Assembly: GCA_023667045.1 (NCBI GenBank) | Contig: JAMPAU010000001.1 | Location: 1,345,748 to 1,409,747 of the forward strand | Reading direction: 5' to 3' | Source: Ruminococcus flavefaciens | GTDB taxonomy: Bacteria; Bacillota; Clostridia; Oscillospirales; Ruminococcaceae | Length of the DNA stretch: 64,000 bases | Shown here: piece by piece, positions 1 to 64,000 of the stretch | Layout of the letters: the number at the start of each line of letters is the position of its first letter | Position numbering within the stretch: the stretch's first letter is position 1 | Notes under the pieces: model-generated | What the model was told of the DNA's origin: nothing | The model's database searches: none | Seen by the model: the letters and a program-made list of their open reading frames with translations, nothing else | Position numbers and translations under genes: made by a program

Positions 1-139
1 GTAGTATTATTTCCAGCATGATATGATTTGTGACGTTCCATATAATGACATCATTTTCAATTGAAAACTTACCTCTGAAATTATTTTCCTAACATTTTTT
101 TATCAAATCTTCGTTATTTTCGGGAATATACGGCTTCAT
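1..139 (-). pseudogene. 5' part of an unknown gene, interrupted by an amber codon, cut by the window edge
   Basis: On the minus strand a good ribosome site (AAGGAG) lies about 9 bases before an ATG at 137-139, which opens MKPYIPENNEDLIKKC. An in-frame TAG follows at 89-91. Beyond it the same frame stays open to the window edge (ENNFRGKFSIEND... then VIIWNVTNH), which reads like ordinary protein. The simplest reading is a gene with a nonsense mutation; a real 16-residue peptide or a sequencing error is possible. It follows the small membrane-anchored gene on the same strand by only 12 bases. The family is not recognised. Confidence 0.4.
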
Positions 140-151
140 TATTTAATCTCC

Positions 152-535
152 TTATTTTTCACGGTAGACTTTTACTTTGTATTTTCCGACAAAATCATTA
201 TATTTTGATTTCATAGTGTAAGTATCAGTGCTTTCCAGTGTACAGAAAGTCTTCAGCTTTTTGGCGTGGTCAAGCCGATAGACTTCATTTCCTGAAGAAT
301 CATACAGAACTATATCGAGGTCGCCGTTTTCTATTTCAGAAGTTAAAATTATTTTCAGCCGATCGCCTTTTTCGCCATCAAAGGATATATTGTTGTAGCC
401 GGTGTGGGAGTCTGTGCATTCATGGTACATATTGCCGATATATTCCGGTGCAAATATATTAACTGCCACGACAATTACCGCTATAACAAGCAATATAATG
501 TATCTCTTTTTTATTCTCAACTGAGTTTTATTCAT
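152..535 (-). CDS. Small membrane-anchored extracytoplasmic protein, unknown function
   Basis: A 127-aa protein with a basic N-terminus (MNKTQLRIKKRY), one hydrophobic segment at about residues 12-29 and an outside domain of about 95 residues. The outside domain alternates charged and hydrophobic residues in a beta-rich pattern (KGDRLKIIL, NGDLDIVLYDSSGNEVYRL), like small jelly-roll modules on exported proteins. The start was placed at 535 because that ATG overlaps the stop of the upstream hydrolase gene (TATGAATAA) and begins the hydrophobic anchor. The longer open frame has no signal-like start. The overlap suggests translational coupling and a joint surface role with the SGNH hydrolase. 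I do not recognise the family. Confidence 0.65.
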   Translation of the reverse strand: MNKTQLRIKKRYIILLVIAVIVVAVNIFAPEYIGNMYHECTDSHTGYNNISFDGEKGDRLKIILTSEIENGDLDIVLYDSSGNEVYRLDHAKKLKTFCTLESTDTYTMKSKYNDFVGKYKVKVYREK

Positions 536-1622
536 AAATATTTTTTGCCTCTGCGTTTTCAATGTTTGCTTTAACAGGTGTTTCGTCGAGCATATTATAC
601 AGTCCGTTGAGGAAATCGTAATAGCATGAAGAAACAAGGTGTATTCCGTCACCGCCTGTACATTCCGGACGGAGAGCATTTGTGACAGGGTCGGCAACTA
701 CTGAATAAGCGTCGAAGTAGTACACGTGGTTTGAGTTTATTTCAGCTACCATATTTTCGAGAGCCATATTGAAAGCCTGTATAGTGTAGTTGCTTACAAA
801 GTCAGAATCATCGGATACAGGGGTTATTCCGGCAACCACTATATTGATGTCGGGAACTCTGTTTCTTATTTCGTATATTGTACTCTTGTATCTTTCAGCA
901 AATTCCTCAGCGGTGGAGTTGTTTACGTCGTTCATGCCGAGCGACATATACAGGATAGACGGATTGACATATGCCACAGTATCAACAAGTCCGAGCCCTG
1001 TGCTGAATGTGAAGTAATCGAGATTCCACATAGAAACGGATTCTGTAGCTATATTCTGAGAGACAGGAATATAACCATATGCATTGAATCCATAAGCTAT
1101 TGAATCGCCTGCCACAGCGAGCCTTTCTTGATAGAATGAACTGTTAGGAGAATCGCCTATGTAAGAGCCGGCTGAGGGGGGAGCAGTAGTAGTAGTAGTT
1201 TCTGTTTCTTCAGTTTCTTCAGTAGCACGGGTAGTCATGTATAGCTCCGGTGGAATATCATACTGAGTTACTGGGGGCTTTGTTACTTCTTTCTGTGTGC
1301 CTGTCGGGACAGATATTACACGAGTTGCGGAAGAATTTACAGCCGTCTGAGTGGTCATGAGCTTGATTGATACTGCAGATTTGCTTGTCTGTTCTGTCTG
1401 AGGTGGGATTGTTGTTGTTTCAGTTTCGGGGAGAGTAGTTGTTTCTTCTTCCGGAGAGGTGTTTTCAGTGGATTCCGGAGTAGTTTCAATATTTATCACA
1501 GAGATGTCTTCTTCTTCCGGTAGGTCGTTTCCTTGACATGAAGTACACACGGAGGCTACAGCAATTGCCGATACAAAGAAAGATACTGCAATCATCATAT
1601 TTTTAATAAAGCTTTTTTTCAT
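528..1622 (-). CDS. Secreted or lipid-anchored SGNH/GDSL hydrolase with Thr/Glu-rich linker
   Basis: A 364-aa exported esterase-type protein. Residues 1-30 form a signal sequence ending at a cysteine (VCTSC), possibly an atypical lipobox. Residues 35-150 are a low-complexity Thr/Pro/Glu linker, typical of Ruminococcus surface proteins. The C-terminal half is an SGNH hydrolase: block I GDSIAYG (nucleophile Ser), block III with GMND (oxyanion Asn) and block V DGIHL (catalytic Asp and His). Such enzymes deacylate polysaccharides, peptidoglycan or lipids outside the cell; the substrate cannot be read here. The small anchored gene at 152-535 overlaps its stop. A candidate promoter (TTTACT, 17 bases, TAAAAT) lies just upstream on the minus strand. 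Confidence 0.85.
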   Translation of the reverse strand: MKKSFIKNMMIAVSFFVSAIAVASVCTSCQGNDLPEEEDISVINIETTPESTENTSPEEETTTLPETETTTIPPQTEQTSKSAVSIKLMTTQTAVNSSATRVISVPTGTQKEVTKPPVTQYDIPPELYMTTRATEETEETETTTTTAPPSAGSYIGDSPNSSFYQERLAVAGDSIAYGFNAYGYIPVSQNIATESVSMWNLDYFTFSTGLGLVDTVAYVNPSILYMSLGMNDVNNSTAEEFAERYKSTIYEIRNRVPDINIVVAGITPVSDDSDFVSNYTIQAFNMALENMVAEINSNHVYYFDAYSVVADPVTNALRPECTGGDGIHLVSSCYYDFLNGLYNMLDETPVKANIENAEAKNIYE

Positions 1623-1720
1623 AAATATAACTTCCTTTTCTGATAATTCAGTTATATTTTACCACATATACTGCAAAAAGTAAAGTCAAAATTATAATTT
1701 CATAAAAATACCAGTAATAG

Positions 1721-1749
1721 TTGACAAGTTCCGGAATTAGTATTATAAT
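1721..1749 (+). promoter_or_regulatory. Sigma-A-type promoter for the beta-helix gene
   Basis: A perfect TTGACA (1721-1726) and a perfect TATAAT (1744-1749) are separated by 17 bases, about 40 bases before the start codon. Confidence 0.8.
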
Positions 1750-1786
1750 ATTATTATGAAAATTTTAAACAACGGAGATGAAATAT

Positions 1787-2446
1787 ATGAATATAACCAT
1801 TAATGATTTATATGATTTAACTCATACTATGGCTTCTGACTATCTCAGCCAGTTTACTTATCCGTGGGAAGCCTTAAAGGGTATAAGCGACTTTATTGTT
1901 GAACTCGGAAAAACTCTGCCACGTGATGAGTACGATAACCCCTTTGAAAACGTATGGATTCACAAGACCGCTAATATCTACCCAACCGCTTATATAGGTT
2001 CGCCGTGTATAATAGGTGCTGAAACAGAAGTCCGCCATTGTGCATTTATACGTGGAAGTGCTTTGGTTGGCAAAAACTGTGTAGTCGGAAACTCTGTGGA
2101 GCTGAAAAACGTCATTATCTTTGATAACGTTCAGACACCGCATTATAATTACGTCGGCGACAGTATTCTGGGTTATAAGTCCCATATGGGAGCAGGTTCT
2201 ATTACTTCCAATGTAAAATCAGACAAGACAAACGTCGTAATCAAGGGCGACGAAAACATTATAACAGGCATAAAGAAAATCGGTGCAATGGTAGGCGACT
2301 ATGTGGAAGTAGGCTGTAACAGCGTACTCAATCCGGGTACTGTGGTTGGTCGCAACTCAAATATCTACCCGACAAGTTGCGTGCGTGGAGTTGTTCCGGC
2401 AGACAGCATTTACAAGAAAGACGATACTATTATTGCAAAGAAGTAA
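1787..2446 (+). CDS. Left-handed beta-helix (hexapeptide-repeat) nucleotidyl/acyltransferase-like protein
   Basis: A 219-aa protein with repeated hexapeptide turns (IYPTAYIGSPCIIG, VRHCAFIRGSALVGKNCVVGN, VGDYVEVGCNSVLNPGTVVG), diagnostic of a left-handed parallel beta-helix. It resembles the C-terminal half of GlmU and glucose-1-phosphate thymidylyltransferase-like proteins, without a nucleotidyltransferase domain. A role in sugar-nucleotide or acyl transfer is inferred from the fold only. ATG 1778 is fused to the GGAG ribosome site, so ATG 1787 (9-base spacing) is preferred. The last 76 codons plus downstream DNA are duplicated in tandem directly after the stop, which has separated the gene from its original terminator. 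Confidence 0.75.
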   Translation: MNITINDLYDLTHTMASDYLSQFTYPWEALKGISDFIVELGKTLPRDEYDNPFENVWIHKTANIYPTAYIGSPCIIGAETEVRHCAFIRGSALVGKNCVVGNSVELKNVIIFDNVQTPHYNYVGDSILGYKSHMGAGSITSNVKSDKTNVVIKGDENIITGIKKIGAMVGDYVEVGCNSVLNPGTVVGRNSNIYPTSCVRGVVPADSIYKKDDTIIAKK

Positions 2447-2488
2447 AAAATTCTCTCTGTCGCATACTGGAGCAGGTCTGTCGTCAAG

Positions 2489-2728
2489 TCAGACAAGACA
2501 AACGTCGTAATAAAGGGCGACGAAAACATCATAACAGGCATAAAGAAAATCGGTGCAATGGTAGGCGACTATGTGGAAGTAGGCTGTAACAGCGTACTCA
2601 ATCCGGGTACTGTGGTTGGTCGCAACTCAAATATCTACCCGACAAGTTGCGTGCGTGGAGTTGTTCCGGCAGACAGCATTTACAAGAAAGACGATACTAT
2701 TATTGCAAAGAAGTAAAAAATTCTCCCT
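2489..2728 (+). repeat. Tandem copy of the 3' end of the beta-helix gene
   Basis: This segment repeats 2219-2458 at an offset of exactly 270 bases. Only about three differences are visible (tcaagg/taaagg, acatt/acatc, ctctctg/ctccctg), so the duplication is recent. It carries the last 76 codons and the stop but no start or ribosome site. The upstream junction falls in a short shared stretch (agcaggt), consistent with slippage or short-homology recombination. It fills most of the gap between 2447 and 2753. Confidence 0.9.
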
Positions 2729-2751
2729 GTCATATACGGCAGGGAGTTTTA
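2723..2751 (+). terminator. Rho-independent terminator after the duplicated tail
   Basis: The hairpin CTCCCTG / CAGGGAG is followed by TTTT. The matching position after the first copy reads ctctctgtcgcatactgg and cannot form the stem, so only the distal copy kept the terminator. Confidence 0.65.
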
Positions 2752-2753
2752 TG

Positions 2754-3098
2754 TTATTCTATGTATTTCAGCGGATTTCTTGCACTAACGGGATTTTTTC
2801 CGGCTTCTGCAAGTAAATTGCTGTATTTTTCAAGAAGTGCTTTATCCATTTTTGCAATATAATATGCGGAAGACATCTGACTGTCCGAACCGTCATAATC
2901 ATCATCAAGAAGAAAATCAAACAAAAGTTTAAGCAGATTTTCGTCATGAGTATATTCTGCAAAATATTTATTTATATATTCTTTTGTAACGGAACAACAG
3001 CTGTAAACAAGATACTGATATAGTTTTTCCTTGTCCCATTCGCCGTCATTAAAGGGTGGATTTTCTTTAAGATAATTCATATAATCAATGTAATTCAT
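2754..3098 (-). CDS. Uncharacterised acidic helical protein
   Basis: A 114-aa soluble protein, acidic and rich in Tyr, Asp and Leu (MNYIDYMNYLKENPPFNDGEWDK). It probably folds as helices: KLYQYLVYSCCSVTKEYINKYF and the acidic LLFDFLLDDDYDGSDS are visible stretches. No catalytic motif or membrane segment is seen. The start at 3098 overlaps the stop of the upstream zinc-ribbon gene (ATGAATTACATTGA), which argues for coupled translation; an ATG at 3122 would add eight residues. It is the last gene of the uppP transcription unit. I do not recognise the family. Confidence 0.55.
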   Translation of the reverse strand: MNYIDYMNYLKENPPFNDGEWDKEKLYQYLVYSCCSVTKEYINKYFAEYTHDENLLKLLFDFLLDDDYDGSDSQMSSAYYIAKMDKALLEKYSNLLAEAGKNPVSARNPLKYIE

Positions 3099-3429
3099 TC
3101 TGATTCCGTTTATGTTTTGCACCGCCGGAAACTTTCCGCTGATAGTTCACACAACGATAATATTTCCTGTCATAGCTTGTTATTTTTTCTGATTCAATAA
3201 AGAGTGCTTCCATAGGCGAATCGGGTCTTTTTGAGCAGAACTCGCATTCGGGGTCGGAACATTTTTCTTCTGTCCAGACATCGCACGATATACAGCATAC
3301 AGCGTCATATGTATAGAAGTAAAGTAAAGGCTTACCGCACTCTGAACATATTGCTTTAATCTCGCACGCATGGCGTAAAAATCGTCTCCGCCGTGCCATG
3401 TAAGCCTTGTATCTTTTGGAGTTTTTCAT
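3085..3429 (-). CDS. Small zinc-ribbon-like protein, unknown function
   Basis: A 114-aa, strongly basic protein (MKNSKRYKAYMARRRRFLR at the N-terminus). It has a cysteine-rich core: CSECGKP near residue 28, CCISC near 45, then KCSDPECEFC near 56-65. The spacing fits one or two zinc ribbons, so nucleic-acid or protein binding is plausible but not shown. It starts 4 bases after the uppP stop with no clear ribosome site, suggesting translational coupling, and its own stop overlaps the next gene. No family name can be given with confidence. Confidence 0.6.
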   Translation of the reverse strand: MKNSKRYKAYMARRRRFLRHACEIKAICSECGKPLLYFYTYDAVCCISCDVWTEEKCSDPECEFCSKRPDSPMEALFIESEKITSYDRKYYRCVNYQRKVSGGAKHKRNQNELH

Positions 3430-3433
3430 AGCA

Positions 3434-4291
3434 TTATTTCACGACCGCAAAGTACAGCAGTACCAATGCACCGAGAATGATTCTGTACCAGCCGAAAACT
3501 TTAAAGTCGTGTTTCTTTATGTAGTCCATGAGGAACTTTATGACGAATATCGAAACAACAAAAGCAATAATCATGCCTGTAGCAAGAATCATTATCTCCT
3601 GACTTGCAAAACCGCCGTCATACTTGATGAGTTTGAGCAGGCTTGCACCGAACATTACCGGCACGGCAAGATAGAATGTAAATTCAGCGGCTACAGTCCT
3701 TGAAACGCCTATCAGCAATGCACCTACTATAGTAGCACCGGAGCGTGATGTACCGGGAAATACCGCCGCTATAAGCTGAAATACTCCTATGATAAGGGCG
3801 GTCTTGTAGGTGAGGTCTTCTATGGCATTTATCTTGGGAGTTTTGCCTTTGTTCCAGTTTTCGACGATTATAAAAGCTATGCCGAATACTATCAGTGCTA
3901 TTGCAACAGTCGGGGGATTATAGAATAGTTCGTTGAATTTTTCGTCAAAAAGCAGACCGATTACCGCAGCAGGCACGCACGCCACGAGAACCTTAAACCA
4001 CATCTGAAAAATATCCGTCTTGACATATGCCCCAAAACCCTCTTTGCTCAGTGGGTGGGGGTTGTTTTCCTTGCCGAACGGAAAAAGCTTTTTCCAGAAA
4101 ATAATCACTACCGCCATAATAGCACCCAACTGCACTACAACGTCAAACATTTCCTTGAAATCATCTGATACATCAAGTTTCAGAAATTCGTCAACAAGAA
4201 TAAGATGTCCGGTACTGCTTATCGGCAACCATTCTGTTATGCCCTCGACTATGCCCAGTACGACGGCTTTAAGTACTTCAATAAAATCCAT
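3434..4291 (-). CDS. uppP: Undecaprenyl-diphosphatase (UppP/BacA)
   Basis: A 285-aa polytopic membrane enzyme that dephosphorylates undecaprenyl diphosphate, recycling the lipid carrier for cell-wall synthesis; overproduction is known to give bacitracin resistance. Both family signatures are present: GIVEGITEWLPISSTGH near the N-terminus and PGTSRSGATI in the middle, with about eight hydrophobic segments. The start at 4291 follows AAAGGA by about nine bases; an upstream in-frame ATG would add 16 non-family residues. Two small unknown genes follow in the same unit. It is transcribed from a consensus promoter facing the murT-side promoter. Confidence 0.95.
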   Translation of the reverse strand: MDFIEVLKAVVLGIVEGITEWLPISSTGHLILVDEFLKLDVSDDFKEMFDVVVQLGAIMAVVIIFWKKLFPFGKENNPHPLSKEGFGAYVKTDIFQMWFKVLVACVPAAVIGLLFDEKFNELFYNPPTVAIALIVFGIAFIIVENWNKGKTPKINAIEDLTYKTALIIGVFQLIAAVFPGTSRSGATIVGALLIGVSRTVAAEFTFYLAVPVMFGASLLKLIKYDGGFASQEIMILATGMIIAFVVSIFVIKFLMDYIKKHDFKVFGWYRIILGALVLLYFAVVK

Positions 4292-4327
4292 GTAAAAAAA
4301 GTCCTTTCTTTTGTTTGTATAGCTGAA

Positions 4328-4356
4328 ATTATACCACATTATAATATATATGTCAA
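4328..4356 (-). promoter_or_regulatory. Promoter for uppP
   Basis: Read on the minus strand: TTGACA (4351-4356), 17 bases, TATAAT (4328-4333). It lies back to back with a second perfect promoter on the plus strand, the two -35 boxes only 8 bases apart. Confidence 0.8.
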
Positions 4357-4364
4357 GTTTTGGT

Positions 4365-4393
4365 TTGACATTCTATGGAAATTCTGCTATAAT
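4365..4393 (+). promoter_or_regulatory. Promoter for the murT-gatD unit
   Basis: TTGACA (4365-4370), 17 bases, TATAAT (4388-4393). It would drive the 102-codon gene at 4436 and, through it, murT and gatD. Confidence 0.8.
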
Positions 4394-4435
4394 TATAAAA
4401 AATCAGCATACGGGGGCAGAGGAGTGAAAAAAAAG

Positions 4436-4744
4436 ATGACATTTCACAGAAATATAGTTCCTTTAAAAATATCATTGATTGGTAATAATGATTATATTGT
4501 AGGAAAAATATATGAATTGGAGCGAGACAGTCACTGGATTATCAAAATTGATAAATATCTTTGGCAGAAAAGTATATATCCGCATTCATGTTCAGAATCA
4601 GATTTACAGCTTTACCAGTGTATAAAATCACATATTCCGCCATGTGCTGAAGAAGTAATTTCGGATTTGCCGGAATACTGTTTTGAATTTATATGTAAAG
4701 CCCATGAATCTGCTGAACTTTCGGCACAGGAAAAACTTTATTGA
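4436..4744 (+). CDS. Uncharacterised protein leading the murT-gatD operon
   Basis: A 102-aa protein starting MTFHRNIVPLKISLIGN, with a beta-rich first half and Cys-containing helices at the end (SCSESDLQLYQCIKSHIPPCAEE). The start follows GAGGAG with an 11-base gap; a GTG at 4424 lies inside the ribosome site and is less likely. It has its own strong promoter and ends 28 bases before murT, so it is probably co-transcribed with peptidoglycan-amidation genes. No motif identifies a function, and a link to cell-wall synthesis rests only on position. Confidence 0.6.
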   Translation: MTFHRNIVPLKISLIGNNDYIVGKIYELERDSHWIIKIDKYLWQKSIYPHSCSESDLQLYQCIKSHIPPCAEEVISDLPEYCFEFICKAHESAELSAQEKLY

Positions 4745-4772
4745 GTTATTAAATATCAACGGAGGAAATGTT

Positions 4773-6116
4773 TTGAAAAGACTTTTAATTCTTTTGGGAA
4801 AAATAATAGTAAAAATTCTTAATCTTCTGGGACGCAATGCCGGAAATCTTCCCGGTATAATCCTGTGGCACTTGTCCGGAAAGAAATGCTGTTCGATATT
4901 CAAGGTGGACTGCCCGATTATAGCAGTAACCGGTACTAACGGCAAGACTTCCGTTACAAACTGCATTGCACAGCTTTTTGAAAAGAGCGGTAAGAATATA
5001 ATTATAAACCGTGAGGGAAATAACCTCGATACCGGTATATGTTCGCTTCTGCTCCGTCACTGTGATATGTCCGGACGTGTAAAGGCTGACTATCTTATTC
5101 TTGAAACAGATGAATCTCACGTGCCTGTTGTATACTCGCAGATGAAACTTGAAACGCTTGTGGTGCTTAACTTCTTCCGTGACCAGCTCGACAGAAACGG
5201 CGAAATGGAAACTCTCATACAGAAAATAAACGGTTTCTGCAAGACCTTTGACGGAAATCTGATTCTCAACGGCGATGACCCGAACACTGCCCGTCTCGGT
5301 CGTGCAAACCCGAAAAACAAAAACGTAAGATACTTCCATGCAGAGCCTTATAAGTTTGCCACTGAAAAAATCTTTGAGGCATCAGAGGGACGTTTCTGTC
5401 CGTTCTGTTCCTCATCTCTGGAGTATGAATATTATCAGTATTCGCATATAGGAAAGTTTATCTGTAAAAACTGTAATTTCGGCGGTTACAAGCCATATAT
5501 CACGGCAAGCAACATAGACCTCGAAAAGCCTGTATTTACGGCGGGCGGACATACGTATACCCCGAAACTCAACAGCATATACAACGTCTATAACATGACT
5601 GCCGTCGCCGGAGTTGCGAAACTCTATGGCATAAAGCAGAAAGTAACCGATAACGTCATTTCAAAGTACACTGTAAATAACGGTCGTATGGAGACTTTCA
5701 TGTTAGGCGACAGAAAAGCTACCCTGAACCTCGCCAAAAATCCGGTAGGTGCTAATATGACCCTCCGTGTAATGAACGAAATGAACGGCGACAAGGAATT
5801 ATTATTCGTGCTGAATGACAATGTAGCCGACGGTCTTGATGTTTCATGGATATGGGATATTAATTTCAGCATATTTGAACGTGTATCAAGAGTGGTGACT
5901 TCCGGCACACGTGCATATGATATAGCCGTAAGAATAAAATGCTCCGGCTACGACCCCGAAAAAATAACAGTCTGTCCCGACCTTGATGAAGCCGTTAAAG
6001 AACTCGCACGCACGGAGGGCAGGAAATTTGTTATAGCAAACTACACAGCAGTACAGCCGACAAGACAGGCGCTGAAACGCTATTCTGAGAACGGAGGAAA
6101 AGAAGACAATGACTAA
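4773..6116 (+). CDS. murT: Lipid II isoglutaminyl synthase, MurT subunit
   Basis: A 447-aa Mur-ligase-like subunit that, with GatD, amidates the alpha-carboxyl of D-Glu in lipid II to D-isoglutamine. It has the ATP-binding loop TGTNGKTS near residue 50, the Mur-ligase middle domain, a four-Cys ribbon (CPFCSSS ... CKNC) characteristic of MurT, and a C-terminal DUF1727-type region. I chose the TTG start at 4773 because GGAGG lies seven bases upstream; an ATG at 4683 would overlap the preceding gene and has no ribosome site. The stop overlaps gatD by 8 bases, as expected for subunits of one complex. Confidence 0.93.
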   Translation: MKRLLILLGKIIVKILNLLGRNAGNLPGIILWHLSGKKCCSIFKVDCPIIAVTGTNGKTSVTNCIAQLFEKSGKNIIINREGNNLDTGICSLLLRHCDMSGRVKADYLILETDESHVPVVYSQMKLETLVVLNFFRDQLDRNGEMETLIQKINGFCKTFDGNLILNGDDPNTARLGRANPKNKNVRYFHAEPYKFATEKIFEASEGRFCPFCSSSLEYEYYQYSHIGKFICKNCNFGGYKPYITASNIDLEKPVFTAGGHTYTPKLNSIYNVYNMTAVAGVAKLYGIKQKVTDNVISKYTVNNGRMETFMLGDRKATLNLAKNPVGANMTLRVMNEMNGDKELLFVLNDNVADGLDVSWIWDINFSIFERVSRVVTSGTRAYDIAVRIKCSGYDPEKITVCPDLDEAVKELARTEGRKFVIANYTAVQPTRQALKRYSENGGKEDND

Positions 6117-6846
6117 AATAAAAGTTCTCCATATGTATGCCGATATGCTCGACCTATACGGCGACAGCGGTAACATGGAAATCCTTAAATACCGCTGTGG
6201 CAAGCGTGGCATAGAGTGCGTTGTGGACAAGTATTCGGCTAGTGAAGATATGCCATATTTTCCGGAATATGACATGATATATATTGGCGGAGGTGCAGAC
6301 CTCGAACAACAGCACATCTCCGCCGACCTGCTCAGATGTCGTGACGGTATAAAAAAAGCCTACAAAAACGGCAGTTTCCTGTTTCTGATTTGCGGTGGTT
6401 ATCAGCTTATGGGCAAGTACTACCGTGACGCTGACGGCAATGACATAAAAGGTCTCGGAATTTTTGATTATTTCACTGTTGCACCGTCAAGCCGTAAAAA
6501 GCGTTGTATAGGGAATATTGTTATTCAGACCGAAATCACCGGAAAACCTGTTAAAGTGGTGGGATTTGAGAATCACGGCGGACAGACACAGGGCGTTAAA
6601 AATCCTTTTGGTACTGTACTGTACGGCAACGGCAACTGCTCCAAAAGTCAGCACGAGGGGTATTTTGAAAAGAACGTAATAGCAACGTACTTACACGGAC
6701 CTATGCTTGCAAAGAATCCGGAAATCTCCGACTATATGATTTCTTACTGTGTAAACAGAAAGTCCGATACTCCAGTAAAGCTCGCCAAACTCAATGACAA
6801 GCTCGAAAAGGACTGTAAAAAAGTAATGCTTGAAAGGCTTTTATGA
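6109..6846 (+). CDS. gatD: Lipid II isoglutaminyl synthase, GatD glutaminase subunit
   Basis: A 245-aa class-I glutamine amidotransferase (CobB/CobQ-like). It hydrolyses glutamine and passes ammonia to MurT for amidation of lipid II. The nucleophile Cys lies in LICGGYQLMG near residue 96 and the catalytic His in TYLHGPMLAKNP near residue 190. An oxyanion-type glycine patch (YIGGGADLEQQH) is also present. GGAGG precedes the ATG, which lies inside the end of murT. The gene ends directly in a cluster of TATGACGGAT repeats. Confidence 0.93.
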   Translation: MTKIKVLHMYADMLDLYGDSGNMEILKYRCGKRGIECVVDKYSASEDMPYFPEYDMIYIGGGADLEQQHISADLLRCRDGIKKAYKNGSFLFLICGGYQLMGKYYRDADGNDIKGLGIFDYFTVAPSSRKKRCIGNIVIQTEITGKPVKVVGFENHGGQTQGVKNPFGTVLYGNGNCSKSQHEGYFEKNVIATYLHGPMLAKNPEISDYMISYCVNRKSDTPVKLAKLNDKLEKDCKKVMLERLL

Positions 6847-7035
6847 CGGATATGACGGATATGACCCTTTTTCCAAAACCTTTTCTTTTTTATTATATTA
6901 TATATATATTATATATTCTTTTATTAAGGAGTTATAAAAATAGTAAAAATCCGTCATATAAATATCACTAAATTTTGATTTTTCTCTAAATATAGCCCAA
7001 AACAGATATGACGGATTTATATTAATCCGTCATAT
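6844..7035 (+). repeat. Cluster of direct and inverted ATATGACGGAT motifs between gatD and the XRE gene
   Basis: The motif tatgacggat occurs at about 6843 and 6852 in direct orientation, inverted (atccgtcatat) at 6949, direct at 7006 and inverted again at 7024. The last two form a perfect 12-base-arm inverted repeat (7006-7017 / 7024-7035) with a 6-base loop. The DNA between is very AT-rich (6890-6945). It may be a decayed mobile or intergenic repeat; no open frame is seen. Confidence 0.75.
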
Positions 7036-7043
7036 AAACAGCA

Positions 7044-7074
7044 ACAAGGGACTTTTTACAGTCCCTTGTTTTTA
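7044..7074 (+). terminator. Bidirectional terminator between gatD and the XRE gene
   Basis: Perfect 9-bp stem CAAGGGACT / AGTCCCTTG (7045-7053 / 7060-7068) followed by TTTTT. On the minus strand an A-rich flank and the nearby XRE stop make it usable by both convergent units. Confidence 0.8.
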
Positions 7075-8040
7075 TTTTGACTTTATGTGCTTTTCTATCT
7101 GATATACGACAGGCGTAAGTACTGCCGCAACCGGAAATATAATCCAGCTTCTGCCCCAGTCGAAAGTTATAAAGCTGTATGCAAGGAATCCGGCTACCAC
7201 GATAAGCCAGTAACTGCCCGTTATAGTACCGACATTGCTTTTTTCCCTTGACTTCTTCTCACGTGTGTAACCGTCTTCTTCAAGGAGTTTGGAAAAGCCC
7301 TTTTTGGTTGAGTTTGTCCTTACTATTAGGAATACCCCGACGGCTACCATTATAAACACCGTGCTTGCACCGAAACAGTTTAAAAAATAGCTTTCCGGAA
7401 ATATTGTACCTATCAGAGTAGACGGAACAGGCGAAAGTATACAAAGAGCCACGCCAATAATCAGATTCATTGTATGTTTGAACATGAATTTAGACTGTTT
7501 TTCCCTCAGCATTCCGTCAACTCCGTAAGCGGTGTCAATACCCTCTTTTAAAAGGTATCTGAAAGGCTTTTTGTCCGCACCTGCCGATATGAAAAGTCCG
7601 ACTGCAACGGCAACCATAAGGAACAAAAGTACAGTTCCGAGAGTATCGACAAGAATGCCCGTTGAAAGACTGTCAAGCAACGTTATGGGAACAGGCGACA
7701 GTATACACAGTGCTACGCCTAATGCTGTCTTGAATGCGGAACGCTCATTTACGGAAAGGAACTTGTTAGCGTCTTCCATAGACACACGACGGAGAGGTTT
7801 GTCATCGGTGACGATTTCGGAAACTTCCGGAGCAGGTTTTTCAAAGTCGTCCTTTAATAAGTAGTCGGTGCTTACTCCGAAAATCTCCGACATTTTAAGT
7901 ATCTTGTTTAAGTCGGGTATGGACTGCGCACCCTCCCACTTTGATACAGACTGACGGCTTACGTCCATGAGTTCGGCGAGTTCGTCCTGTGACATACCAG
8001 CCTTTTTTCTGAGTTCGATAATCTTATCTGCGAGTATCAT
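7072..8040 (-). CDS. XRE-family transcriptional regulator with membrane domain
   Basis: A 322-aa protein. Residues 1-65 form a Cro/CI-type helix-turn-helix ([23 protein letters not shown]). After a charged linker come two near-duplicate membrane blocks, each with a hydrophobic helix pair built around [11 protein letters not shown] (about residues 105-155 and 190-245), and then a final hydrophobic pair near the C-terminus. Such proteins are thought to couple an envelope signal to DNA binding. The gene is divergent from a flippase and shares its 200-bp regulatory gap, so it may control itself and the flippase; that is inferred from position. Confidence 0.85.
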
Positions 8041-8075
8041 AAATAATACCTCCTGTGAATTTTTTTACTGTAATC

Positions 8076-8104
8076 ATTCTACCATACACGCACGGCAAAA
8101 GCAA
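8076..8104 (-). promoter_or_regulatory. Candidate promoter for the XRE gene
   Basis: On the minus strand TTGCTT (8099-8104), 17 bases, TAGAAT (8076-8081), about 35 bases before the start codon. Confidence 0.55.
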
Positions 8105-8126
8105 TAAACCCGACTTGTCAATTTGT

Positions 8127-8139
8127 CAACCAGTGGTTG
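8127..8139. promoter_or_regulatory. Candidate operator palindrome in the divergent XRE/flippase gap
   Basis: CAACC AGT GGTTG is a perfect 5-bp inverted repeat, directly next to a doubled TTGTCAA. Its place in the middle of the divergent gap is what an autoregulated XRE repressor would need. Binding is inference. Confidence 0.35.
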
Positions 8140-8245
8140 CTTTTTGCGGTATTCCGGTAAAATTACGGTTGCAATGCAGATTTTGTCATTAAATGCGGAC
8201 TTCCCCCATAGAATGTACTATACAAAAAAATCGGGGAGGAAGTCT

Positions 8246-9775
8246 ATGTTTTTCAAGAACAGATTAATAAGAGATACAGTGCTTTTAACGGTCATGCAGT
8301 TGTTTCTTGATACAGCGTCATTACTGCTGAACGTCTTCATAACAAAGAAGTTAGGAGCGGAGGCTATCGGCATACTGACCCTCATGGGTTCGTTTTTAGG
8401 ACTTGCCGGAATACTTTCCAATGGCAATGCATTTTTGTGTACCAGCCGTCTTGTATCTGAGGAAATGGGCAAGACCAATTCAAACCCTAACAGAATCCTT
8501 GCACACGGCATAAAACTCTGCATTATGTTAAGTGTAAGTGTTTCGGTAGTGCTTTTTATTTTCGCCGAACCTCTCAGCAGTAAGTTTTTCAGCGGTGCGA
8601 AAATGGAGACTGCTATAAAGTTCATGCCTTTGGCTTTGGTATCGGGTGCTGTGTCGGCGTGTTTCAAGGGGTATTTCAACGCAAGCCGTAAAGCATCTGT
8701 TTCAGCGGTGGGGGATATAATTGAATTTATTATCAAGTCTATGGTAATAATAGTTATGACGTTAATGACATCGAGTCCCGACGAACATTCAGTCTGCCGT
8801 ATCATGATAGCAGGAATTATTGCCGGTAACGTCTTTTCACTGGTTTACTGTCTGATAGTCTTTGCTAAGAACCACATGAAATGCACCGGAAGATGTTCAT
8901 TGAATTTCAAGAAGTATACGTCATATGCTTTTCCGATAATGGCAGGAAGTATTTTAACGTCTGTACTAAGCAGTACAAATGACGCACTTATTCCTATGTG
9001 TCTCAGACAGAATGGCGATTCAGTCAACGAGGCACTGAGCCGTTTTGGAATATTCGAGGCTATAGTAATTCCGACTTTGTTTTTTCCGTCAGTGGTGTTG
9101 TGTTCTATGTCGGGAATAATAGTCAGCGAGTCGGCACGTGCTACAGCCTCCGGAGACAGTGAACGCATTAAGAGCCTAACAGAACGTTTAACGAGGTATA
9201 CTATTATATTTGCTGTGTTTGCATCGGCGGTGCTTATGAAATTCGGCGACAATATCGGGGAACTTCTCGGCGGTGGGGAACTTGCTGGAAAAATGATAAC
9301 CATTATAGCACCTGTTGTGCCTTTCATATACATGGAGATTATTTCAGAGGCTCTTATAAAGGGCATGGGTTTGCAGGGGTTTTCTTCTCTCAACTACCTT
9401 GCGGAGTATGCGGTAAGGATTTCTGTTGTGCTTATTTTCGTGCCGAAATTCAGCTTTTACGGAATAGTAGCCTCATATTACGCAAGCAATGTTATAGGCA
9501 ACTGTGCGAGATTTATCAAGATAATGAAACATACTCAAACGCCTTTCAGACCTTTCAAAGTGATAGCACTTCCGGTGATATATGCCTTTCTGACTATGGG
9601 TACTGTTGAACTGCTTACCCACGTAACCGGAGCAGGCGGTGAAAGTATTACTGAGATTATTGTTTTTGTGCTTCTGTGGGGACTTGCATATTTCGGGATA
9701 TTTGCAGGGTTTAATCTGAAATCGGTGAAACTTCCGGAGAGAAAAATATTATGCGAATATAAAAACAGGACGTAA
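8246..9775 (+). CDS. MOP-superfamily flippase (SpoVB/MurJ/Wzx-like)
   Basis: A 509-aa polytopic protein with about 14 hydrophobic segments and the polysaccharide-transport/MATE-like pattern (TKKLGAEAIGILTLMGSF near residue 30, SRLVSEEMGK near 72, NDALIPMCL mid-protein). Relatives flip lipid-linked sugars or lipid II, or act in spore cortex formation as SpoVB. The exact substrate cannot be told from sequence. The start at 8246 follows a strong GGGGAGG; the longer open frame upstream has no such site. It is divergent from the membrane-anchored XRE regulator. Confidence 0.85.
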   Translation: MFFKNRLIRDTVLLTVMQLFLDTASLLLNVFITKKLGAEAIGILTLMGSFLGLAGILSNGNAFLCTSRLVSEEMGKTNSNPNRILAHGIKLCIMLSVSVSVVLFIFAEPLSSKFFSGAKMETAIKFMPLALVSGAVSACFKGYFNASRKASVSAVGDIIEFIIKSMVIIVMTLMTSSPDEHSVCRIMIAGIIAGNVFSLVYCLIVFAKNHMKCTGRCSLNFKKYTSYAFPIMAGSILTSVLSSTNDALIPMCLRQNGDSVNEALSRFGIFEAIVIPTLFFPSVVLCSMSGIIVSESARATASGDSERIKSLTERLTRYTIIFAVFASAVLMKFGDNIGELLGGGELAGKMITIIAPVVPFIYMEIISEALIKGMGLQGFSSLNYLAEYAVRISVVLIFVPKFSFYGIVASYYASNVIGNCARFIKIMKHTQTPFRPFKVIALPVIYAFLTMGTVELLTHVTGAGGESITEIIVFVLLWGLAYFGIFAGFNLKSVKLPERKILCEYKNRT

Positions 9776-9864
9776 TTATAAAATATATGAAAAAAACTAT
9801 TGTGCATAATATACAAATAGATTACACAGAAATGATGTAAAATGTAGAAAATCATATTTATCTA

Positions 9865-9893
9865 TTGCAATCTGCACAAAAAAGTTTTATAAT
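9865..9893 (+). promoter_or_regulatory. Promoter for the EF-G-like gene
   Basis: TTGCAA (9865-9870), 17 bases, TATAAT (9888-9893), about 50 bases before the start codon. Confidence 0.7.
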
Positions 9894-9943
9894 TATCTCA
9901 TGCAGTTTGTACTGCGACAATAAATTCCAGAGGAGATTTTAAC

Positions 9944-12004
9944 ATGAAAGACTACGATGTTACCAAAGTAAGAAACATTGCACTTGCCGGACATAATGGC
10001 TCTGGCAAAACTTCTCTTGCAGAAGCTATCCTGTACAAAACGGGGGCTTCCGACCGTCTCGGTAAAACTGCCGACGGCACAACCGTCTGCGACTATGACC
10101 CGGAGGAAATCAAAAGAGGTATTTCAATAGGAACATCTCTCGCATCTTTTGAATATAATGACCTAAAAGTAAATATGCTTGATACTCCCGGACTTTTTGA
10201 TTTTGCCTCAGAAATGATTGAGGGTATACGTGCTTCTGATACAGTAATGATTACTGTTTCTGCAAAATCCGGCGTTAAGGTCGGTGCAAGAAAGGCATAT
10301 GACGAGGCTGTAAAACAGGGCAAGTCAAAGATGTTTGTTGTTACTAAGATAGATGACAAGGACGCTAACTTCTTTAACGTTCTTACCGAGCTAAAGACAG
10401 TTTTCGGTCCTACTGTTTGTCCGGTTGTAGTGCCGGTTATCAGCGACCACAAGATAGTATCATACGTCAATCTCATAGAAATGAAAGCCTATAAATACGA
10501 TTCAAAGGGCAATGCCGTTGAGACTGATATGCCCACCGCTGAAATCTCCGAGAAGTTTGAGTACCGTATAGACGGTCTTATAGGTGCGGTTTCAGAGGCT
10601 GTAGCTGAGACTTCCGACGAACTCATGGAAAAATTCTTTGAGGGCGAGGAGTTTACCCAGAAAGAACTTATTGACGGCATTCACGACGGTATGAATCGTG
10701 GCATTATTACGCCTGTTGTCTGCACATCAGCCAGCGAACTCGCCGGAATAGATATGCTCCTCAAAGAAATGGAACTGCTTCTTCCTGCACCTCATGAAGT
10801 GGAAACTGTCGGCGATTCAGAGGTAAAATGCGACGTTTCTGAACCTATGTCAGCATATGTTTTCAAGACCGTTGCAGACGCATTTGTGGGCAAGATGTCG
10901 TTTATACGTGTTATGTCTGGAAAACTTTCCTCAAACAGTGAAGTGACAAATTCCGTAACCGGAAACACCGAAAAAATAGGCAAGCTCTGTACTCTCTGTG
11001 GTAAAAAACAGACTGAAGTTTCTACTGCTTATGCTGGCGATATAGTTGTAGCTTCAAAGATTTCCGCAAGCACAGGCGATACTCTCTGTGACAGCTCAAA
11101 GGTTGTTGTTTTCGCACCTATGGACTTCCCAAGACCGTGCTATTCTATGGCGGTAAAGGCTAAGGCACAGGGCGACGAATCAAAGATTTCCGCAAGTATG
11201 CAGAGACTGACGGAAGAAGACCCCACTCTGACATACGCTCAAGACGAAAACACCAAAGAGCAGATTTTAAGCGGTCTCGGTGAACAGCACATAGAAGTAT
11301 CTGTTGCTAAACTTAAAAATAAATTCGGCGTGGACGTAAACCTTACTGTTCCGAAAATCGCATATAAAGAAACTATCCGCAAGAAAGTTAAGGTTGAGGG
11401 CAAGCACAAGAAACAGTCCGGCGGTCACGGTCAGTACGGTCACGTATGGATTGAGTTTGAGCCGTGCGTAAGCGATACACTTGTATTTGAAGAAAAGGTC
11501 TTCGGTGGTGCTGTACCTAAAAACTATTTTCCGGCTGTACAGAAAGGTCTTGAGGAATCAACCAAAAAAGGTGTACTGGCAGGCTGTCCGGTAGTGGGAC
11601 TTAAAGCTATCCTCGTGGACGGCTCATACCACCCTGTTGACTCGTCCGAAATGGCATTCAAGACCGCCGCATCAATCGCTTATAAAGAGGGATTGCGACA
11701 GGCAGATCCTGTTATGCTTGAACCTTTCGGCACACTTAAAGTCACTACACCAGATAACAACACTGGCGACATCATGGGCGAACTCAATAAACGTCGTGGC
11801 AGAGTTCTCGGCATGGAACCTGTCTCACACGGCACGACTACTATTCAAGCAGAAGTGCCAATCCGTGAAATGCATGACTTTGCACTCTATCTCCGTCAAG
11901 TAACAAGGGGTATGGGTAGTTTCACATTGGATTTTGAACGCTATGAACAGCTCCCGGCAAATCTTCTCACAGAAGTAATTTCTTCAGTTAATTCAGAAAA
12001 CTAA
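9944..12004 (+). CDS. Elongation factor G-like translational GTPase (paralogue)
   Basis: A 686-aa five-domain GTPase with EF-G architecture: G domain (P-loop GHNGSGKTSL at 17-26, DTPGLFDF G3, TKID G4), beta-barrel domain II near residues 300-385, then domains III-V ending in the EF-G C-terminus. The P-loop and G4 differ from canonical EF-G (GHIDAGKTT and NKMD), which marks the EF-G-like family found beside the true fusA. Its exact step in translation is uncertain; ribosome recycling, stress or protection roles are possible. It is monocistronic, with its own promoter, an AGAGGAG ribosome site and a terminator. Confidence 0.88.
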   Translation: MKDYDVTKVRNIALAGHNGSGKTSLAEAILYKTGASDRLGKTADGTTVCDYDPEEIKRGISIGTSLASFEYNDLKVNMLDTPGLFDFASEMIEGIRASDTVMITVSAKSGVKVGARKAYDEAVKQGKSKMFVVTKIDDKDANFFNVLTELKTVFGPTVCPVVVPVISDHKIVSYVNLIEMKAYKYDSKGNAVETDMPTAEISEKFEYRIDGLIGAVSEAVAETSDELMEKFFEGEEFTQKELIDGIHDGMNRGIITPVVCTSASELAGIDMLLKEMELLLPAPHEVETVGDSEVKCDVSEPMSAYVFKTVADAFVGKMSFIRVMSGKLSSNSEVTNSVTGNTEKIGKLCTLCGKKQTEVSTAYAGDIVVASKISASTGDTLCDSSKVVVFAPMDFPRPCYSMAVKAKAQGDESKISASMQRLTEEDPTLTYAQDENTKEQILSGLGEQHIEVSVAKLKNKFGVDVNLTVPKIAYKETIRKKVKVEGKHKKQSGGHGQYGHVWIEFEPCVSDTLVFEEKVFGGAVPKNYFPAVQKGLEESTKKGVLAGCPVVGLKAILVDGSYHPVDSSEMAFKTAASIAYKEGLRQADPVMLEPFGTLKVTTPDNNTGDIMGELNKRRGRVLGMEPVSHGTTTIQAEVPIREMHDFALYLRQVTRGMGSFTLDFERYEQLPANLLTEVISSVNSEN

Positions 12005-12010
12005 TTATAA

Positions 12011-12047
12011 ATGAGGGTGTGAAAGCACCCTCACCCTCATTTTTTTG
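12011..12047 (+). terminator. Terminator after the EF-G-like gene
   Basis: ATGAGGG (12011-12017) pairs with CCCTCAT (12034-12040), followed by TTTTTTT. An internal alternative stem TGAGGGTG / CACCCTCA competes with it. Confidence 0.8.
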
Positions 12048-12105
12048 CCTAAATACAGCCTTAAAAAATTTTTTTGAAAAATCTGAAATTTTTTTCAAAA
12101 AAGGG

Positions 12106-12134
12106 TTGACAAATTGAAAAAGTTGTGCTATAAT
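12106..12134 (+). promoter_or_regulatory. Promoter for the tRNA cluster
   Basis: TTGACA (12106-12111), 17 bases, TATAAT (12129-12134), about 50 bases before the first tRNA. Confidence 0.85.
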
Positions 12135-12182
12135 ATAATAGTCGTAAGGGAACAGTACTAAACGACAAGATAAAAAGCGTGT

Positions 12183-12258
12183 GGGGGTTTAGCTCAGCTG
12201 GGAGAGCATCTGCCTTACAAGCAGAGGGTCACAGGTTCGAGCCCTGTAGTCCCCACCA
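12183..12258 (+). tRNA. tRNA-Val (anticodon TAC)
   Basis: A 76-base cloverleaf. The acceptor GGGGGTT pairs with AGTCCCC including two wobble pairs. The D arm is AGCTCAGCTGGGAGAGC, the anticodon loop CTTACAA sits on a TCTGC/GCAGA stem, and the T arm is CAGGTTCGAGCCCTG. CCA is encoded. Confidence 0.96.
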
Positions 12259-12263
12259 CATAT

Positions 12264-12340
12264 GGCCTGGTAGTTCAGTTGGTTAGAACGCTGCCCTGTC
12301 ACGGCAGAGGTCGAGAGTTCGAGTCTCTTCCAGGTCGCCA
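12264..12340 (+). tRNA. tRNA-Asp (anticodon GTC)
   Basis: A 77-base cloverleaf. The acceptor GGCCTGG pairs with CCAGGTC, the anticodon loop is CTGTCAC, the T arm GAGAGTTCGAGTCTC, and CCA is encoded. It starts 5 bases after tRNA-Val. Confidence 0.96.
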
Positions 12341-12458
12341 CTATATGAACTGAATAACTCGGAATGAGTTTCTTTTCACAGAGTACGTTAGGCGTTTGCA
12401 TTGTACGGAAATTATAACCGACCTCTGAGTTGTTCATATCATATGTTAAATATTAAAT
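12341..12458 (+). other. 118-base spacer inside the tRNA cluster with an imperfect inverted repeat
   Basis: The spacer begins atatgaactgaataactc and ends with the approximate complement gagttgttcatat, so the ends could pair (ATATGAAC / GTTCATAT plus AACTC / GAGTT). The interior shows no tRNA-like T loop and no open frame. It could be an RNA processing stem or a remnant of an insertion. Confidence 0.4.
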
Positions 12459-12534
12459 GCGGATTTAGCTCATTTGGTAGAGCGCCACCTTGCCAAGGTG
12501 GAGGTAGCGAGTTCGAGCCTCGTAATCCGCTCCA
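12459..12534 (+). tRNA. tRNA-Gly (anticodon GCC)
   Basis: A 76-base cloverleaf. The acceptor GCGGATT pairs with AATCCGC, the anticodon stem CCACC/GGTGG carries loop TTGCCAA, the T arm is GCGAGTTCGAGCCTCGT, and CCA is encoded. Confidence 0.96.
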
Positions 12535-12538
12535 GCAT

Positions 12539-12609
12539 GGCGCTATAGCCAAGTGGTAAGGCGTGGGTCTGCAACACCCTGATCCCCAGTTCAAATCTGG
12601 GTGGCGCCT
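12539..12609 (+). tRNA. tRNA-Cys (anticodon GCA)
   Basis: The acceptor GGCGCTA pairs with TGGCGCC, the anticodon loop is CTGCAAC and the T arm CCAGTTCAAATCTGG. CCA is not encoded (CTCT follows), unlike the other three tRNAs here. It is the last tRNA before the terminator. Confidence 0.93.
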
Positions 12610-12614
12610 CTCTC

Positions 12615-12650
12615 AAGCATCTGAATTTTTTTCGGGTGCTTTATTTTTTT
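12615..12650 (+). terminator. Terminator of the tRNA cluster
   Basis: AAGCATC (12615-12621) pairs with GGTGCTT (12635-12641) with one wobble pair, followed by TATTTTTTT. Confidence 0.7.
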
Positions 12651-12744
12651 ACAATATTAATTCATCTGATTTGTGGCATTCTTTCTTTATTATAAAAAAG
12701 CAGGAGATTTTTATCATCTGCACTATCAAATATTTACAAGACCC

Positions 12745-12769
12745 CACCTCTTAGCGAGGTAGTTGACGA
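12745..12769. other. Short hairpin resembling an IS200/IS605-type end
   Basis: The text ccccacctcttagcgaggt forms an ACCTC/GAGGT hairpin and is followed by agttgac. The arrangement of a C-rich flank, small hairpin and AGTTGAC reminds me of right ends of IS200/IS605-family elements. No transposase frame lies nearby, so at best it is a remnant. Confidence 0.25.
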
Positions 12770-12777
12770 TAAATAAA

Positions 12778-12808
12778 AATCCCCTAAATAATTAGGGGAT
12801 TTCTTTTT
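12778..12808 (-). terminator. Terminator of the twin-peptide operon
   Basis: The perfect stem AATCCCCTAA / TTAGGGGATT has a 4-base loop. On the minus strand it is followed by TTTTATTTAT; on the plus strand by TCTTTTT, so it can work both ways. It lies just after the second peptide gene. Confidence 0.85.
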
Positions 12809-12810
12809 GC

Positions 12811-12870
12811 TTAACAGCCACAGTTTTTTAAAAGATTGCAGATAAGCTTGAAAAGTTCGTTACAGCACAT
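12811..12870 (-). CDS. 19-residue cysteine-rich peptide, distal copy
   Basis: The minus strand encodes MCCNELFKLICNLLKNCGC with stop TAA. A full AAGGAGG ribosome site lies nine bases before the ATG. Five of 19 residues are cysteine, and the centre (ELFKLICNLLKN) would make an amphipathic helix. The protein is identical to that of the neighbouring copy, although the DNA differs at three third-codon positions and in the stop codon. This pattern indicates selection on the peptide. A terminator follows. Function is unknown; secreted, membrane-active, metal-binding or toxin-like roles are all possible. No signal sequence or modification enzyme is next to it. Confidence 0.75.
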   Translation of the reverse strand: MCCNELFKLICNLLKNCGC

Positions 12871-12906
12871 ACCACCGTACCTCCTTATGTAAATTTTTCT
12901 GATTTA

Positions 12907-12966
12907 TCAACAGCCACAGTTTTTTAAAAGGTTGCAGATAAGTTTGAAAAGTTCATTACAGCACAT
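12907..12966 (-). CDS. 19-residue cysteine-rich peptide, promoter-proximal copy
   Basis: It encodes the same MCCNELFKLICNLLKNCGC, here with stop TGA and synonymous codons (AAT for AAC, AAA for AAG, AAC for AAT). GGAGG lies eight bases before the ATG, and a promoter with a perfect -10 lies about 45 bases upstream. The 36-base gap between the two copies holds the second copy's ribosome site, so both are probably read from one transcript of about 230 bases ending at the 12778-12808 terminator. It is too short for routine gene calling. No homologue is known to me. Confidence 0.78.
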   Translation of the reverse strand: MCCNELFKLICNLLKNCGC

Positions 12967-13008
12967 ATTCCGAACCTCCTTTATAAATTTCCCTCTTGGG
13001 ATATTTAT

Positions 13009-13037
13009 ATTATAGCACGGCTTTTTAATAAAATCAA
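13009..13037 (-). promoter_or_regulatory. Promoter of the twin-peptide operon
   Basis: On the minus strand TTGATT (13032-13037), 17 bases, TATAAT (13009-13014). It lies between the tspO stop and the first peptide gene, which makes the peptides an independent unit. Confidence 0.75.
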
Positions 13038-13059
13038 TACAAAAATAATGTCAGAAAAA

Positions 13060-13518
13060 TTAGTTAATTATGCATATTGCCACAGCAAGATACACAGCAA
13101 AGGCACTCCACAGCAGATAGGGTATATTAAGTCCGGCGGAGATTTTCCGCACTTTGCAGAACTGCATAATCATTACGCCGACCAGTATCAAAAGCACAAC
13201 CGCCAGTACAGCCGATATTCCAAGAAGTCTGAACCGGAAAAAAACTATACTCCATGCAAAGTTTACGGCAAGCTGTATGTTGTATACTTTCAGAGAGTAG
13301 GGTCTGCCGGAAGTGCTGACAAGATAGGCAGATATTCCCATGAGTGCGTACAGAATCCCCCATACCACCGGAAAGAATTTTGCAGGAGGGGACAAAGGCG
13401 GTTGTATGATTTCTGAATAGAATGCAGAAAAGTTTCCGGCGATGAGTGCCGAAACCGCCCCGACGAGTTCAGCGGTCACAACGAAAATCAGCAAATCCGT
13501 TAAATTAAATTTTTTCAT
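13060..13518 (-). CDS. TspO/MBR-family membrane protein
   Basis: A 152-aa protein with five hydrophobic helices and the family's Pro/Trp landmarks: QPPLSPPAKFFPVVWGILYALMG (split here as QPPLSPPAKFF and VVWGILYALMG), NFAWSIVFF in the third helix and PYLLWSAFAVYL near the end. TspO proteins bind tetrapyrroles and are linked to porphyrin handling and stress responses. The count of tryptophans is lower than in alphaproteobacterial TspO. AAGGAG precedes the start. It lies upstream of, and on the same strand as, the twin-peptide operon. Confidence 0.9.
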   Translation of the reverse strand: MKKFNLTDLLIFVVTAELVGAVSALIAGNFSAFYSEIIQPPLSPPAKFFPVVWGILYALMGISAYLVSTSGRPYSLKVYNIQLAVNFAWSIVFFRFRLLGISAVLAVVLLILVGVMIMQFCKVRKISAGLNIPYLLWSAFAVYLAVAICIIN

Positions 13519-13572
13519 ATGTACTCCTTATATGTAAGATAGTAAATAGATATTCAGGAGTACCGGAAAATA

Positions 13573-14238
13573 TCACTCCAGCGGAAGCACGTTATTGAAT
13601 ACTGCATGGAATTTCACCGGAATGTGCTTGTCAACATGACATTTCCCAAAAAACCACTTTTCATACTGACACGTTTTAATAAGGTTCTCAAAGAATGCAT
13701 GAACTTCAATTCTTTCAAAAACGTCAACTCTGAGACAGTCTTTCAGTGATGACGGCGGTTCATGAGTAACTATGTAATCGACTTTGTTGTTATTGTTGGA
13801 AAGATTATTTAGGGCGTAAGTTATTTCCTCGTGGGTAGGCTGTTCACGCTCCCACCAGTTTTCGCTGTCGTGCCGGAACTCATAATCATGACTGTGACCG
13901 CCCCCGAATGCAAATATTTTTTTGTTTTCTATGGTATATATTTCGCCACGCATAAGATGAACTATATTTCCGGAAATTCTGTGTATTTTTCCGCCGTTCC
14001 ATTTTTCTTGCGGATAGGCTTCAAGCAGGTCAAAATTTTCGTGACAGCCATCAATAAAAGCAATGGTGTAGTCTTTGGCAGAAAGTTTTTTCAGATTTGA
14101 GATTTCAGCCTTTGAGCCGTTCCATATAAAGCCGAAATCTCCGCATATAATAAGTGTATCGCCCTTGCGGATTCTGCGGAAATCAGCCGACTTGAAAATT
14201 TCAATATCTCCGTGAGTATCGCCTGTTACATAAATCAT
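13573..14238 (-). CDS. Calcineurin-like metallophosphoesterase
   Basis: A 221-aa cytoplasmic phosphoesterase. The metal-binding motifs appear in order: GDTHG (residues 6-10), GDFG near 33, GCHEN near 64, THEPP near 157 and a final KCHVDKH in place of the usual GHxH. The fold hydrolyses phosphomonoesters, phosphodiesters or nucleotides, and the substrate is unknown. GGAGG lies eight bases before the start. It stands alone between tspO and the S11 gene, transcribed away from the latter. Confidence 0.88.
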   Translation of the reverse strand: MIYVTGDTHGDIEIFKSADFRRIRKGDTLIICGDFGFIWNGSKAEISNLKKLSAKDYTIAFIDGCHENFDLLEAYPQEKWNGGKIHRISGNIVHLMRGEIYTIENKKIFAFGGGHSHDYEFRHDSENWWEREQPTHEEITYALNNLSNNNNKVDYIVTHEPPSSLKDCLRVDVFERIEVHAFFENLIKTCQYEKWFFGKCHVDKHIPVKFHAVFNNVLPLE

Positions 14239-14346
14239 TTAATGTACCTCCGTTTTATAATAAGTATATTTTATCACATTTTTCGACAGACGTAAAGCAG
14301 AAAAAATTTTTTTTAAAAAAGACTTTAAAAATATAAAATTATCTGT

Positions 14347-14352
14347 TATAAT
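14347..14352 (+). promoter_or_regulatory. -10 element upstream of the S11-like gene
   Basis: A perfect TATAAT about 40 bases before the start codon. The best -35 at a 17-base spacing is a weak TTTAAA. Confidence 0.5.
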
Positions 14353-14392
14353 ATATTTATCAGAATATCATGTATAAAGTAAAGGAGTTAGT

Positions 14393-15790
14393 ATGAAAAA
14401 ATTTTTATCTGCAATTACGGCTCTGCTCATGACTGTGCCGTTTCTTTGTGTGCCTAAAGCAAAAGCAATCAACTTTACGCTGAAAACACCTCTCCAGAGT
14501 GAATCAGTTGTTTTACTCAACCGTGATACCAACACTATCATTAATGAAAAAAACGCCGACGCTAAACAAATGCCCGGACCTCTTGTTAATATAATGACGG
14601 CTGTAGTCGTGCTTGAAAACTGCGAAAATATAAATCAAGAAATCATCATGGACGAGACAGTTTATTCAGACGTAATCTACAATGAAGAACACCCCGACGA
14701 TGTACGCACCGCTGAAATATATAACGGCGATGTGCTGACCGTCACAGACTTGCTTTATGCTATGATGCTTACTTCCTCTATGGAGGCTTCTCAGACCCTT
14801 GCGTATTATGTCGGCGGAAGTGATGTAAATAATTTCGTAAATCTCATGAATCAGAAAGCTGAAGAAATAGGTCTTGAAAATACGCATTTTACAAACCCTA
14901 CCGGACTTTATGACGAAAATCAATACACTACCGCACGTGACATGACAAAGCTTACTGAATATGCCTTGAATGTTTCTATATTTGAACAGATTGCTACCAC
15001 ATATGAGTATAAGCCGTCTGTGCCGAATGATACAAACCATGAAGACTTCAACTCATGGACATGGACGCACTCCAACGAAATGATGAATCCCGAAAGCTCA
15101 AATTATTACAACTCAGCAAAGGGCATAAAAACCGCTAATCTTGAAGAATCCGGACGTAATATAATAACCCTTGCAAGCAAGGACGGAAACAATTATCTTG
15201 CGGTACTCATGAAGTCCCCGATAAGCGACGAAAACGGAAATTTAGTTTACTCCCACATTGACGACGCAATAAAGATTTTTGACTGGGCATTCACGCATAT
15301 TTCCTATCAGGTACTGCTTGCCGATACGGCAGAAGTGGGCGAACTTCCGGTAGAGCTTGCCGACGGCAATGACTATGTTCTTGCACGTCCTGCAAAGGAA
15401 GTATCTATGCTATGGTACGACGAAATAGATGTAGGTGTTGTTAATAAATATGACATCAAATGGTATAAGAAATCTCTGTATGCACCTGTCAAAAAGGGCG
15501 AGCCTCTGGGAGAAGTAACATTGAAGTACAACGGCGAAGAACTCGGTACGGTTGAGCTTGTAGCAGTTTCTGATGTTAAACGTTCCTCATCTAAGTATAA
15601 CCTGTATGCAGTAAAGCAGTTTAAGGATTCAAAGTGGTTCAGAACTGCCCTTACGGTATCGTTTATACTGTGTGCGATTTATATTCTTATGTGTATCTAT
15701 TCTTATGTTCTGTACCGCAACAGAAAAAAGGAAGAAGACGCTAAACGCCGTGCATTACGCAGAAAGATGAATCCGCCGTCCGATAGATAA
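14393..15790 (+). CDS. Peptidase S11 (D,D-carboxypeptidase) homologue with lost catalytic motifs
   Basis: A 465-aa envelope protein: signal peptide (1-25), an S11/DacF-like domain (about 35-320), a C-terminal beta domain, one membrane helix near 420-442 and a basic cytoplasmic tail. The three active-site motifs are all altered. The SxxK box reads PGPLVN at 61-66, so Ser became Pro63 and Lys became Asn66. The SxN box reads SSM at 128-130. The KTG box reads KTA at 246-248. Flanking family residues (IMTAVVVLE, NPTGLYDENQYTTARDMTKL) are well kept. The protein probably binds peptidoglycan or partners without carboxypeptidase activity. AAGGAG precedes the ATG. Confidence 0.88.
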   Translation: MKKFLSAITALLMTVPFLCVPKAKAINFTLKTPLQSESVVLLNRDTNTIINEKNADAKQMPGPLVNIMTAVVVLENCENINQEIIMDETVYSDVIYNEEHPDDVRTAEIYNGDVLTVTDLLYAMMLTSSMEASQTLAYYVGGSDVNNFVNLMNQKAEEIGLENTHFTNPTGLYDENQYTTARDMTKLTEYALNVSIFEQIATTYEYKPSVPNDTNHEDFNSWTWTHSNEMMNPESSNYYNSAKGIKTANLEESGRNIITLASKDGNNYLAVLMKSPISDENGNLVYSHIDDAIKIFDWAFTHISYQVLLADTAEVGELPVELADGNDYVLARPAKEVSMLWYDEIDVGVVNKYDIKWYKKSLYAPVKKGEPLGEVTLKYNGEELGTVELVAVSDVKRSSSKYNLYAVKQFKDSKWFRTALTVSFILCAIYILMCIYSYVLYRNRKKEEDAKRRALRRKMNPPSDR

Positions 15791-15808
15791 TATTTCCAGT
15801 ATTTCCGT

Positions 15809-15844
15809 AAAAATGCCCTCTGCATGACAGAGAGCATTTTTTTT
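15809..15844. terminator. Bidirectional terminator between the S11-like gene and the amidase
   Basis: AAATGCCCTCTG pairs with CAGAGAGCATTT (one mismatch) around CATGA, followed by a long T run. The convergent amidase gene stops inside the T run. Confidence 0.7.
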
Positions 15845-16580
15845 ATATATAGATAAATTCACTGCTTGAATAGCCTATAATGCCGTTGTAGTTTACGACA
15901 TACCAGCCGTTTGTTTCGCCGTTAATCATGACTGTCTCGCCGTTTGGAATAGAACCGAGTACAGCGGAAGATGTATCGGGCAGTTTTCTGATATTCAGAC
16001 CCGAACCGTCGGTTATGACAGTTCCCCAGCGTATTGCGGTAGGCAAAATAAGCGGTATTCCGAAATAGTCGCATAGTGAACGTGAGATATTTCTTGCGAT
16101 AACATCAAGATTATTTTTCAGCCATGCTTCATCGGCGTAATTGTCGTGGTAGCCGAGTTCACATAGGACGGCGACGGCATTAGTCCGGAGAACCTCGCCG
16201 AGCGTTGAGGTCGGGACGGCGTTTACCTTGTCGGGCAGTGGATATATACTTTTGAGATTATTTGCTATTATATTGGCGAGATATTCGCTGTCTTTGCTGT
16301 TAGGGGCGAAATATATATCAATGCCCCTTAGTTTGCCGGCGAGATGTTCAGGACCGGCATTTGAATGGAGTGCAAGGTGTACATCATAGTAAGCTGAGTT
16401 GGAGTCCTTTATTGCACCGTTTACATTTCTTGCGGGGTCATTGCGTACAAAGGCTATACCGCTTGAACGCAGATACGGTTCAATTCTGTCAGCGAGCAGA
16501 TTCATATAAAGTTCTTCATTGCCACTGGTAGCGTACTGATTCCACTCCTGTGTTGAGGGACTTAAAAATACCTTTGGCAT
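15843..16580 (-). CDS. N-acetylmuramoyl-L-alanine amidase (Amidase_3-like) with SH3b domain
   Basis: A 245-aa protein with an amidase-3 fold (about 1-175) and a C-terminal bacterial SH3 domain (about 182-245: GSGLNIRKLPDTSSAVLGSIPNG). It should cleave the MurNAc-L-Ala bond in peptidoglycan. The second zinc His (ALHSNAG, near 87) and the catalytic Glu (ELGYHDN) are present. The first zinc-His block is replaced by LSPSTQEWN, a form I associate with endolysin-like amidases. No signal peptide is visible, so export or release is unclear. It resembles phage or spore-associated amidases more than a housekeeping autolysin. Confidence 0.82.
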   Translation of the reverse strand: MPKVFLSPSTQEWNQYATSGNEELYMNLLADRIEPYLRSSGIAFVRNDPARNVNGAIKDSNSAYYDVHLALHSNAGPEHLAGKLRGIDIYFAPNSKDSEYLANIIANNLKSIYPLPDKVNAVPTSTLGEVLRTNAVAVLCELGYHDNYADEAWLKNNLDVIARNISRSLCDYFGIPLILPTAIRWGTVITDGSGLNIRKLPDTSSAVLGSIPNGETVMINGETNGWYVVNYNGIIGYSSSEFIYI

Positions 16581-16656
16581 AAAAAGACATTCCTTTCACA
16601 TGGAATTGAGATTATCTCTCATATCATTTTATGCCATATGCAAAGAAACTGTTACA

Positions 16657-17508
16657 TCAGTTAGGCTGACCCACACGGTGACGTAGATTGTCTTCTTTGA
16701 GTTTTCTGCCCTCAGCTATAAGGTTTTTCATAGTTTCGGGGTCACGGTTCTGGAGAGCGTCACGGTATTTGAGGAGATTACCTATCAGCGTATCAAGCTC
16801 AAACTGTAGGTTGTCGCAGTTCTGCATAAATAGGTCAGTCCACATTTTTTCATTCATGGTAGCAATGCGTGTCATATCCTGAAAACTTCCGCCACTGAAA
16901 CCGCATTCAAGGCTTAATTCGGGGCTTTTTACATATGCACTTGATACTATATGTGCAAGCTGTGACGTATAAGCAATCATCTTGTCGTGGTTTTCGGGAC
17001 TTGTCTGTACAATTTTTCCTGCACCTATTTCGGTTGCCAGTTTTTTCAGCATTTCAATGTCATCGGGGTTGCTGTCCTCAAAAGGCGTGATAATAAAATT
17101 AGCCTTTACGAACAAGTCCGGCGTGCTGTTTGAATAACCGCCAAATTCTTTGCCAGCCATAGGGTGAATGCCGAGATAGCGGAGACCGTTATTTTCTGCT
17201 GTGGACTTCATGCGTGCCGAAAAATCACCCTTTATACCGCATACGTCGGTAACGAGAGTATTTTTGCTGAACTTTCCGGCGTTTTCTGCAAAGAACTTTT
17301 CAGCGGTTTCGGGAAAGAGCGAGATAATAACTAAATCAAAGTTATTATAGTTTCCGTCAAAAGCGTAGTCTATGGCGATGTCACGGAGAGCGTTTTCTTC
17401 AATGTCGTGGTTTATGTCGCAACCAGTAACAGTATGATAGGTATATTTTTTTAGAGCTTTGCAGAATGAACCGCCTATCAGTCCAAGTCCCACAACGAGA
17501 ATATTCAT
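16657..17508 (-). CDS. tyrA: Prephenate dehydrogenase
   Basis: A 283-aa enzyme converting prephenate to 4-hydroxyphenylpyruvate in tyrosine synthesis. It has an N-terminal NAD-binding fingerprint GLGLIGGS (residues 7-14), GIHPMAGKEFGGY with the catalytic His in the middle, and an alpha-helical dimerisation domain with SFQDMTRIA. No ACT regulatory domain follows, so feedback control by tyrosine through that domain is not expected. AAAGG precedes the start. Its promoter sits at the edge of a tandem array made from the tail of the upstream rluA-type gene. Confidence 0.93.
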   Translation of the reverse strand: MNILVVGLGLIGGSFCKALKKYTYHTVTGCDINHDIEENALRDIAIDYAFDGNYNNFDLVIISLFPETAEKFFAENAGKFSKNTLVTDVCGIKGDFSARMKSTAENNGLRYLGIHPMAGKEFGGYSNSTPDLFVKANFIITPFEDSNPDDIEMLKKLATEIGAGKIVQTSPENHDKMIAYTSQLAHIVSSAYVKSPELSLECGFSGGSFQDMTRIATMNEKMWTDLFMQNCDNLQFELDTLIGNLLKYRDALQNRDPETMKNLIAEGRKLKEDNLRHRVGQPN

Positions 17509-17542
17509 AGAATAATCAGACCTTTCTTAATATGTTAGTTAC

Positions 17543-17571
17543 ATTGTAGCACTTTAAACGGCAAAAGTCAA
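17543..17571 (-). promoter_or_regulatory. Promoter for tyrA at the edge of the tail array
   Basis: On the minus strand TTGACT (17566-17571), 17 bases, TACAAT (17543-17548). The same TTGACT recurs in every repeat unit, where it overlaps the TGA stop of the copied gene tail, but only this outermost unit has a good -10. Confidence 0.65.
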
Positions 17572-18176
17572 TAGTTTTTCCTATTAAAATATTCCGTGAA
17601 AAGTTCAGGAGCGGTTACGGCAAGGGTGTTGAGGTATGCAAGAGGGGAGTTCAGACTTCAGAGAGTATGCACATAAAGCCTGTCTGAAAACTCCATAGCA
17701 CTTAAAACGGCAAAAGTCAATAGTTTTCCCTATTAAAATATTCCGTGAAAGGTTCGGGGGCGATTACGGCAAGGGTGTTGAGGTATGCAAGAGGGGAGTT
17801 TTCGGGGAGTTCAAACTTCAGCGAGTAGGCACATAAAGCCTGTCTGAAACTCCATAAAACTTTAAACGGCAAAAGTCAATAGTTTTTCCTGTTAAAATAT
17901 TCCGTGAAAAGTTCAGGAGCGGTTACGGCAAGGGTGTTGAGGTATGCAAGGGGGGAGTTTTCGGGGAGTTCAAACTTCAGCGAGTAGGCACATAAAGCCT
18001 GTCTGAAACTCCATAAAACTTTAAACGGCAAAAGTCAATAGTTTTTCCTGTTAAAATATTCCGTGAAAAGTTCAGGAGCGGTTACGGCAAGGGTGTTGAG
18101 GTATGCAAGGGGGGAGTTTTCGGGGAGTTCAAATTTCAGCGAGTAGGCACATAAAGCCTGTCTGAAAACTCCGTAA
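17551..18176 (-). repeat. Four-unit tandem array from the 3' end of the RluA-family gene
   Basis: Units begin at 17551, 17700, 17859 and 18018; lengths are 149, 159 and 159 bases, and the last is the native gene end. Each carries about the last 45 codons of the pseudouridine synthase, its stop, and about 20 bases of downstream DNA (TTGACTTTTGCCGTTTAAAG). Units 3 and 4 are almost identical. Unit 2 has scattered substitutions, and unit 1 has a 10-base deletion (ttcgggga region). The decay gradient says units were added near the gene. This fills the 525-base gap upstream of tyrA; no start codon or independent gene is seen inside. Confidence 0.93.
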
Positions 18177-18991
18177 CGCTTGTTTGCGGAAACATTTCCG
18201 TATTTGCCGTCACCTAATATATGTGCATTTACGTGGGCGAGATGAGACCTTATCTGGTGAGTACGTCCGGTAAAAAGAGTAACCTCAACGAGATAAAGGC
18301 TGTTTTTTCTGTCGAGTACTTTATAGCCGGTTTTTATTTCCTTGAATCCCTCAATCATTGTATCTGAAATGCGTACTATATTTCTTGTATCGTCTTTTTT
18401 ATGGTAGGCATAGATTACGTCTTCATTTTTCGGGGGCGGTGAGACAGTCACACAGCGGTATATCTTGTGGACGTTGCCGTTGCGTATAGCCTCGTTTATG
18501 TCACGCAGGGCGGAGGCGTTTTTTGCAGAAATAACCAGTCCGCTTGTGTTTCTGTCAAGCCTACTGCACAGTGCAGGAGCAAAGGAGCTTTCTGTTTCGG
18601 GACAATATTCATTTTTATTGTAAAGATAGTGCTTTATGCGGTTTATGAGAGTATCGGAAGTGCTTGTGCTGTTGGAATGTGAATCAAGACCGACGGGTTT
18701 AAAAGCTATGATAATATTCTGGTCTTCATATATAATATTTATCTGGTCGGGGGATTTCAGGAAACTCATATCGTGTTTTTTTTCGCCGGATAGTTCCTGT
18801 TTAACGTATACGGTAACTGTATCTCCTGTCTGCAATACTGCCGAAATATCACAGCGTTTTCCGTTTATCTTGATGTCTTTTTTCCGGAAGAGCTTGTACA
18901 TCATACTTTTAGGCAGGTCGGGCAGAGCCTTTGTCACAAATTTATCTATACGCTGACCGCTGTCATTTTGATTTACTGTAAAAGTAACCAT
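18035..18991 (-). CDS. RluA-family rRNA/tRNA pseudouridine synthase
   Basis: A 318-aa enzyme that isomerises uridine to pseudouridine in structured RNA. An S4 RNA-binding domain occupies about residues 12-72 (QRIDKFVTKALPDLPKSMMYKL). The catalytic domain has SRLDRNTSGLVI with the nucleophile Asp and the later GRTHQIRSHLA motif. The exact target (RluC/RluD-like 23S positions) cannot be assigned. GAGAGGA precedes the start. The last 45 codons are the source of the tandem array downstream; the native reading frame is intact to its stop at 18035-18037. Confidence 0.92.
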   Translation of the reverse strand: MVTFTVNQNDSGQRIDKFVTKALPDLPKSMMYKLFRKKDIKINGKRCDISAVLQTGDTVTVYVKQELSGEKKHDMSFLKSPDQINIIYEDQNIIIAFKPVGLDSHSNSTSTSDTLINRIKHYLYNKNEYCPETESSFAPALCSRLDRNTSGLVISAKNASALRDINEAIRNGNVHKIYRCVTVSPPPKNEDVIYAYHKKDDTRNIVRISDTMIEGFKEIKTGYKVLDRKNSLYLVEVTLFTGRTHQIRSHLAHVNAHILGDGKYGNVSANKRYGVFRQALCAYSLKFELPENSPLAYLNTLAVTAPELFTEYFNRKNY

Positions 18992-19103
18992 TGAAAAAAT
19001 TTTCCTCTCTTTTTAAAATTGTGCAGAATAGCTTAAATAATCCGTTTAAATTCGTGAAAATAACCAAAGATTCAGCTTAAAAATGTTTTTTTCGTCTGTG
19101 ATA

Positions 19104-19132
19104 TTGAAATAAATATGGAAGTATGATATAAT
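19104..19132 (+). promoter_or_regulatory. Promoter for the double GH25 gene
   Basis: TTGAAA (19104-19109), 17 bases, TATAAT (19127-19132). Confidence 0.75.
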
Positions 19133-19219
19133 ATTACAAAAAGGTTACACAAAAAAATTAGGCTGTGCTTTGATATTATGGTACGGCTTTATTATTTTCA
19201 ACGAAAGGGAATGATAGAA

Positions 19220-20965
19220 ATGAAGCTTTATAAAAAAGTTCTTTCGGCTTTGATGTCGTGTGCATTTATAGGTGCAACGGTTATCTCGGACGGAGTGCCT
19301 CAGACAATCGCTGTGGATATTTCAGATGATTCTGTCGCTGATTTATATGATAACACAGAATCAGAAGAAAGTAAAGAGGTATCTGAAACAAATACTACCA
19401 ATACAACAGAAATAACAACAACTACTACCACAACTACTGCCAAAAAAACTACAACGACTACCACCACCACTACATCTACCACATCTGCCACATCTAAAGC
19501 TACCACAACCTCTACCACAACTACATCTACAACCACAACAACTACTACTTCCACTCAGACTACCGAACCGCCTTTCAGAGTATTTGATATATATAACGCC
19601 TATATGGGTTATACTACAACTACTGTAACTACTCTGCCGGAAAATCTCGACCCCGCACTTGTGCAGAGACAGGCAAAGGGTATTGACGTTTCTGCATGGC
19701 AACCGAATATTGACTGGAAAGAAGTAAAAGAAGCTGGTATTGAGTTTGCAATCATGAGAGCAGGCTACGGAAAATATATCTCTCAGAAAGACCCGACTTT
19801 TGATTACAATATGCAGGAAGCTCAGGCTAACGGCATTGCCTGTGGTGCTTACTGGTACAGTTATGCCACTGATGTCGAATCTGCAATACAAGAGGCTGAA
19901 GTCTGCTACTCTATAATAAAGGATTACGACTTTACATATCCGGTTTATTTTGATATTGAAGACCCCTCACAAGACTATCTCAGCACGGCACAGATTTCTG
20001 CAATGACAGACGCTTTCTGTTCCACTCTCGCCTCAAAGGGCGTGCGTGTCGGAGTTTACAGCTACACGACTTTCCTTAAAACAAAAATCTATGCAGAAGT
20101 CCTTGAAAAGTATGACGTGTGGGTTGCTAACTTTGACGTTTCAGCACCTTCGTACAGCGGAGACTACGGAATATGGCAGTATACAGCCAGCGGTTACGTG
20201 GACGGCGTACCGGGAGTAGTTGACCTTGACGTGTCATATGTCAATTATCCCTATATAATGTCGCCCGATACATACGTTGATACTCCAGCTACATCGTTCG
20301 ACCACACTATAAAGGACATAACCACTACTACTACTTCAAATTATCTTTACAAAGGCATAGACGTTTCAGTATGGCAGAATGACATTGACTGGAATGCAGT
20401 AAAGGAATCCGGAGAGGTTGACTATGCAATAATACGTGCCGGTTACGGAAAGTTTGTCACTCAGAAAGACGAAAAATTCGACTACAATATTACTACCGCC
20501 CAGAGTCTCGGCATAGACTGCGGTGCTTACTGGTACAGTTATGCTACTGACGTTGAGAGTGCTATAGAAGAAGCTAAGGCTTTCTGTGAAGTCATCAAAG
20601 GCTATAAATTTGAATATCCGGTTTATTTTGATATTGAAGACCCATGCTTTGATAGTCTCAGCAATGATGAAATACGTGCGATTACTGAGGCGTTCTGTTC
20701 ATACATGGAAGAACAGGGCTATTGCTGTGGTGTGACAAGCTATTCAAATTTCCTAAGAAACAAGCTCGGTGCGTCGTTCTTGAGCAAATATGCGGTATGG
20801 ATTGCACACTATAACGTAAGAAGACCAAGCTATGGCGGTTACTATGGAATGTGGCAGTACACAAGCACAGGTACGGTAGACGGCATAAACGGCACTGTCG
20901 ACCTTGACTATGCCTATGTTGATTACCCTGCACTTATGATTGAATGTCACCGCAACGGCTATTAA
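19220..20965 (+). CDS. Secreted lysozyme with two GH25 domains and Thr-rich linkers
   Basis: A 581-aa exported muramidase. A signal peptide (1-32) is followed by an almost pure Thr/Ser linker at about 57-115, the first GH25 domain at about 152-350, a short Thr linker, and a second GH25 domain at about 378-575. Each domain has the GIDVSxWQ start with the catalytic Asp, GAYWYSYATD, and YFDIED with the catalytic Glu. The family cleaves the MurNAc-GlcNAc bond. The start at 19220 gives the best spacing from AAAGGG and a clean signal peptide. The linker DNA is a dense ACN-triplet tract likely to vary in length. Confidence 0.93.
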   Translation: MKLYKKVLSALMSCAFIGATVISDGVPQTIAVDISDDSVADLYDNTESEESKEVSETNTTNTTEITTTTTTTTAKKTTTTTTTTTSTTSATSKATTTSTTTTSTTTTTTTSTQTTEPPFRVFDIYNAYMGYTTTTVTTLPENLDPALVQRQAKGIDVSAWQPNIDWKEVKEAGIEFAIMRAGYGKYISQKDPTFDYNMQEAQANGIACGAYWYSYATDVESAIQEAEVCYSIIKDYDFTYPVYFDIEDPSQDYLSTAQISAMTDAFCSTLASKGVRVGVYSYTTFLKTKIYAEVLEKYDVWVANFDVSAPSYSGDYGIWQYTASGYVDGVPGVVDLDVSYVNYPYIMSPDTYVDTPATSFDHTIKDITTTTTSNYLYKGIDVSVWQNDIDWNAVKESGEVDYAIIRAGYGKFVTQKDEKFDYNITTAQSLGIDCGAYWYSYATDVESAIEEAKAFCEVIKGYKFEYPVYFDIEDPCFDSLSNDEIRAITEAFCSYMEEQGYCCGVTSYSNFLRNKLGASFLSKYAVWIAHYNVRRPSYGGYYGMWQYTSTGTVDGINGTVDLDYAYVDYPALMIECHRNGY

Positions 20966-20975
20966 TACTAAAGAA

Positions 20976-21008
20976 TATATGCATATCGTTGTATGACGGT
21001 ATGCATAT
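20976..21008 (+). terminator. Hairpin between the GH25 gene and addB
   Basis: ATATGCATA and its complement TATGCATAT flank a short loop and are followed by TTTTATC. It may terminate the lysozyme transcript, but addB follows within 20 bases, so attenuation is possible. Confidence 0.45.
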
Positions 21009-21028
21009 TTTATCAAGGAGATTTTTTT

Positions 21029-24000
21029 ATGGTAGAATTTATTACAGGTCAGGCAGGAAGCGGTAAAACTACCCTCATGTTTGACAAGATAAAAAATAAC
21101 ACAGGCACTCAGCTTATACTTGTGCCGGAGCAGTTTTCATATGAATTTGATAAAAAGCTCTATTTTTTTCTGGGTGCTGAAAAATTCAACAGTCTTTTTT
21201 CGCTTACTTTTACCGGACTTGCAAGACAGCTCTTTCAGCTTTATGGCGAACCCGACAGAAAAGGCGAGTACGCTGACGACTATGCAAGAATGATTCTGAT
21301 ATATCAGGCTATATCCTCTGCTCAGAGTAATCCGGATATGCTGAATTATTTCCGCCGGCAGAGTTCATATAACGGCTTTGCGGAAGAAGTCCTTGACCTC
21401 ATAAACGATATGAAACGCTCCGGAATCGCACCGCAGACACTTAAAGAAAGGTCGGTATTTTTAGACAAGCGTCTCATGGACAAAACCAATGACATAGCCG
21501 GAATATATCTTGAATATGAAAGGCTCATGGGTGAATACGGTTTCAAGGATAACCTCGAAAATATCATAGAATCGGCTCACACTGCCAGCCGTGAGGATTT
21601 TTTCAAGGGTATGAACATATATATAGATGAGTTTGAAAGTTTCAACGGCGACCAGCTCGAAATGATAAAAGTCATGATTTCTTCTGCTGAAAACGTCTGC
21701 ATAACCCTAAGAACCGATGACGTGAATGCAGGGGATTTCACGCTTTTTGATACCGTAAACCGCACATACCGCACAATAAAGCAGATGTGCAGTGAACTTA
21801 ATGTAGAATGCCGTAATATACAGTGCGGAAAAAGCAGGCGTTTTGTGGGGGCAGACCTTGAATATCTCAGTACGCATATTATGCGTAATTTCCAGTACAG
21901 TCCGGAAAATGCCCCTAAACCCGACAATATAAGAATCTTTGAGGCAAAGGATATATACAGCGAGGCGGAATATGTCTGTGCAACTATAAAGCGTCTTATA
22001 TGCGAAAACAAAAATCTGAAATACCGTGATATTGCTGTAGTCTCAAATAATATTGAAGACTATGCCGATATTCTCAGAGAGACTTTTGAAAGATGTGGTA
22101 TACCTTACTTTATGAGTACTGCAAAGCCCGTAATGCATACTTCTGTAATGGTATTCTTTACTTCTCTACTTGAAATCCTCACGGCAAAGAAAATAAAGTC
22201 TGAACATATTTTCCGTCTCATGAAGTGCGGAATACTTGATATTTCCCTTACTGATACGGCACTGCTTGAAAATTACTGCTACAAATGGAACATTGACGGC
22301 AACATATGGAATGAGCCTTTTACTGCTGAGGACGAAAACCTTTCGCTCCTTGAAAGCATGAGGTCGTATGTTATAGAACCTCTGGCAAGGCTTAAAAAGC
22401 GTATTTCTGAAAAAAACTCTGCTGTTGATGTATGCCGTATGCTTTATGAGTATCTTGAAGAATGCAGTGCGGAAAAAAGCGTAGGTCGTATTATGGGCGA
22501 ACTTATAAAGCGTGACCGTGACTATGAATCCGCTGAACTGAAAAGACTGTGGTCGTGCATTATGGATATTCTTGACAGCATAGCCGGAACTCTCGGCGAC
22601 AGAATAGTGCCATTCACGGAAATATCACGCATTATCAAGTCTATGGTGGGCAAACTTGAATATTCCGTACCACCTCAGACCCTTGATTCAGTGACAACGG
22701 CTTCCGCACGTACCGCACGTCTTTCCTCCCCGAAAATTGTCTTTGCTATTGGTTCAAATGACGGAGATTTTCCTAACCATGTAAGTATGCACGGCATATT
22801 CTCAGAAAACGACAAACGCCGTCTTTCTGAAAACGGCATAGAGATAGCACGTTCTCTTTCAGACCTTGTAGCCTCTGAAAGACTTGTCGTATATAAAACG
22901 CTGTCTTCTGCCTCTGAAAAACTTTTTATAACGTACCCTCTGTCAGACCTTTCCGGCAACAGCAAATATCCTGCACAGGTTATTGACAGTATAATAAAGA
23001 TGTTCGGAGACGATAGTATTGTGCTGACAAAAGATGACATTCCGCTTGACTATTATGCGGTAACTCTGCACTCGGCATTTTATCACTATATGCAGAATAT
23101 AACTGAAAATAATAAATATACCTCGTCAATCAAGAAAATACTCATGAACGAACCGGAATATAAAAGGCGTATAGAGTATGTCACAAAATGCTCCGAACTC
23201 CGTCAGGACTATACAATTGATACCGGAGTAATGCAGAAACTCAAATCATTTGAACCGCTCAGGCTTTCGGCAACAGGAGTTGAAGAATATAACCAGTGTC
23301 ATTTCAAGTATTTCTGTGATAAGTTCATGAAACTCCGGAAACGTGAAAAAATGGAGCTTGACAACAGGATTTCCGGCGATATTATACATGAGTGCTTTGC
23401 CGGAGTACTGAAAAATACTGACAAGGAATCATTTATCAGTATGTCCGTTGAAGAACTGAAAAGCCGTATAGAATCGTGTGCTGAAAATTACAGAGATGAA
23501 AAGCTCGCCGGAGACTTCAGTAAAAGCAAGAGCTTTGAGTTTATGTTTAAAAAGCTCACTGAAAGTCTTGTGATTGTCTTTATGCATCTCCAGCAGGAAT
23601 TTATGGTGACGAGTTTTACTCCGGTTGCATTTGAAGTGGAGCTTGAAAAAAGACATTCACTCAGTCTTGATTTCGGCGACGGCTACAGAATATATTTCGG
23701 CGGAAAAATCGACCGTGCCGACATTTGCGTAATAGGTGACAAAAAATATCTCAGAATCATTGACTATAAAAGCAGTAAGAAAAAAATCACTCCGGAGAGC
23801 CTTGCTGGCGGTGTAAATCTCCAAATGCTTTTGTATCTTTTCGCCTCAACCGAGAAAAAAGGCATATTCGGGGACTCTATCCCTGCCGGAGTGCTTTATT
23901 CGCCTGTCTATCCCGATACAAGCGACAGCGGTATAAATTCAGCTCTGAAATCAACTGGTCTTGTTCTCGGACAGCGTAAAGTCCTCAACGCTATGGAAAC

Positions 24001-24331
24001 CGATATAAAAGGTAAATTTATTCCGGTTAAATTCAACAGCGACAATAAAACACTTAACAGGTATAATAATTCATGTATAACGTCTTCCGGCATGGAGTGG
24101 CTCAGAAACTATATATACAATAATCTCAGAGAAATGGCTGTTTCGCTCCTTAAAGGCGACGTTGACGCATTGCCACAGTGTATAGGAGATTCAGCACCGT
24201 GCGATTACTGTGATTATGTGAATATATGTGATAATTCCATGCTGACAAGATACCGCACTCCCGATGAGAAACTTATTGATGAGGCAAAGGAAATACTTAA
24301 TCAGCGTCTGGAAAAAACGGAGGAAAACTAA
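21029..24331 (+). CDS. addB: AddB subunit of the AddAB helicase-nuclease
   Basis: An 1100-aa subunit that, with AddA, resects double-strand DNA ends and loads RecA at Chi-type sites. It has an N-terminal nucleotide-binding loop GQAGSGKTT (7-15), degenerate helicase regions, and a C-terminal RecB-like nuclease (GDIIHECF, DYKSSKKK). The cysteines of a 4Fe-4S cluster are split between CHFKYFC and the C-terminal CDYCDYVNIC. The start at 21029 follows AAGGAG by eight bases; an upstream in-frame codon lies within the preceding hairpin. Its stop overlaps the addA start by one base. Confidence 0.94.
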   Translation: MVEFITGQAGSGKTTLMFDKIKNNTGTQLILVPEQFSYEFDKKLYFFLGAEKFNSLFSLTFTGLARQLFQLYGEPDRKGEYADDYARMILIYQAISSAQSNPDMLNYFRRQSSYNGFAEEVLDLINDMKRSGIAPQTLKERSVFLDKRLMDKTNDIAGIYLEYERLMGEYGFKDNLENIIESAHTASREDFFKGMNIYIDEFESFNGDQLEMIKVMISSAENVCITLRTDDVNAGDFTLFDTVNRTYRTIKQMCSELNVECRNIQCGKSRRFVGADLEYLSTHIMRNFQYSPENAPKPDNIRIFEAKDIYSEAEYVCATIKRLICENKNLKYRDIAVVSNNIEDYADILRETFERCGIPYFMSTAKPVMHTSVMVFFTSLLEILTAKKIKSEHIFRLMKCGILDISLTDTALLENYCYKWNIDGNIWNEPFTAEDENLSLLESMRSYVIEPLARLKKRISEKNSAVDVCRMLYEYLEECSAEKSVGRIMGELIKRDRDYESAELKRLWSCIMDILDSIAGTLGDRIVPFTEISRIIKSMVGKLEYSVPPQTLDSVTTASARTARLSSPKIVFAIGSNDGDFPNHVSMHGIFSENDKRRLSENGIEIARSLSDLVASERLVVYKTLSSASEKLFITYPLSDLSGNSKYPAQVIDSIIKMFGDDSIVLTKDDIPLDYYAVTLHSAFYHYMQNITENNKYTSSIKKILMNEPEYKRRIEYVTKCSELRQDYTIDTGVMQKLKSFEPLRLSATGVEEYNQCHFKYFCDKFMKLRKREKMELDNRISGDIIHECFAGVLKNTDKESFISMSVEELKSRIESCAENYRDEKLAGDFSKSKSFEFMFKKLTESLVIVFMHLQQEFMVTSFTPVAFEVELEKRHSLSLDFGDGYRIYFGGKIDRADICVIGDKKYLRIIDYKSSKKKITPESLAGGVNLQMLLYLFASTEKKGIFGDSIPAGVLYSPVYPDTSDSGINSALKSTGLVLGQRKVLNAMETDIKGKFIPVKFNSDNKTLNRYNNSCITSSGMEWLRNYIYNNLREMAVSLLKGDVDALPQCIGDSAPCDYCDYVNICDNSMLTRYRTPDEKLIDEAKEILNQRLEKTEEN

Positions 24332-27300
24332 TGGGCTGGACTATTAATCAGGAAAATGCAATAAATGCGAGAAACTCGTCGGTTATCGTATCGGCGGCGG
24401 CAGGCAGTGGAAAAACCGCTGTTCTTACGGAGAGAATAATAAAACTTATAGCAGACAGAAATTCCGGAGTGAGTGCCGACAGAATGGTTGTTGTTACTTT
24501 CACTAATGATGCGGCTTCTGAACTGAAAAAGCGTCTTGAAAGAAAACTCCGTGACCTTATAAATGAAAATCCGTCGGATTCTCACCTTGCAAAACAGCAG
24601 ATTTTATTACAGAATGCTAAAATCTCCACTATAAATTCTTTCTGCTTTGAACTTATAAGAGATAATATCACGGAGCAGGGTATAACTTCCGGATTCAGTA
24701 TTCTTGACGAAACGGAAGACAAGGTTCTGAAAGCACAGGCAATGGAAGATCTTATTGATTATTACAGTGAAAACGAGTATGAAAAGCTGTCGTTTTTATA
24801 TGACCATTTCTGTGTAAGAAATATGAAACAGCTTACTGACGTTATTTCAGAAGTTGACGGATTTCTTTCTTCTGTGGCTTTTAGGGAAAAATGGCTTGAT
24901 ACTGCCGTTGAGGAGTACCGAAAAGACTTTACGGAATCATTATATTATAAACTCTTTATGGAAAAATGCACAGGAAGACTTTCCGAAGCCTGTGATAATG
25001 CACAGGAATGTCTTGATATGATATATGATATGTTCTGTGGTATAACTGACAGCGATAAATACATGAAAACCGTAAATCAGATAGATTCTGAATACAGACA
25101 GATAAAAAGCTTTTACGATATTTTTTCTAGCGGACGTATTCCGGACGAAACTGAATCCGAAACTGCAAATAAGTTCAGCACGCTTGTTCAGATACGTAAA
25201 ACCGACAAGATAGAATACGACAGCGAAATAAGAGAGATTTTTAAAAGCCGTCGTGATACGTACAAGGAAATTGTAAGAGAGGTTACGGATTTCAGCAGGT
25301 CGCCGGAAAAAGACTACAGACTTTCGGCAGAAGTAACTAGAATCCTTGCGGAGATGATAAGAAAGTACCATGATATTGTATGGGAAAAGAAATGTGCCAA
25401 AAACTCAATTAGCTTTGATGACGGTGAACGCCTCGCCCTTGAAATACTCGCCGAAACTGACAAAAACGGTTATACAGTACAATCGGAAACGGCACGGAGA
25501 ACGGCAGAGTTTTATGACATTATCATGATTGATGAATATCAGGATTCAAATAACAAGCAGGATATGATATTCAAGCTTATTTCAAAGAATTACCGCCTTG
25601 ATGAAAACGGCAACTCTATGTACGGCGATAATGTTTTTCTTGTCGGAGATGTCAAGCAGTCTATTTATCGTTTCCGGCTTGCAAACCCTAAGAACTTCAT
25701 TTCCACGCTGAAAAGTTCTGAACCTTATTCGGCAGAGAGTAATTCTCTTAACAAGAAAATTTTCCTCAATAAAAATTTCCGAAGTTCGCCGGAAGTCATT
25801 GATTTTGTCAATTATATTTTCAGCGGTATAATGTCAGAAAAATGCGGTGATATAGATTACGACGATGACGAAAAGCTCTATTTTGGAGCAGGGGCTTATT
25901 CCGGCGGAAACGACAACGGCAGACTTACACATATTTCGTTTATAAATGATTCAAGCAGTGACGAGGAAGACGAAAATGACGGAGAGGAAAAAGAAAAGCG
26001 TTCAGCTATAAAGAAAAGAAAAAACAAAGACAAGCCTAATCCCGAAGCTGTTTTTACTGCACATAAAATAGCAGAAATGCTCAAAGACGGCGTTGAAGTT
26101 ATGCTTGAAAACGGCGAAAGGCGTAAATGCGTACCGTCTGATTTCTGCATACTCGTCCGTAATAACGACCTTATAAATAAATATGCGGAAGAACTCGCAA
26201 AGCTGGGCATCTCGGCAAAGGGTCATGAAGACGAGGGCTATCTTAAATCACGTGAAATAGCCGTGCTTATTGACCTTTTGAGAATTATAAGCAATCCTCT
26301 GCTTGATATTTCAATGACAGCGGTGATGACTTCTCCTATGTATATGTTCCGCATACCAGAGGTAGCATTTATAAAGTCTCTTGACAGGGAAAAACCGCTT
26401 TTTGTGGTTATGCTCAAAATGGTAAACGGCGAATACGACGGCTGTGATGGTCTGCTTGTCAAGAGGTGCAGGGAATTTCTTGATTCGCTTGAGAGTTTCC
26501 GGCTTGATTCGGTCACAATGACGGTCGGCGAACTGATAGGCAGAATATATGATACTACTGATTTTATTTCCGTAATGCAGTTATACAACGATGGCGAAAA
26601 GAAACGTGCTAATCTGCGTACTCTTATACAGTATGCGAAAAACTATGAGAAGTCCGTTTCATTTGAGGGAGCAGGCGGTCTTAACGGTTTTCTGCGTCAT
26701 ATTGATAGGGTTATGGAAAACGACGACTACAAACAGGGGAAAGTTTCCGCACCGTCCGGCGACTATGTTTCAATAATGACACTGCACGGCTCAAAGGGTC
26801 TTGAATTTACATTTGTATTTATGGCAGAAAATAATATCAATTTCAAGTATGACTACAAACCGGCTATGTGTTCGGCAGACGGCAGAATAGGCTATATGTT
26901 CTATGAACGTGAAACGGCAGGAAAGTGCAGTACATTCCAGAGGGCTATGCTTATTGAAGAAGGAAAAAGCGATACACGGAGCGAATCAGTGCGTCTTATG
27001 TATGTAGGTTTGACGAGAGCAAAACAGAAACTCTTTATAAACCTTAAATTCAATGAAAAGATTCTGAAATCAGTTAAAAAGCTTGTGGACAAGTATATAT
27101 CCGTAAACGGCGATATAAGGGATATAGTTTGCAGTGCAAAGAACTTCAGCGAATGGATATGGCTGTGTCTCATGAAACATTCAAAATTTGAAAAGATAGC
27201 TGAATATTTCGGGCTTGTATCTGATGAATGCGTTCTCCCCGAACCGTCGTGCAGTGATAATATTTTTGAATATGAGATATGCGAAAAGGTTGAAGAAACA

Positions 27301-28026
27301 GAAATTTCCGACCAGTCCGGCTATAAGGAGACAGAGGCAGACGAGGCTATATGCAGTGAAATACGCCGTATTATCTATGATAATTATGACAGCAGTCTTT
27401 CAGAAATACCTGCAAAACTCAGCGTTACACAGGTTACAAGGAAATTCAAGGAAGAAGATGTTTTTGATTTCAAGCTGAAACGCCCTGCATTTATGTCCGA
27501 AAACACAAATCTTACTGGTGCAGAACGTGGTACGGCAATACATACTTTCTTTCAGTACTGTATTTTTGAAAATGCTATAAAGAATCCGGAAGACGAAATC
27601 AAGCGTGTCGTTGACATGGGATATATAAGCAAGGCACAGGCGGAAGCTGTCAGTCCTGCAAAAGTAAGGGCGTTTTTTGAGAGCAGTCTTTACGGACGTG
27701 TAAAAAATGCAGAAAATGTATGGCGTGAAAGAAAATTCATGGTTGCGGTTGCTGAACTCGGTTTAGAGAATGACACAATGAAAAAGTTCAGTAAATCCGA
27801 CGGCATGATAAAGGGTATCATAGACCTTATGTTTGAAGAAGAAGACGGCATTGTTATTGTGGATTACAAGTCAGACAGGGGAGTTTCCGAAAAACGTCTT
27901 GCAGAACGCTACACAATGCAGATACAGCTTTATAAGTCGGCAATAGAACTTACCACCGGAAAACGTGTCAAAGAGGCGTATTTGTATTCAATTGAAATGG
28001 AGAAGTCCATACCGATGAAATTATAA
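24331..28026 (+). CDS. addA: AddA subunit of the AddAB helicase-nuclease
   Basis: A 1231-aa UvrD-family helicase with nuclease domain. The Walker A motif AAGSGKTAV lies at about 23-31, TFTNDAA follows near 56, Walker B appears as IIMIDEYQDSN near 405, DVKQSIYRFR near 443, and the late motifs TLHGSKGLEF and RLMYVGLTRAKQ are present. The C-terminal nuclease has RGTAIHTFFQ and DLMFEEEDGIVIVDYKSD with the metal-binding Asp and Lys. A highly charged insert (DEEDENDGEEKEKR near 550) is unusual. TAATG couples it to addB. Confidence 0.95.
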   Translation: MGWTINQENAINARNSSVIVSAAAGSGKTAVLTERIIKLIADRNSGVSADRMVVVTFTNDAASELKKRLERKLRDLINENPSDSHLAKQQILLQNAKISTINSFCFELIRDNITEQGITSGFSILDETEDKVLKAQAMEDLIDYYSENEYEKLSFLYDHFCVRNMKQLTDVISEVDGFLSSVAFREKWLDTAVEEYRKDFTESLYYKLFMEKCTGRLSEACDNAQECLDMIYDMFCGITDSDKYMKTVNQIDSEYRQIKSFYDIFSSGRIPDETESETANKFSTLVQIRKTDKIEYDSEIREIFKSRRDTYKEIVREVTDFSRSPEKDYRLSAEVTRILAEMIRKYHDIVWEKKCAKNSISFDDGERLALEILAETDKNGYTVQSETARRTAEFYDIIMIDEYQDSNNKQDMIFKLISKNYRLDENGNSMYGDNVFLVGDVKQSIYRFRLANPKNFISTLKSSEPYSAESNSLNKKIFLNKNFRSSPEVIDFVNYIFSGIMSEKCGDIDYDDDEKLYFGAGAYSGGNDNGRLTHISFINDSSSDEEDENDGEEKEKRSAIKKRKNKDKPNPEAVFTAHKIAEMLKDGVEVMLENGERRKCVPSDFCILVRNNDLINKYAEELAKLGISAKGHEDEGYLKSREIAVLIDLLRIISNPLLDISMTAVMTSPMYMFRIPEVAFIKSLDREKPLFVVMLKMVNGEYDGCDGLLVKRCREFLDSLESFRLDSVTMTVGELIGRIYDTTDFISVMQLYNDGEKKRANLRTLIQYAKNYEKSVSFEGAGGLNGFLRHIDRVMENDDYKQGKVSAPSGDYVSIMTLHGSKGLEFTFVFMAENNINFKYDYKPAMCSADGRIGYMFYERETAGKCSTFQRAMLIEEGKSDTRSESVRLMYVGLTRAKQKLFINLKFNEKILKSVKKLVDKYISVNGDIRDIVCSAKNFSEWIWLCLMKHSKFEKIAEYFGLVSDECVLPEPSCSDNIFEYEICEKVEETEISDQSGYKETEADEAICSEIRRIIYDNYDSSLSEIPAKLSVTQVTRKFKEEDVFDFKLKRPAFMSENTNLTGAERGTAIHTFFQYCIFENAIKNPEDEIKRVVDMGYISKAQAEAVSPAKVRAFFESSLYGRVKNAENVWRERKFMVAVAELGLENDTMKKFSKSDGMIKGIIDLMFEEEDGIVIVDYKSDRGVSEKRLAERYTMQIQLYKSAIELTTGKRVKEAYLYSIEMEKSIPMKL

Positions 28027-28036
28027 AAAAATCACT

Positions 28037-28063
28037 AAAGCCGTTCCACTGAGGAACGGCTTT
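28037..28063. terminator. Terminator between convergent addA and the HtrA gene
   Basis: Perfect 11-bp stem AAAGCCGTTCC / GGAACGGCTTT with loop ACTGA. An A-rich flank on the plus strand becomes TTTTTT on the minus strand. Confidence 0.75.
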
Positions 28064-28105
28064 AATGATAGTAAGGAGAAGTATAGAATTTGGGAATAAA
28101 CTTAA

Positions 28106-29494
28106 TTAATTTTCGTTGACTGCTGTCTGGTCGTCAAAAGGACTGCCCTTATCTCCGGTAGCTTCTTGAAGAATCAACTCAACGGTAATATCCTCTCCGG
28201 CTCTGTTAAGAGTGATAGTAATAGATTCTCCGGCTTTGTGGGTATTTTTTATATCGTTGAGTTCTTTAGCGGTGGTGACTGTCTCGCCGTCAATGTCTAT
28301 GATAACGTCGCCTTTTCTGATACCTGCGAGGTCGCCGGCACTGCCTTCCTGTACGCCCTGTACGTATACGCCAAGCGGAATATCATAATAGCGTGAAACT
28401 GATTCAGTTACATCAACAGTTGTTATGCCAATCTGTGGTCTGCCCTTGACGTACTTGTAGTTTATAAGGTCGTCGATTATGACTTTTGCCTCGTTTATCG
28501 GGATTGCAAAGCCAAGACCCTCTACGCTTGCCGAGCCATAGCTTGAAGACATTTTAGCGGAATTTATGCCAATAACCTGTCCGGAGCTGTTGAGCAGAGG
28601 ACCGCCGGAGTTACCGGAGTTTATAGCTGCGTCTGTCTGAATGAGCGTCATGCTTTTTTCGTTTATGTCAATTTTTCTGTTTTTAGCTGAAACAATACCG
28701 CTTGTTACTGAACCAAACAAATCGAAACCGAGAGGATTTCCGACTGCTATTACAAGTTCGCCTACTCTTAAATCGTCGCTGTCTCCGAACTCTGCCGGAG
28801 TAAGACCCGTTTCATTTACTTTAAGGACGGCTAAATCAGTTTCTGTATCGTAAGCGATAATTTTAGCGTCGTGTTCTGTTTCGTCGTCGAAAACAACTGA
28901 GACTTCCACAGCCTCACCGCAATCATACTCGCTGTCATCATAGATAACGTGAGCATTGGTGATAATATAACCGTCATCTGACATAACAATGCCTGTACCT
29001 GTACCACGCATTTCTTGAGTTTCGGGTTGCTGAGACATACCGAATCCCCAGCCCCAGCCCATACTGCTGTAGTCGGGGGTGTATTCAAAGGTTGAAGCTA
29101 CTCCCACAACAGACGGCATAATAGTATCTACTATATCTGGAAGATATTTTGAATCAGTGCGTGATGCTATCTCAATAAGACTTGGAATATCCGTATTGTT
29201 TGTATTTTCAGAAACGGAAGACTCCGGCAGATTTTGCTGAACAACTGCCTTTGTAGTTTCTTTATTGTCACTGTTGTTAAAGTCTGATACTTCGAGCTTG
29301 TCGGCATTCATGTATTTGTATACCTGTACCGAGCCACCGCCGACTATTACCATACACAATATAAAAGCCGCTGCTTTAAGTCCCGTATGGTTTTTAGGCT
29401 TTTTCGGACTGGAATTATTCTCATAAATAAAAGATGATGAATTTTGGTTATCCTGTGAATTATTTTCATCATTGAACGGGTAATTATTTTGCAT
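28106..29494 (-). CDS. HtrA/DegP-like membrane-anchored serine protease
   Basis: A 462-aa protein with a long, Asn/Ser-rich cytoplasmic N-terminus (1-40), one membrane helix near 46-64, an extracellular linker, a trypsin-like protease domain (about 125-345) and one PDZ domain (about 355-440). The triad is complete: His in TNAHVIYDD, Asp in ETDLAVLK and Ser in NSGNSGGPLL. It degrades or refolds damaged envelope proteins. The start at 29494 follows AAAGGAAG; the upstream in-frame ATG lacks a ribosome site. The transcript ends at the shared terminator with addA. Confidence 0.93.
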   Translation of the reverse strand: MQNNYPFNDENNSQDNQNSSSFIYENNSSPKKPKNHTGLKAAAFILCMVIVGGGSVQVYKYMNADKLEVSDFNNSDNKETTKAVVQQNLPESSVSENTNNTDIPSLIEIASRTDSKYLPDIVDTIMPSVVGVASTFEYTPDYSSMGWGWGFGMSQQPETQEMRGTGTGIVMSDDGYIITNAHVIYDDSEYDCGEAVEVSVVFDDETEHDAKIIAYDTETDLAVLKVNETGLTPAEFGDSDDLRVGELVIAVGNPLGFDLFGSVTSGIVSAKNRKIDINEKSMTLIQTDAAINSGNSGGPLLNSSGQVIGINSAKMSSSYGSASVEGLGFAIPINEAKVIIDDLINYKYVKGRPQIGITTVDVTESVSRYYDIPLGVYVQGVQEGSAGDLAGIRKGDVIIDIDGETVTTAKELNDIKNTHKAGESITITLNRAGEDITVELILQEATGDKGSPFDDQTAVNEN

Positions 29495-29602
29495 AAGAGA
29501 CTTCCTTTCCGGCTTTGATTTTATTTTCAAATATAATTATAAACATTTATGTGATAAAAATATGATAGCATACAGAAAAAAACAGCATTTATTGTGAAAT
29601 AT

Positions 29603-29636
29603 AATAAAAAAGAACAGACTTCACGCCTGTTCTTTT
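29603..29636 (-). terminator. Terminator of the LtaS-like/thioesterase unit
   Basis: On the minus strand AAGAACAGGC pairs with GTCTGTTCTT, followed by TTTTATT. Confidence 0.8.
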
Positions 29637-29646
29637 CTTAAAAAGC

Positions 29647-30039
29647 TTATTTGATTTTGGACTGGGCTTTACTGGTAAATTTTTCACCATAAACCATGAA
29701 TCTCTTGTGGATTCCCTCGCCGATAAGACCTGTTTCGTCGTATGCCTTTACGCTGAATGTAAATTCACGTCCGTTTATTTCCGTAAGCACGGCTTCAGCG
29801 GTAACTTTCATGCCCTCAGGGGTGGCAGAAACGTGCTTTACATTCATTTCAGTGCCTACTGTTGTCTCGTCGTTTTCGAGATAACCAGTAAGACAGTTGC
29901 AGGCGGATTTTTCCATGAGCATTATCATTACAGGCGTTGCAAATACTCTAAGACTTCCACTGCCTACATTTACGGCAAGGTCTCCGTCTGATACTGTAAG
30001 TCCGGCAGTACCGGAAATACCTGTTTTTAAGTCTTTCAT
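29647..30039 (-). CDS. Hotdog-fold thioesterase (FlK-like)
   Basis: A 130-aa single-domain hotdog protein. The N-terminal ATPVMIMLMEKSACNCL resembles the active-site helix of fluoroacetyl-CoA-thioesterase-like proteins, and GTEMNVKHVSATPEGMKV and the C-terminal strands complete the fold. It probably hydrolyses a small acyl-CoA thioester; the natural substrate is unknown. It starts three bases after the LtaS-like stop, with its GGAGG site inside that gene's end, so both are co-transcribed. A physical link between acyl-CoA hydrolysis and glycerophosphate polymer synthesis is not established. Confidence 0.85.
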   Translation of the reverse strand: MKDLKTGISGTAGLTVSDGDLAVNVGSGSLRVFATPVMIMLMEKSACNCLTGYLENDETTVGTEMNVKHVSATPEGMKVTAEAVLTEINGREFTFSVKAYDETGLIGEGIHKRFMVYGEKFTSKAQSKIK

Positions 30040-30042
30040 AAT

Positions 30043-31893
30043 TTAGTCCTCCTCTGCCGGAACAAGCAGTTCTTCGGGTATCGGACACGGTGAATAAACG
30101 TCTCCTACTACTCGGTCGTAAGTAAGCATATCAAGTTCTTCGTCACGTGGTACTTCGCTTGCGTATTCTTCCGAGTAGACTGGTATTTTTTCCATATATT
30201 CCATCATTGTATCAATGAAAGCATCATGGGGAGCGTCAATTATGTTCATGATTACATACGGCATATAGAAGAAAGAAACGTTTTCTTCGGGTACTGACGA
30301 AAAATCAGCGTCGTAATTGCTCCACAGAAAATAGTGCTGTTCATAGAGTTCGCTACAGTTTGAGCCGTTAAGACCAAGCTGATTATATACGCTTGTTTCG
30401 CCTCTGAGTGACGGGAAATGGTCGCCAACAAAGAAAACAAGAGTAGGCTCATCTATTGTTTCGAGTTCGTCAAGAAATGCTGTCAGACCCTCATTAGTGT
30501 GTTGAACCCATGTGAGATAGTTGGTTATCTCGTCGCCGTCGCCTTGGTCGTAAGGCTGATGATTCTGCATTGTTGTGGTGTGAATATAAATCGGGTCGTC
30601 GGTAGTTTTCACGAGGTCGAGGAGCTGATTGTAAACTGTCTTATCGTCAACATAAGTGCCGAAATGCTCCACAGGTACGGTAAAATCCGATTCTCCGGTC
30701 TGGTCGTTGTGGAAAATCATTGTATCAAAGCCGAATCTGCCATAAATCTTTGAACGGCTGTAGAAACTGCTCTGGAATGGGTGTACATATGCTGTATGAT
30801 AGCCCCAGTTTTTGTAGTACTGTGCAAGGGCAGGCTGTTCACGGGCAGCAAGTTCTCTCTGTGGCATATTTGGGGTATTTATTCCACGCACAGGAAGACC
30901 GAAAAGCAGTTCAAACTCTGAGCGTACAGTCCAGCTTGCATAAGTAGGAGTGATAGTAGTTCCGGCATGACCTTCTTCACGGGCATTGTCAAAACCCTCA
31001 TAATATTTGTCGTCTACTTCGAGTTCGTCAAATACTCTGAAATCGGCGTATGATTCGCTCATTACAACTATTACGTTTGGTTTCTGACCGCCGTTGAAAT
31101 CATTGCTTTTTTCTAGTTCGTCATCGACGATTTCGGTAACGTGCTGGTCGTCGTAATTTTCCGGCTCTGTAAGACGGTTTGCATAGCTTTCAGAGGCGGT
31201 CTGTATAATGAATGCAAGAAAACCGTTATTCTGGAATTTTTCATTGAGCTTGAAAGTATTTGTTGCGGGGGTGGTGTCAACTCCGAATACCTTATAGACA
31301 GGCGAGTAGAAAGCAGGGAGCAATATAAGGCACGCACACGGAATCACACAAGCACACGGTGCAACAATACGCTTGACAAGTTTGAGCTTGAATTTCGGGT
31401 TGAAATAAAATGCAAGTGCAATAAAGGCTATTACTATAATACAGTAAATAACAAGTCTCGGCGTTATCTTTATGTAAGCAAAGGACTTGAGGCTTTTTAC
31501 ACTGCGGAAAAGTTTCATGTCCGAAAGTATAAGATGATTGCCGTTAGTGCCGTATTTGAAAAGCTCCGTGATACTCAGAGCCATATATACAAAACTTTGC
31601 ACTGCTATTGAAATCCAGCCGGAGCGGAAAATAGACAGCAGAAATACAAAGACAATTGAAGTAAGGAATAAGTCAAAAAGCATAACAGACGGTCTGCTTA
31701 TAAAAAATTTCATAAAAGGAACAATTCCCTTAAACTGATTTATTTCTGCCATGCTCATTATAAACAGCGGAAAAATCAGCATAATCGCAAGGTTTATTTT
31801 CGGGTGAAGTTCAGTTTGTTTGTTGTGTTTTTCTTGAAACGCTTTAAAGCGTTCTCCGATTGTTTTCTTTTCAGTATTTGAATCTTTAGTCAT
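30043..31893 (-). CDS. LtaS-family sulfatase-fold transferase
   Basis: A 616-aa membrane enzyme. About five hydrophobic helices lie in residues 30-210, followed by an extracellular sulfatase-like domain (about 270-590). Metal and nucleophile regions are recognisable: NVIVVMSESYADF, the Thr in ASWTVRSEFELL, HTTTMQNHQPY and VFFVGDHFPS. Family members polymerise glycerol phosphate from phosphatidylglycerol into lipoteichoic acid, or modify glycolipids with it. Whether this one is a synthase or a primase is open. GGGAGG precedes the start. The thioesterase gene follows in the same unit. Confidence 0.88.
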   Translation of the reverse strand: MTKDSNTEKKTIGERFKAFQEKHNKQTELHPKINLAIMLIFPLFIMSMAEINQFKGIVPFMKFFISRPSVMLFDLFLTSIVFVFLLSIFRSGWISIAVQSFVYMALSITELFKYGTNGNHLILSDMKLFRSVKSLKSFAYIKITPRLVIYCIIVIAFIALAFYFNPKFKLKLVKRIVAPCACVIPCACLILLPAFYSPVYKVFGVDTTPATNTFKLNEKFQNNGFLAFIIQTASESYANRLTEPENYDDQHVTEIVDDELEKSNDFNGGQKPNVIVVMSESYADFRVFDELEVDDKYYEGFDNAREEGHAGTTITPTYASWTVRSEFELLFGLPVRGINTPNMPQRELAAREQPALAQYYKNWGYHTAYVHPFQSSFYSRSKIYGRFGFDTMIFHNDQTGESDFTVPVEHFGTYVDDKTVYNQLLDLVKTTDDPIYIHTTTMQNHQPYDQGDGDEITNYLTWVQHTNEGLTAFLDELETIDEPTLVFFVGDHFPSLRGETSVYNQLGLNGSNCSELYEQHYFLWSNYDADFSSVPEENVSFFYMPYVIMNIIDAPHDAFIDTMMEYMEKIPVYSEEYASEVPRDEELDMLTYDRVVGDVYSPCPIPEELLVPAEED

Positions 31894-31922
31894 TTAATAT
31901 CCTCCCTATACAGAATAAGTCA

Positions 31923-31951
31923 AATATATCATAAGTTAAGGAAAATTTCAA
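31923..31951 (-). promoter_or_regulatory. Promoter for the LtaS-like unit
   Basis: On the minus strand TTGAAA (31946-31951), 17 bases, TATATT (31923-31928). Confidence 0.65.
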
Positions 31952-32042
31952 GCTATATTGACAAAATATCATCTTTTTATCACTCAATTCGGCGGTTTAG
32001 TAATCATGCACGTAAAAACAGGCTTGTTTTTGTTTAATATGC

Positions 32043-32633
32043 CTATATCTTCAGCCAGCCTTTTTTTGCCGAATCTTCTATAACTTTACTGATTACTTCG
32101 GCAAGTTGTGCGGAAATCTCAGCGGTACTTCTGTTTTTTTCTGCCACCTGACTGCTGTATATGCCGTGTTCCTGCCATGAGATACCGCCTTTCATGTAAT
32201 TGAGAATCATAGGCTGTATTCTGTCAAGAACGTTTGCAAATTTAGCTTCATTTGTTTTTCCGTCCTCAAACTCACGCCATAGTCCGTAAAATTCTTTTTT
32301 CTGGTCTTCCGGCAAAATGCCGAAAATTCTCTGTGCAGATTTTTCTTCACGGTCTGCTTTGGTCTTGTAACCCTCTGTATCATAGCCGTAAGTATCGCCT
32401 GCGTCGATTTCTACAACATCATGAACCAACAGCATTTTCATTACCTTGAAAGTATCAACCGCTGAATCTGCGTATTCCTCCAACAGAAAAGCCATTACAG
32501 CAATATGCCAGCTGTGTTCAGCGTCGTTTTCCTTTCGGTCTTCGTGCAAGACGTATGTCTGACGGTAGATGTTTTTCATTTTGTCGAGTTCAAGCATAAA
32601 AGCAAGCTGTTTTTTTAGTCTGTCTGTAATCAT
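32043..32633 (-). CDS. HD-domain hydrolase (YfbR-like 5'-nucleotidase)
   Basis: A 196-aa helical metalloenzyme. The HD signature is clear: ENDAEHSWH near residue 36 and LLVHDVVEIDAGD near 68. A later Asp (VLDRIQPMILN) completes the metal site. Relatives remove phosphate from deoxynucleoside monophosphates; the exact substrate is inferred. A strong GGGGGG-type ribosome site overlaps the end of the upstream FabG-like gene, 12 bases away, so the two probably form one unit. Confidence 0.88.
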   Translation of the reverse strand: MITDRLKKQLAFMLELDKMKNIYRQTYVLHEDRKENDAEHSWHIAVMAFLLEEYADSAVDTFKVMKMLLVHDVVEIDAGDTYGYDTEGYKTKADREEKSAQRIFGILPEDQKKEFYGLWREFEDGKTNEAKFANVLDRIQPMILNYMKGGISWQEHGIYSSQVAEKNRSTAEISAQLAEVISKVIEDSAKKGWLKI

Positions 32634-32645
32634 AAAAGTCCCCCC

Positions 32646-33353
32646 TTAAATAACCATACCGCCGTTGATGGCAATAACCTGTCCGGTAATATATTCTGCC
32701 TTGTCTGATGATAAAAAGCTCACAGTATCGGCGACGTGTTCCGGCGTACCGAAAAAACCTAAAGGTATTTCTTCTTTTATGCCGTCGAGTTCCTCATCAG
32801 TAAAACGGCTGTTCATTTCGGTCATGATAAAGCCCGGTGAGACACAATTGACACGTATTCCAGACGGTGCAACCTCTTTTGCAAGAGCCTTTGTAAAGCC
32901 TATTATACCGGCTTTTGTAGCGGAATAGTCTACCTCGCATGAAGCCCCGACCTGTCCCCACATGGACGAGATATTTATAATACAGCCGGATTTTTCACAT
33001 ATCATAGCCGGAAGAAACGCCCGTGAGCAGTTAAGAGTACCGCCTAAATTAACGTCCATTATGCGTTTTGATTTTTCGCTGGAAATCCCTGTGAAAAGGT
33101 CTATCTCAGATATTCCGGCATTATTTATGAGCAGGTCTATTCTGCCTGTTTCCTGTGATATTCTCCGGACTTCTTCAATATCGGAAACGTCAAATCTCAG
33201 AGCATTTCCGGAAATCTCATCAGCGAGTTTTTCAGCTTTTTCTTTTGAATTAAGATAATTAATTAAAACATAGTAGCCGTCTTCAGCGAGTTTACGGCAT
33301 ATTGCCCGACCTATACCGCCAGTACCTCCGGTGACAAGTGCTGTTTTTTGCAA
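32646..33353 (-). CDS. Short-chain dehydrogenase/reductase (FabG-like)
   Basis: A 235-aa Rossmann-fold NAD(P)-dependent oxidoreductase. It has the cofactor motif TGGTGGIGRAI near the N-terminus, NNAG near residue 80, the catalytic Ser in NISSMWG, and YSATKAG with the catalytic Tyr and Lys. The sequence resembles 3-oxoacyl-ACP reductase but sits away from other fatty-acid genes. I prefer the TTG start at 33353, because GGAG lies eight bases upstream; the in-frame ATG at 33380 precedes the ribosome site and lies next to the -10. It is followed by the HD nucleotidase. Confidence 0.85.
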   Translation of the reverse strand: MQKTALVTGGTGGIGRAICRKLAEDGYYVLINYLNSKEKAEKLADEISGNALRFDVSDIEEVRRISQETGRIDLLINNAGISEIDLFTGISSEKSKRIMDVNLGGTLNCSRAFLPAMICEKSGCIINISSMWGQVGASCEVDYSATKAGIIGFTKALAKEVAPSGIRVNCVSPGFIMTEMNSRFTDEELDGIKEEIPLGFFGTPEHVADTVSFLSSDKAEYITGQVIAINGGMVI

Positions 33354-33422
33354 AAAAATCACTCCTTTTGTTGTTCTCATATAATTATAGCATATTCCGG
33401 AACAAAAATCTATAGGTAATAC

Positions 33423-33451
33423 TTGAAATATTTGTGAAGACGTGGTATAAT
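33423..33451 (+). promoter_or_regulatory. Promoter for the DUF896-cdd-radical SAM operon
   Basis: TTGAAA (33423-33428), 17 bases, TATAAT (33446-33451). It is the only strong promoter seen before 37140, so it probably drives five genes. Confidence 0.75.
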
Positions 33452-33485
33452 TAAAGCAAAATTTTAAAATATAAGGAGTTTTTTT

Positions 33486-33686
33486 ATGAATCAGAAAAAA
33501 ATAGACCGTATAAACGAACTCGCACGCAAGTCAAAAAGCGTTGGTCTCACGGACGAGGAAAAAGCAGAGCAGACAGCTTTAAGAAACGAATACAGGCAGT
33601 CGGTAGTAGGCAATCTTAGGGCTGAACTCAATAATACGTACATTATGACACCAGACGGCAAAAAGCGTAAAGTCGGCAAAAACTGA
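33486..33686 (+). CDS. DUF896 (YnzC-like) small protein
   Basis: A 66-aa helical, charged protein with the family pattern KIDRINELARKSKSVGLTDEEK and the C-terminal LNNTYIMTPDGKKRKV. Homologues such as B. subtilis YnzC are small helical-hairpin proteins of unclear function. AAGGAG precedes the ATG. It ends nine bases before cdd and opens a five-gene operon. Confidence 0.88.
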   Translation: MNQKKIDRINELARKSKSVGLTDEEKAEQTALRNEYRQSVVGNLRAELNNTYIMTPDGKKRKVGKN

Positions 33687-33695
33687 GGTGGCGTT

Positions 33696-34088
33696 ATGAC
33701 AGACAATGAATTTTTTCTGCTTGCGGTAAAGGCTTCTGAAAAGTCCTATTCGCCGTATAGTAAGTTCAGAGTGGGTGCGGTTCTTCTCACTAAAGACGGA
33801 CAGGTTTTTACAGGGTGTAATATTGAAAACTCGTCCTACTCCATGACGATATGTGCAGAACGTACAGCATTTTTCAAGGCGATTTCTTCCGGATTCAGTG
33901 ACTTTAAAGCTATCGCCATAGCCGGAAGTGCCGACGGTGATTTTTCAAAACCGTGTCAGCCGTGCGGTGCTTGTCTACAGGTGATGTCGGAATTTTGCAG
34001 TGACGATTTCATGATTGTTCTTTCTGACGGCGTACACAGATTAAAAGACTTTCTGCCTAATAGGTTTACAAAGGAAAATATATTATGA
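33696..34088 (+). CDS. cdd: Cytidine deaminase
   Basis: A 130-aa tetrameric-type zinc deaminase that converts cytidine and deoxycytidine to uridine forms for salvage. The motifs are complete: NIENSSYSMTICAERTAF with zinc Cys and catalytic Glu, and PCQPCGACLQVM with two more zinc cysteines. GAGGTGG precedes the ATG. The stop overlaps the DUF4291 start by four bases. Confidence 0.95.
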   Translation: MTDNEFFLLAVKASEKSYSPYSKFRVGAVLLTKDGQVFTGCNIENSSYSMTICAERTAFFKAISSGFSDFKAIAIAGSADGDFSKPCQPCGACLQVMSEFCSDDFMIVLSDGVHRLKDFLPNRFTKENIL

Positions 34089-34666
34089 ATACAATAAACG
34101 CAGTATATGATGATGAGACTATCCGTGTATATCAGGCTTTCAATGAACGCATAGCAGAAGAAGCCGTTCGTCTTAATACATTCGGGAAGTCTTTCAAGAA
34201 AGAACGCATGACATGGATTAAACCGTCTTTTCTGTGGATAATGTACCGTTCCGGCTGGGCAGAAAAGGAAAATCAGGAGCATATACTTGCTATTGATATA
34301 AAGCGTACGGGTTTTGAGGAAATACTTGAAAAAGCCGTCATGTCTTCGTATAGCGAGAGAATGGGCATTACGTATGAGGAATGGAAAAGGCAGATAGCCG
34401 TCTCGGAGGTACGCTGTCAGTTTGACCCCGACAGAGATATTTACGGCAACCCACAGCTTGACCGTACTATACAGCTTGGTTTACGTGGCAGAATGGTTGA
34501 AAAATACATATCAGATTACATTGTCAAAATAACCGATATAACAGACCGTGTAAAATATCTTAAATCGCTGAGAGACAGCGGAAATCTTACACCGGAATGT
34601 CTACCGATTGAAAGAGCATATCCGGAAAATATTTTAACTACAGGAGGACTAAATGTTAAGGGATAA
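34085..34666 (+). CDS. DUF4291-like protein
   Basis: A 193-aa soluble protein. The conserved pattern RVYQAFNERIAEEAVRLNTF, then MTWIKPSFLWIMYRSGWA, and later QFDPDRDIYG is characteristic of DUF4291. Function is unknown. The start overlaps cdd (ATGA), and the end contains the GGAGG site and start of the radical SAM gene. Confidence 0.85.
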   Translation: MNTINAVYDDETIRVYQAFNERIAEEAVRLNTFGKSFKKERMTWIKPSFLWIMYRSGWAEKENQEHILAIDIKRTGFEEILEKAVMSSYSERMGITYEEWKRQIAVSEVRCQFDPDRDIYGNPQLDRTIQLGLRGRMVEKYISDYIVKITDITDRVKYLKSLRDSGNLTPECLPIERAYPENILTTGGLNVKG

Positions 34667-36494
34667 AATTGAAAAACATCTGCTTGATGTACAGAAACCG
34701 TCACGGTATATAGGCGGAGAAGTCGGCAGTATCATAAAGGACAAGTCAAAAATAGACGTGCGGTTTGCGTTTTGTTTTCCAGACACTTATGATATAGGTA
34801 TGTCTCATCTTGGTATGAAGATACTCTACTCTCTTACAAATGAGCGTGAAAATTACTGGTGTGAGAGGTGTTTTGCACCGTCGGAAGACTTTGAAAAGAT
34901 AATGCGTGATAATGATATTCCGCTGTATGCCCTTGAAAGTCTCGAACCGATAAAAGACTTTGATTTCATAGGCTTTACAATGCAGTATGAGCTGTCATAT
35001 ACAAATGTTCTGAATATGCTTGACCTTGCCGGAATACCCATATACAGCCGTGACCGCACTGAAGAACTCACACAGATAGTAGTTGCCGGCGGTCCGTGCG
35101 TCTGTAATCCAGAACCTTTGGCAGATTTCTTTGATTTGTTCATTCTCGGAGAGGGCGAAGAAGTAAACCTTGAACTCATGGACTTATACCACAAAATGAA
35201 AAAACAAGGTGCTACACGTAAGGAGTTTTTGCAGAGAGCCTGTCAGATAGAGGGTATATATGTTCCAGAGTTTTATAAATTCTACTACAAAGAGGACGGC
35301 ACTATAGAAAAGCTTGAAACAACAAACAACGCTCCGGCAGTCGTGAAAAAGCGTATAATAAAGGATTTCGATAAGGTATATTATCCGGACAATTTCGTTG
35401 TGCCTTTCACCGAGATAGTACACGACCGTGTTTCCGTCGAGGTGCTGAGAGGGTGTCTGCGTGGCTGTCGTTTCTGTCAGGCGGGATTTATATATAGACC
35501 TTTCCGTGAAAAAAAGGCTGATACTATCACGCACCAGACAAAAGCCCTCTGCGAGAATACCGGCTATGATGAAGTTTCACTTGCTTCACTCAGTACAAGC
35601 GACCACTCGGAAATATCCCCGATACTTTCAGAACTTATAAATTATACCGCCGACGAAAAAATAACTCTGTCACTGCCGTCGCTCCGTGTGGATAACTTCT
35701 CGGAAGAACTTCTGGACAAGATAAAGAAAGTCCGTAAATCCGGTCTTACCTTTGCGGCGGAAGGCGGTACACAGCGTTTGCGTGACGTTATCAACAAGAA
35801 CGTAAGTGAAGAAGAAATCATGAATACCTGCCGGATAGCTTTTGAGGGAGGTTATTCGTCGGTAAAGCTCTATTTCATGATGGGACTTCCCACCGAGACA
35901 GACGAGGATATTACAGGCATTGCCGAACTATCACAGCGTATTATTGACTTATTCTATAGTCTGCCGAATAAGCCTAAGGGTCGTGGCGTGCAGATTTCCA
36001 TAAGCTGTGCTACTTTTGTGCCTAAGCCTTTCACGCCTTTTCAGTTTGAACCTCAGGACACAAGGGAAATGATTGAACACAAGCAGAAACTTCTGCTTGA
36101 CAGCGTAAACAGAAAACGTGTTAAAGTAAGCTATCACGACGCTAACGTAAGTCTTTTAGAGGTTGTGCTTGCAAAAGGCGACCGCCGTCTGTGCGATGTT
36201 GTATATACTGCATGGAAAAAAGGCTGTAAATTCGACAGCTGGAGCGAACACTTCCATTTTGACAAGTGGGTTGAGGCTTTCAATGAATGCGGTATTGACA
36301 TGGCATTCTATGCAAACAGAAAAATACCATATGACGAGATTCTGCCTTGGGAACACCTCGACTATTACGTTTCAAAGGAGTTTTTCATTCGTGAAAACAA
36401 GACCGCCCATGAGGCTGTCACTACACCGCACTGCCGTCTGAGATGTTCGGGTTGTGGAGTAAACAAAAAGATAGGGGGTAGATGTTTTGATTAA
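34653..36494 (+). CDS. TIGR03960-family radical SAM protein with B12-binding-like domain
   Basis: A 613-aa iron-sulfur enzyme. The N-terminal region (about 25-170) resembles a cobalamin-binding domain (FAFCFPDTYDIGMSHLGMK). The radical SAM core follows with the cluster motif CLRGCRFCQAG near residue 270 and glycine-rich GLTFAAEGGTQRLRD. The end has extra cysteines (CRLRCSGCG). It forms a conserved pair with the TIGR03936 protein encoded immediately after. The chemistry is not established; RNA or ribosome-associated modification has been suggested for related pairs, and I treat that as open. Confidence 0.9.
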   Translation: MLRDKIEKHLLDVQKPSRYIGGEVGSIIKDKSKIDVRFAFCFPDTYDIGMSHLGMKILYSLTNERENYWCERCFAPSEDFEKIMRDNDIPLYALESLEPIKDFDFIGFTMQYELSYTNVLNMLDLAGIPIYSRDRTEELTQIVVAGGPCVCNPEPLADFFDLFILGEGEEVNLELMDLYHKMKKQGATRKEFLQRACQIEGIYVPEFYKFYYKEDGTIEKLETTNNAPAVVKKRIIKDFDKVYYPDNFVVPFTEIVHDRVSVEVLRGCLRGCRFCQAGFIYRPFREKKADTITHQTKALCENTGYDEVSLASLSTSDHSEISPILSELINYTADEKITLSLPSLRVDNFSEELLDKIKKVRKSGLTFAAEGGTQRLRDVINKNVSEEEIMNTCRIAFEGGYSSVKLYFMMGLPTETDEDITGIAELSQRIIDLFYSLPNKPKGRGVQISISCATFVPKPFTPFQFEPQDTREMIEHKQKLLLDSVNRKRVKVSYHDANVSLLEVVLAKGDRRLCDVVYTAWKKGCKFDSWSEHFHFDKWVEAFNECGIDMAFYANRKIPYDEILPWEHLDYYVSKEFFIRENKTAHEAVTTPHCRLRCSGCGVNKKIGGRCFD

Positions 36495-37140
36495 GCTGAG
36501 AGCAGTTTTCGAGAAGAAAGACCGTGCAAAATATATTTCGCATCTTGACTTAAACCGCTGTATGCTCCGGACTTTCAGGCGTTCCGGTCTGCCAATATGG
36601 TATACAGAGGGTTTTCACTCGCACCCTTATTTTTCTTTTGCACTTGCCTTGTCGCTCGGCTATGAGAGTTCGTGCGAGATACTCGACTTCAATCTGAATG
36701 AGGATATACCGTTTGATGAAATCCGTAACCGCCTAAATGCCGTTATGCCATATGGAATGAAGATTATTTCCGTTGCAGAGCCGAAACTTAAAATCACGGC
36801 TATTGCAAAGGCTGAATATAGTTTTTCGCTGAAATCAGATGATATAGCCGGTCTTGTTGCTGATATAGAAAAACTTTTGCAGGGTGAAAATATTTTCGTT
36901 GAGAAGAAAACAAAAAAGGGCATACAGCAGGTTGACATAAAGCCATTTATTGAAGTAATATCCGCTGATGTAGCGGACGGTTCATATAATATGGTCATGA
37001 GACTTCCGGCTGGTACACAGACAAATTACAATCCGGCTTTGTTTTTTACAGCACTGAAAAATGTCACAGAAATACCCTTTGAGACCGCAGAAATCAGACG
37101 TACTGCTATTCTCTGTGAGGACGGAAAAGTCTTTGAATAA
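36487..37140 (+). CDS. TIGR03936-family radical SAM-associated protein
   Basis: A 217-aa protein always found beside the preceding enzyme in Clostridia. It begins with a TTG at 36487 after a G-rich site (ggggg) and overlaps the upstream stop. Characteristic segments are FEKKDRAKYISHLDLNRCMLRTFRRSGLPIWYTEGFHSHPYFSFALAL near the N-terminus (split here as YISHLDLNRCMLRTF and FHSHPYFSFALAL) and FETAEIRRTAI at the C-terminus. It likely acts as partner of the radical SAM enzyme. A decayed copy of its 3' end lies about 340 bases downstream. Confidence 0.88.
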   Translation: MIKLRAVFEKKDRAKYISHLDLNRCMLRTFRRSGLPIWYTEGFHSHPYFSFALALSLGYESSCEILDFNLNEDIPFDEIRNRLNAVMPYGMKIISVAEPKLKITAIAKAEYSFSLKSDDIAGLVADIEKLLQGENIFVEKKTKKGIQQVDIKPFIEVISADVADGSYNMVMRLPAGTQTNYNPALFFTALKNVTEIPFETAEIRRTAILCEDGKVFE

Positions 37141-37561
37141 AGGAAGATTTCATTAAAATGACAAATTAAAAAGTAGCTGAAAACTTTTTCCCGAAATATG
37201 ACGAAATAAACAGTAAAAAATTTTAATTCAAGCTATAGCAGTATGCCATGAATTTAGCGATATATCAGTGAATTTTTTAGAATTTTAAATGGACCTATAT
37301 AGATGTCTATGCAATTAAGAATCATCACTTTCAGAAAAAGCCGGATTGTTTCTTAAAAAACATAAGTATAATAAATAAAAATATTATGATGTTTTTTTAG
37401 TGCCAAAAAATGCTTGAATCCGCTGAAATCAGATGTACTGCTATTCTTTGTGAGGACAGTAAACCTTTTGTGTAAATGTACAAAAATACCGCCGGATAAT
37501 GTAAGAATAATATATATCAGAACTTTTTCGGAAAATATTGAAATTTTTTTCAGAAAAACAC
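37141..37561 (+). other. AT-rich gap containing a decayed copy of the preceding gene's tail
   Basis: No start-to-stop gene is supported here. From 37389 to 37474 the DNA matches 37039-37140 with an internal deletion. The frame still reads ESAEIRCTAILCEDSKPFV before a stop, against ETAEIRRTAILCEDGKVFE in the real gene. The rest (37141-37388 and 37475-37561) is AT-rich with no recognisable feature. Confidence 0.75.
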
Positions 37562-37590
37562 TTGCATTTTTCTGAAAAGTGTGATATGAT
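37562..37590 (+). promoter_or_regulatory. Promoter for rplS
   Basis: TTGCAT (37562-37567), 17 bases, TATGAT (37585-37590). Confidence 0.65.
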
Positions 37591-37725
37591 ATAAAGGCAT
37601 TTGAAATCCGTCGGCATTTTTCGCCATGAATTATGCTGACGAGAGTTAATGCCGAAAGACATTAAATCGGACAGTCCGCTGTTATCCATAACAAGAATGT
37701 CCGGAAATTTTAGGAGGAAATAAAA
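37591..37725 (+). promoter_or_regulatory. Structured leader of rplS
   Basis: A leader of about 130 bases lies between the promoter and the start codon. GTCGGCAT and ATGCTGAC form a long hairpin around 37608-37640, and CGGACAGTCCG and GTTATCCATAAC form smaller ones before the AGGAGG site. Firmicutes rplS often carries an autoregulatory L19 leader; this is a candidate, and its match to the known family is not tested. Confidence 0.5.
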
Positions 37726-38070
37726 ATGGATGCACTCAAGTTAATCAGCGAATCAAGCATGAAGGAAAATGTTCCTGAGTTCAATGTAGGTGATACTGTT
37801 AAGGTTCACGTACAGATTAAGGAAGGCGAAAAGAGCCGTATTCAAGTTTTCGAGGGTACTGTTATTGCCAAGAAGCACGGCGGTATCAGCGAGACTTTCA
37901 CTGTAAGACGTGTTTCTCACGGCTGTGGTATCGAAAGAGTTTTCCCTGTTCACTCACCTGCTGTTGACAAGGTTGAGGTTGTAAGATACGGTAAGGTTCG
38001 CCGTGCTAAGCTCTACTACCTCAGAGACAGAGTTGGTAAGGCTGCTAAGGTTAAGGAACAGATACGCTAA
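37726..38070 (+). CDS. rplS: Ribosomal protein L19
   Basis: A 114-aa 50S subunit protein at the 30S-50S interface. The family pattern is continuous: [57 protein letters not shown] and [20 protein letters not shown] (each shortened from the full text). AGGAGG precedes the ATG, and a terminator lies 55 bases after the stop. The genes after it (signal peptidases, RbgA, RNase HII, YraN) match the common Firmicutes order. Confidence 0.97.
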
Positions 38071-38124
38071 GAGGCTGATGACTGGGTTCAGGCAGTTCAT
38101 TCTGCCTGTCCCGTCTATCTCCGT

Positions 38125-38146
38125 AAGGGACTTCAAGTCCCTTTTT
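38125..38146 (+). terminator. Terminator after rplS
   Basis: AAGGGACTT and AAGTCCCTT form a tight hairpin followed by TTTTT. lepB starts 30 bases later with its own ribosome site, so read-through may be partial. Confidence 0.75.
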
Positions 38147-38174
38147 TGCTAATATTATGTTATGAGGTGTCACT

Positions 38175-38837
38175 ATGGAAGAAAATATGGAAGTCAATAC
38201 CAGCAAAGAGAATAAGTCCGGAAATAAACTCCTCAGTGATGTTGTTGAAATAATTGAAAGCACTCTGATAACAGTTTTTGTTATTATTATGATTTTCACT
38301 TATATACTGCACCCTGTAAATGTCGTGGGTACTTCAATGACAAATACTCTTCAGGACGGCGACAGAATTTTTATGACTACCGTATACGGCAGTCTGTCAT
38401 ACGGCGATATAGTTGTTATAAATAACGATATGGCATATCTTCTGGACAGTGACAACGAAATTATTGAAAAAAATATTGACGGTTCAAGTCTGAAAGAATG
38501 CATAATCAAGCGTGTCATCGCTGTGGGCGGTCAGACTGTTGAAATCGTTCCGTCTACAAATGAAGTTATTGTTGACGGCGAAACTCTTGACGAGCCTTAT
38601 ATAAGAGAACTCACCAAAAACAGCGGTGTATTTGATTACCCGATAACTGTTCCGGAGGGATATTATTTCTGTATGGGCGATAACAGAAACGGCTCTTCTG
38701 ACAGCCGTAATGCCGACATTGGTCTTATAAAGGAAGACCAGATTTACGGAAAGGCTATACTGAGATATGCACCTCTGAGCGAATTTAAATATCTCGGCGA
38801 TTCATATAAGCATAACAGCAATGAAGAAATGTCTTAA
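38175..38837 (+). CDS. lepB: Signal peptidase I, first copy
   Basis: A 220-aa Gram-positive-type (SipS-like) membrane protease. One membrane helix at about residues 28-50 is followed by the catalytic Ser in VVGTSMTNTL and the general-base Lys in CIIKRVIAVGGQ. The GDNRNGSSDSR box lies near the C-terminus. It removes signal peptides from secreted proteins. GAGG precedes the ATG. Its end overlaps the second signal-peptidase gene by 17 bases. Confidence 0.92.
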   Translation: MEENMEVNTSKENKSGNKLLSDVVEIIESTLITVFVIIMIFTYILHPVNVVGTSMTNTLQDGDRIFMTTVYGSLSYGDIVVINNDMAYLLDSDNEIIEKNIDGSSLKECIIKRVIAVGGQTVEIVPSTNEVIVDGETLDEPYIRELTKNSGVFDYPITVPEGYYFCMGDNRNGSSDSRNADIGLIKEDQIYGKAILRYAPLSEFKYLGDSYKHNSNEEMS

Positions 38838-39423
38838 AAAGTTTTTTACCGTGCTGTGCAGGGAAGCAGTTTCGTTTTTTGAAATGATTCTGATAACGCT
38901 TTTCCTTATGACACTTATTTTTACATATGTATTCCGGATAGCGACAGTTAACGGTGATTCTATGAAAAATACCCTCATCTCAGGCGACAGGCTTATAACA
39001 ACGGCTTTCTGCAACTCACCGGAGCAGAGCGATATTGTTATTATTTATGCCAGCGACGCTGTAACCCTTGACAATAACGGAAATCCCGAAATAAAAAAAG
39101 GTCTCCGTAAAACCCTTGTCAAGCGTGTGATAGCTACAGAGGGACAGACTATTGATATAGACTTTGAGCGTGGTGCGGTCTTTGTGGACGGCGTTATGCT
39201 TGACGAAAATTATATCACAGGTCTTACCCACATGGACGAGGGTGCTTTTACTGGTAAATACCCCGTGACAGTTCCGGAGGGATACGTATTTGTAATGGGC
39301 GACAACAGACAGGTGTCAAAAGACAGCCGTTCAAGTGAAATCGGCTTTGTAGCCGTGAAAAATATAACCGGAAAGGTTCTTATGCGTGTTTCACCTTTTG
39401 AATCTTTCGGTCTTGTGAAATAA
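38821..39423 (+). CDS. Signal peptidase I, second copy
   Basis: A 200-aa paralogue of the preceding gene. It has one N-terminal helix, catalytic Ser in VNGDSMKNTL, Lys in TLVKRVIATEGQ and the terminal box MGDNRQVSKDSR. The two are clearly diverged, so this is an old tandem duplication and substrate preferences may differ. Its start lies inside the first copy, which implies coupled translation. rbgA follows after 17 bases. Confidence 0.9.
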   Translation: MKKCLKKFFTVLCREAVSFFEMILITLFLMTLIFTYVFRIATVNGDSMKNTLISGDRLITTAFCNSPEQSDIVIIYASDAVTLDNNGNPEIKKGLRKTLVKRVIATEGQTIDIDFERGAVFVDGVMLDENYITGLTHMDEGAFTGKYPVTVPEGYVFVMGDNRQVSKDSRSSEIGFVAVKNITGKVLMRVSPFESFGLVK

Positions 39424-39440
39424 TTTAAGGAGGTATTTTC

Positions 39441-40316
39441 TTGGATAATACCGACATGAAAACTATACAATGGTTTCCGGGTCATATGGCTAAGACCAGA
39501 CGGGCTATAACTGCTAACTTAAAGCTTGTTGACGCTGTTGTTGAGATAGTTGACGCAAGAGTACCACTCAGCAGTCGTAATCCCGAAATGGACAGGCTCA
39601 CCGCCGGAAAGCCCCGTATTATACTTCTTAATAAATGCGACCTTGCAGACGAAAAAGCTACTCAGAAATGGATAGGCTATTTCAGCAGTAAGGGCATAAC
39701 TGCACTCGCTGTGGACTGCAAATCCGGCAAGGGTCTTAAAAGCTTTATTCCGGCAGTGAAGACAAAAACTCTGAAAGAACTAATGGAAAAGCGTGAAAGA
39801 AACGGTATGTCAAACGCTCCGATAAGGCTCATGATAGTGGGTATTCCAAATGTGGGCAAGTCTTCGCTGATAAACCGCCTTGCAGGTGCAAAGAGGGCTA
39901 AGGTTGAGGACAGACCGGGTGTTACACGTACAAAGCAGTGGGTTAAGCTCGGAAATAATATTGAACTCCTTGATATGCCCGGCGTGCTGTGGCCTAAGTT
40001 TGAAGACCAGAGCGTAGCCGTAAAGCTTGCTTTTACCGGTGCGGTAAGCGACGATATTCTTGATATTGAAACTCTAGCTATGAAACTGCTTGTTTTTCTG
40101 AAAGAAAATTATCCCCAGTCGCTGACTGAACGCTATAAAATTGAGTATTCGGACGGCGAAACAGGTCTTGAACTTCTCGAAAAAGTAGGAAAAAAACGTG
40201 GCATGGTGATTTCCGGCGGAGAGATAAACACGGAAAGAGCCTCGATAACTGTTATTGACGAGTTCCGCAGTGCAAAACTCGGACGTATTACTTTGGAGTT
40301 GCCGGAGGTGAAATAG
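39441..40316 (+). CDS. rbgA: Ribosome biogenesis GTPase RbgA (YlqF)
   Basis: A 291-aa circularly permuted GTPase needed for late 50S subunit assembly. The motif order is G4 (LNKCDL near 57), G1 (GIPNVGKSSLINRL near 134), G2/G3 (RPGVTRT, DMPGVLWP). WFPGHMAKTRR at the N-terminus and a C-terminal RNA-binding domain are typical. The start is a TTG at 39441, seven bases after AAGGAGG; the next in-frame ATG would delete five residues and has poorer spacing. Confidence 0.94.
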   Translation: MDNTDMKTIQWFPGHMAKTRRAITANLKLVDAVVEIVDARVPLSSRNPEMDRLTAGKPRIILLNKCDLADEKATQKWIGYFSSKGITALAVDCKSGKGLKSFIPAVKTKTLKELMEKRERNGMSNAPIRLMIVGIPNVGKSSLINRLAGAKRAKVEDRPGVTRTKQWVKLGNNIELLDMPGVLWPKFEDQSVAVKLAFTGAVSDDILDIETLAMKLLVFLKENYPQSLTERYKIEYSDGETGLELLEKVGKKRGMVISGGEINTERASITVIDEFRSAKLGRITLELPEVK

Positions 40317-40317
40317 T

Positions 40318-40641
40318 ATGAAAAACGAAACAAGAAAGAAACTTGAAGAAGTCGCCGGCAGATACGCTAAATACGGCGTGAACCTTACAGACTGTATAAA
40401 TATATACAATTCCGGTATTGCAAGACAGATAAGCGAAGAATCGGCTGTTATTGGTTTAAGGCTTGCACTGTCCAATCATTTCGGCGAACATGAATATTTT
40501 ACAAGTGAGGACGTGGCAGTTGTTACCGGAGAGAGCGTTGAGCAGGTCAATCAGCGTATAGAGGAAAACAAGGACGAACTCATGAAAAACGGTCATATTG
40601 TTGAAGTTTCAAGTCCTATTCCCGGATTATTCAATAAGTAA
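40318..40641 (+). CDS. Uncharacterised helical protein between rbgA and rnhB
   Basis: A 107-aa soluble, mostly helical protein (MKNETRKKLEEVAGRYAKYG ... IARQISEESAVIGLRLALSNHFG, each shortened). The middle (FTSEDVAVVTGESVEQVNQRIEENKDEL) looks like a small helix-turn-helix-like or winged segment, but without a recognised signature. It starts two bases after rbgA and is flanked by housekeeping genes, so it is likely co-expressed. Function is unknown. Confidence 0.7.
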   Translation: MKNETRKKLEEVAGRYAKYGVNLTDCINIYNSGIARQISEESAVIGLRLALSNHFGEHEYFTSEDVAVVTGESVEQVNQRIEENKDELMKNGHIVEVSSPIPGLFNK

Positions 40642-40655
40642 AAGAGGTTCTGATT

Positions 40656-41267
40656 ATGCCTAAAATAATTCTCCACAAGGAGCTTTTTGAATATGACAGC
40701 GTACTCAGAAAAGATTACCCCGTTATATGTGGTGTTGACGAGGCAGGAAGAGGTCCGTTAGCCGGAGATGTTTACGCTTCCGCTGTGATACTAAATGACA
40801 GTATTCTTATTGACTACCTCAACGACAGCAAGAAAGTTTCTGAAACACGCCGTGAAAAACTTTACGACGAAATTATAGAAAAAGCCGACGCATACTGCAT
40901 AGCGGTTGCTACAGTTGAGGAAATAGACAGGCTGAATATTTTACAGGCTACTATGCTTGCAATGAAACGTGCCGTTGAGGGTCTCGGCATAAAGCCCGAC
41001 CTTGCACTTATTGACGGCAACAAAACTCCGGAGCTTGACTGTGAAAGCCGTGCGGTAGTAAAGGGCGACGCTACTTCTGCCTCTATATCTTCCGCCTCGA
41101 TACTTGCCAAAGTAGCACGTGACCGCTACATGAAAGAATTAGCCGTTAAATATCCGCAGTATTATTTTGAAAAACACAACGGCTACCCGACAAAACTTCA
41201 TTACGAAATGATTAAAAAATTCGGTATTTCGGAAGTCCACCGCAAAAGCTTTAAACTGGAAAAATGA
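40656..41267 (+). CDS. rnhB: Ribonuclease HII
   Basis: A 203-aa metal-dependent nuclease removing ribonucleotides and RNA primers from DNA. The signature CGVDEAGRGPLAGDVYASAV near residue 25 supplies the first two acidic ligands. LNDSKKVSETRREKL, LIDGNKTP and KHNGYPTKLHYE complete the fold. AGAGG precedes the ATG. The stop overlaps the next start (ATGA). Confidence 0.96.
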   Translation: MPKIILHKELFEYDSVLRKDYPVICGVDEAGRGPLAGDVYASAVILNDSILIDYLNDSKKVSETRREKLYDEIIEKADAYCIAVATVEEIDRLNILQATMLAMKRAVEGLGIKPDLALIDGNKTPELDCESRAVVKGDATSASISSASILAKVARDRYMKELAVKYPQYYFEKHNGYPTKLHYEMIKKFGISEVHRKSFKLEK

Positions 41268-41641
41268 CTAAAACTGAAATAGGAAGACTTGGTGAGACAG
41301 CCGTCTGCACTTATCTTGAAAATCTCGGCTACAGAATCATTGTACGCAATTACAGGATAAAGGGCGGGGAAATTGACATAATTGCAGAAAACGGCGAATA
41401 TACGGCGTTTGTTGAGGTGAAGTCAAGAAAACCGGACAGTCTCGTTTCCGGCTTTGAGGCGGTCAACAAACGAAAAAAAGGTCTTATAATTAAAACCGCA
41501 AGTGATTTTTGCTGTAAGAATCCCGATACTCCACAGCCACGCTTTGACGTTGCGGAAGTCATTATTGACAACGGAAAGATTCTCAGCATTGATTATATTT
41601 TTAATGCCTATGATACCACAGGCTACAATTTCATTTTCTGA
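41264..41641 (+). CDS. YraN/UPF0102-family nuclease-fold protein
   Basis: A 125-aa protein with a predicted endonuclease-like fold. The family text is clear: GRLGETAVCTYLENLGY, NYRIKGGEIDIIAENGEYTAFVEVKSRK (shortened) with the Asp/Glu/Lys pattern of restriction-like nucleases. A DNA-processing role is proposed for the family. The gene overlaps rnhB by four bases, a common Firmicutes pair. Confidence 0.93.
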   Translation: MTKTEIGRLGETAVCTYLENLGYRIIVRNYRIKGGEIDIIAENGEYTAFVEVKSRKPDSLVSGFEAVNKRKKGLIIKTASDFCCKNPDTPQPRFDVAEVIIDNGKILSIDYIFNAYDTTGYNFIF

Positions 41642-41652
41642 AAGGTGATAAT

Positions 41653-43146
41653 ATGTTTTACAACAGCACAAGAAACAGCACAGTGAAAGTAAACAGTGCT
41701 GAGGCTATTACTCAGGGTATTTCTGCGGACGGAGGTCTTTTCGTTCCTGAAAATATCCCCGAAATCTCTCTTGATGAAATAAAAGCAGTCGGCGAGATGA
41801 GTTATGCTGACAGAGCTTCATTTGTTTTTTCAAAGTTCCTTACGGATTTCACAGACGCTGAAATTCATTACTGCACAGACAATGCTTACAGCACAAAGAA
41901 CTTTGAAACTGAAAGCATTGCCGAAATAGCTCACCTTTTCGACGGCACTTATATGCTCGAATTATGGCACGGCCCTACGTGTGCTTTCAAGGATATGGCA
42001 CTTCAGATTCTGCCTTACTTCCTTACAACTTCCGCTAAGAAAATCAACCTTGACAAGAAGATTGTAATTCTTGTTGCTACTTCCGGCGACACAGGCAAAG
42101 CCGCACTGGAGGGCTTCAAAGATGTTGAGGGTACTTCTATTATGGTATTCTATCCGGAAGACGGAGTTAGTCCCATGCAGAAACGCCAGATGAAAACTCA
42201 GGAGGGTGCAAACGTCGGCGTATGTGCTTTAAAGGGCAATTTTGACGACTGTCAAAACGGTGTAAAGGCTATTTTCACTGATGAGGACGTTAAGAAAAAA
42301 CTTGAAGAAAACGGCATGATGTTCTCCAGTGCTAACTCTATCAACTGGGGTAGACTTGTTCCTCAGATAGTGTACTATGTTTCTGCTTATGCCGAACTCG
42401 TCAAGGACGGCGAAATAGAACTGGGCGACAAGATAAATATTGTTGTTCCTACCGGAAATTTCGGAAACATTCTCGCCGGCTACTATGCTAAACACATGGG
42501 CATTCCGGTTAATAAACTCATCTGTGCTTCTAATATAAACAACGTTCTTACGGACTTCATAAATACAGGCGTTTATGACAGAAACAGAAAGTTTTATGCT
42601 ACTGTTTCGCCGTCAATGGATATTCTCATTTCAAGCAACCTCGAAAGACTTCTCTATATACTTACTGACAAGAATGACGAACTTATTAAAGAGTGGTTCG
42701 GCAAGCTTGCTACAGATGGCAGATATGAAGTTTCCGACGATATAAAGGCTAAAATCAAGGAAGAATTTGTGGCAGGCTGTTGCGACGACGTTCAGACAAA
42801 GCAGACAATTCACGAAATCTACGAGAAGTATTCCTATACCTGCGACACTCACACAGCAGTTGCCGTAAAGGTCTATGAGGATTACAAGAAGTCAACAGGC
42901 GACACAACAAAAACTATCATTGCTTCTACGGCAAGCCCATATAAGTTCAGCGAAGCTGTACTGGAGGCTGTTCAGAATGGCAAGTCTGACCTTGACGAAT
43001 ACGACATGATTGACAAACTGGCTGAACTCTCAAATATGCCTGTACCGTCTGCACTTGCTGACCTCAGAAACAAGCCGGAAAGATTCAATGACGTTATCGA
43101 CAAGGCTGACCAGAAAAAATATGTTCTGGAAACTCTCGGTATCTGA
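41653..43146 (+). CDS. thrC: Threonine synthase
   Basis: A 497-aa pyridoxal-phosphate enzyme converting O-phosphohomoserine to threonine. The PLP Lys lies in GPTCAFKDMALQ near residue 112; VATSGDTGKAA, MVFYPEDGVSPMQKRQM and the phosphate-binding VVPTGNFGNILAGYYA are present. The length matches the long threonine synthase class. GAAAGGTG precedes the ATG. The stop overlaps the next gene by one base. Confidence 0.96.
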   Translation: MFYNSTRNSTVKVNSAEAITQGISADGGLFVPENIPEISLDEIKAVGEMSYADRASFVFSKFLTDFTDAEIHYCTDNAYSTKNFETESIAEIAHLFDGTYMLELWHGPTCAFKDMALQILPYFLTTSAKKINLDKKIVILVATSGDTGKAALEGFKDVEGTSIMVFYPEDGVSPMQKRQMKTQEGANVGVCALKGNFDDCQNGVKAIFTDEDVKKKLEENGMMFSSANSINWGRLVPQIVYYVSAYAELVKDGEIELGDKINIVVPTGNFGNILAGYYAKHMGIPVNKLICASNINNVLTDFINTGVYDRNRKFYATVSPSMDILISSNLERLLYILTDKNDELIKEWFGKLATDGRYEVSDDIKAKIKEEFVAGCCDDVQTKQTIHEIYEKYSYTCDTHTAVAVKVYEDYKKSTGDTTKTIIASTASPYKFSEAVLEAVQNGKSDLDEYDMIDKLAELSNMPVPSALADLRNKPERFNDVIDKADQKKYVLETLGI

Positions 43147-43838
43147 TGAGTTTATGGGTGATAGCTGATTTGCACTTGTGTCAAGGAAATCCCGAAAAGA
43201 CAATGAGCATTTTCAGCGGCTGGAAAAACTATCAGGAACTTATTAAAAAAAACTGGCTTGCACTCGTAAAGCCCGATGATACTGTAGTGATTGCCGGTGA
43301 TATTTCTTGGGGAATGTCACTGCAAGACTCGGCGAAAGATTTTCATTTTATCGAAAATCTTACAGGTCAGAAAATTATTATCAAAGGTAACCACGATTAC
43401 TGGTGGTCTACTAAAAAGAAAATGGACGATTTTCTTACGGCGGAGGGCTGTGAGAGTATAAAAATTCTTCACAATAATCACTTCCGCTATGAAAATTACG
43501 GCATATGCGGTACACGTGGCTGGGTAAGCATAAAGGGCGAAACACAGGACGAAAAAGTACTTAAACGTGAAGTACAGCGTCTTGAGACTTCCATAAAGTC
43601 CGCCCTCGCTGAAAACCTTACGCCTATTGTATTCATGCATTATCCGCCCATTTTCGCTACAAATTTTAATTATGACATACTTGAAATCCTTTACCGCTAT
43701 GATATAAAAGACTGTTATTACGGTCATATTCACGGACGGTCTGCACATGAACTTTGCATTAAAAATACTTACGACGGAATAAACTTTCATCTCATTTCTG
43801 GTGATTATTTACAGTTTATTCCGGAAAAAGTAATGTAA
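43146..43838 (+). CDS. Metallophosphoesterase
   Basis: A 230-aa calcineurin-like phosphoesterase. Metal motifs are ADLHL (7-11), GDISWG near 51, GNHDYWW near 79, MHYPP near 164 and GHIHGR near 195. The family acts on unknown phosphoesters. It is translationally coupled to thrC (TGATG) and ends about 100 bases before tig, which has its own -10. Confidence 0.9.
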   Translation: MSLWVIADLHLCQGNPEKTMSIFSGWKNYQELIKKNWLALVKPDDTVVIAGDISWGMSLQDSAKDFHFIENLTGQKIIIKGNHDYWWSTKKKMDDFLTAEGCESIKILHNNHFRYENYGICGTRGWVSIKGETQDEKVLKREVQRLETSIKSALAENLTPIVFMHYPPIFATNFNYDILEILYRYDIKDCYYGHIHGRSAHELCIKNTYDGINFHLISGDYLQFIPEKVM

Positions 43839-43893
43839 TTTGTGCATTCCGCAGAACTGTCCGAAATCAGTAGAAAAATTTTTCAGATTGTGG

Positions 43894-43899
43894 TATAAT
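43894..43899 (+). promoter_or_regulatory. -10 element for tig
   Basis: A perfect TATAAT about 42 bases before the tig start. No good -35 is seen at 16-18 bases. Confidence 0.45.
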
Positions 43900-43940
43900 A
43901 TACCAAGTATGTTATATAAATAATGGAGGATATACAAATT

Positions 43941-45245
43941 ATGAGCTTAAAATCATCAACAAAAACAGATGTAAACACTACTGAACTGGTTATCAGCATT
44001 GATGCCGAAAAATTTGAAAATGCCGTTGAGAGAGAATATCAGCGTCAGAAGAAAAACATTCAGATAAAGGGATTCAGAAAGGGTCACGTTTCTCGTAAGC
44101 TCGCTGAAAAGCAGTTCGGCGAGGGTGCATTCTATGAGGGTGCTATCAATTCCCTTATCGGTCCGGAAATCGAATCTGCTGTAACTGGTCTTGAACTCAC
44201 TCTCGTGGACAGACCCTCTGTTGAGGTTACTTCTGTAGATAAGGAAAACGGCGTTGAACTCAAAGCAGTATGCGTAACAAAGCCTGAAATCGAAATCTCC
44301 GGCTACAAGGGCATGAAGGCTTCAAAGGCTGTCAAGGAAGTAACAGATACAGACATCGACAGACAGATTGAAATGATTAGAAAGAAGAATGCCCGTATCG
44401 TTTCAGTTGACGACAGACCGGCACAGCTCGGCGATGAAGTTACTATTGATTTTGAGGGATTCTTTGGCGACGAGGCTTTTGAAGGCGGTAAGGGCGAAGA
44501 CCACCCGCTCGTACTCGGCAGCGGTCAGTTTATTCCTGGATTTGAAGACCAGATTGTTGGTCACAGCATTGGCGAGGAATTTGATGTAAACGTTACTTTC
44601 CCCGAAGATTACCAGATGACTGAATATGCAGGAAAAGACGCTACATTCAAGACAAAGTTAAAGGCTATCAGCTTTGAGGAACTCCCCGAAATCAATGACG
44701 ACCTCGTAAAAGACGCTACTGAGTTCGATACAGTTGAAGAATACAGAGCAGATATAAGAACTAAGCTCGAAGAAGCTGCAAAGAAACAGGCTGACTCTGA
44801 ATTTGAAAATCAGCTTATGAACGCTCTTATTGAAAAGGTTGATTCTCCTATCCCGAACTGTATGTTTGAGCAGAGAATTGACACTATTGTTCGTACATTT
44901 GAACAGCAGCTCTCTCAGCAGGGTATGGATATAAAACTTTATTTCCAGTACACAGGCATGAATATGGAAAGCTTCAGAGAGACTTACAGAGACAGAGCAG
45001 TAAATGAAGTAAAGCTCCGTCTTGCTCTTGAAAAGATTGCTGAAATCGAAAACTTTGAAATTACAGAAGAAGAAATCAACGCTGGTCTTGCTGACGTTGC
45101 TGCTGCAAATAACGTTGATGTTGAAACAATCAAGAGATTTATTCCTATGGAAGACTATGTAATGGACTTAAAGGTTCAGAAAGTTATTGACCTCATCAAA
45201 GAAACAGCAGTAGCTGATGACAATGCAGAGGAAAACGCTGAATAA
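43941..45245 (+). CDS. tig: Trigger factor
   Basis: A 434-aa ribosome-associated chaperone with peptidyl-prolyl isomerase domain. The N-terminal ribosome-binding loop GFRKGHVSRKLAEKQFG is close to the GFRxGK consensus. The FKBP-like domain (about 150-240: GDEVTIDFEGFFGDEAFEGG ... LVLGSGQFIPGFE) and a C-terminal helical chaperone domain follow. ATG 43923 includes the GGAGG itself, so ATG 43941 is chosen. clpP and clpX follow, the usual Firmicutes order. Confidence 0.95.
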   Translation: MSLKSSTKTDVNTTELVISIDAEKFENAVEREYQRQKKNIQIKGFRKGHVSRKLAEKQFGEGAFYEGAINSLIGPEIESAVTGLELTLVDRPSVEVTSVDKENGVELKAVCVTKPEIEISGYKGMKASKAVKEVTDTDIDRQIEMIRKKNARIVSVDDRPAQLGDEVTIDFEGFFGDEAFEGGKGEDHPLVLGSGQFIPGFEDQIVGHSIGEEFDVNVTFPEDYQMTEYAGKDATFKTKLKAISFEELPEINDDLVKDATEFDTVEEYRADIRTKLEEAAKKQADSEFENQLMNALIEKVDSPIPNCMFEQRIDTIVRTFEQQLSQQGMDIKLYFQYTGMNMESFRETYRDRAVNEVKLRLALEKIAEIENFEITEEEINAGLADVAAANNVDVETIKRFIPMEDYVMDLKVQKVIDLIKETAVADDNAEENAE

Positions 45246-45280
45246 TCCGGCGTAAAAACCGATTAAAAAAATATAGATAT

Positions 45281-45317
45281 ATGCTGTTCTGTCAGACAGC
45301 AGGACAGCATCTTTTTT
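45281..45317 (+). terminator. Terminator or attenuator between tig and clpP
   Basis: ATGCTGTTCT (45281-45290) pairs with AGGACAGCAT (45301-45310) with one wobble, followed by CTTTTTT. clpP starts 20 bases later. Confidence 0.75.
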
Positions 45318-45336
45318 GTAGAAAGGGCGATGAATA

Positions 45337-45927
45337 ATGAGCAGTTTAGTACCTTATGTTGTTGAACAGACAAGCCGTGGCGAAAGGTCTTATGATATTT
45401 TCTCACGTCTCCTCAATGACAGAATTATTATGCTTTCAGACCAGGTGAATGACGCTACAGCAAGTCTTGTGGTAGCACAGCTTCTTTACCTCGAAAGTCA
45501 GGATACTGAAAAGGATATTTCACTTTATATCAATAGTCCGGGCGGTTCAATTACTGCCGGAATGGCAATCTATGACACCATGAATTATATCAAGTGCGAC
45601 GTTTCAACTATCTGTATCGGTATGGCGGCTTCAATGGGAGCGTTTCTTCTTTCTTCCGGTGCAAAGGGCAAGAGATTTGCTCTGCCAAACAGCGAAATCA
45701 TGATTCACCAGCCCCTTATCTCCGGCGGTCTCTCCGGACAGTGTACCGATATAAAAATCCACTCCGACCACCTTATAAGAACACGCCAGAAGATGAACGA
45801 GATTCTCGCTCAGAATACCGGCAAGCCGATTGAACAGATTCAGATTGATACTGAACGTGACAATTATATGTACGCTCAGGAGGCTATGGAATACGGTCTT
45901 ATTGACAGGGTTATTGAAAAAAGGTAG
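45337..45927 (+). CDS. clpP: ATP-dependent Clp protease proteolytic subunit
   Basis: A 196-aa serine protease forming a tetradecameric barrel. The catalytic Ser lies in [14 protein letters not shown] near 98, His in MIHQPL near 123 and Asp in DTERDNYM near 172. The length is typical. It works with ClpX (next gene) and probably with the ClpC-like ATPase at 48237. AAAGGG precedes the start. Confidence 0.97.
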
Positions 45928-45936
45928 GTTTTGCAG

Positions 45937-47223
45937 ATGGCTGAAACTTTTAAATCATGCAGTTTCTGCGGTAAGGGCGAAAACAGAGTAAAAAGTATGT
46001 TTTCGGCAGGTTTTTCAAATATCTGCGACGAATGCGTATGCTACTGCTATGAAATGCTCTACGGTGCAGGAATTGCTAAGGCTGACAAAAAAGCCTCAAA
46101 ATCTGATGATAATACTTCTGAAATCAAACTTTTAAAACCTATTGAAATAAAAAAGTTTCTTGATGAGTATGTAATAGGTCAGGACGAAGCTAAAATTTCG
46201 CTTGCCGTTGCGGTTTATAACCATTACAAGCGTATTATGAGCCAGTCCGAACAGGACGAAAACAAGGACGATGAAATTGAACTGCAAAAGAGTAATGTTC
46301 TGCTTTTAGGTCCTACCGGCGTGGGAAAGACTTTTCTTGCACAGACTCTTGCCAAGCTCCTTAACGTGCCGTTTGCTATTGCTGATGCTACAACGATTAC
46401 AGAAGCGGGATATGTCGGCGACGATGTTGAAAACGTTCTTCTTAGGCTTATTCAGGCAGCGGACTATGATATAAAATCCGCTGAAAAAGGTATCATATAT
46501 ATTGACGAAATAGACAAGATAGCACGTAAATCTGAAAATACCTCGCTCACCCGTGACGTAAGCGGTGAGGGTGTACAGCAGGCACTTCTTAAAATTATTG
46601 AGGGTACTGTTTCAAACGTTCCTCCGCAGGGCGGAAGAAAACACCCTAATCAAGAGGTTTTACAGATTAATACAAAAAATATCCTGTTTATATGTGGTGG
46701 TGCTTTTGACGGTCTTGAAAAACAGATACAGAAACGTATAGGAAAAGCTCCTATTGGTTTCGGCGGTGAAATAAAAACCAATATCGAACAGAAAGACAAT
46801 ATCTTCAAAAAAGTTGTACCGAAGGATTTGGTTAAGTTCGGCATGGTTCCTGAATTTATCGGAAGACTGCCGGTTATATCGGTTCTTGAGGAACTTGACG
46901 AAAAATCTCTTGTCAGAATACTTACAGAGCCAAAAAACGCTCTTGTAAAACAGTACAAGAAACTTTTCAGATACGACGATGTAGAGCTTGAAATTGAAGA
47001 CGACGCACTTGTTGAAATCGCCAAAAAAGCCATTTCACAGAAGACAGGTGCAAGAGGTCTGCGTTCAATTCTTGAAAATGTTCTCATGAGGGCTATGTAT
47101 GCAGTACCCTCCGACGGAAGCATTGCTAAGGTTACTGTAACCTCCGAGAGTGTTGCAGGAGATGTACAGCCTATTTTTACAAACAGACGGAATAAAAATG
47201 TTGATATTGCAGATATAGCATGA
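45937..47223 (+). CDS. clpX: ATP-dependent Clp protease ATPase subunit ClpX
   Basis: A 428-aa AAA+ unfoldase. The N-terminal zinc-binding domain has CSFCGKG and CDECVCYC. Walker A is GPTGVGKT near 121, Walker [10 protein letters not shown] near 185, the pore loop GYVGDD is intact, and RISK-type and sensor motifs ([24 protein letters not shown]) follow. A TTG at 45931 is only two bases from the AGGTAGG site, so ATG 45937 is preferred. An interrupted terminator follows. Confidence 0.96.
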
Positions 47224-47266
47224 AAAAAGGGACACTGTAAATAGTGGTGTTTATAAAGAAATTTAA

Positions 47267-47305
47267 GCCATAGCACTTATGATTTCCATTCAAAAGTGCT
47301 ATGGC
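47267..47305 (+). terminator. Hairpin upstream of the HEAT gene
   Basis: Perfect 12-bp stem GCCATAGCACTT / AAGTGCTATGGC with a 15-base loop, followed by GTTTCTAT. It could end residual clpX transcription. Confidence 0.55.
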
Positions 47306-47312
47306 GTTTCTA

Positions 47313-47341
47313 TTGACAATGTAACGGCTTTGATGTATAAT
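47313..47341 (+). promoter_or_regulatory. Promoter for the HEAT-repeat gene
   Basis: TTGACA (47313-47318), 17 bases, TATAAT (47336-47341). Confidence 0.8.
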
Positions 47342-47388
47342 TATTACTAAGATAAATCGGAATTTATAGATTGTAGGGTGAATCCATA

Positions 47389-47793
47389 ATGTTTTTCTTA
47401 AAATCAGCATTTGATAATATAAGACATGAAAATGATAATTACAACAGAGAAGAATTGATTGCTTGTACTGCAAAAATCTTCGGAGAAACTGTCTCCCACA
47501 GGGAATTAAAGAAAAGAGCAAGACTTTGGTATGCTGCGGATCACCTTATAGATGCTGATTTATTGGATAAACTATCCCATTCTCCATATATCGAAGTTCG
47601 AGAAAGCGTTGCGGAAAATATACACACATCGCCGGAAACTCTTGAAGTATTACTTCAAGATACGGATTTTGAAGTTAGAGAAACAGCTATTTTAAATCCA
47701 AATTTGCCATTATCAAAGATACATGAATTGCTTAATGATAATCATGAAGTTGTTCGTAATGCAGCAAAGCTACGACTTAAATCATTTAACTGA
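47389..47793 (+). CDS. Small HEAT-like repeat protein
   Basis: A 134-aa helical-repeat protein. Repeats are visible: LLDKLSHSPYIEVRESVAEN, ETLEVLLQDTDFEVRETAIL, IHELLNDNHEVVRNAAKLRL, each with the V-R-x-x-(A/V) turn of HEAT or leucine-rich-variant repeats. Such modules bind proteins. It has its own strong promoter, a weak ribosome site (TAGGGTG) and a downstream terminator, and lies between the two halves of an apparent clpX terminator. Its origin and partner are unknown. Confidence 0.8.
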   Translation: MFFLKSAFDNIRHENDNYNREELIACTAKIFGETVSHRELKKRARLWYAADHLIDADLLDKLSHSPYIEVRESVAENIHTSPETLEVLLQDTDFEVRETAILNPNLPLSKIHELLNDNHEVVRNAAKLRLKSFN

Positions 47794-47830
47794 CAAATTC
47801 TGATTTATGTAAGTAATCGAGTATTAATAA

Positions 47831-47875
47831 TAATCCCCGAAGCAGTTATTAATAATTGCTTCAGGGATTAAACTT
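47831..47875 (+). terminator. Terminator of the HEAT gene
   Basis: AATCCC-GAAGCA and TGCTTC-GGGATT form a long stem with single mismatched bases, around a small AT loop. The T run after it is weak. Confidence 0.55.
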
Positions 47876-47922
47876 ATTTATGAGTATCGAACTAAAAAGT
47901 GTCCCTCTTTTTTTAAGCCGGA

Positions 47923-48063
47923 TTAACAGCCACAGCCACAGCCGTTGTTGTTGCAGCCGCAGTCATTGTTGTTGTTGCCACAGCCACCGCAGAAGATGAG
48001 GAAAAGAATGATGAGAAGAATAATGCACCAGCAGTTATTGCCTTCGAAACATGAATTACACAT
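47923..48063 (-). CDS. 46-aa cysteine-rich membrane peptide
   Basis: The minus strand encodes MCNSCFEGNNCWC, then a purely hydrophobic helix (IILLIILFLIF, residues 14-24), then CGGCGNNNNDCGCNNNGCGCGC. Eleven of 46 residues are cysteine. The start at 48063 follows AAGGAGTTG. The longer upstream frame does not begin at a ribosome site. It is divergent from the clpC-like gene. The combination of one membrane helix and a Cys/Gly/Asn tail suggests a membrane-tethered metal-binding or spore/surface peptide, but function is unknown. Its CGC ending echoes the 19-aa peptides near 12.9 kb. Confidence 0.7.
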   Translation of the reverse strand: MCNSCFEGNNCWCIILLIILFLIFCGGCGNNNNDCGCNNNGCGCGC

Positions 48064-48236
48064 AAAAAACAACTCCTTGTTGAATGTATTTAAAGCGTTT
48101 TGTTTCGCTTCATAGTACATAGTATGCCGGACTGAAAAAAGTGTTACAAAAAATTTCTGAATCGCAGGATTCGACAAATTTCTTATGAAAATTGTGGCAT
48201 AATATAATCAAGCGTTTTTCTTAGGAGGGTGTAATA

Positions 48237-50579
48237 ATGATAAATACAGACAAGTTCACAAAAAAAGCGGTCATGATTATTGAAAATGCGGTAAAGATAG
48301 CGTCAGAGCTGGGGCATACTTATATAGGGACAGAGCATATTCTGCTCTCTATTACAGCGGACGGTACAACAAGTGCCGCTGAAATCCTCATGGAAAACGG
48401 CGTTACCTATGACGACCTCCGGCGTGAGATTGTACACGTTGTGGGGCAGGGTACTCCGTCAATCCTCAATCAGCGGTATTTCACATCAGCGATAAAGAGG
48501 ATTCTTGAGGCATCGTATGAAATCTCCGTCACGGATAAAAAACGTCAGGCTACTCCGGAGCATATTCTCACGGCAGTCATAAGAGAATCCACGTGCTGTG
48601 CGTGTAAGGCAATCAAGAAAATCGGCGGAAATCTCACAGGCATATGCGGTTGCTTAAATTTGATTCATTCTTCTGAAGTGCAGGAAGAACTTCTTGAAGC
48701 AGTAAAGCCGAAAATCTCACAGCTACCTAATCTTTTCAGATACGGCAAAAATCTTACAGATATTTCAGTTGTCCGGAAAAACGACCCGCTCATAGGCAGA
48801 CAGAACGAAATTGAAAGAGTATTGCAGGTTCTTTCAAGGCGTAACAAAAACAATCCTTGTCTGATAGGCGAGGCAGGAGTGGGAAAAACGGCTATAGTCG
48901 AGGGTGTGGCAGAGCTTTTTGTCAGAAATCTTGTTCCGGATTCTCTGAAAAACAAATTTATATTTGCACTTGACTTTACTTCACTTTTGTCCGGTGCAAA
49001 GTACAGGGGAGACTTTGAGGAGCGTGTAAAGGCTTGTCTTGACGAGGCATCAAATGCAGGTAATATAATACTTTTCATTGATGAGATTCACACAATAGTC
49101 GGGGCAGGTGCGGCAGAAGGTGCTATTGACGCTGCAAATATTATGAAACCTCAGCTTGCACGTGGAGAACTTCAGGTTATAGGTGCTACTACTTTTGAGG
49201 AATACCGCAAGACCATTGAAAAAGACTCCGCTCTGGAGAGACGTTTTCAGCCGGTGAATGTCTGCGAACCCACAACGGAAAACTGCATTGAAATTATAAA
49301 CGGTCTTAAAAGTAACTATGAGACTTTTCATGGCGTGGATATAAGTGAGGAAGTAATATCGCTTTCAGTTAATATGTCGGTGCGTTATATATCGGAGCGT
49401 TTTCTGCCCGACAAGGCTATTGACGTACTTGATGAGGCGTGTGCCTGTGCAAAGATACGTTGCAGTACGGGAGTTCTTACGAAAGACACTGAATATATAA
49501 ATATGAATACTGCTAAATGCCGTCTGAGTGGAATAAGAAAAATAATCAACGGAAATGTCCGCCCGTGCGTTATGAAAGAAGACATTGTATCGGTTATTTC
49601 AATGAAAACAGGCATTCCGCTTGACAAGATAAGCGTGCGTGATTCACATGAACTGAATTTTCTGAAAATGAAACTGTCCGAGAGGGTGATAGGTCACGAA
49701 AACGCCGTTGAAAAGATTACCAATGCTATCTGCCGTGCAAAGTCGGGTCTGCGTGACGGAAACCGTCCTACTGCTTCGTTTCTTTTTGCTGGTCCTACCG
49801 GAGTAGGCAAGACTGAACTTGCAAAGGCTCTGGCAGACTGTATGTACAGTGCCGGAAATAATTTCATACGCATTGATATGTCTGAATATATGGAAAAACA
49901 CTCCGTCTCAAAGCTTATCGGAGCTCCTCCCGGATATGCAGGTTACGACGAACAGCCGAGCAATCTGTGCGAAAGAGTACGCCGTAATCCTTATTCGCTC
50001 CTGCTTTTCGACGAGATAGAAAAAGCTGATATTGAGGTTCTGAATGTCCTGTTGCAGATACTTGACGACGGTATTCTTACGGATTCAACTATGAGACGTG
50101 TTAGTTTCCGGAACTGTATAATTATTATGACCTCAAATATAGGTGCTGACCAGTTAAGCCGTAAGTCACTGGTGGGCTTTACTGAAAACAGCGAAAATGC
50201 AAACGAGGATTATGTACTTTCAAGTCTGAGGGAACATTTTACGCCGGAATTTATCAACAGAATTGACGAACTTGTTGTATTTCGTCCGCTTATTCGTGAC
50301 GACCTCATGAAGATAAGCCGGATAACCCTTGAAAACCTCCGCACACGTGCAAAAAGTCTGGGCATAGATTTGAGCTATTCGCCGAAAGTAGTAGAAGCCG
50401 TCGCAGAGGCAAAAGAGACCGACAAATACGGTGCGAGACCCATAAAAAGACGTGTTACTGAACTTGTTGAAAATGAACTCGCCGGAATGATAGTGCGTTC
50501 TGAGATAAGAAACGGCGACGCTGTACGAGTAGAACTCAAAAACGAAAAGATATTATTTCTGAAAGGTGCAACCGTATAA
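48237..50579 (+). CDS. clpC: ClpC-like AAA+ ATPase, divergent
   Basis: A 780-aa unfoldase with the ClpA/C layout: N-domain repeats (1-145), first AAA domain (Walker A GEAGVGKT near 208; IILFIDEIHT), a short middle region, and second AAA domain (GPTGVGKT near 520, LLLFDEIEKAD, NRIDELVVF). The middle domain is shorter than in typical ClpC and lacks the UVR/coiled-coil part. The pore segment reads GYAGYDEQPSNL where EEGGQL is usual. The N-domain has an unusual Cys cluster (STCCACKAIKK, ICGCLN). GGAGGG precedes the start. Partner of ClpP is likely; adaptor use may differ. Confidence 0.88.
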   Translation: MINTDKFTKKAVMIIENAVKIASELGHTYIGTEHILLSITADGTTSAAEILMENGVTYDDLRREIVHVVGQGTPSILNQRYFTSAIKRILEASYEISVTDKKRQATPEHILTAVIRESTCCACKAIKKIGGNLTGICGCLNLIHSSEVQEELLEAVKPKISQLPNLFRYGKNLTDISVVRKNDPLIGRQNEIERVLQVLSRRNKNNPCLIGEAGVGKTAIVEGVAELFVRNLVPDSLKNKFIFALDFTSLLSGAKYRGDFEERVKACLDEASNAGNIILFIDEIHTIVGAGAAEGAIDAANIMKPQLARGELQVIGATTFEEYRKTIEKDSALERRFQPVNVCEPTTENCIEIINGLKSNYETFHGVDISEEVISLSVNMSVRYISERFLPDKAIDVLDEACACAKIRCSTGVLTKDTEYINMNTAKCRLSGIRKIINGNVRPCVMKEDIVSVISMKTGIPLDKISVRDSHELNFLKMKLSERVIGHENAVEKITNAICRAKSGLRDGNRPTASFLFAGPTGVGKTELAKALADCMYSAGNNFIRIDMSEYMEKHSVSKLIGAPPGYAGYDEQPSNLCERVRRNPYSLLLFDEIEKADIEVLNVLLQILDDGILTDSTMRRVSFRNCIIIMTSNIGADQLSRKSLVGFTENSENANEDYVLSSLREHFTPEFINRIDELVVFRPLIRDDLMKISRITLENLRTRAKSLGIDLSYSPKVVEAVAEAKETDKYGARPIKRRVTELVENELAGMIVRSEIRNGDAVRVELKNEKILFLKGATV

Positions 50580-50608
50580 AAAAAGAGGGGAATTATTCCC
50601 CTTTTTTT
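50578..50608. terminator. Bidirectional terminator between clpC and the lipase-like gene
   Basis: AGGGGAA / TTCCCCT stem with A and T tracts on the two sides. The convergent lipase-like gene has its stop codon inside the hairpin. Confidence 0.85.
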
Positions 50609-52770
50609 CTGCGTTTTATAAGTACCGCCGATATGCCGACAACCAATACTGCACCTGCTCCAACAAATATACTTGTTTCCGGCATGGAATCAGCAGATTT
50701 TTTAATTTTCTGTTCTGTGCCGTCGGTCAGAATCTTCATGATGTGTTTACCGTTTTCATCATTGACAAACATTGCATTGTCGTTCATATCAAACACGATA
50801 TTCTTTCCGTCGGAGATATTTATATTATTATAGTTTATTGAAAAGCCGTTCTGATTTTTGGCAGATAGCGTGAAAATTTCGTCTGTATTGCCGGAAAAAT
50901 TTATTTTATAGTTTCCGGACGGCAGATATATATAGGTGTGTTCGTCGTCGGAGAGCATTTTAACATTATCTTTATCAATAAGATTATTGTTTTCAGTAAT
51001 ATTGAAATCCGCATAGGGATTGTTTATAGTTATCTGACTGTATGTTACATAGCTGTCTGCAACGTCGGGGAGATTTTCAGCGTAAATTCTCGGCTCATAG
51101 CAGTCCATGCCGAAAGAACCGGTATCAAATGCGACAGTCTTTCCGGACTTTGCACCAAAAGGTCTTAATGTTACAATGTCGCTTTCGTTCATGACGTTTA
51201 TTACATTCGGGCAGTCAACCGCTGAACTGTACACGCATGGACTTCCGAAAGTATAAACAAATATATCTTCTGCCGGAATTTTCAGCATAGAATCCGGACT
51301 ATTAAGCCATGCACCGACAAGCGAAGCTCCAGCACCGCCTATACTGTGACCGCTGATTAAGACTTTAAGTTTGCCGTTCTGTGCGATATTGAGTATATCA
51401 TGTACGGAAATATACTCATCAAGGGCATTTTTTACTCGTATATAGAAATCGTAATAATCGGGGTTTGTCATGCTGTCCATGAAAGGCTGACTGAAATCTT
51501 TATCAATCTGACTATAGAAATCTTTCTGTCCGCTGTTGCCTTTGAGTGTGACGGCAAGCAGAGTTGTTTCACCGATTTCCTGTGAGGCAATGGAAAATGA
51601 ATAGTCCTCAGAGGGATAGCCGTATATTTCGATATTGTCGGCAGTAAAGCCAAGCTGTCGGTATGCGGAGTTTATATAGTAGCCTGCTTCACGCCTGCCG
51701 TTATATGACGCTGAACTCAGTGCAACAGCCACCTCTGCAATGTCCTTGTGGTATTCTGTAGAATCCTGACTGAACATATTTTCATTTATTTTCGTATCAA
51801 CCGCTCCGCCGTAATAACGCACGCCGTCGGGGATTTCATTTTCAACGGCGTTTATATATTTGTAGCCGTAATGTGCTGAAAGTCCGTTGTCGTCATTTGT
51901 ATCGAAGTATACAGATTGTCCAAACTTATTACCGTCCGGAACTTGCGGTATTAGGTCGCTTTCATTGATGACGTTTATGATGTTGTCGCAGTCAAAGACG
52001 GTCGGGTCGCCGTAGTAGATGTTAGGACAGGCAAAGCTGTAAACGAATATATCGCTCTGTGGAATGTCGAGTATTTCATTGTACATAAGGTTTACGGCAT
52101 TGTTTCCGTCAAAACCGCTGTAGCTGTTGTCCTCGTGTGTATTGAAGTAAGCACCGAGAAGATTAGTTCCAGCACCGCCGAGACTATGCCCCGTGATTAA
52201 GATTTTCAGATTGCCGTTGTCTGCTGAATCCTTAATTTCGGGGTGTTCGTCAAGGTAGAGGCTCATACCTATGGAGACTTTGCGGAAAAAATTAACGAAT
52301 CCGGTCGGGGAGCTGTCTTCACAGAAGTTAGTGCCGAATATCGAAATATCCGTTAAAATATCGCTTGTGCTGTTAAGATTTGTGCCACGCAGGTTTACGA
52401 CAAGCAGACGTGAACCGTCGAGTTCTTTAGTGGCAAGCGAAAAAGCCTGTGAATCTTCCTCAGAGTTTATAAGGTCTGTGGTATAGTCGGCATTGTTTTT
52501 CTCGTTGGCATAACCAAAAAGAGTTACATCATTTTCAAGGTCAAAACCAAGCTGATTATAGGCGTTGTTGAGATTTTCGCCGTTGTAAGCACATTGGCTC
52601 AGAACCGAAGACAGCAAAGCTATGTCGCTGTGATAGCCGTTAGAGTTCTGTTCAAACATCTCTGAATTTATGGTAACGTCCGCCGAACCGTCTCCGAAAT
52701 TAATATTTGCTGTGGTGTTTCCGGCAACCGAAAACGCCATGACCGCAGTTAAAATATTTGTGATTATCAT
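50593..52770 (-). CDS. Surface protein with two class-3-lipase-like domains
   Basis: A 725-aa exported protein. A signal peptide (1-20) precedes two homologous alpha/beta-hydrolase domains. Each starts with a MFEQNSNGYHSDIA-like block and has a nucleophile elbow: GHSLGG with Ser196 and GHSIGG with Ser476. The first also has Asp in NESDLIP and His in SAHYGYK. The second keeps NESD but shows no His in the equivalent stretch (GMDCYEPRIY). The C-terminus has MPETS (696-700), a hydrophobic helix and KRRKKGE, resembling a sortase or membrane anchor. The start at 52770 follows GAGGTG. Substrates are unknown. Confidence 0.85.
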   Translation of the reverse strand: MIITNILTAVMAFSVAGNTTANINFGDGSADVTINSEMFEQNSNGYHSDIALLSSVLSQCAYNGENLNNAYNQLGFDLENDVTLFGYANEKNNADYTTDLINSEEDSQAFSLATKELDGSRLLVVNLRGTNLNSTSDILTDISIFGTNFCEDSSPTGFVNFFRKVSIGMSLYLDEHPEIKDSADNGNLKILITGHSLGGAGTNLLGAYFNTHEDNSYSGFDGNNAVNLMYNEILDIPQSDIFVYSFACPNIYYGDPTVFDCDNIINVINESDLIPQVPDGNKFGQSVYFDTNDDNGLSAHYGYKYINAVENEIPDGVRYYGGAVDTKINENMFSQDSTEYHKDIAEVAVALSSASYNGRREAGYYINSAYRQLGFTADNIEIYGYPSEDYSFSIASQEIGETTLLAVTLKGNSGQKDFYSQIDKDFSQPFMDSMTNPDYYDFYIRVKNALDEYISVHDILNIAQNGKLKVLISGHSIGGAGASLVGAWLNSPDSMLKIPAEDIFVYTFGSPCVYSSAVDCPNVINVMNESDIVTLRPFGAKSGKTVAFDTGSFGMDCYEPRIYAENLPDVADSYVTYSQITINNPYADFNITENNNLIDKDNVKMLSDDEHTYIYLPSGNYKINFSGNTDEIFTLSAKNQNGFSINYNNINISDGKNIVFDMNDNAMFVNDENGKHIMKILTDGTEQKIKKSADSMPETSIFVGAGAVLVVGISAVLIKRRKKGE

Positions 52771-52825
52771 TTCAACACCTCGTCCGGTATAATTTATATA
52801 TATTATGTAAAATAGGATTTTTATA

Positions 52826-53713
52826 TTACAGTCCCGACAAATCAAAGTCCGGTACGTACTTTTCGCCGACTGCTGACTTTTGCTGTGTATAGCCTTTTAT
52901 GCCGAGACTTTCAGCATACCGTACAACGCTGTTGTATTCCATTTTGGTGACATTGCGTTTTATTTCGCTGTACTTGTCGTCTATGAAGTCAAACGGCGTG
53001 TACTGGTTCATGATGCTTACGAGAACGTCCGGAATATTTTCCGCAATCCATTTAATTATTTTCATGGAATCATGCCGTTGATTAGGCAGAACAAGGTGAC
53101 GCACAAGAACGCCTTTAATAAGTCCGCCGTTTTCGTTGAAGATATTTTTTCCGGTCTGTTCTTTCATGGCAAGGACGGCAGAAGACGCATATTCAAAATA
53201 GTCCGGAGCGTTTGAGTAGCGTGCGGAGACTTCCGGCGAAAAGTACTTTACGTCCGGCATATAAACATCTATGTAACCGTCAAGCATTGCTATTGTTTCG
53301 GTGAGTTCGTAACCGCTGGTGTTGTATATTACCGGAATATTTATCTTGTGCCTGACAATATCAAGGGACTTTATTATATCGGGTACAAAGTGTGTAGGCG
53401 TGACAAGTTCTATATTGTCTGCACCCATGTCCTGTAGTCTTAGAAAAACGTCTGCAAGTTCTGAAATGCTTAATTTTTTTCCGAAAAGTTCATTGCTAAT
53501 CCGGTTATTCTGACAGTAACAGCAATGCAGACTGCACCCCGAAAAAAATACCGTACCAGCACCGTTTCGGTAAGATATGCAAGGTTCTTCCCACTGATGT
53601 AGCGTTGCCTTTGCCGTGAGGATTTCCGCACCTGCTCCACAGAATCCGCTTTTTATATGCCTGTTTACACCGCAACGTCTGGGGCATAAACGGCAGTTTT
53701 CATAAATGTCCAT
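52826..53713 (-). CDS. PflA-like radical SAM protein
   Basis: A 295-aa iron-sulfur enzyme. The radical SAM motif is CSLHCCYCQN near residue 65, preceded by a small Cys cluster (CRLCPRRCGVNR) typical of this uncharacterised pyruvate-formate-lyase-activase-like family. GADNIELVTPTH and DVYMPDVKYFS follow. Activation of a glycyl-radical enzyme is possible, but none lies nearby. The start at 53713 follows GGAG by seven bases. It lies 55 bases upstream of the lipase-like gene on the same strand. Confidence 0.88.
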   Translation of the reverse strand: MDIYENCRLCPRRCGVNRHIKSGFCGAGAEILTAKATLHQWEEPCISYRNGAGTVFFSGCSLHCCYCQNNRISNELFGKKLSISELADVFLRLQDMGADNIELVTPTHFVPDIIKSLDIVRHKINIPVIYNTSGYELTETIAMLDGYIDVYMPDVKYFSPEVSARYSNAPDYFEYASSAVLAMKEQTGKNIFNENGGLIKGVLVRHLVLPNQRHDSMKIIKWIAENIPDVLVSIMNQYTPFDFIDDKYSEIKRNVTKMEYNSVVRYAESLGIKGYTQQKSAVGEKYVPDFDLSGL

Positions 53714-53732
53714 AAAATCACTCCTGTAAATA

Positions 53733-53761
53733 ATTATACCATATATTCCGGACTTTATCAA
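53733..53761 (-). promoter_or_regulatory. Promoter for the PflA-like gene
   Basis: On the minus strand TTGATA (53756-53761), 17 bases, TATAAT (53733-53738). Confidence 0.7.
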
Positions 53762-53844
53762 ATATTAAATTTTTAAAAAAAGTTCATGATTTCAACACAC
53801 AGAATACAAAAAAATCCGGTATTATTATAAAAAAGGAGGTAACT

Positions 53845-54312
53845 ATGAAAAAATACATAATTATTCTGCTAATTGTGGTTGCACTTGTCGGGGGATTTCT
53901 GATATTCAATTCAAACCGTCCTCATGCGAGCTTTTCGAGAAACTGGGACACCATATCACAGGATTTTGAAATCATAGACAAATACGCAATGACTAAGTTT
54001 CCGGACGAAAAGAACTATATTGAGTTCTCAGAACTTAACGACAGTGACGACGAAAATATAAATAATTCGCTGTCTGCCGTGAATGATTATTTAAACAAAC
54101 ACTTTGATAACGGAAGTTACATACAGATTGTCAACAAGGGCAATGCCTTTGAGTATACCTGTATGGGACGCCACCAATATATTTTGGTGCATATCATTGA
54201 TAACGAAAAAGAAACGCTTAAGTATTACAAAAAACTTGAATTATTCGGTAGAAAATATATTATAGACAAATTAGGCGACGGCTGGTATTTGGTATTTATT
54301 CATTTTATATAA
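53845..54312 (+). CDS. Membrane-anchored protein of unknown function
   Basis: A 155-aa protein with an N-terminal membrane helix (residues 4-22, IIILLIVVALVGGFLIF) and a soluble outside domain, mixed alpha/beta in appearance. No recognised motif is present. AAGGAGG precedes the ATG and a terminator follows closely, so it is a single-gene unit. It converges on the Bce-type transporter permease, but no functional link is shown. Confidence 0.65.
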   Translation: MKKYIIILLIVVALVGGFLIFNSNRPHASFSRNWDTISQDFEIIDKYAMTKFPDEKNYIEFSELNDSDDENINNSLSAVNDYLNKHFDNGSYIQIVNKGNAFEYTCMGRHQYILVHIIDNEKETLKYYKKLELFGRKYIIDKLGDGWYLVFIHFI

Positions 54313-54314
54313 AG

Positions 54315-54347
54315 ATAGTACCTGTTAAAAACAGGTACTATTTTTTA
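54315..54347. terminator. Bidirectional terminator before the Bce permease
   Basis: ATAGTACCTGT / ACAGGTACTAT stem with an AT loop followed by TTTTTT; the convergent permease ends next to it. Confidence 0.85.
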
Positions 54348-56399
54348 TTATTTATGACTTTTTATAATTGATTTACTGCAAAGGTATGTTATTAGGAAGT
54401 AACCGCCGTAAATAACCAGTATCATCACTGACGTAAAGCCTATTGATTCAGCGAGTTTTTCAGTACCAAAAGTCTCCAGTATAAATGATGAGAACTTCAT
54501 GCCGAATACCGAATGCACGCAGGCGAGAAGAAGCGGTAGGAGGAAAAATATACCCGTCTGTCTGAAAAGTGACTTTGATATGTCGCTTTCTTCTGCACCT
54601 ATTTTGCGTAACATTTCGTATCTTGAAATGCTGTCCACGCTCTCGGAGAGTTGTTTAAGAGCGAGTATTGCAGCACATGAAATAAGGAAGATTAACCCGA
54701 TATACAGTCCTATAAACGTTACCATTGCACCCAGTCCGATAGTAGCTTCAGCAATGTCAATTCGGGTATTAAGAACGTAATAATATGTTCTGTTCGGGTC
54801 ATTTATAGAAGATGTATATCTCTTGACAAACTCTCTGTTAATATCATGAATTTTGTCCTCAATGGCTTGTTTTTCTTCTTTTGTTCCGGCATTGTAGTTG
54901 CCGATAAAATAATCTCTCTGTGGGTGGTTTTCGTCAACAACACTGTCCGGCACAACGTAAAAGCCACCGTTTATATGTTGTGACGAAATATCTATAAAGC
55001 CGTCCTGACACTCATCATATTTTGAAGTGAGAGTATGTCCAAAAATTGTTATTTTCTTGTCTTTTTTCAGTGCCTCATCACGTATTTTTTTCAGACTTTT
55101 GAAGTCGCACATCACTGCAAATTCATTTTCAGCAAGTGTGATTTCCTTGTTGCCGTAAAGTCGCATAAGGGCGTTGTAGTCGCTTAATCTGACTATATCT
55201 TCCGTTGCCTCATAGTCGAGGTACATATACTGCTGTTGCATTTCCTCAAGGTGACTGCCGAGAGAATCCGCAAACATAAGGTTTTCGTCGCCATAGCTAT
55301 GGAAGTGTACCGACTCGCTGAAATATTCGTCAATGCTACAGTCGTGCTTTTCGCTTTCTTCAATTATGTCAGTGTACTTAAATTCACTGTTTTGAAATTC
55401 CGTCCATGTCCACTCAAAATCAGCCGGACACATTTCTTTGAGATTTGCATTCATTGAATTTCTGATTGAAAATGCCGACGACAACGTACAGATAGTCACG
55501 AAAAGCATAAGGCATATAACCGTCATTGAAGCGACAGTTGTATTTACTTTACTGCTTATCTGCCGGAATGTAAAGCTGTTCAGACCTTTGTAGTAGGTTT
55601 TCTTCATGGACATTACAACCCTCAGCATCATGCCAGATACCGACCAGAATATAAGGAACGTCGACACCGCCCCTATGGCTATCATCTTTGTGAGTTTTTC
55701 AGTACTCATGTCACTTGTTTTCCAGCCTGCCATATAGTAGGCATATCCCAACGCACTTACGGAAATTATAAATATAATCACACAAAGTACTGGGTTTTTG
55801 AGTTTTTGTGTTTCGGACTTCCTGCCCGACTGCAAAAGGTTTATCAGCTTGCACTTGCTTATCATGAAACTATTAAAGAACATCACAACAAGGTACATTA
55901 TACCGAAGTATACAGCGGTTTTAATGATAGCGTCGCTTGATACCATGAAAGTATATTCTGTCATGTCGGCTTCAAAGAGATTTGCCACAAGCGTACTCAT
56001 AAGCTGTGACAGACCTATTCCGATAAGCAGACCTACACCCAGTGAACCAAGTCCGATAATGATAGTCTCAATAAGAAGTATGGCGGAAATTTTCCCCTTT
56101 CCCATGCCTAAAATCAGATACAATGCAAACTCTTTGTTTCGGCGTTTCATGAGGAAACGGCTTGCATAGACTATAAGCAGTCCAAGAACTATAGAAACAA
56201 ATACGCTTATGCCGTTGAGCATATTGGTGAGGAGTTCTATAATATCGCTTGTGTTCTGTGAGACCTGCAAAAAGGCTGTCTGTTCGCCGATAGCGTTGAA
56301 TACGTAGAAAACCGCCACGCCTATTATCAGCGTAAAGAAGTATATAGCATAGTCACGGAAACTTTTCTTGATATTGCTGACGGAGAGTTTAAAGAGCAT
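54348..56399 (-). CDS. BceB-type ABC transporter permease
   Basis: A 683-aa permease with ten hydrophobic segments arranged as in BceB: four at the start (FtsX-like core near 60-165), a pair near 200-260, a large extracellular domain (about 310-530) and a final group near 545-675. BceB proteins bind lipid-carrier-targeting peptides (bacitracin, lantibiotics) and signal to the partner kinase. It overlaps the ATPase gene by 11 bases; GGAGGTGACG is its ribosome site. uppP elsewhere in this window addresses the same lipid carrier. Confidence 0.9.
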   Translation of the reverse strand: MLFKLSVSNIKKSFRDYAIYFFTLIIGVAVFYVFNAIGEQTAFLQVSQNTSDIIELLTNMLNGISVFVSIVLGLLIVYASRFLMKRRNKEFALYLILGMGKGKISAILLIETIIIGLGSLGVGLLIGIGLSQLMSTLVANLFEADMTEYTFMVSSDAIIKTAVYFGIMYLVVMFFNSFMISKCKLINLLQSGRKSETQKLKNPVLCVIIFIISVSALGYAYYMAGWKTSDMSTEKLTKMIAIGAVSTFLIFWSVSGMMLRVVMSMKKTYYKGLNSFTFRQISSKVNTTVASMTVICLMLFVTICTLSSAFSIRNSMNANLKEMCPADFEWTWTEFQNSEFKYTDIIEESEKHDCSIDEYFSESVHFHSYGDENLMFADSLGSHLEEMQQQYMYLDYEATEDIVRLSDYNALMRLYGNKEITLAENEFAVMCDFKSLKKIRDEALKKDKKITIFGHTLTSKYDECQDGFIDISSQHINGGFYVVPDSVVDENHPQRDYFIGNYNAGTKEEKQAIEDKIHDINREFVKRYTSSINDPNRTYYYVLNTRIDIAEATIGLGAMVTFIGLYIGLIFLISCAAILALKQLSESVDSISRYEMLRKIGAEESDISKSLFRQTGIFFLLPLLLACVHSVFGMKFSSFILETFGTEKLAESIGFTSVMILVIYGGYFLITYLCSKSIIKSHK

Positions 56400-57153
56400 C
56401 GTTTACGTCACCTCCCAGCAGTGTGACAACGTCTATTATCTTGTCAAAAAACTGTTTGCGATTGTCGTCGCCACGGCTTATCTCATGGAAAATCTTTCCG
56501 TCCTTGATGAAAATGACACGTGTCGCATAGCTTGCCGTGAAACTGTCATGCGTTACCATCATGATAGTTGCCTCGTGCTGTTGGTTGAGGTAGTTGAAAC
56601 GCTCCAATAACATTTTAGCTGACTTTGAATCCAAAGCTCCGGTTGGTTCGTCGGCAAGAATAAGTTTAGGGTTCGTGACTATAGCCCTCGCCGAAGCTAT
56701 ACGCTGTTTTTGTCCGCCGGACATCTGATACGGATATTTCTGCAAAACTCCTATTATGTCAAGCTGTTTTGCGACGTTACGCACTGCCTTGTCGATTTCA
56801 GCCGGATTTACTTTCTGTATGGACAGCGACAGGGCGATATTTTCGTAAGCCGTGAGGGTGTCAAGCAGGTTGAAATCTTGAAAGATAAAGCCGAGCTTTT
56901 CACGCCGGAACTTATTTAACTGTTTGCCCTTAAGGGTGGTTATGTCGATATTTTCGAGATAGATGTGACCGGCTGTCACCTTGTCGATAGTGGATATGCA
57001 GTTGAGCAGGGTAGTTTTTCCGCTGCCGGAAGCCCCCATGATTGCGACAAATTCCCCCTTGCTGACACTGAATGAAATGTCGTCGATAGCCTTTGTGAGA
57101 CTTGATTTACTGCCATAGTATTTTTCAATCTGCTGTATTCTGAGTAATTCCAT
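56389..57153 (-). CDS. BceA-type ABC transporter ATPase
   Basis: A 254-aa ATP-binding subunit. Walker A is GASGSGKTT near 39, Q-loop [10 protein letters not shown], signature [14 protein letters not shown] near 145, Walker [13 protein letters not shown] near 165 and the H-loop His in VTHDSF. AAGGAGG precedes the ATG. The gene follows a palindromic operator and an activator-dependent-looking promoter, consistent with induction by the adjacent two-component system. Confidence 0.94.
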
Positions 57154-57182
57154 TTTGTTGCCTCCTTGTATTTGATGATTTA

Positions 57183-57246
57183 ATTATACAGCGGATTTTT
57201 CTGATTGTCGTGCGTTTAATGTTACAGAATATTACAATTTTGTAAT
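57183..57246 (-). promoter_or_regulatory. BceR-type operator and promoter for the transporter genes
   Basis: 57231-57246 holds ATTACAAAATTGTAAT on the minus strand, an inverted repeat matching the TNACA-N4-TGTAA pattern I know for BceR-like regulators; a half site (TGTAACA) follows. A perfect -10 (TATAAT, 57183-57188) lacks a good -35 at 17 bases, as expected for an activated promoter. Confidence 0.65.
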
Positions 57247-57247
57247 G

Positions 57248-58258
57248 TTAGATTTTTACGAAATCGTTTTTTCCGAAAGATATTGATATATCCGTAAACT
57301 CGCCCTGTACGGACTCTGCTTTTACCTCGTGACCGAGACTTTCGCACAGATTTTTTATAATATAAAGACCCATTCCGGTGGACTTTGAGTGTGTTCGTCC
57401 ATTAGTGCCGGTGTAAGATTTTTCAAAGATATACGGCAAATCAGAAGCGGGTATGCCTATGCCGTTGTCACGGATATGGAGAGCTGTTTTTTCGTCGGAA
57501 TCCGTCGTATATATGGATATTTCGGGAGGACGGTCTCCGGAAAAATACTTCATGCTGTTTGCGATAATCTGTCCCATGATGTATTCAAGCCATTTACTGT
57601 CTGTCATTACGGAAATATCAAGGTTTTCGGTTTTCAAGGCGACGTTTTTCTGCTGTAAGTCCTCACGGTTTCTGAGGGCTATTTTTGAAAAAGTCCTTTT
57701 CAGAGATACTTCTTTTATCAGATAGTCTTTTCTGACGTTTTCGCTCCGGATGTAATACATTACATTTTCTATATAGTCGTCGATACGCCGGAGCTGTTCA
57801 TTGTATTTGCTGTCAATATCGGGGTTGTTGTGGCACATGAGTAGCAGGCTCGCAACAGGAAGTTTTATCTCATGCACCCATAATTCTATATATTCTTGAA
57901 ATTCTTCAGAACTTTTCCGGTATTCAGCGACGTTATCGCACATTGACTTGTTAGTTTCACAGAGAATATCATAAAAAATCTGTCCTTCATAAAAATCCGG
58001 ATTTTCAGTCATTGAGGATAATAAATATTTCTTTTCAAGGTTTTCTGCATTGGAAGTCATATCCGTATAGAATTTATACCTCCGGAAGTATTCCCACAGG
58101 ATATTTATAATTCCGACAAGAAAATAAACAAATCCTATAATAAAAATCTGTCCGGACTTTATATGGAATAAAGCTAAAAAGTTCCAAATCAAGAGCCATG
58201 CAATTATGTTTACTGTTATTGTAACCGCTTTGTCGGCAATAAATTTACTGAATTTCAT
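57248..58258 (-). CDS. BceS-type intramembrane-sensing histidine kinase
   Basis: A 336-aa kinase with two closely spaced membrane helices (about 12-58), almost no extracellular loop, a phosphoacceptor box LWVHEIKLPVASLL near 128, and an ATPase domain (N-box QIIANSMKYF, G1 IRDNGIGIPASDL, F-box, G2 GRTHSKSTGMGLYI). The short input region means sensing occurs via the BceAB transporter. It overlaps the regulator stop by four bases. Confidence 0.92.
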   Translation of the reverse strand: MKFSKFIADKAVTITVNIIAWLLIWNFLALFHIKSGQIFIIGFVYFLVGIINILWEYFRRYKFYTDMTSNAENLEKKYLLSSMTENPDFYEGQIFYDILCETNKSMCDNVAEYRKSSEEFQEYIELWVHEIKLPVASLLLMCHNNPDIDSKYNEQLRRIDDYIENVMYYIRSENVRKDYLIKEVSLKRTFSKIALRNREDLQQKNVALKTENLDISVMTDSKWLEYIMGQIIANSMKYFSGDRPPEISIYTTDSDEKTALHIRDNGIGIPASDLPYIFEKSYTGTNGRTHSKSTGMGLYIIKNLCESLGHEVKAESVQGEFTDISISFGKNDFVKI

Positions 58259-58917
58259 ATCAGAATATACCCCTGTTTCTTGCGAGTTTCTATGGCGTTG
58301 TCGTAACCGAAATCAGAAAGTTTATTCCGGAGACGGCTTATATTTACGGTAAGTGCATTGTCGTTGATGTATTCTTCATTGTCCCAGAGAGTAGTCATAA
58401 GGTCGTTGCGTGATACTATCTGTCCTTGTCTGTCAAGAAGTAGCTGAAAAATAATCATTTCGTTTTTAGTGAGGACAGTTTCTGTGTTGCCGTCGGATAG
58501 ACTGCCTTTAGCAAGATTTATCTGTAAATTGCGGTAAGACGTTTTAATGTTTTCTTTGCAGGCACGTTTAAGGACTGCTGAAATCCTCAGTAAAAGGATA
58601 GTAGGATTGTAGGGTTTGGTGATGTAGTCGTCTGCCCCGTAACTCATGGAAAGTACCTCGTCGGTCTCAGAGGTACGGCTTGTCACCATGATAATCGGTA
58701 TATCGGTTTTTCTGCGGATATTCCTTAAAAGCATTTCGCCGTTTACGAAAGGTATATTAATATCAAGCAGAACCAAATCCGGCTCTGCACTGATTATGCT
58801 GTTTTCAGCGTCGGAGAAGTCCATAAGATATTCAGCTTCATAGCCGGCATTTGTGAGGAGTTCGGCGAGTTCAGTGCGTATTGACCTGTCATCTTCAACG
58901 ATGTATATTTTGTTCAT
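58255..58917 (-). CDS. BceR-type OmpR-family response regulator
   Basis: A 220-aa regulator. The receiver domain (1-115) has the acidic pair DD near 8, phospho-acceptor Asp in LVLLDINIP near 52 and the Lys in DDYITKPYNP. The winged-helix DNA-binding domain (about 128-220) includes LTKNEMIIFQLLL and TVNISRLRNKL. It starts the four-gene RR-HK-ATPase-permease module, downstream of its own consensus promoter. Confidence 0.94.
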   Translation of the reverse strand: MNKIYIVEDDRSIRTELAELLTNAGYEAEYLMDFSDAENSIISAEPDLVLLDINIPFVNGEMLLRNIRRKTDIPIIMVTSRTSETDEVLSMSYGADDYITKPYNPTILLLRISAVLKRACKENIKTSYRNLQINLAKGSLSDGNTETVLTKNEMIIFQLLLDRQGQIVSRNDLMTTLWDNEEYINDNALTVNISRLRNKLSDFGYDNAIETRKKQGYILI

Positions 58918-58943
58918 AAGTAAAACCTCCTTTTATGAGCGAT

Positions 58944-58972
58944 ATTATAGCACGTTATGAAAATTTTGTCAA
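58944..58972 (-). promoter_or_regulatory. Promoter for the Bce two-component genes
   Basis: On the minus strand TTGACA (58967-58972), 17 bases, TATAAT (58944-58949). Confidence 0.8.
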
Positions 58973-59015
58973 ATATCCGTCGATAAGCATATTATAATTA
59001 TGAGGTGATAAATTT

Positions 59016-59225
59016 ATGATTATGTGTGCCACCGTACTGGAAGTAAATAATAATAATCTTCTTGTACATGACAATGTGACGGAGCAGGAAGTTATTGTTA
59101 ATACTTCATGTGCGTGCCGTTTCAGCGTTGACGACCGTGTGAAAATCATATACAGCGGTGCAATGACAAACAGTCTTCCTCCGCAGATAAGTTCACGGAA
59201 GATATACAGGGTAAACTGCCGATAG
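59016..59225 (+). CDS. Small beta-rich protein of unknown function
   Basis: A 69-aa protein alternating short strands (ATVLEVNNNNLLVHDN, EQEVIVNTSCACRFSVDDRVKIIYSGAM), resembling a small OB-like barrel. The cysteine pair SCAC is notable. GAGGTG precedes the ATG; the second Met (residue 3) is an alternative start. It stands alone, followed by a terminator. No function is known. Confidence 0.6.
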   Translation: MIMCATVLEVNNNNLLVHDNVTEQEVIVNTSCACRFSVDDRVKIIYSGAMTNSLPPQISSRKIYRVNCR

Positions 59226-59232
59226 CATACGA

Positions 59233-59266
59233 AAACCGGACGCATTATACATACGTCCGGTTTTTT
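59233..59266. terminator. Bidirectional terminator between the small protein and the GNAT gene
   Basis: AAACCGGACG / CGTCCGGTTT, a 10-bp perfect stem followed by TTTTTT. Confidence 0.85.
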
Positions 59267-59808
59267 CAGTTTTTGCGGTAGAGTTTCGGGTTAAAGTCGG
59301 GTGCTACTTTGTGGATTTCAGAAATTAAAATTTCAAATCCGGCTTTGTCGAAATCAGTTTCAGAGCAGGCTATTTCAAACTCCGTTTCCATATAGAACTG
59401 ATAATATCCAGTCGCAAAGAAACCGTTTCTGTAGTAGAAATTACGACGGCGTATTCTCTGCTGATTATTTTCAGAATTTTCGTCGGGAGCTTCAAAGTCC
59501 ACAACTATCTGACAGTCCGGATAATATTCTTTCAGCATTTTCAGAGCCTGTCCGCCTATGCCCTGTGAGCGTTTTTCCGGACATACCGCCAAGTAACATA
59601 TATACACGCATTTTATTAATTTTATAGTGATAATGAATCCGGAAAACTCATCTTCTGTATATATGCCGATAACCTCTCTGCCGGATTCTTCCGGAAAACA
59701 AAACATATCGTCAATGTCTATACGTTCATTTTTAGGAAACGCCTGACTGTTGAGTTTTTCAAGCAGGGGAATGTCTTTGGAATTTCTGTTAAGTTTTTTG
59801 AAATACAT
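59266..59808 (-). CDS. GNAT-family N-acetyltransferase
   Basis: A 180-aa acetyltransferase. The acetyl-CoA loop is visible as CPEKRSQGIGGQAL near 95, with core strands GFIITIKLIKCVYICYLAV before it and IVVDFEAPDE, then FYYRNGFFATGYYQF, after it. The substrate is unknown. It follows the large membrane protein by 10 bases and is likely co-transcribed with it. Confidence 0.85.
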   Translation of the reverse strand: MYFKKLNRNSKDIPLLEKLNSQAFPKNERIDIDDMFCFPEESGREVIGIYTEDEFSGFIITIKLIKCVYICYLAVCPEKRSQGIGGQALKMLKEYYPDCQIVVDFEAPDENSENNQQRIRRRNFYYRNGFFATGYYQFYMETEFEIACSETDFDKAGFEILISEIHKVAPDFNPKLYRKN

Positions 59809-59818
59809 AATAAATCTC

Positions 59819-62236
59819 CTATTTCCAGAACATCAGTATTTTTTCGACTTCATAGGCTATTTCGGGGTAGTCATAATGATAGTCGCAGAATCTGAATGCT
59901 TGGTTTACTATCTGCACGCTTCCGGCAACAACTGCCCATACCATTGCGACACAGAAGAATATATTAAGGACTTTTCTTTTTGATTCGGTCTGGTTTTTGA
60001 GGTACAGAAAGAAAATAACTGCATAAGCACCTATAAGCATATGCCATGCAAAGTCAGCATTGTAGCGTATGGCGTATCCGCTTTCCCATACGGAACAGAT
60101 TATTATAAGCGGAATCAGCACGCACGGAAAGAAAACATATGAGGCTTTTTTTATTCGTTCACGCCTGTCGGGAATGGCTCTGAGTGCCTTTCCGGACAAA
60201 GCATATGCAAACATAGGCACAGCAAGAAAAAACAGTCCGCAGACATTGTGGGTAGCGAGGTGGTCGCTGTAGAAGAATCCGCCTACTCCCATATCTTGAA
60301 ACTCTGCCGATATGAAAGGATATTGTGTAGAAATTGTGGGCGGATTAAAAAGATAGTTCCATAGCGGTATCAGCGACAGTCGCCAGTGATACTGTGTGTT
60401 GCGGAAGTCGTTTATTGTAAGCGAGTATTGTATACCAAACTCAAAAGGCGATTTGAACCTTGCATAGTTATAGCACATCTGAACTATTCCCAGACAAGCC
60501 ATAGGCACAATAGCACACGCAAGATAGATTATGCTTTTTTTATTGAAAAGTTTTTGACTTTGGTTTTTATTCTTGTTTTTGCCTTTGCCTGTGTTTGTGT
60601 TTCTGAATTTCGGCACGGCACACATCATAAATACAGCTCCGCATATGCAGTACAGCACGGTTGTGGGACGGCTGAGTACTGCCAGTGCAAAAAGCAATGA
60701 AGATACGGCGGTTTTCGGGAGGGATATTTTACCGCTACCGATTATGTTTCCGGAAATAAGGAAGTAAAACGCCCACGTCGTGAAAGCGAATCCGGCTGAC
60801 ATGGCTATTTCATAGAAGTTAGGTCTGCCGATACTGTACCATATACCGCTTGCCATTTGTATTATGATAAAGCTTGCTATGAATATTCCGGTAGGCAGGG
60901 CAGGGAAGAACTTTTTTATAAGGCTTATGAAAAGGAAAGAAAGTCCGATAATGCCTATTATTGAGAATATAAGAACCGCCGCCGAATCCGGAAAATAATA
61001 TCCGGTGGCAAGATGATACGGAAGAAACATCAGTATAACAGGTGCTATGCCGTAATATGAGTAGAATTTTTCATTGAAGTAAACATGGTCCCATGCATAT
61101 TTATCAGCATTGTAGCCGTCCCATGAGAGTTGAGCGTTGCGGTGCTGGGTATCGTAAGGGTTATCAAAGGAATTAAGTGCTTCATTAGGTTCTTCAACGA
61201 GATAGGTTCTGCCGTCCTCGAATGCGTCAACAAGCTGTTGGGTGACCTGATTTCCCTCTGTCTTGGCAAATTCCTCTTTCCATGTTCGGTCGTCTATTCT
61301 GTAATTTGTAACCCACACAGCCCATAAACACGCAAATACTGTAACGCAAGCTACAAATATCCGGCAGAATTTAAGGTTGTCACTCATGCTTTTCTGCATG
61401 AAACTGCCTTTTATTATTGCGTTAACCAGTATGCTGAGAAGTGCTATAGCTAAAAATCTTATCCATGAGATTTCCATATTTACAGGAAGATTTATTATTA
61501 TGTTTCTTACATATACAGTACCGCCGTTTTGTGGTTTAAGACGTACAGCGAGTTCTCCGATACTGCCGGAAAGTTCGCACAGCATATACTGTGAATGTGG
61601 CTGTTTTCTTGAAATTATAGATTTAGCTATTCTGTCTCTTGGCGTATAGGACTGTGTTTCATCGGAAGCGTCGATTGCAAATTCAACTGCACGAGTGCCG
61701 TTTTCAAGGTAAACGTCCGCATATACAGTGCTTATCGGACGGTTTATATCTTTAAATCTGATAACAAGTTCCTCGTCTCTGTTGTTGACAATATCCTGTG
61801 TTTCCGGACGATACGTACCACCGCTTGATATTTCAGCATTTTCTGCCGTGTATGTGATTTCCTCATAATCCCCGAACCATGTACGGTATGACGGAATATT
61901 AAAAAGGGTAAGTTCAAGGATAAAGGCAACTATAATTGTTTTGACAGCATATGCAAAGGGCAGATTTTTGTGCTTTTTGCTTACTTCGCACAGAATATAT
62001 GATGCTGTACAGACAATGCCCATTAAGAAATACGTTCCGGAGTACATACCGAAATCTATGAGATTAAACTTGTCCTCAATGGCAACGCTGATAAAAAAGA
62101 CTGTTATTCCCCTCGCAATACTGCGGATATTATGGACAAGGGGTTTCGGTTTTTCATTGCTTTTGATTTCATTAAGAAAAACAATTGCAACGGCTACAGA
62201 AATGATAAGTGCAATGATGAATAAGAATGTATTCAT
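59819..62236 (-). CDS. Large polytopic membrane protein, GT-C glycosyltransferase-like
   Basis: An 805-aa integral membrane protein. About four helices at 1-125 precede an extracellular beta domain (about 135-265: ISSGGTYRPETQ, GSIGELAVRLKPQNGG), then nine or more helices follow to the C-terminus. The architecture and segments such as RPTTVLYCICG and FNPPTISTQYPF recall GT-C transferases using lipid-phosphate sugars. No certain catalytic Asp motif was located. A Lys/Asn-rich loop (GKGKNKNKNQ) lies mid-protein. The start at 62236 follows GGAGG by seven bases. Confidence 0.65.
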   Translation of the reverse strand: MNTFLFIIALIISVAVAIVFLNEIKSNEKPKPLVHNIRSIARGITVFFISVAIEDKFNLIDFGMYSGTYFLMGIVCTASYILCEVSKKHKNLPFAYAVKTIIVAFILELTLFNIPSYRTWFGDYEEITYTAENAEISSGGTYRPETQDIVNNRDEELVIRFKDINRPISTVYADVYLENGTRAVEFAIDASDETQSYTPRDRIAKSIISRKQPHSQYMLCELSGSIGELAVRLKPQNGGTVYVRNIIINLPVNMEISWIRFLAIALLSILVNAIIKGSFMQKSMSDNLKFCRIFVACVTVFACLWAVWVTNYRIDDRTWKEEFAKTEGNQVTQQLVDAFEDGRTYLVEEPNEALNSFDNPYDTQHRNAQLSWDGYNADKYAWDHVYFNEKFYSYYGIAPVILMFLPYHLATGYYFPDSAAVLIFSIIGIIGLSFLFISLIKKFFPALPTGIFIASFIIIQMASGIWYSIGRPNFYEIAMSAGFAFTTWAFYFLISGNIIGSGKISLPKTAVSSLLFALAVLSRPTTVLYCICGAVFMMCAVPKFRNTNTGKGKNKNKNQSQKLFNKKSIIYLACAIVPMACLGIVQMCYNYARFKSPFEFGIQYSLTINDFRNTQYHWRLSLIPLWNYLFNPPTISTQYPFISAEFQDMGVGGFFYSDHLATHNVCGLFFLAVPMFAYALSGKALRAIPDRRERIKKASYVFFPCVLIPLIIICSVWESGYAIRYNADFAWHMLIGAYAVIFFLYLKNQTESKRKVLNIFFCVAMVWAVVAGSVQIVNQAFRFCDYHYDYPEIAYEVEKILMFWK

Positions 62237-62526
62237 TATTATACCTCCAATTTTAATTTTTTCCTTTATTAGACTTTCTGAAATCTTATTTTTCTCACTG
62301 AAAATGATTATTTTATGTTGATTTATAGATAATTTAGTGAAAATAAACATATTAATTGCAGTATATCATTGGATTATAGTAAAATATTTCTGATGTATGT
62401 TGCTGACTGCACATTTTCCTATTATATCATACTTTTTATAATATGTAAATATCATTTCTGATTCTTGTTTTATTATTCGGCATACTATGAAATTATAAAA
62501 TAAAAGCAGAAAAATAAAAAAAGTAT
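62237..62526. other. AT-rich divergent gap
   Basis: The gap holds the long leader (about 180 bases) of the membrane-protein gene, its promoter at 62422-62450, and the upstream side of the aldolase-domain promoter. No open frame with a ribosome site is seen. Confidence 0.6.
62422..62450 (-). promoter_or_regulatory. Promoter for the large membrane protein
   Basis: On the minus strand TTTACA (62445-62450), 17 bases, TATAAT (62422-62427). Confidence 0.6.
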
Positions 62527-62555
62527 TTGACAAACCGTTTTTTTTGTGATATACT
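62527..62555 (+). promoter_or_regulatory. Promoter for the aldolase-domain gene
   Basis: TTGACA (62527-62532), 17 bases, TATACT (62550-62555). Confidence 0.75.
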
Positions 62556-62632
62556 ATATACAGTCTTTTTGTGACACTTTAAAGCGTTACAGCATAAAGC
62601 GGTGAAATATATATTTGAAAGGATTGTTTTTT

Positions 62633-63607
62633 ATGAAAGAAATTTCAAAATTAATGGATTACAGACCGGATATTAAGGTTATCGACGCAACTCTCAGAGA
62701 CGGCGGTCTTGTAAACGAATTTCGTTTCAGCGATGAATTTGTAAAGGGTCTCTATAACGCTAACCTCAGAGCTGGCGTTGACTATATGGAATTCGGCTAC
62801 AAGGCAGACCGTGAAATGTTTGATGAAACAAAATTCGGTCCGTGCAAGTTCTGTGATGATGACTATATCAGGTCTATTGTCGGCGAAAATAACACAGACC
62901 TAAAAATCGCCGTTATGGCTGATGTCGGAAGATGTAACTACAAGCAGGATATTCATGACCGTGCTGAAAGCCCGATTGACCTTATCCGTGTGGCTACATA
63001 CATTCATCAGATACCGACAGCCGTTGACATGATTGAAAACGCCAAGAGCAAGGGCTATGAAGTAAGCTGTAATATCATGGCTATCTCAAACGCTCAGGAG
63101 GGCGATATTAAAGCCGCTCTTGATATTCTCGGCAAGTCCCCTGTTGATGTTTTCTATATCGTGGATAGTTTCGGTTCACTCTATCCGGAGCAGATTGCAC
63201 GGATAGCAGATATGTACTGTAATATGGCGGCAAAGTACGGAAAAAAAGTCGGCATTCATGCCCACAATAATCAGCAGTTGGCTTTCGCTAATACTATTGA
63301 GGCTGTCGGCGACGGTGTTGACTGGCTTGACGCTACTTACTCAGAAATGGGTCGTGGTGCGGGTAACTGTGCTATGGAACTGCTTTTAGGTTTCCTCAAA
63401 AATCCTAAGTATAACGTTTATCCGGTTATGCAGTTCATTGAAGAACACATGACAAAACTGCGTGAAGACGGCGTTGTATGGGGCTATGACCTACAGTACA
63501 TGATGACTGGTCTTCTCAATCAGCATCCCAGAACAGCTATACAGTTCACAAGCGACAAGAGAAAAGACTATGCTGAATTTTACAAGGAAATTCTCTCTCA
63601 GGAATAA
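62633..63607 (+). CDS. Aldolase catalytic domain protein (HMGL-like, DRE-TIM family)
   Basis: A 324-aa TIM-barrel protein. The metal-binding signature IDATLRDGGLVNEFRF near residue 17 and the IHAHNNQQLAFAN motif near 207, with GRGAGNC near 243, place it with 4-hydroxy-2-oxovalerate aldolase and HMG-CoA-lyase-like enzymes. It lacks a separate regulatory domain. The substrate is unknown; it may serve amino-acid or cell-surface sugar metabolism. The start at 62633 follows GAAAGGA; an in-frame TTG at 62615 lies at the ribosome site itself. Confidence 0.87.
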   Translation: MKEISKLMDYRPDIKVIDATLRDGGLVNEFRFSDEFVKGLYNANLRAGVDYMEFGYKADREMFDETKFGPCKFCDDDYIRSIVGENNTDLKIAVMADVGRCNYKQDIHDRAESPIDLIRVATYIHQIPTAVDMIENAKSKGYEVSCNIMAISNAQEGDIKAALDILGKSPVDVFYIVDSFGSLYPEQIARIADMYCNMAAKYGKKVGIHAHNNQQLAFANTIEAVGDGVDWLDATYSEMGRGAGNCAMELLLGFLKNPKYNVYPVMQFIEEHMTKLREDGVVWGYDLQYMMTGLLNQHPRTAIQFTSDKRKDYAEFYKEILSQE

Positions 63608-63613
63608 TTCACT

Positions 63614-63940
63614 ATGCAGTTTAAGATAGCAGTCAATGAAACGCCTAAAAATGTAGTTTGTCTTATGGAAAGTCGGTATAAAATACTGAGACTTTCGGCA
63701 GAAACTTACTTTATATCCGGAAATATAGCCGAAATATATTAAAATGACGACTATGATGAAATTCTTTCGGCAGGTGCGGACGGCTGGTTTTACTATAATA
63801 CGCATATGGACTTTTTCCCGACTGACAATACAATTACTCTTTCGCATGAAATAGAACTTGCTGAAAATATTAAAAATTTTTTTGACAGTTGTTCTTTGCA
63901 GTCAGAAATTATTTTTGATTCATGCGAATATCAGACCTAA
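63614..63940 (+). pseudogene. Unknown gene interrupted by an ochre codon
   Basis: From ATG 63614 the frame reads 42 residues (MQFKIAVNETPKNVV ... NIAEIY), hits TAA at 63740-63742, then continues with protein-like sequence (NDDYDEILSAGADGWFYYN ... FDSCEYQT) to a TAA at 63938-63940. The second part has no good start of its own. It was probably one 108-codon gene with a nonsense change. It follows the aldolase-domain gene by 6 bases. The family is not recognised. Confidence 0.5.
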
Positions 63941-63956
63941 TCTCTATAAAAATACC

Positions 63957-63987
63957 CTCCGGCGTACAGTGTATGCCGGATTTTTTT
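63957..63987 (+). terminator. Terminator after the interrupted gene
   Basis: TCCGGCGTAC pairs with GTATGCCGGA around AGT, followed by TTTTTTT. Confidence 0.8.
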
Positions 63988-64000
63988 GTCGTTTTTTTCA

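Follow-up and report, generated by a model that had tools for sequence, protein, structure and literature searches.

Several described systems come close to the genes reported here in size, composition or layout. The staphylococcal PSM-alpha peptides are amphipathic, free of cysteine, exported by a dedicated ABC transporter and encoded by tandem ORFs on one transcript; bacterial metallothioneins are small, cysteine-rich proteins with CC and CxC pairs; and small type I toxins such as Ibs are wholly hydrophobic peptides of 18-19 residues that occur in tandem. To our knowledge, conserved proteins of 16-19 residues with a promoter and a terminator of their own have rarely been documented. The peptide family described here resembles PSM-alpha in its length of about 20 residues, its likely amphipathic helix, its lack of a signal sequence and its tandem ORFs on one transcript, but PSM-alpha peptides lack cysteine and act outside the cell, whereas the present family is cysteine-rich and sits mostly at one chromosomal site. 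It shares a high cysteine content, CC and CxC pairs and small size with the bacterial metallothioneins, but is much shorter, has a conserved hydrophobic face and no sequence relation to them that we found, and is a ligand by prediction only. With Ibs it has in common a size of 18-19 residues and tandem copies, but it is amphipathic rather than wholly hydrophobic and has no antisense promoter signal. At the level of the message, the closest parallel is the B. subtilis aprE leader, a 5'-terminal stabilising stem-loop according to a title cited in PMC3997798.

The window, i.e., the whole stretch of 64,000 nucleotides analysed, carries on its minus strand gene 1 (ORF1, 12907..12966, stop TGA) and gene 2 (ORF2, 12811..12870, stop TAA), both encoding MCCNELFKLICNLLKNCGC. 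Direct reading of the sequence thus agrees with the preliminary description, which had reported two consecutive minus-strand genes for one identical 19-residue peptide, and codon comparison reproduces its three synonymous differences between the copies, with no non-synonymous ones (row L173 of that comparison is the window copy). A GGAGG ribosome-binding site lies 5' of each start, at 12975..12979 for gene 1 and at 12880..12884 for gene 2 (both minus strand). The promoter and terminator said to be shared by the pair were likewise recovered by scan, the former as TTGATT-17-TATAAT with an extended -10 (TG before the -10) at 13009..13037 and the latter as a 13-pair intrinsic terminator at 12775..12804, both on the minus strand; the terminator is also terminator-like on the plus strand (12777-12802). 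The twin transcript would be about 233 nt long (13003-12771, both ends predicted). In a 601-base region three terminators were found against 0.3 in shuffles, and three promoter-like sites against 2.6, which is no excess. The twin genes are the only two peptide matches in the window's own genome. The location beside a tRNA cluster and tspO was also correctly described: four tRNA genes (Val, Asp, Gly and Cys, 12183-12610) run convergent with the twin genes and are incidental neighbours, and on the minus strand a TspO/MBR family gene (13060..13518; PF03073, E 6.7e-35) and a calcineurin-like phosphoesterase gene (13573..14238; PF12850, E 3.8e-4, its 20.9 bits falling short of the Pfam cut-off, 27) lie upstream, both of them conserved neighbours within the genus. 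Elsewhere in the window, at 19178-20965, a 595-aa ORF with two similar repeated domains after a long Thr-rich stretch is presumably lysozyme-like.

By comparison of genomes, the twin genes belong to a real gene family that changes in a coding pattern and occupies mostly one chromosomal site in Ruminococcus, and that is also present in some other members of the same order. Searches with the 19-mer gave matches at E<=10 in 17 of 60 genomes (its own included), all of the same genus and many of them partial. The pattern GGAGG-N4..9-ATGTGYTGY was found 97 times, in 66 of the 125 genomes of the genus, and the reversed pattern 13 times; some of the 97 are unrelated ORFs. From the matches of both kinds 60 stretches were chosen, not all matches being taken, and a motif filter retained 55 genes in 42 loci (41 of the 60 stretches plus the window); stretches such as L053, L054 and L073-L075 hold unrelated ORFs. 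Sixty further stretches, most of them taken from the region 3' of TspO or from sites with the hairpin pattern discussed below, contributed shorter forms such as MCNIWQIICELFKCCK and MCRNIWSMLCKLFGCC, and after removal of identical copies and motif filtering there were 82 gene instances for 61 distinct peptides of 16-22 residues. The filter missed a real-looking form, MCFRNIWSILCKLCGCC, in L226 and L228. R. flavefaciens ATCC 19208 has the form MCCNNIFKMLCELFGICCK (L144, on a contig shared with L101). A profile of the 61 peptides matched 79 of the 125 genomes of the genus (Ruminococcus / R. flavefaciens group) at E<0.002 and 85 at E<=0.05, the six in between being partial or doubtful; as the profile was built from the same genomes, the figure of 79 is a census rather than an independent test. 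Absence from related genomes, which the preliminary description had named as grounds for rejecting the gene, is contradicted by these 79 genomes. When named genomes were searched with a pattern covering the commonest forms, 31 stretches were returned: 28 carry the title Ruminococcus or R. flavefaciens, two only Clostridia or Clostridiales, and one Alistipes senegalensis. The contig with this last label (L162 / G310) bears a locus of Ruminococcus form, G310:C37 is classed in the same genus as the window and has a TspO 85% identical to that of the window, and the label is probably wrong.

Three tightly alignable groups of distinct coding sequences show the signature of purifying selection, with pN/pS of 0.13 in the NELF type (20 sequences), 0.06 in the 19-aa NNIW type (9) and 0.26 in the 18-aa type (13). 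The mixed-subtype groups MC16, MC17 and 'other' gave 0.63, 0.69 and 0.59 over all pairs, and 0.26, 0.11 and 0.11 for close pairs only. Variability is low at second and high at third codon positions in three coding-sequence groups; MC16 lacks the low second-position variability. Change at a neutral rate, another stated ground for rejection, is not seen in the three tight groups (0.06-0.26), and the proposal that the peptide is functional gains support from these values together with the genus-wide homologues. In none of 12 equal-length tandem pairs do amino-acid changes outnumber silent ones. One to four silent changes and no amino-acid change separate the copies in L055, L068, L071, L077, L085 and the window; the L203 copies are identical, and those of L086, L089, L090, L094 and L095 have diverged, L089 having three ORFs in tandem. 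The copies in L202 (G330, at 681 and 890) and L203 (G317, at 609 and 819) lie about 210 bp apart and each has a promoter and a hairpin, the second hairpin of L203 being weakened. As the twin genes of the window share one promoter, duplication has taken place in two different ways.

The peptides mostly follow the pattern M-C-(C)-[N/S]-[ILF]-[WF]-x-[LMI]-[LI]-C-x-[LM]-[FL]-[GK]-x-[CG]-C, in which a short amphipathic stretch is preceded by N or S and mostly followed by G, with flanking cysteines and one central cysteine; because the peptides were collected with a motif filter, part of this regularity of residues and cysteines is a selection effect. Sixty-six of the 69 distinct peptides were aligned by script on the central cysteine, which was not found in the three left out. 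Relative to it, I/L stands at -5 in 62, W/F at -4 in 62, L/M/I at -2 in 57, L/I at -1 in all 66 (partly by the script's own rule), L/M at +2 in 62, F/L at +3 in 65 and G/K at +4 in 63. The outer cysteine at -8 is present in 49 of the 66, the one at +6 in 50 and the one at +7 in 31; conservation of these flanking cysteines and of the hydrophobic positions is about equal. At 100 degrees all 66 peptides have a hydrophobic moment above the mean of their shuffles (mean z 2.4), and the mean z is negative at 160 and 180 degrees. Four or five cysteines are present in 63 of the 69 peptides and only three in 3, the length is 16-19 residues in 58 (the smallest form having 16), and the net charge is +1 or +2 in 62; in MCCKNIWNLLRELMKCCGSCC an Arg replaces the central cysteine. 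The N, S or E that precedes the stretch and the G that follows it look like helix caps, and the peptide as a whole resembles an amphipathic helix that is capped and bears cysteines at its centre and at either end.

These features bring the family near PSM-type peptides, since the hydrophobic moment and the pattern describe a short amphipathic peptide without a signal sequence; the members that Pfam and NCBIfam scans could take (at least 20 residues, or X-padded) gave no accepted match. An exported peptide of this kind, lacking a signal sequence and either acting on other cells' membranes or serving as a signal, would account for the length, the amphipathic pattern, the net positive charge and the tandem ORFs with their own ribosome sites. 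We consider it improbable in view of the many cysteines, of conservation rather than diversification, of the mostly single chromosomal site and of the neighbouring genes, among which clustering (with two neighbours put to Pfam) brought to notice no recurrent exporter or immunity gene beside the cassette. Clustered cysteines at about 20% or more of residues (four or five in 63 of the 69) give the family a composition like that of metallothionein-like metal peptides. No accepted match was obtained in Pfam, NCBIfam, PHROGs, PADLOC or PDB, in line with the earlier remark that no class could be named; most members lie below the tools' minimum of 20 residues, and one such scan was possible for 4 of the 61 peptides. 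A chance-level Pfam match, to the PARP12 winged helix (E 0.081, 13.2 bits, cut-off 27), was disregarded. Literature searches with exact peptide strings and, among the matches listed, by topic found no paper on the peptide. The catalogue of PMC11364881 includes ORFs from 30 nt up, and family members may be present there without a name.

An upstream element, CATTATTTTTGTATTGATTT (13031..13050, minus strand), which includes the -35 (13037-13032), was identified by window search and from 72 distinct upstream regions; it has a single match in the window at <=3 mismatches, with 0.05 expected. Across the 72 regions the columns CCA (75, 86 and 96%) and TTTTTGCATTGA are well conserved, an element resembling CCATTATTTTTGCATTGATTT spans the -35 and the bases 5' of it, the spacing between -35 and -10 is 17 nt in 68 and 18 nt in 4, T occurs at -23 in 72 of 72 and G at -2 in 94%. 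Since a TATAAT, TACAAT or TATGAT was the criterion for choosing the regions, conservation of the -10 itself is a selection effect. A pattern with CATTGATTT upstream misses the window, because TATTGATTT stands there, and is uninformative.

The transcript is predicted to begin with an RNA hairpin, UCCC-AAGA-GGGA (12990..13001, minus strand), which starts 7 nt past the -10 and whose stems vary on both sides in relatives. The commonest stem, UCCC/GGGA, is found in 42 of 74 leaders, plus longer versions, and other leaders have GUCC/GGAC, UUGUC/GACAA, UUGUCC/GGACAA, UUGUUC/GAACAA or UUGUUCC/GGAACAA in the same place, with loops of 3 to more than 20 nt. The two-sided stem changes and the variable loop length speak for a hairpin in the RNA rather than an operator in the DNA. 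In a shuffle test of strength only, the hairpins do not convincingly beat shuffles (mean score 11.7 against 9.2, with the observed median reached by 23% of shuffles). An automatic helix picker took another helix in 12 of the 74 leaders, including 5 of the 8 from outside the genus, and the expected hairpin in the other three of these (L291, L301 and L302). The loop is about 20 nt long (with CTCACTGCC) in L233, L234 and L287, which retain the UCCC/GGGA stem; L213 and L214 have an insertion of about 40 nt between hairpin and ribosome site, within which a second hairpin is possible. The pattern TATAAT-N4..9-TCCCRARAGGGA matched 48 times in 46 of the 125 genus genomes and not once when reversed. 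A peptide gene follows the hairpin in 29 of 30 loci from this pattern (the exception being L177 of G259; a match in G009:C2 was left out), which argues against a regulon-wide operator, and that candidate was rejected.

Like the aprE leader, the arrangement has a hairpin at the 5' end followed by the ribosome site; it differs in that the hairpin is tied to one peptide family in many species, and here its stabilising effect is predicted. At the gathering score Rfam reports only the four tRNAs in the window, with below-threshold matches alone in 12700-13060. If the RNA were the working part, as a small RNA with 5' hairpin and terminator in which the ORF matters less, the retention of the hairpin through two-sided stem changes would be explained, and the whole twin transcript folds somewhat better than its shuffles (z -2.1, with 6 of 200 as good). 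The codon-position variability in the three coding-sequence groups speaks against such an RNA, which we hold to be quite unlikely. The comparisons describe a self-contained cassette composed of the upstream element, a -35, an extended -10, the putative 5' hairpin, a strong ribosome site, an ORF of 16-28 codons and a terminator.

The same architecture was looked for beyond the genus, for which a first family-wide pattern of 12 bases was not specific. With the profile, 132 of 396 genomes of the family had matches at E<=0.5, most of them partial and chance-like; the architecture was present in 1 of 25 outside loci from this search (L116-L140), and the strongest match outside the genus in these genomes (E 0.0038) lacked it. 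In the order, 12 of 394 genomes had matches at E<=0.02, 10 of them outside the genus. In the family of G818, 8 of 200 genomes passed, including G818 and G856, which were both sources of the profile, and in the class 3 of 245 passed besides the window's own, none with the architecture. When the 44 outside rows with loci were checked uniformly for a short Cys-rich ORF with a ribosome site, 35 were negative and 9 positive, the latter representing 8 distinct loci (one seen twice), one in another genus of the same family and seven in another family of the order. Examples are MCNFNFDCSSMWQLICKLFGYGC, MCNFNFNCNSLWAMLCRMFGFGC and MFCFTGNNFNCGSIWEALCRYFGVGC. A promoter-like pair lies 41-51 nt from the ATG in 7 of the 8 and reads TTGAAA-17-TACAAT in three. 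The E-values of single loci are marginal for hundreds of genomes, and the case for members outside the genus is based on the shared architecture. With the window form or a pattern for the commonest forms as query, nothing was found in viral contigs, which were searched by pattern, or in phages and plasmids, which were searched by blastn, and a mobile element or phage gene was rejected on these empty searches.

The genomic neighbourhood bears on whether the peptide serves a particular protein. The nearest upstream ORF of at least 100 aa is on the same strand in all 42 loci and encodes TspO in 32, the phosphoesterase in 7 and others in 3, the phosphoesterase gene being present in 35 of the 42. 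A regulatory microprotein whose helix docks on one protein (TspO, the phosphoesterase or a distant enzyme) and tunes it, with cysteines that only stabilise the helix or sense the redox state, is the main rival to the reading developed below, and is possible though doubtful. The TspO and phosphoesterase neighbours speak for it, as does the about equal conservation of hydrophobic positions and flanking cysteines; in 10 of 42 loci, however, the peptide gene has no TspO beside it, and the eight loci outside the genus have other neighbours, without a conserved TspO. Of 91 TspO loci examined by script, 52 have the peptide within 450 bp, 3 are ended by the contig end and 36 gave none, although at least three of the 36 (L214, L226 and L228) do have it. 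TspO dependence as a general rule was rejected on these 91 loci and on the neighbours outside the genus. In L215, L216, L218 and L221 the whole cassette is absent and a terminator-like hairpin directly follows TspO, with no convincing profile match elsewhere in these genomes. Since it is missing after TspO in some species, the cassette is not essential across the genus, and this loss, together with the differing neighbours outside it, agrees better with a self-contained cassette that is passed on mostly vertically and sometimes lost than with an operon partner.

Downstream, the nearest ORF of at least 100 aa is on the opposite strand in 29 of the 42 loci, on the same strand in 9 and absent in 4, and no co-directional downstream gene is common to the 42. 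A cysteine-sensing attenuator leader peptide would suit a short Cys-rich ORF with a terminator immediately 3' of it, but with mostly convergent downstream ORFs, and with convergent tRNA genes following in the window, it was disfavoured and is barely conceivable. In L055, L059, L060, L065, L070, L072, L077, L080, L083, L092, L093, L102 and L107 the downstream genes, usually convergent, look like those of what we take to be an Rnf-type electron transport complex.

A type I toxin under antisense RNA control, as the size and tandem copies might suggest by their resemblance to small type I toxins, was also disfavoured. A consensus scan for overlapping antisense transcription found promoter-like sites in 6 of 80 gene regions against 11.5 expected from shuffles, and the mostly single chromosomal site and the lack of matches in phage and plasmid collections point the same way, making a toxin of this type very unlikely. 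Of the roles listed in the preliminary description, those related to membrane or metal are the ones favoured here, and those of toxin and signal seem less likely.

Our preferred reading, held tentatively and with somewhat less than even confidence, is that the peptide is well expressed, stays in the cytoplasm, rests on the membrane or on a partner and uses its thiols, perhaps holding metal. The coding pattern argues for translation, the promoter and leader for abundance, the absence of a signal sequence for a cytoplasmic location, the amphipathic pattern for binding and the cysteines for thiol activity. The 5' hairpin would protect the message so that much peptide is made, with tandem copies adding to the yield in some species, and removal of the initiator Met would expose an N-terminal Cys. 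The peptide would fold as a helix, remain in the cytoplasm and be seated by its hydrophobic side on the inner face of the membrane or on a partner. Its activity would reside in the thiol clusters, most likely with two or more helices joining to make a metal or thiol ligand, a step suggested by composition alone.

The best reading of these comparisons is a new family of bacterial microproteins, and it raises the question of what a tiny, cysteine-laden peptide does in anaerobic gut bacteria. The many species, the two-sided hairpin changes, the silent-site bias and the fixed promoter spacing make the family testable in cultured Ruminococcus flavefaciens. A bolder and rather unlikely extension is that minimal 'cysteine-helix-cysteine' housekeeping peptides are spread across a gut-bacterial order and made in bulk from stabilised messages, as a ribosomally made thiol or metal ligand at the membrane face. 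If true, these would perhaps be among the shortest independently transcribed conserved bacterial proteins, at 16 residues, and a role given elsewhere to non-ribosomal small thiols would be filled by a ribosomally made peptide.
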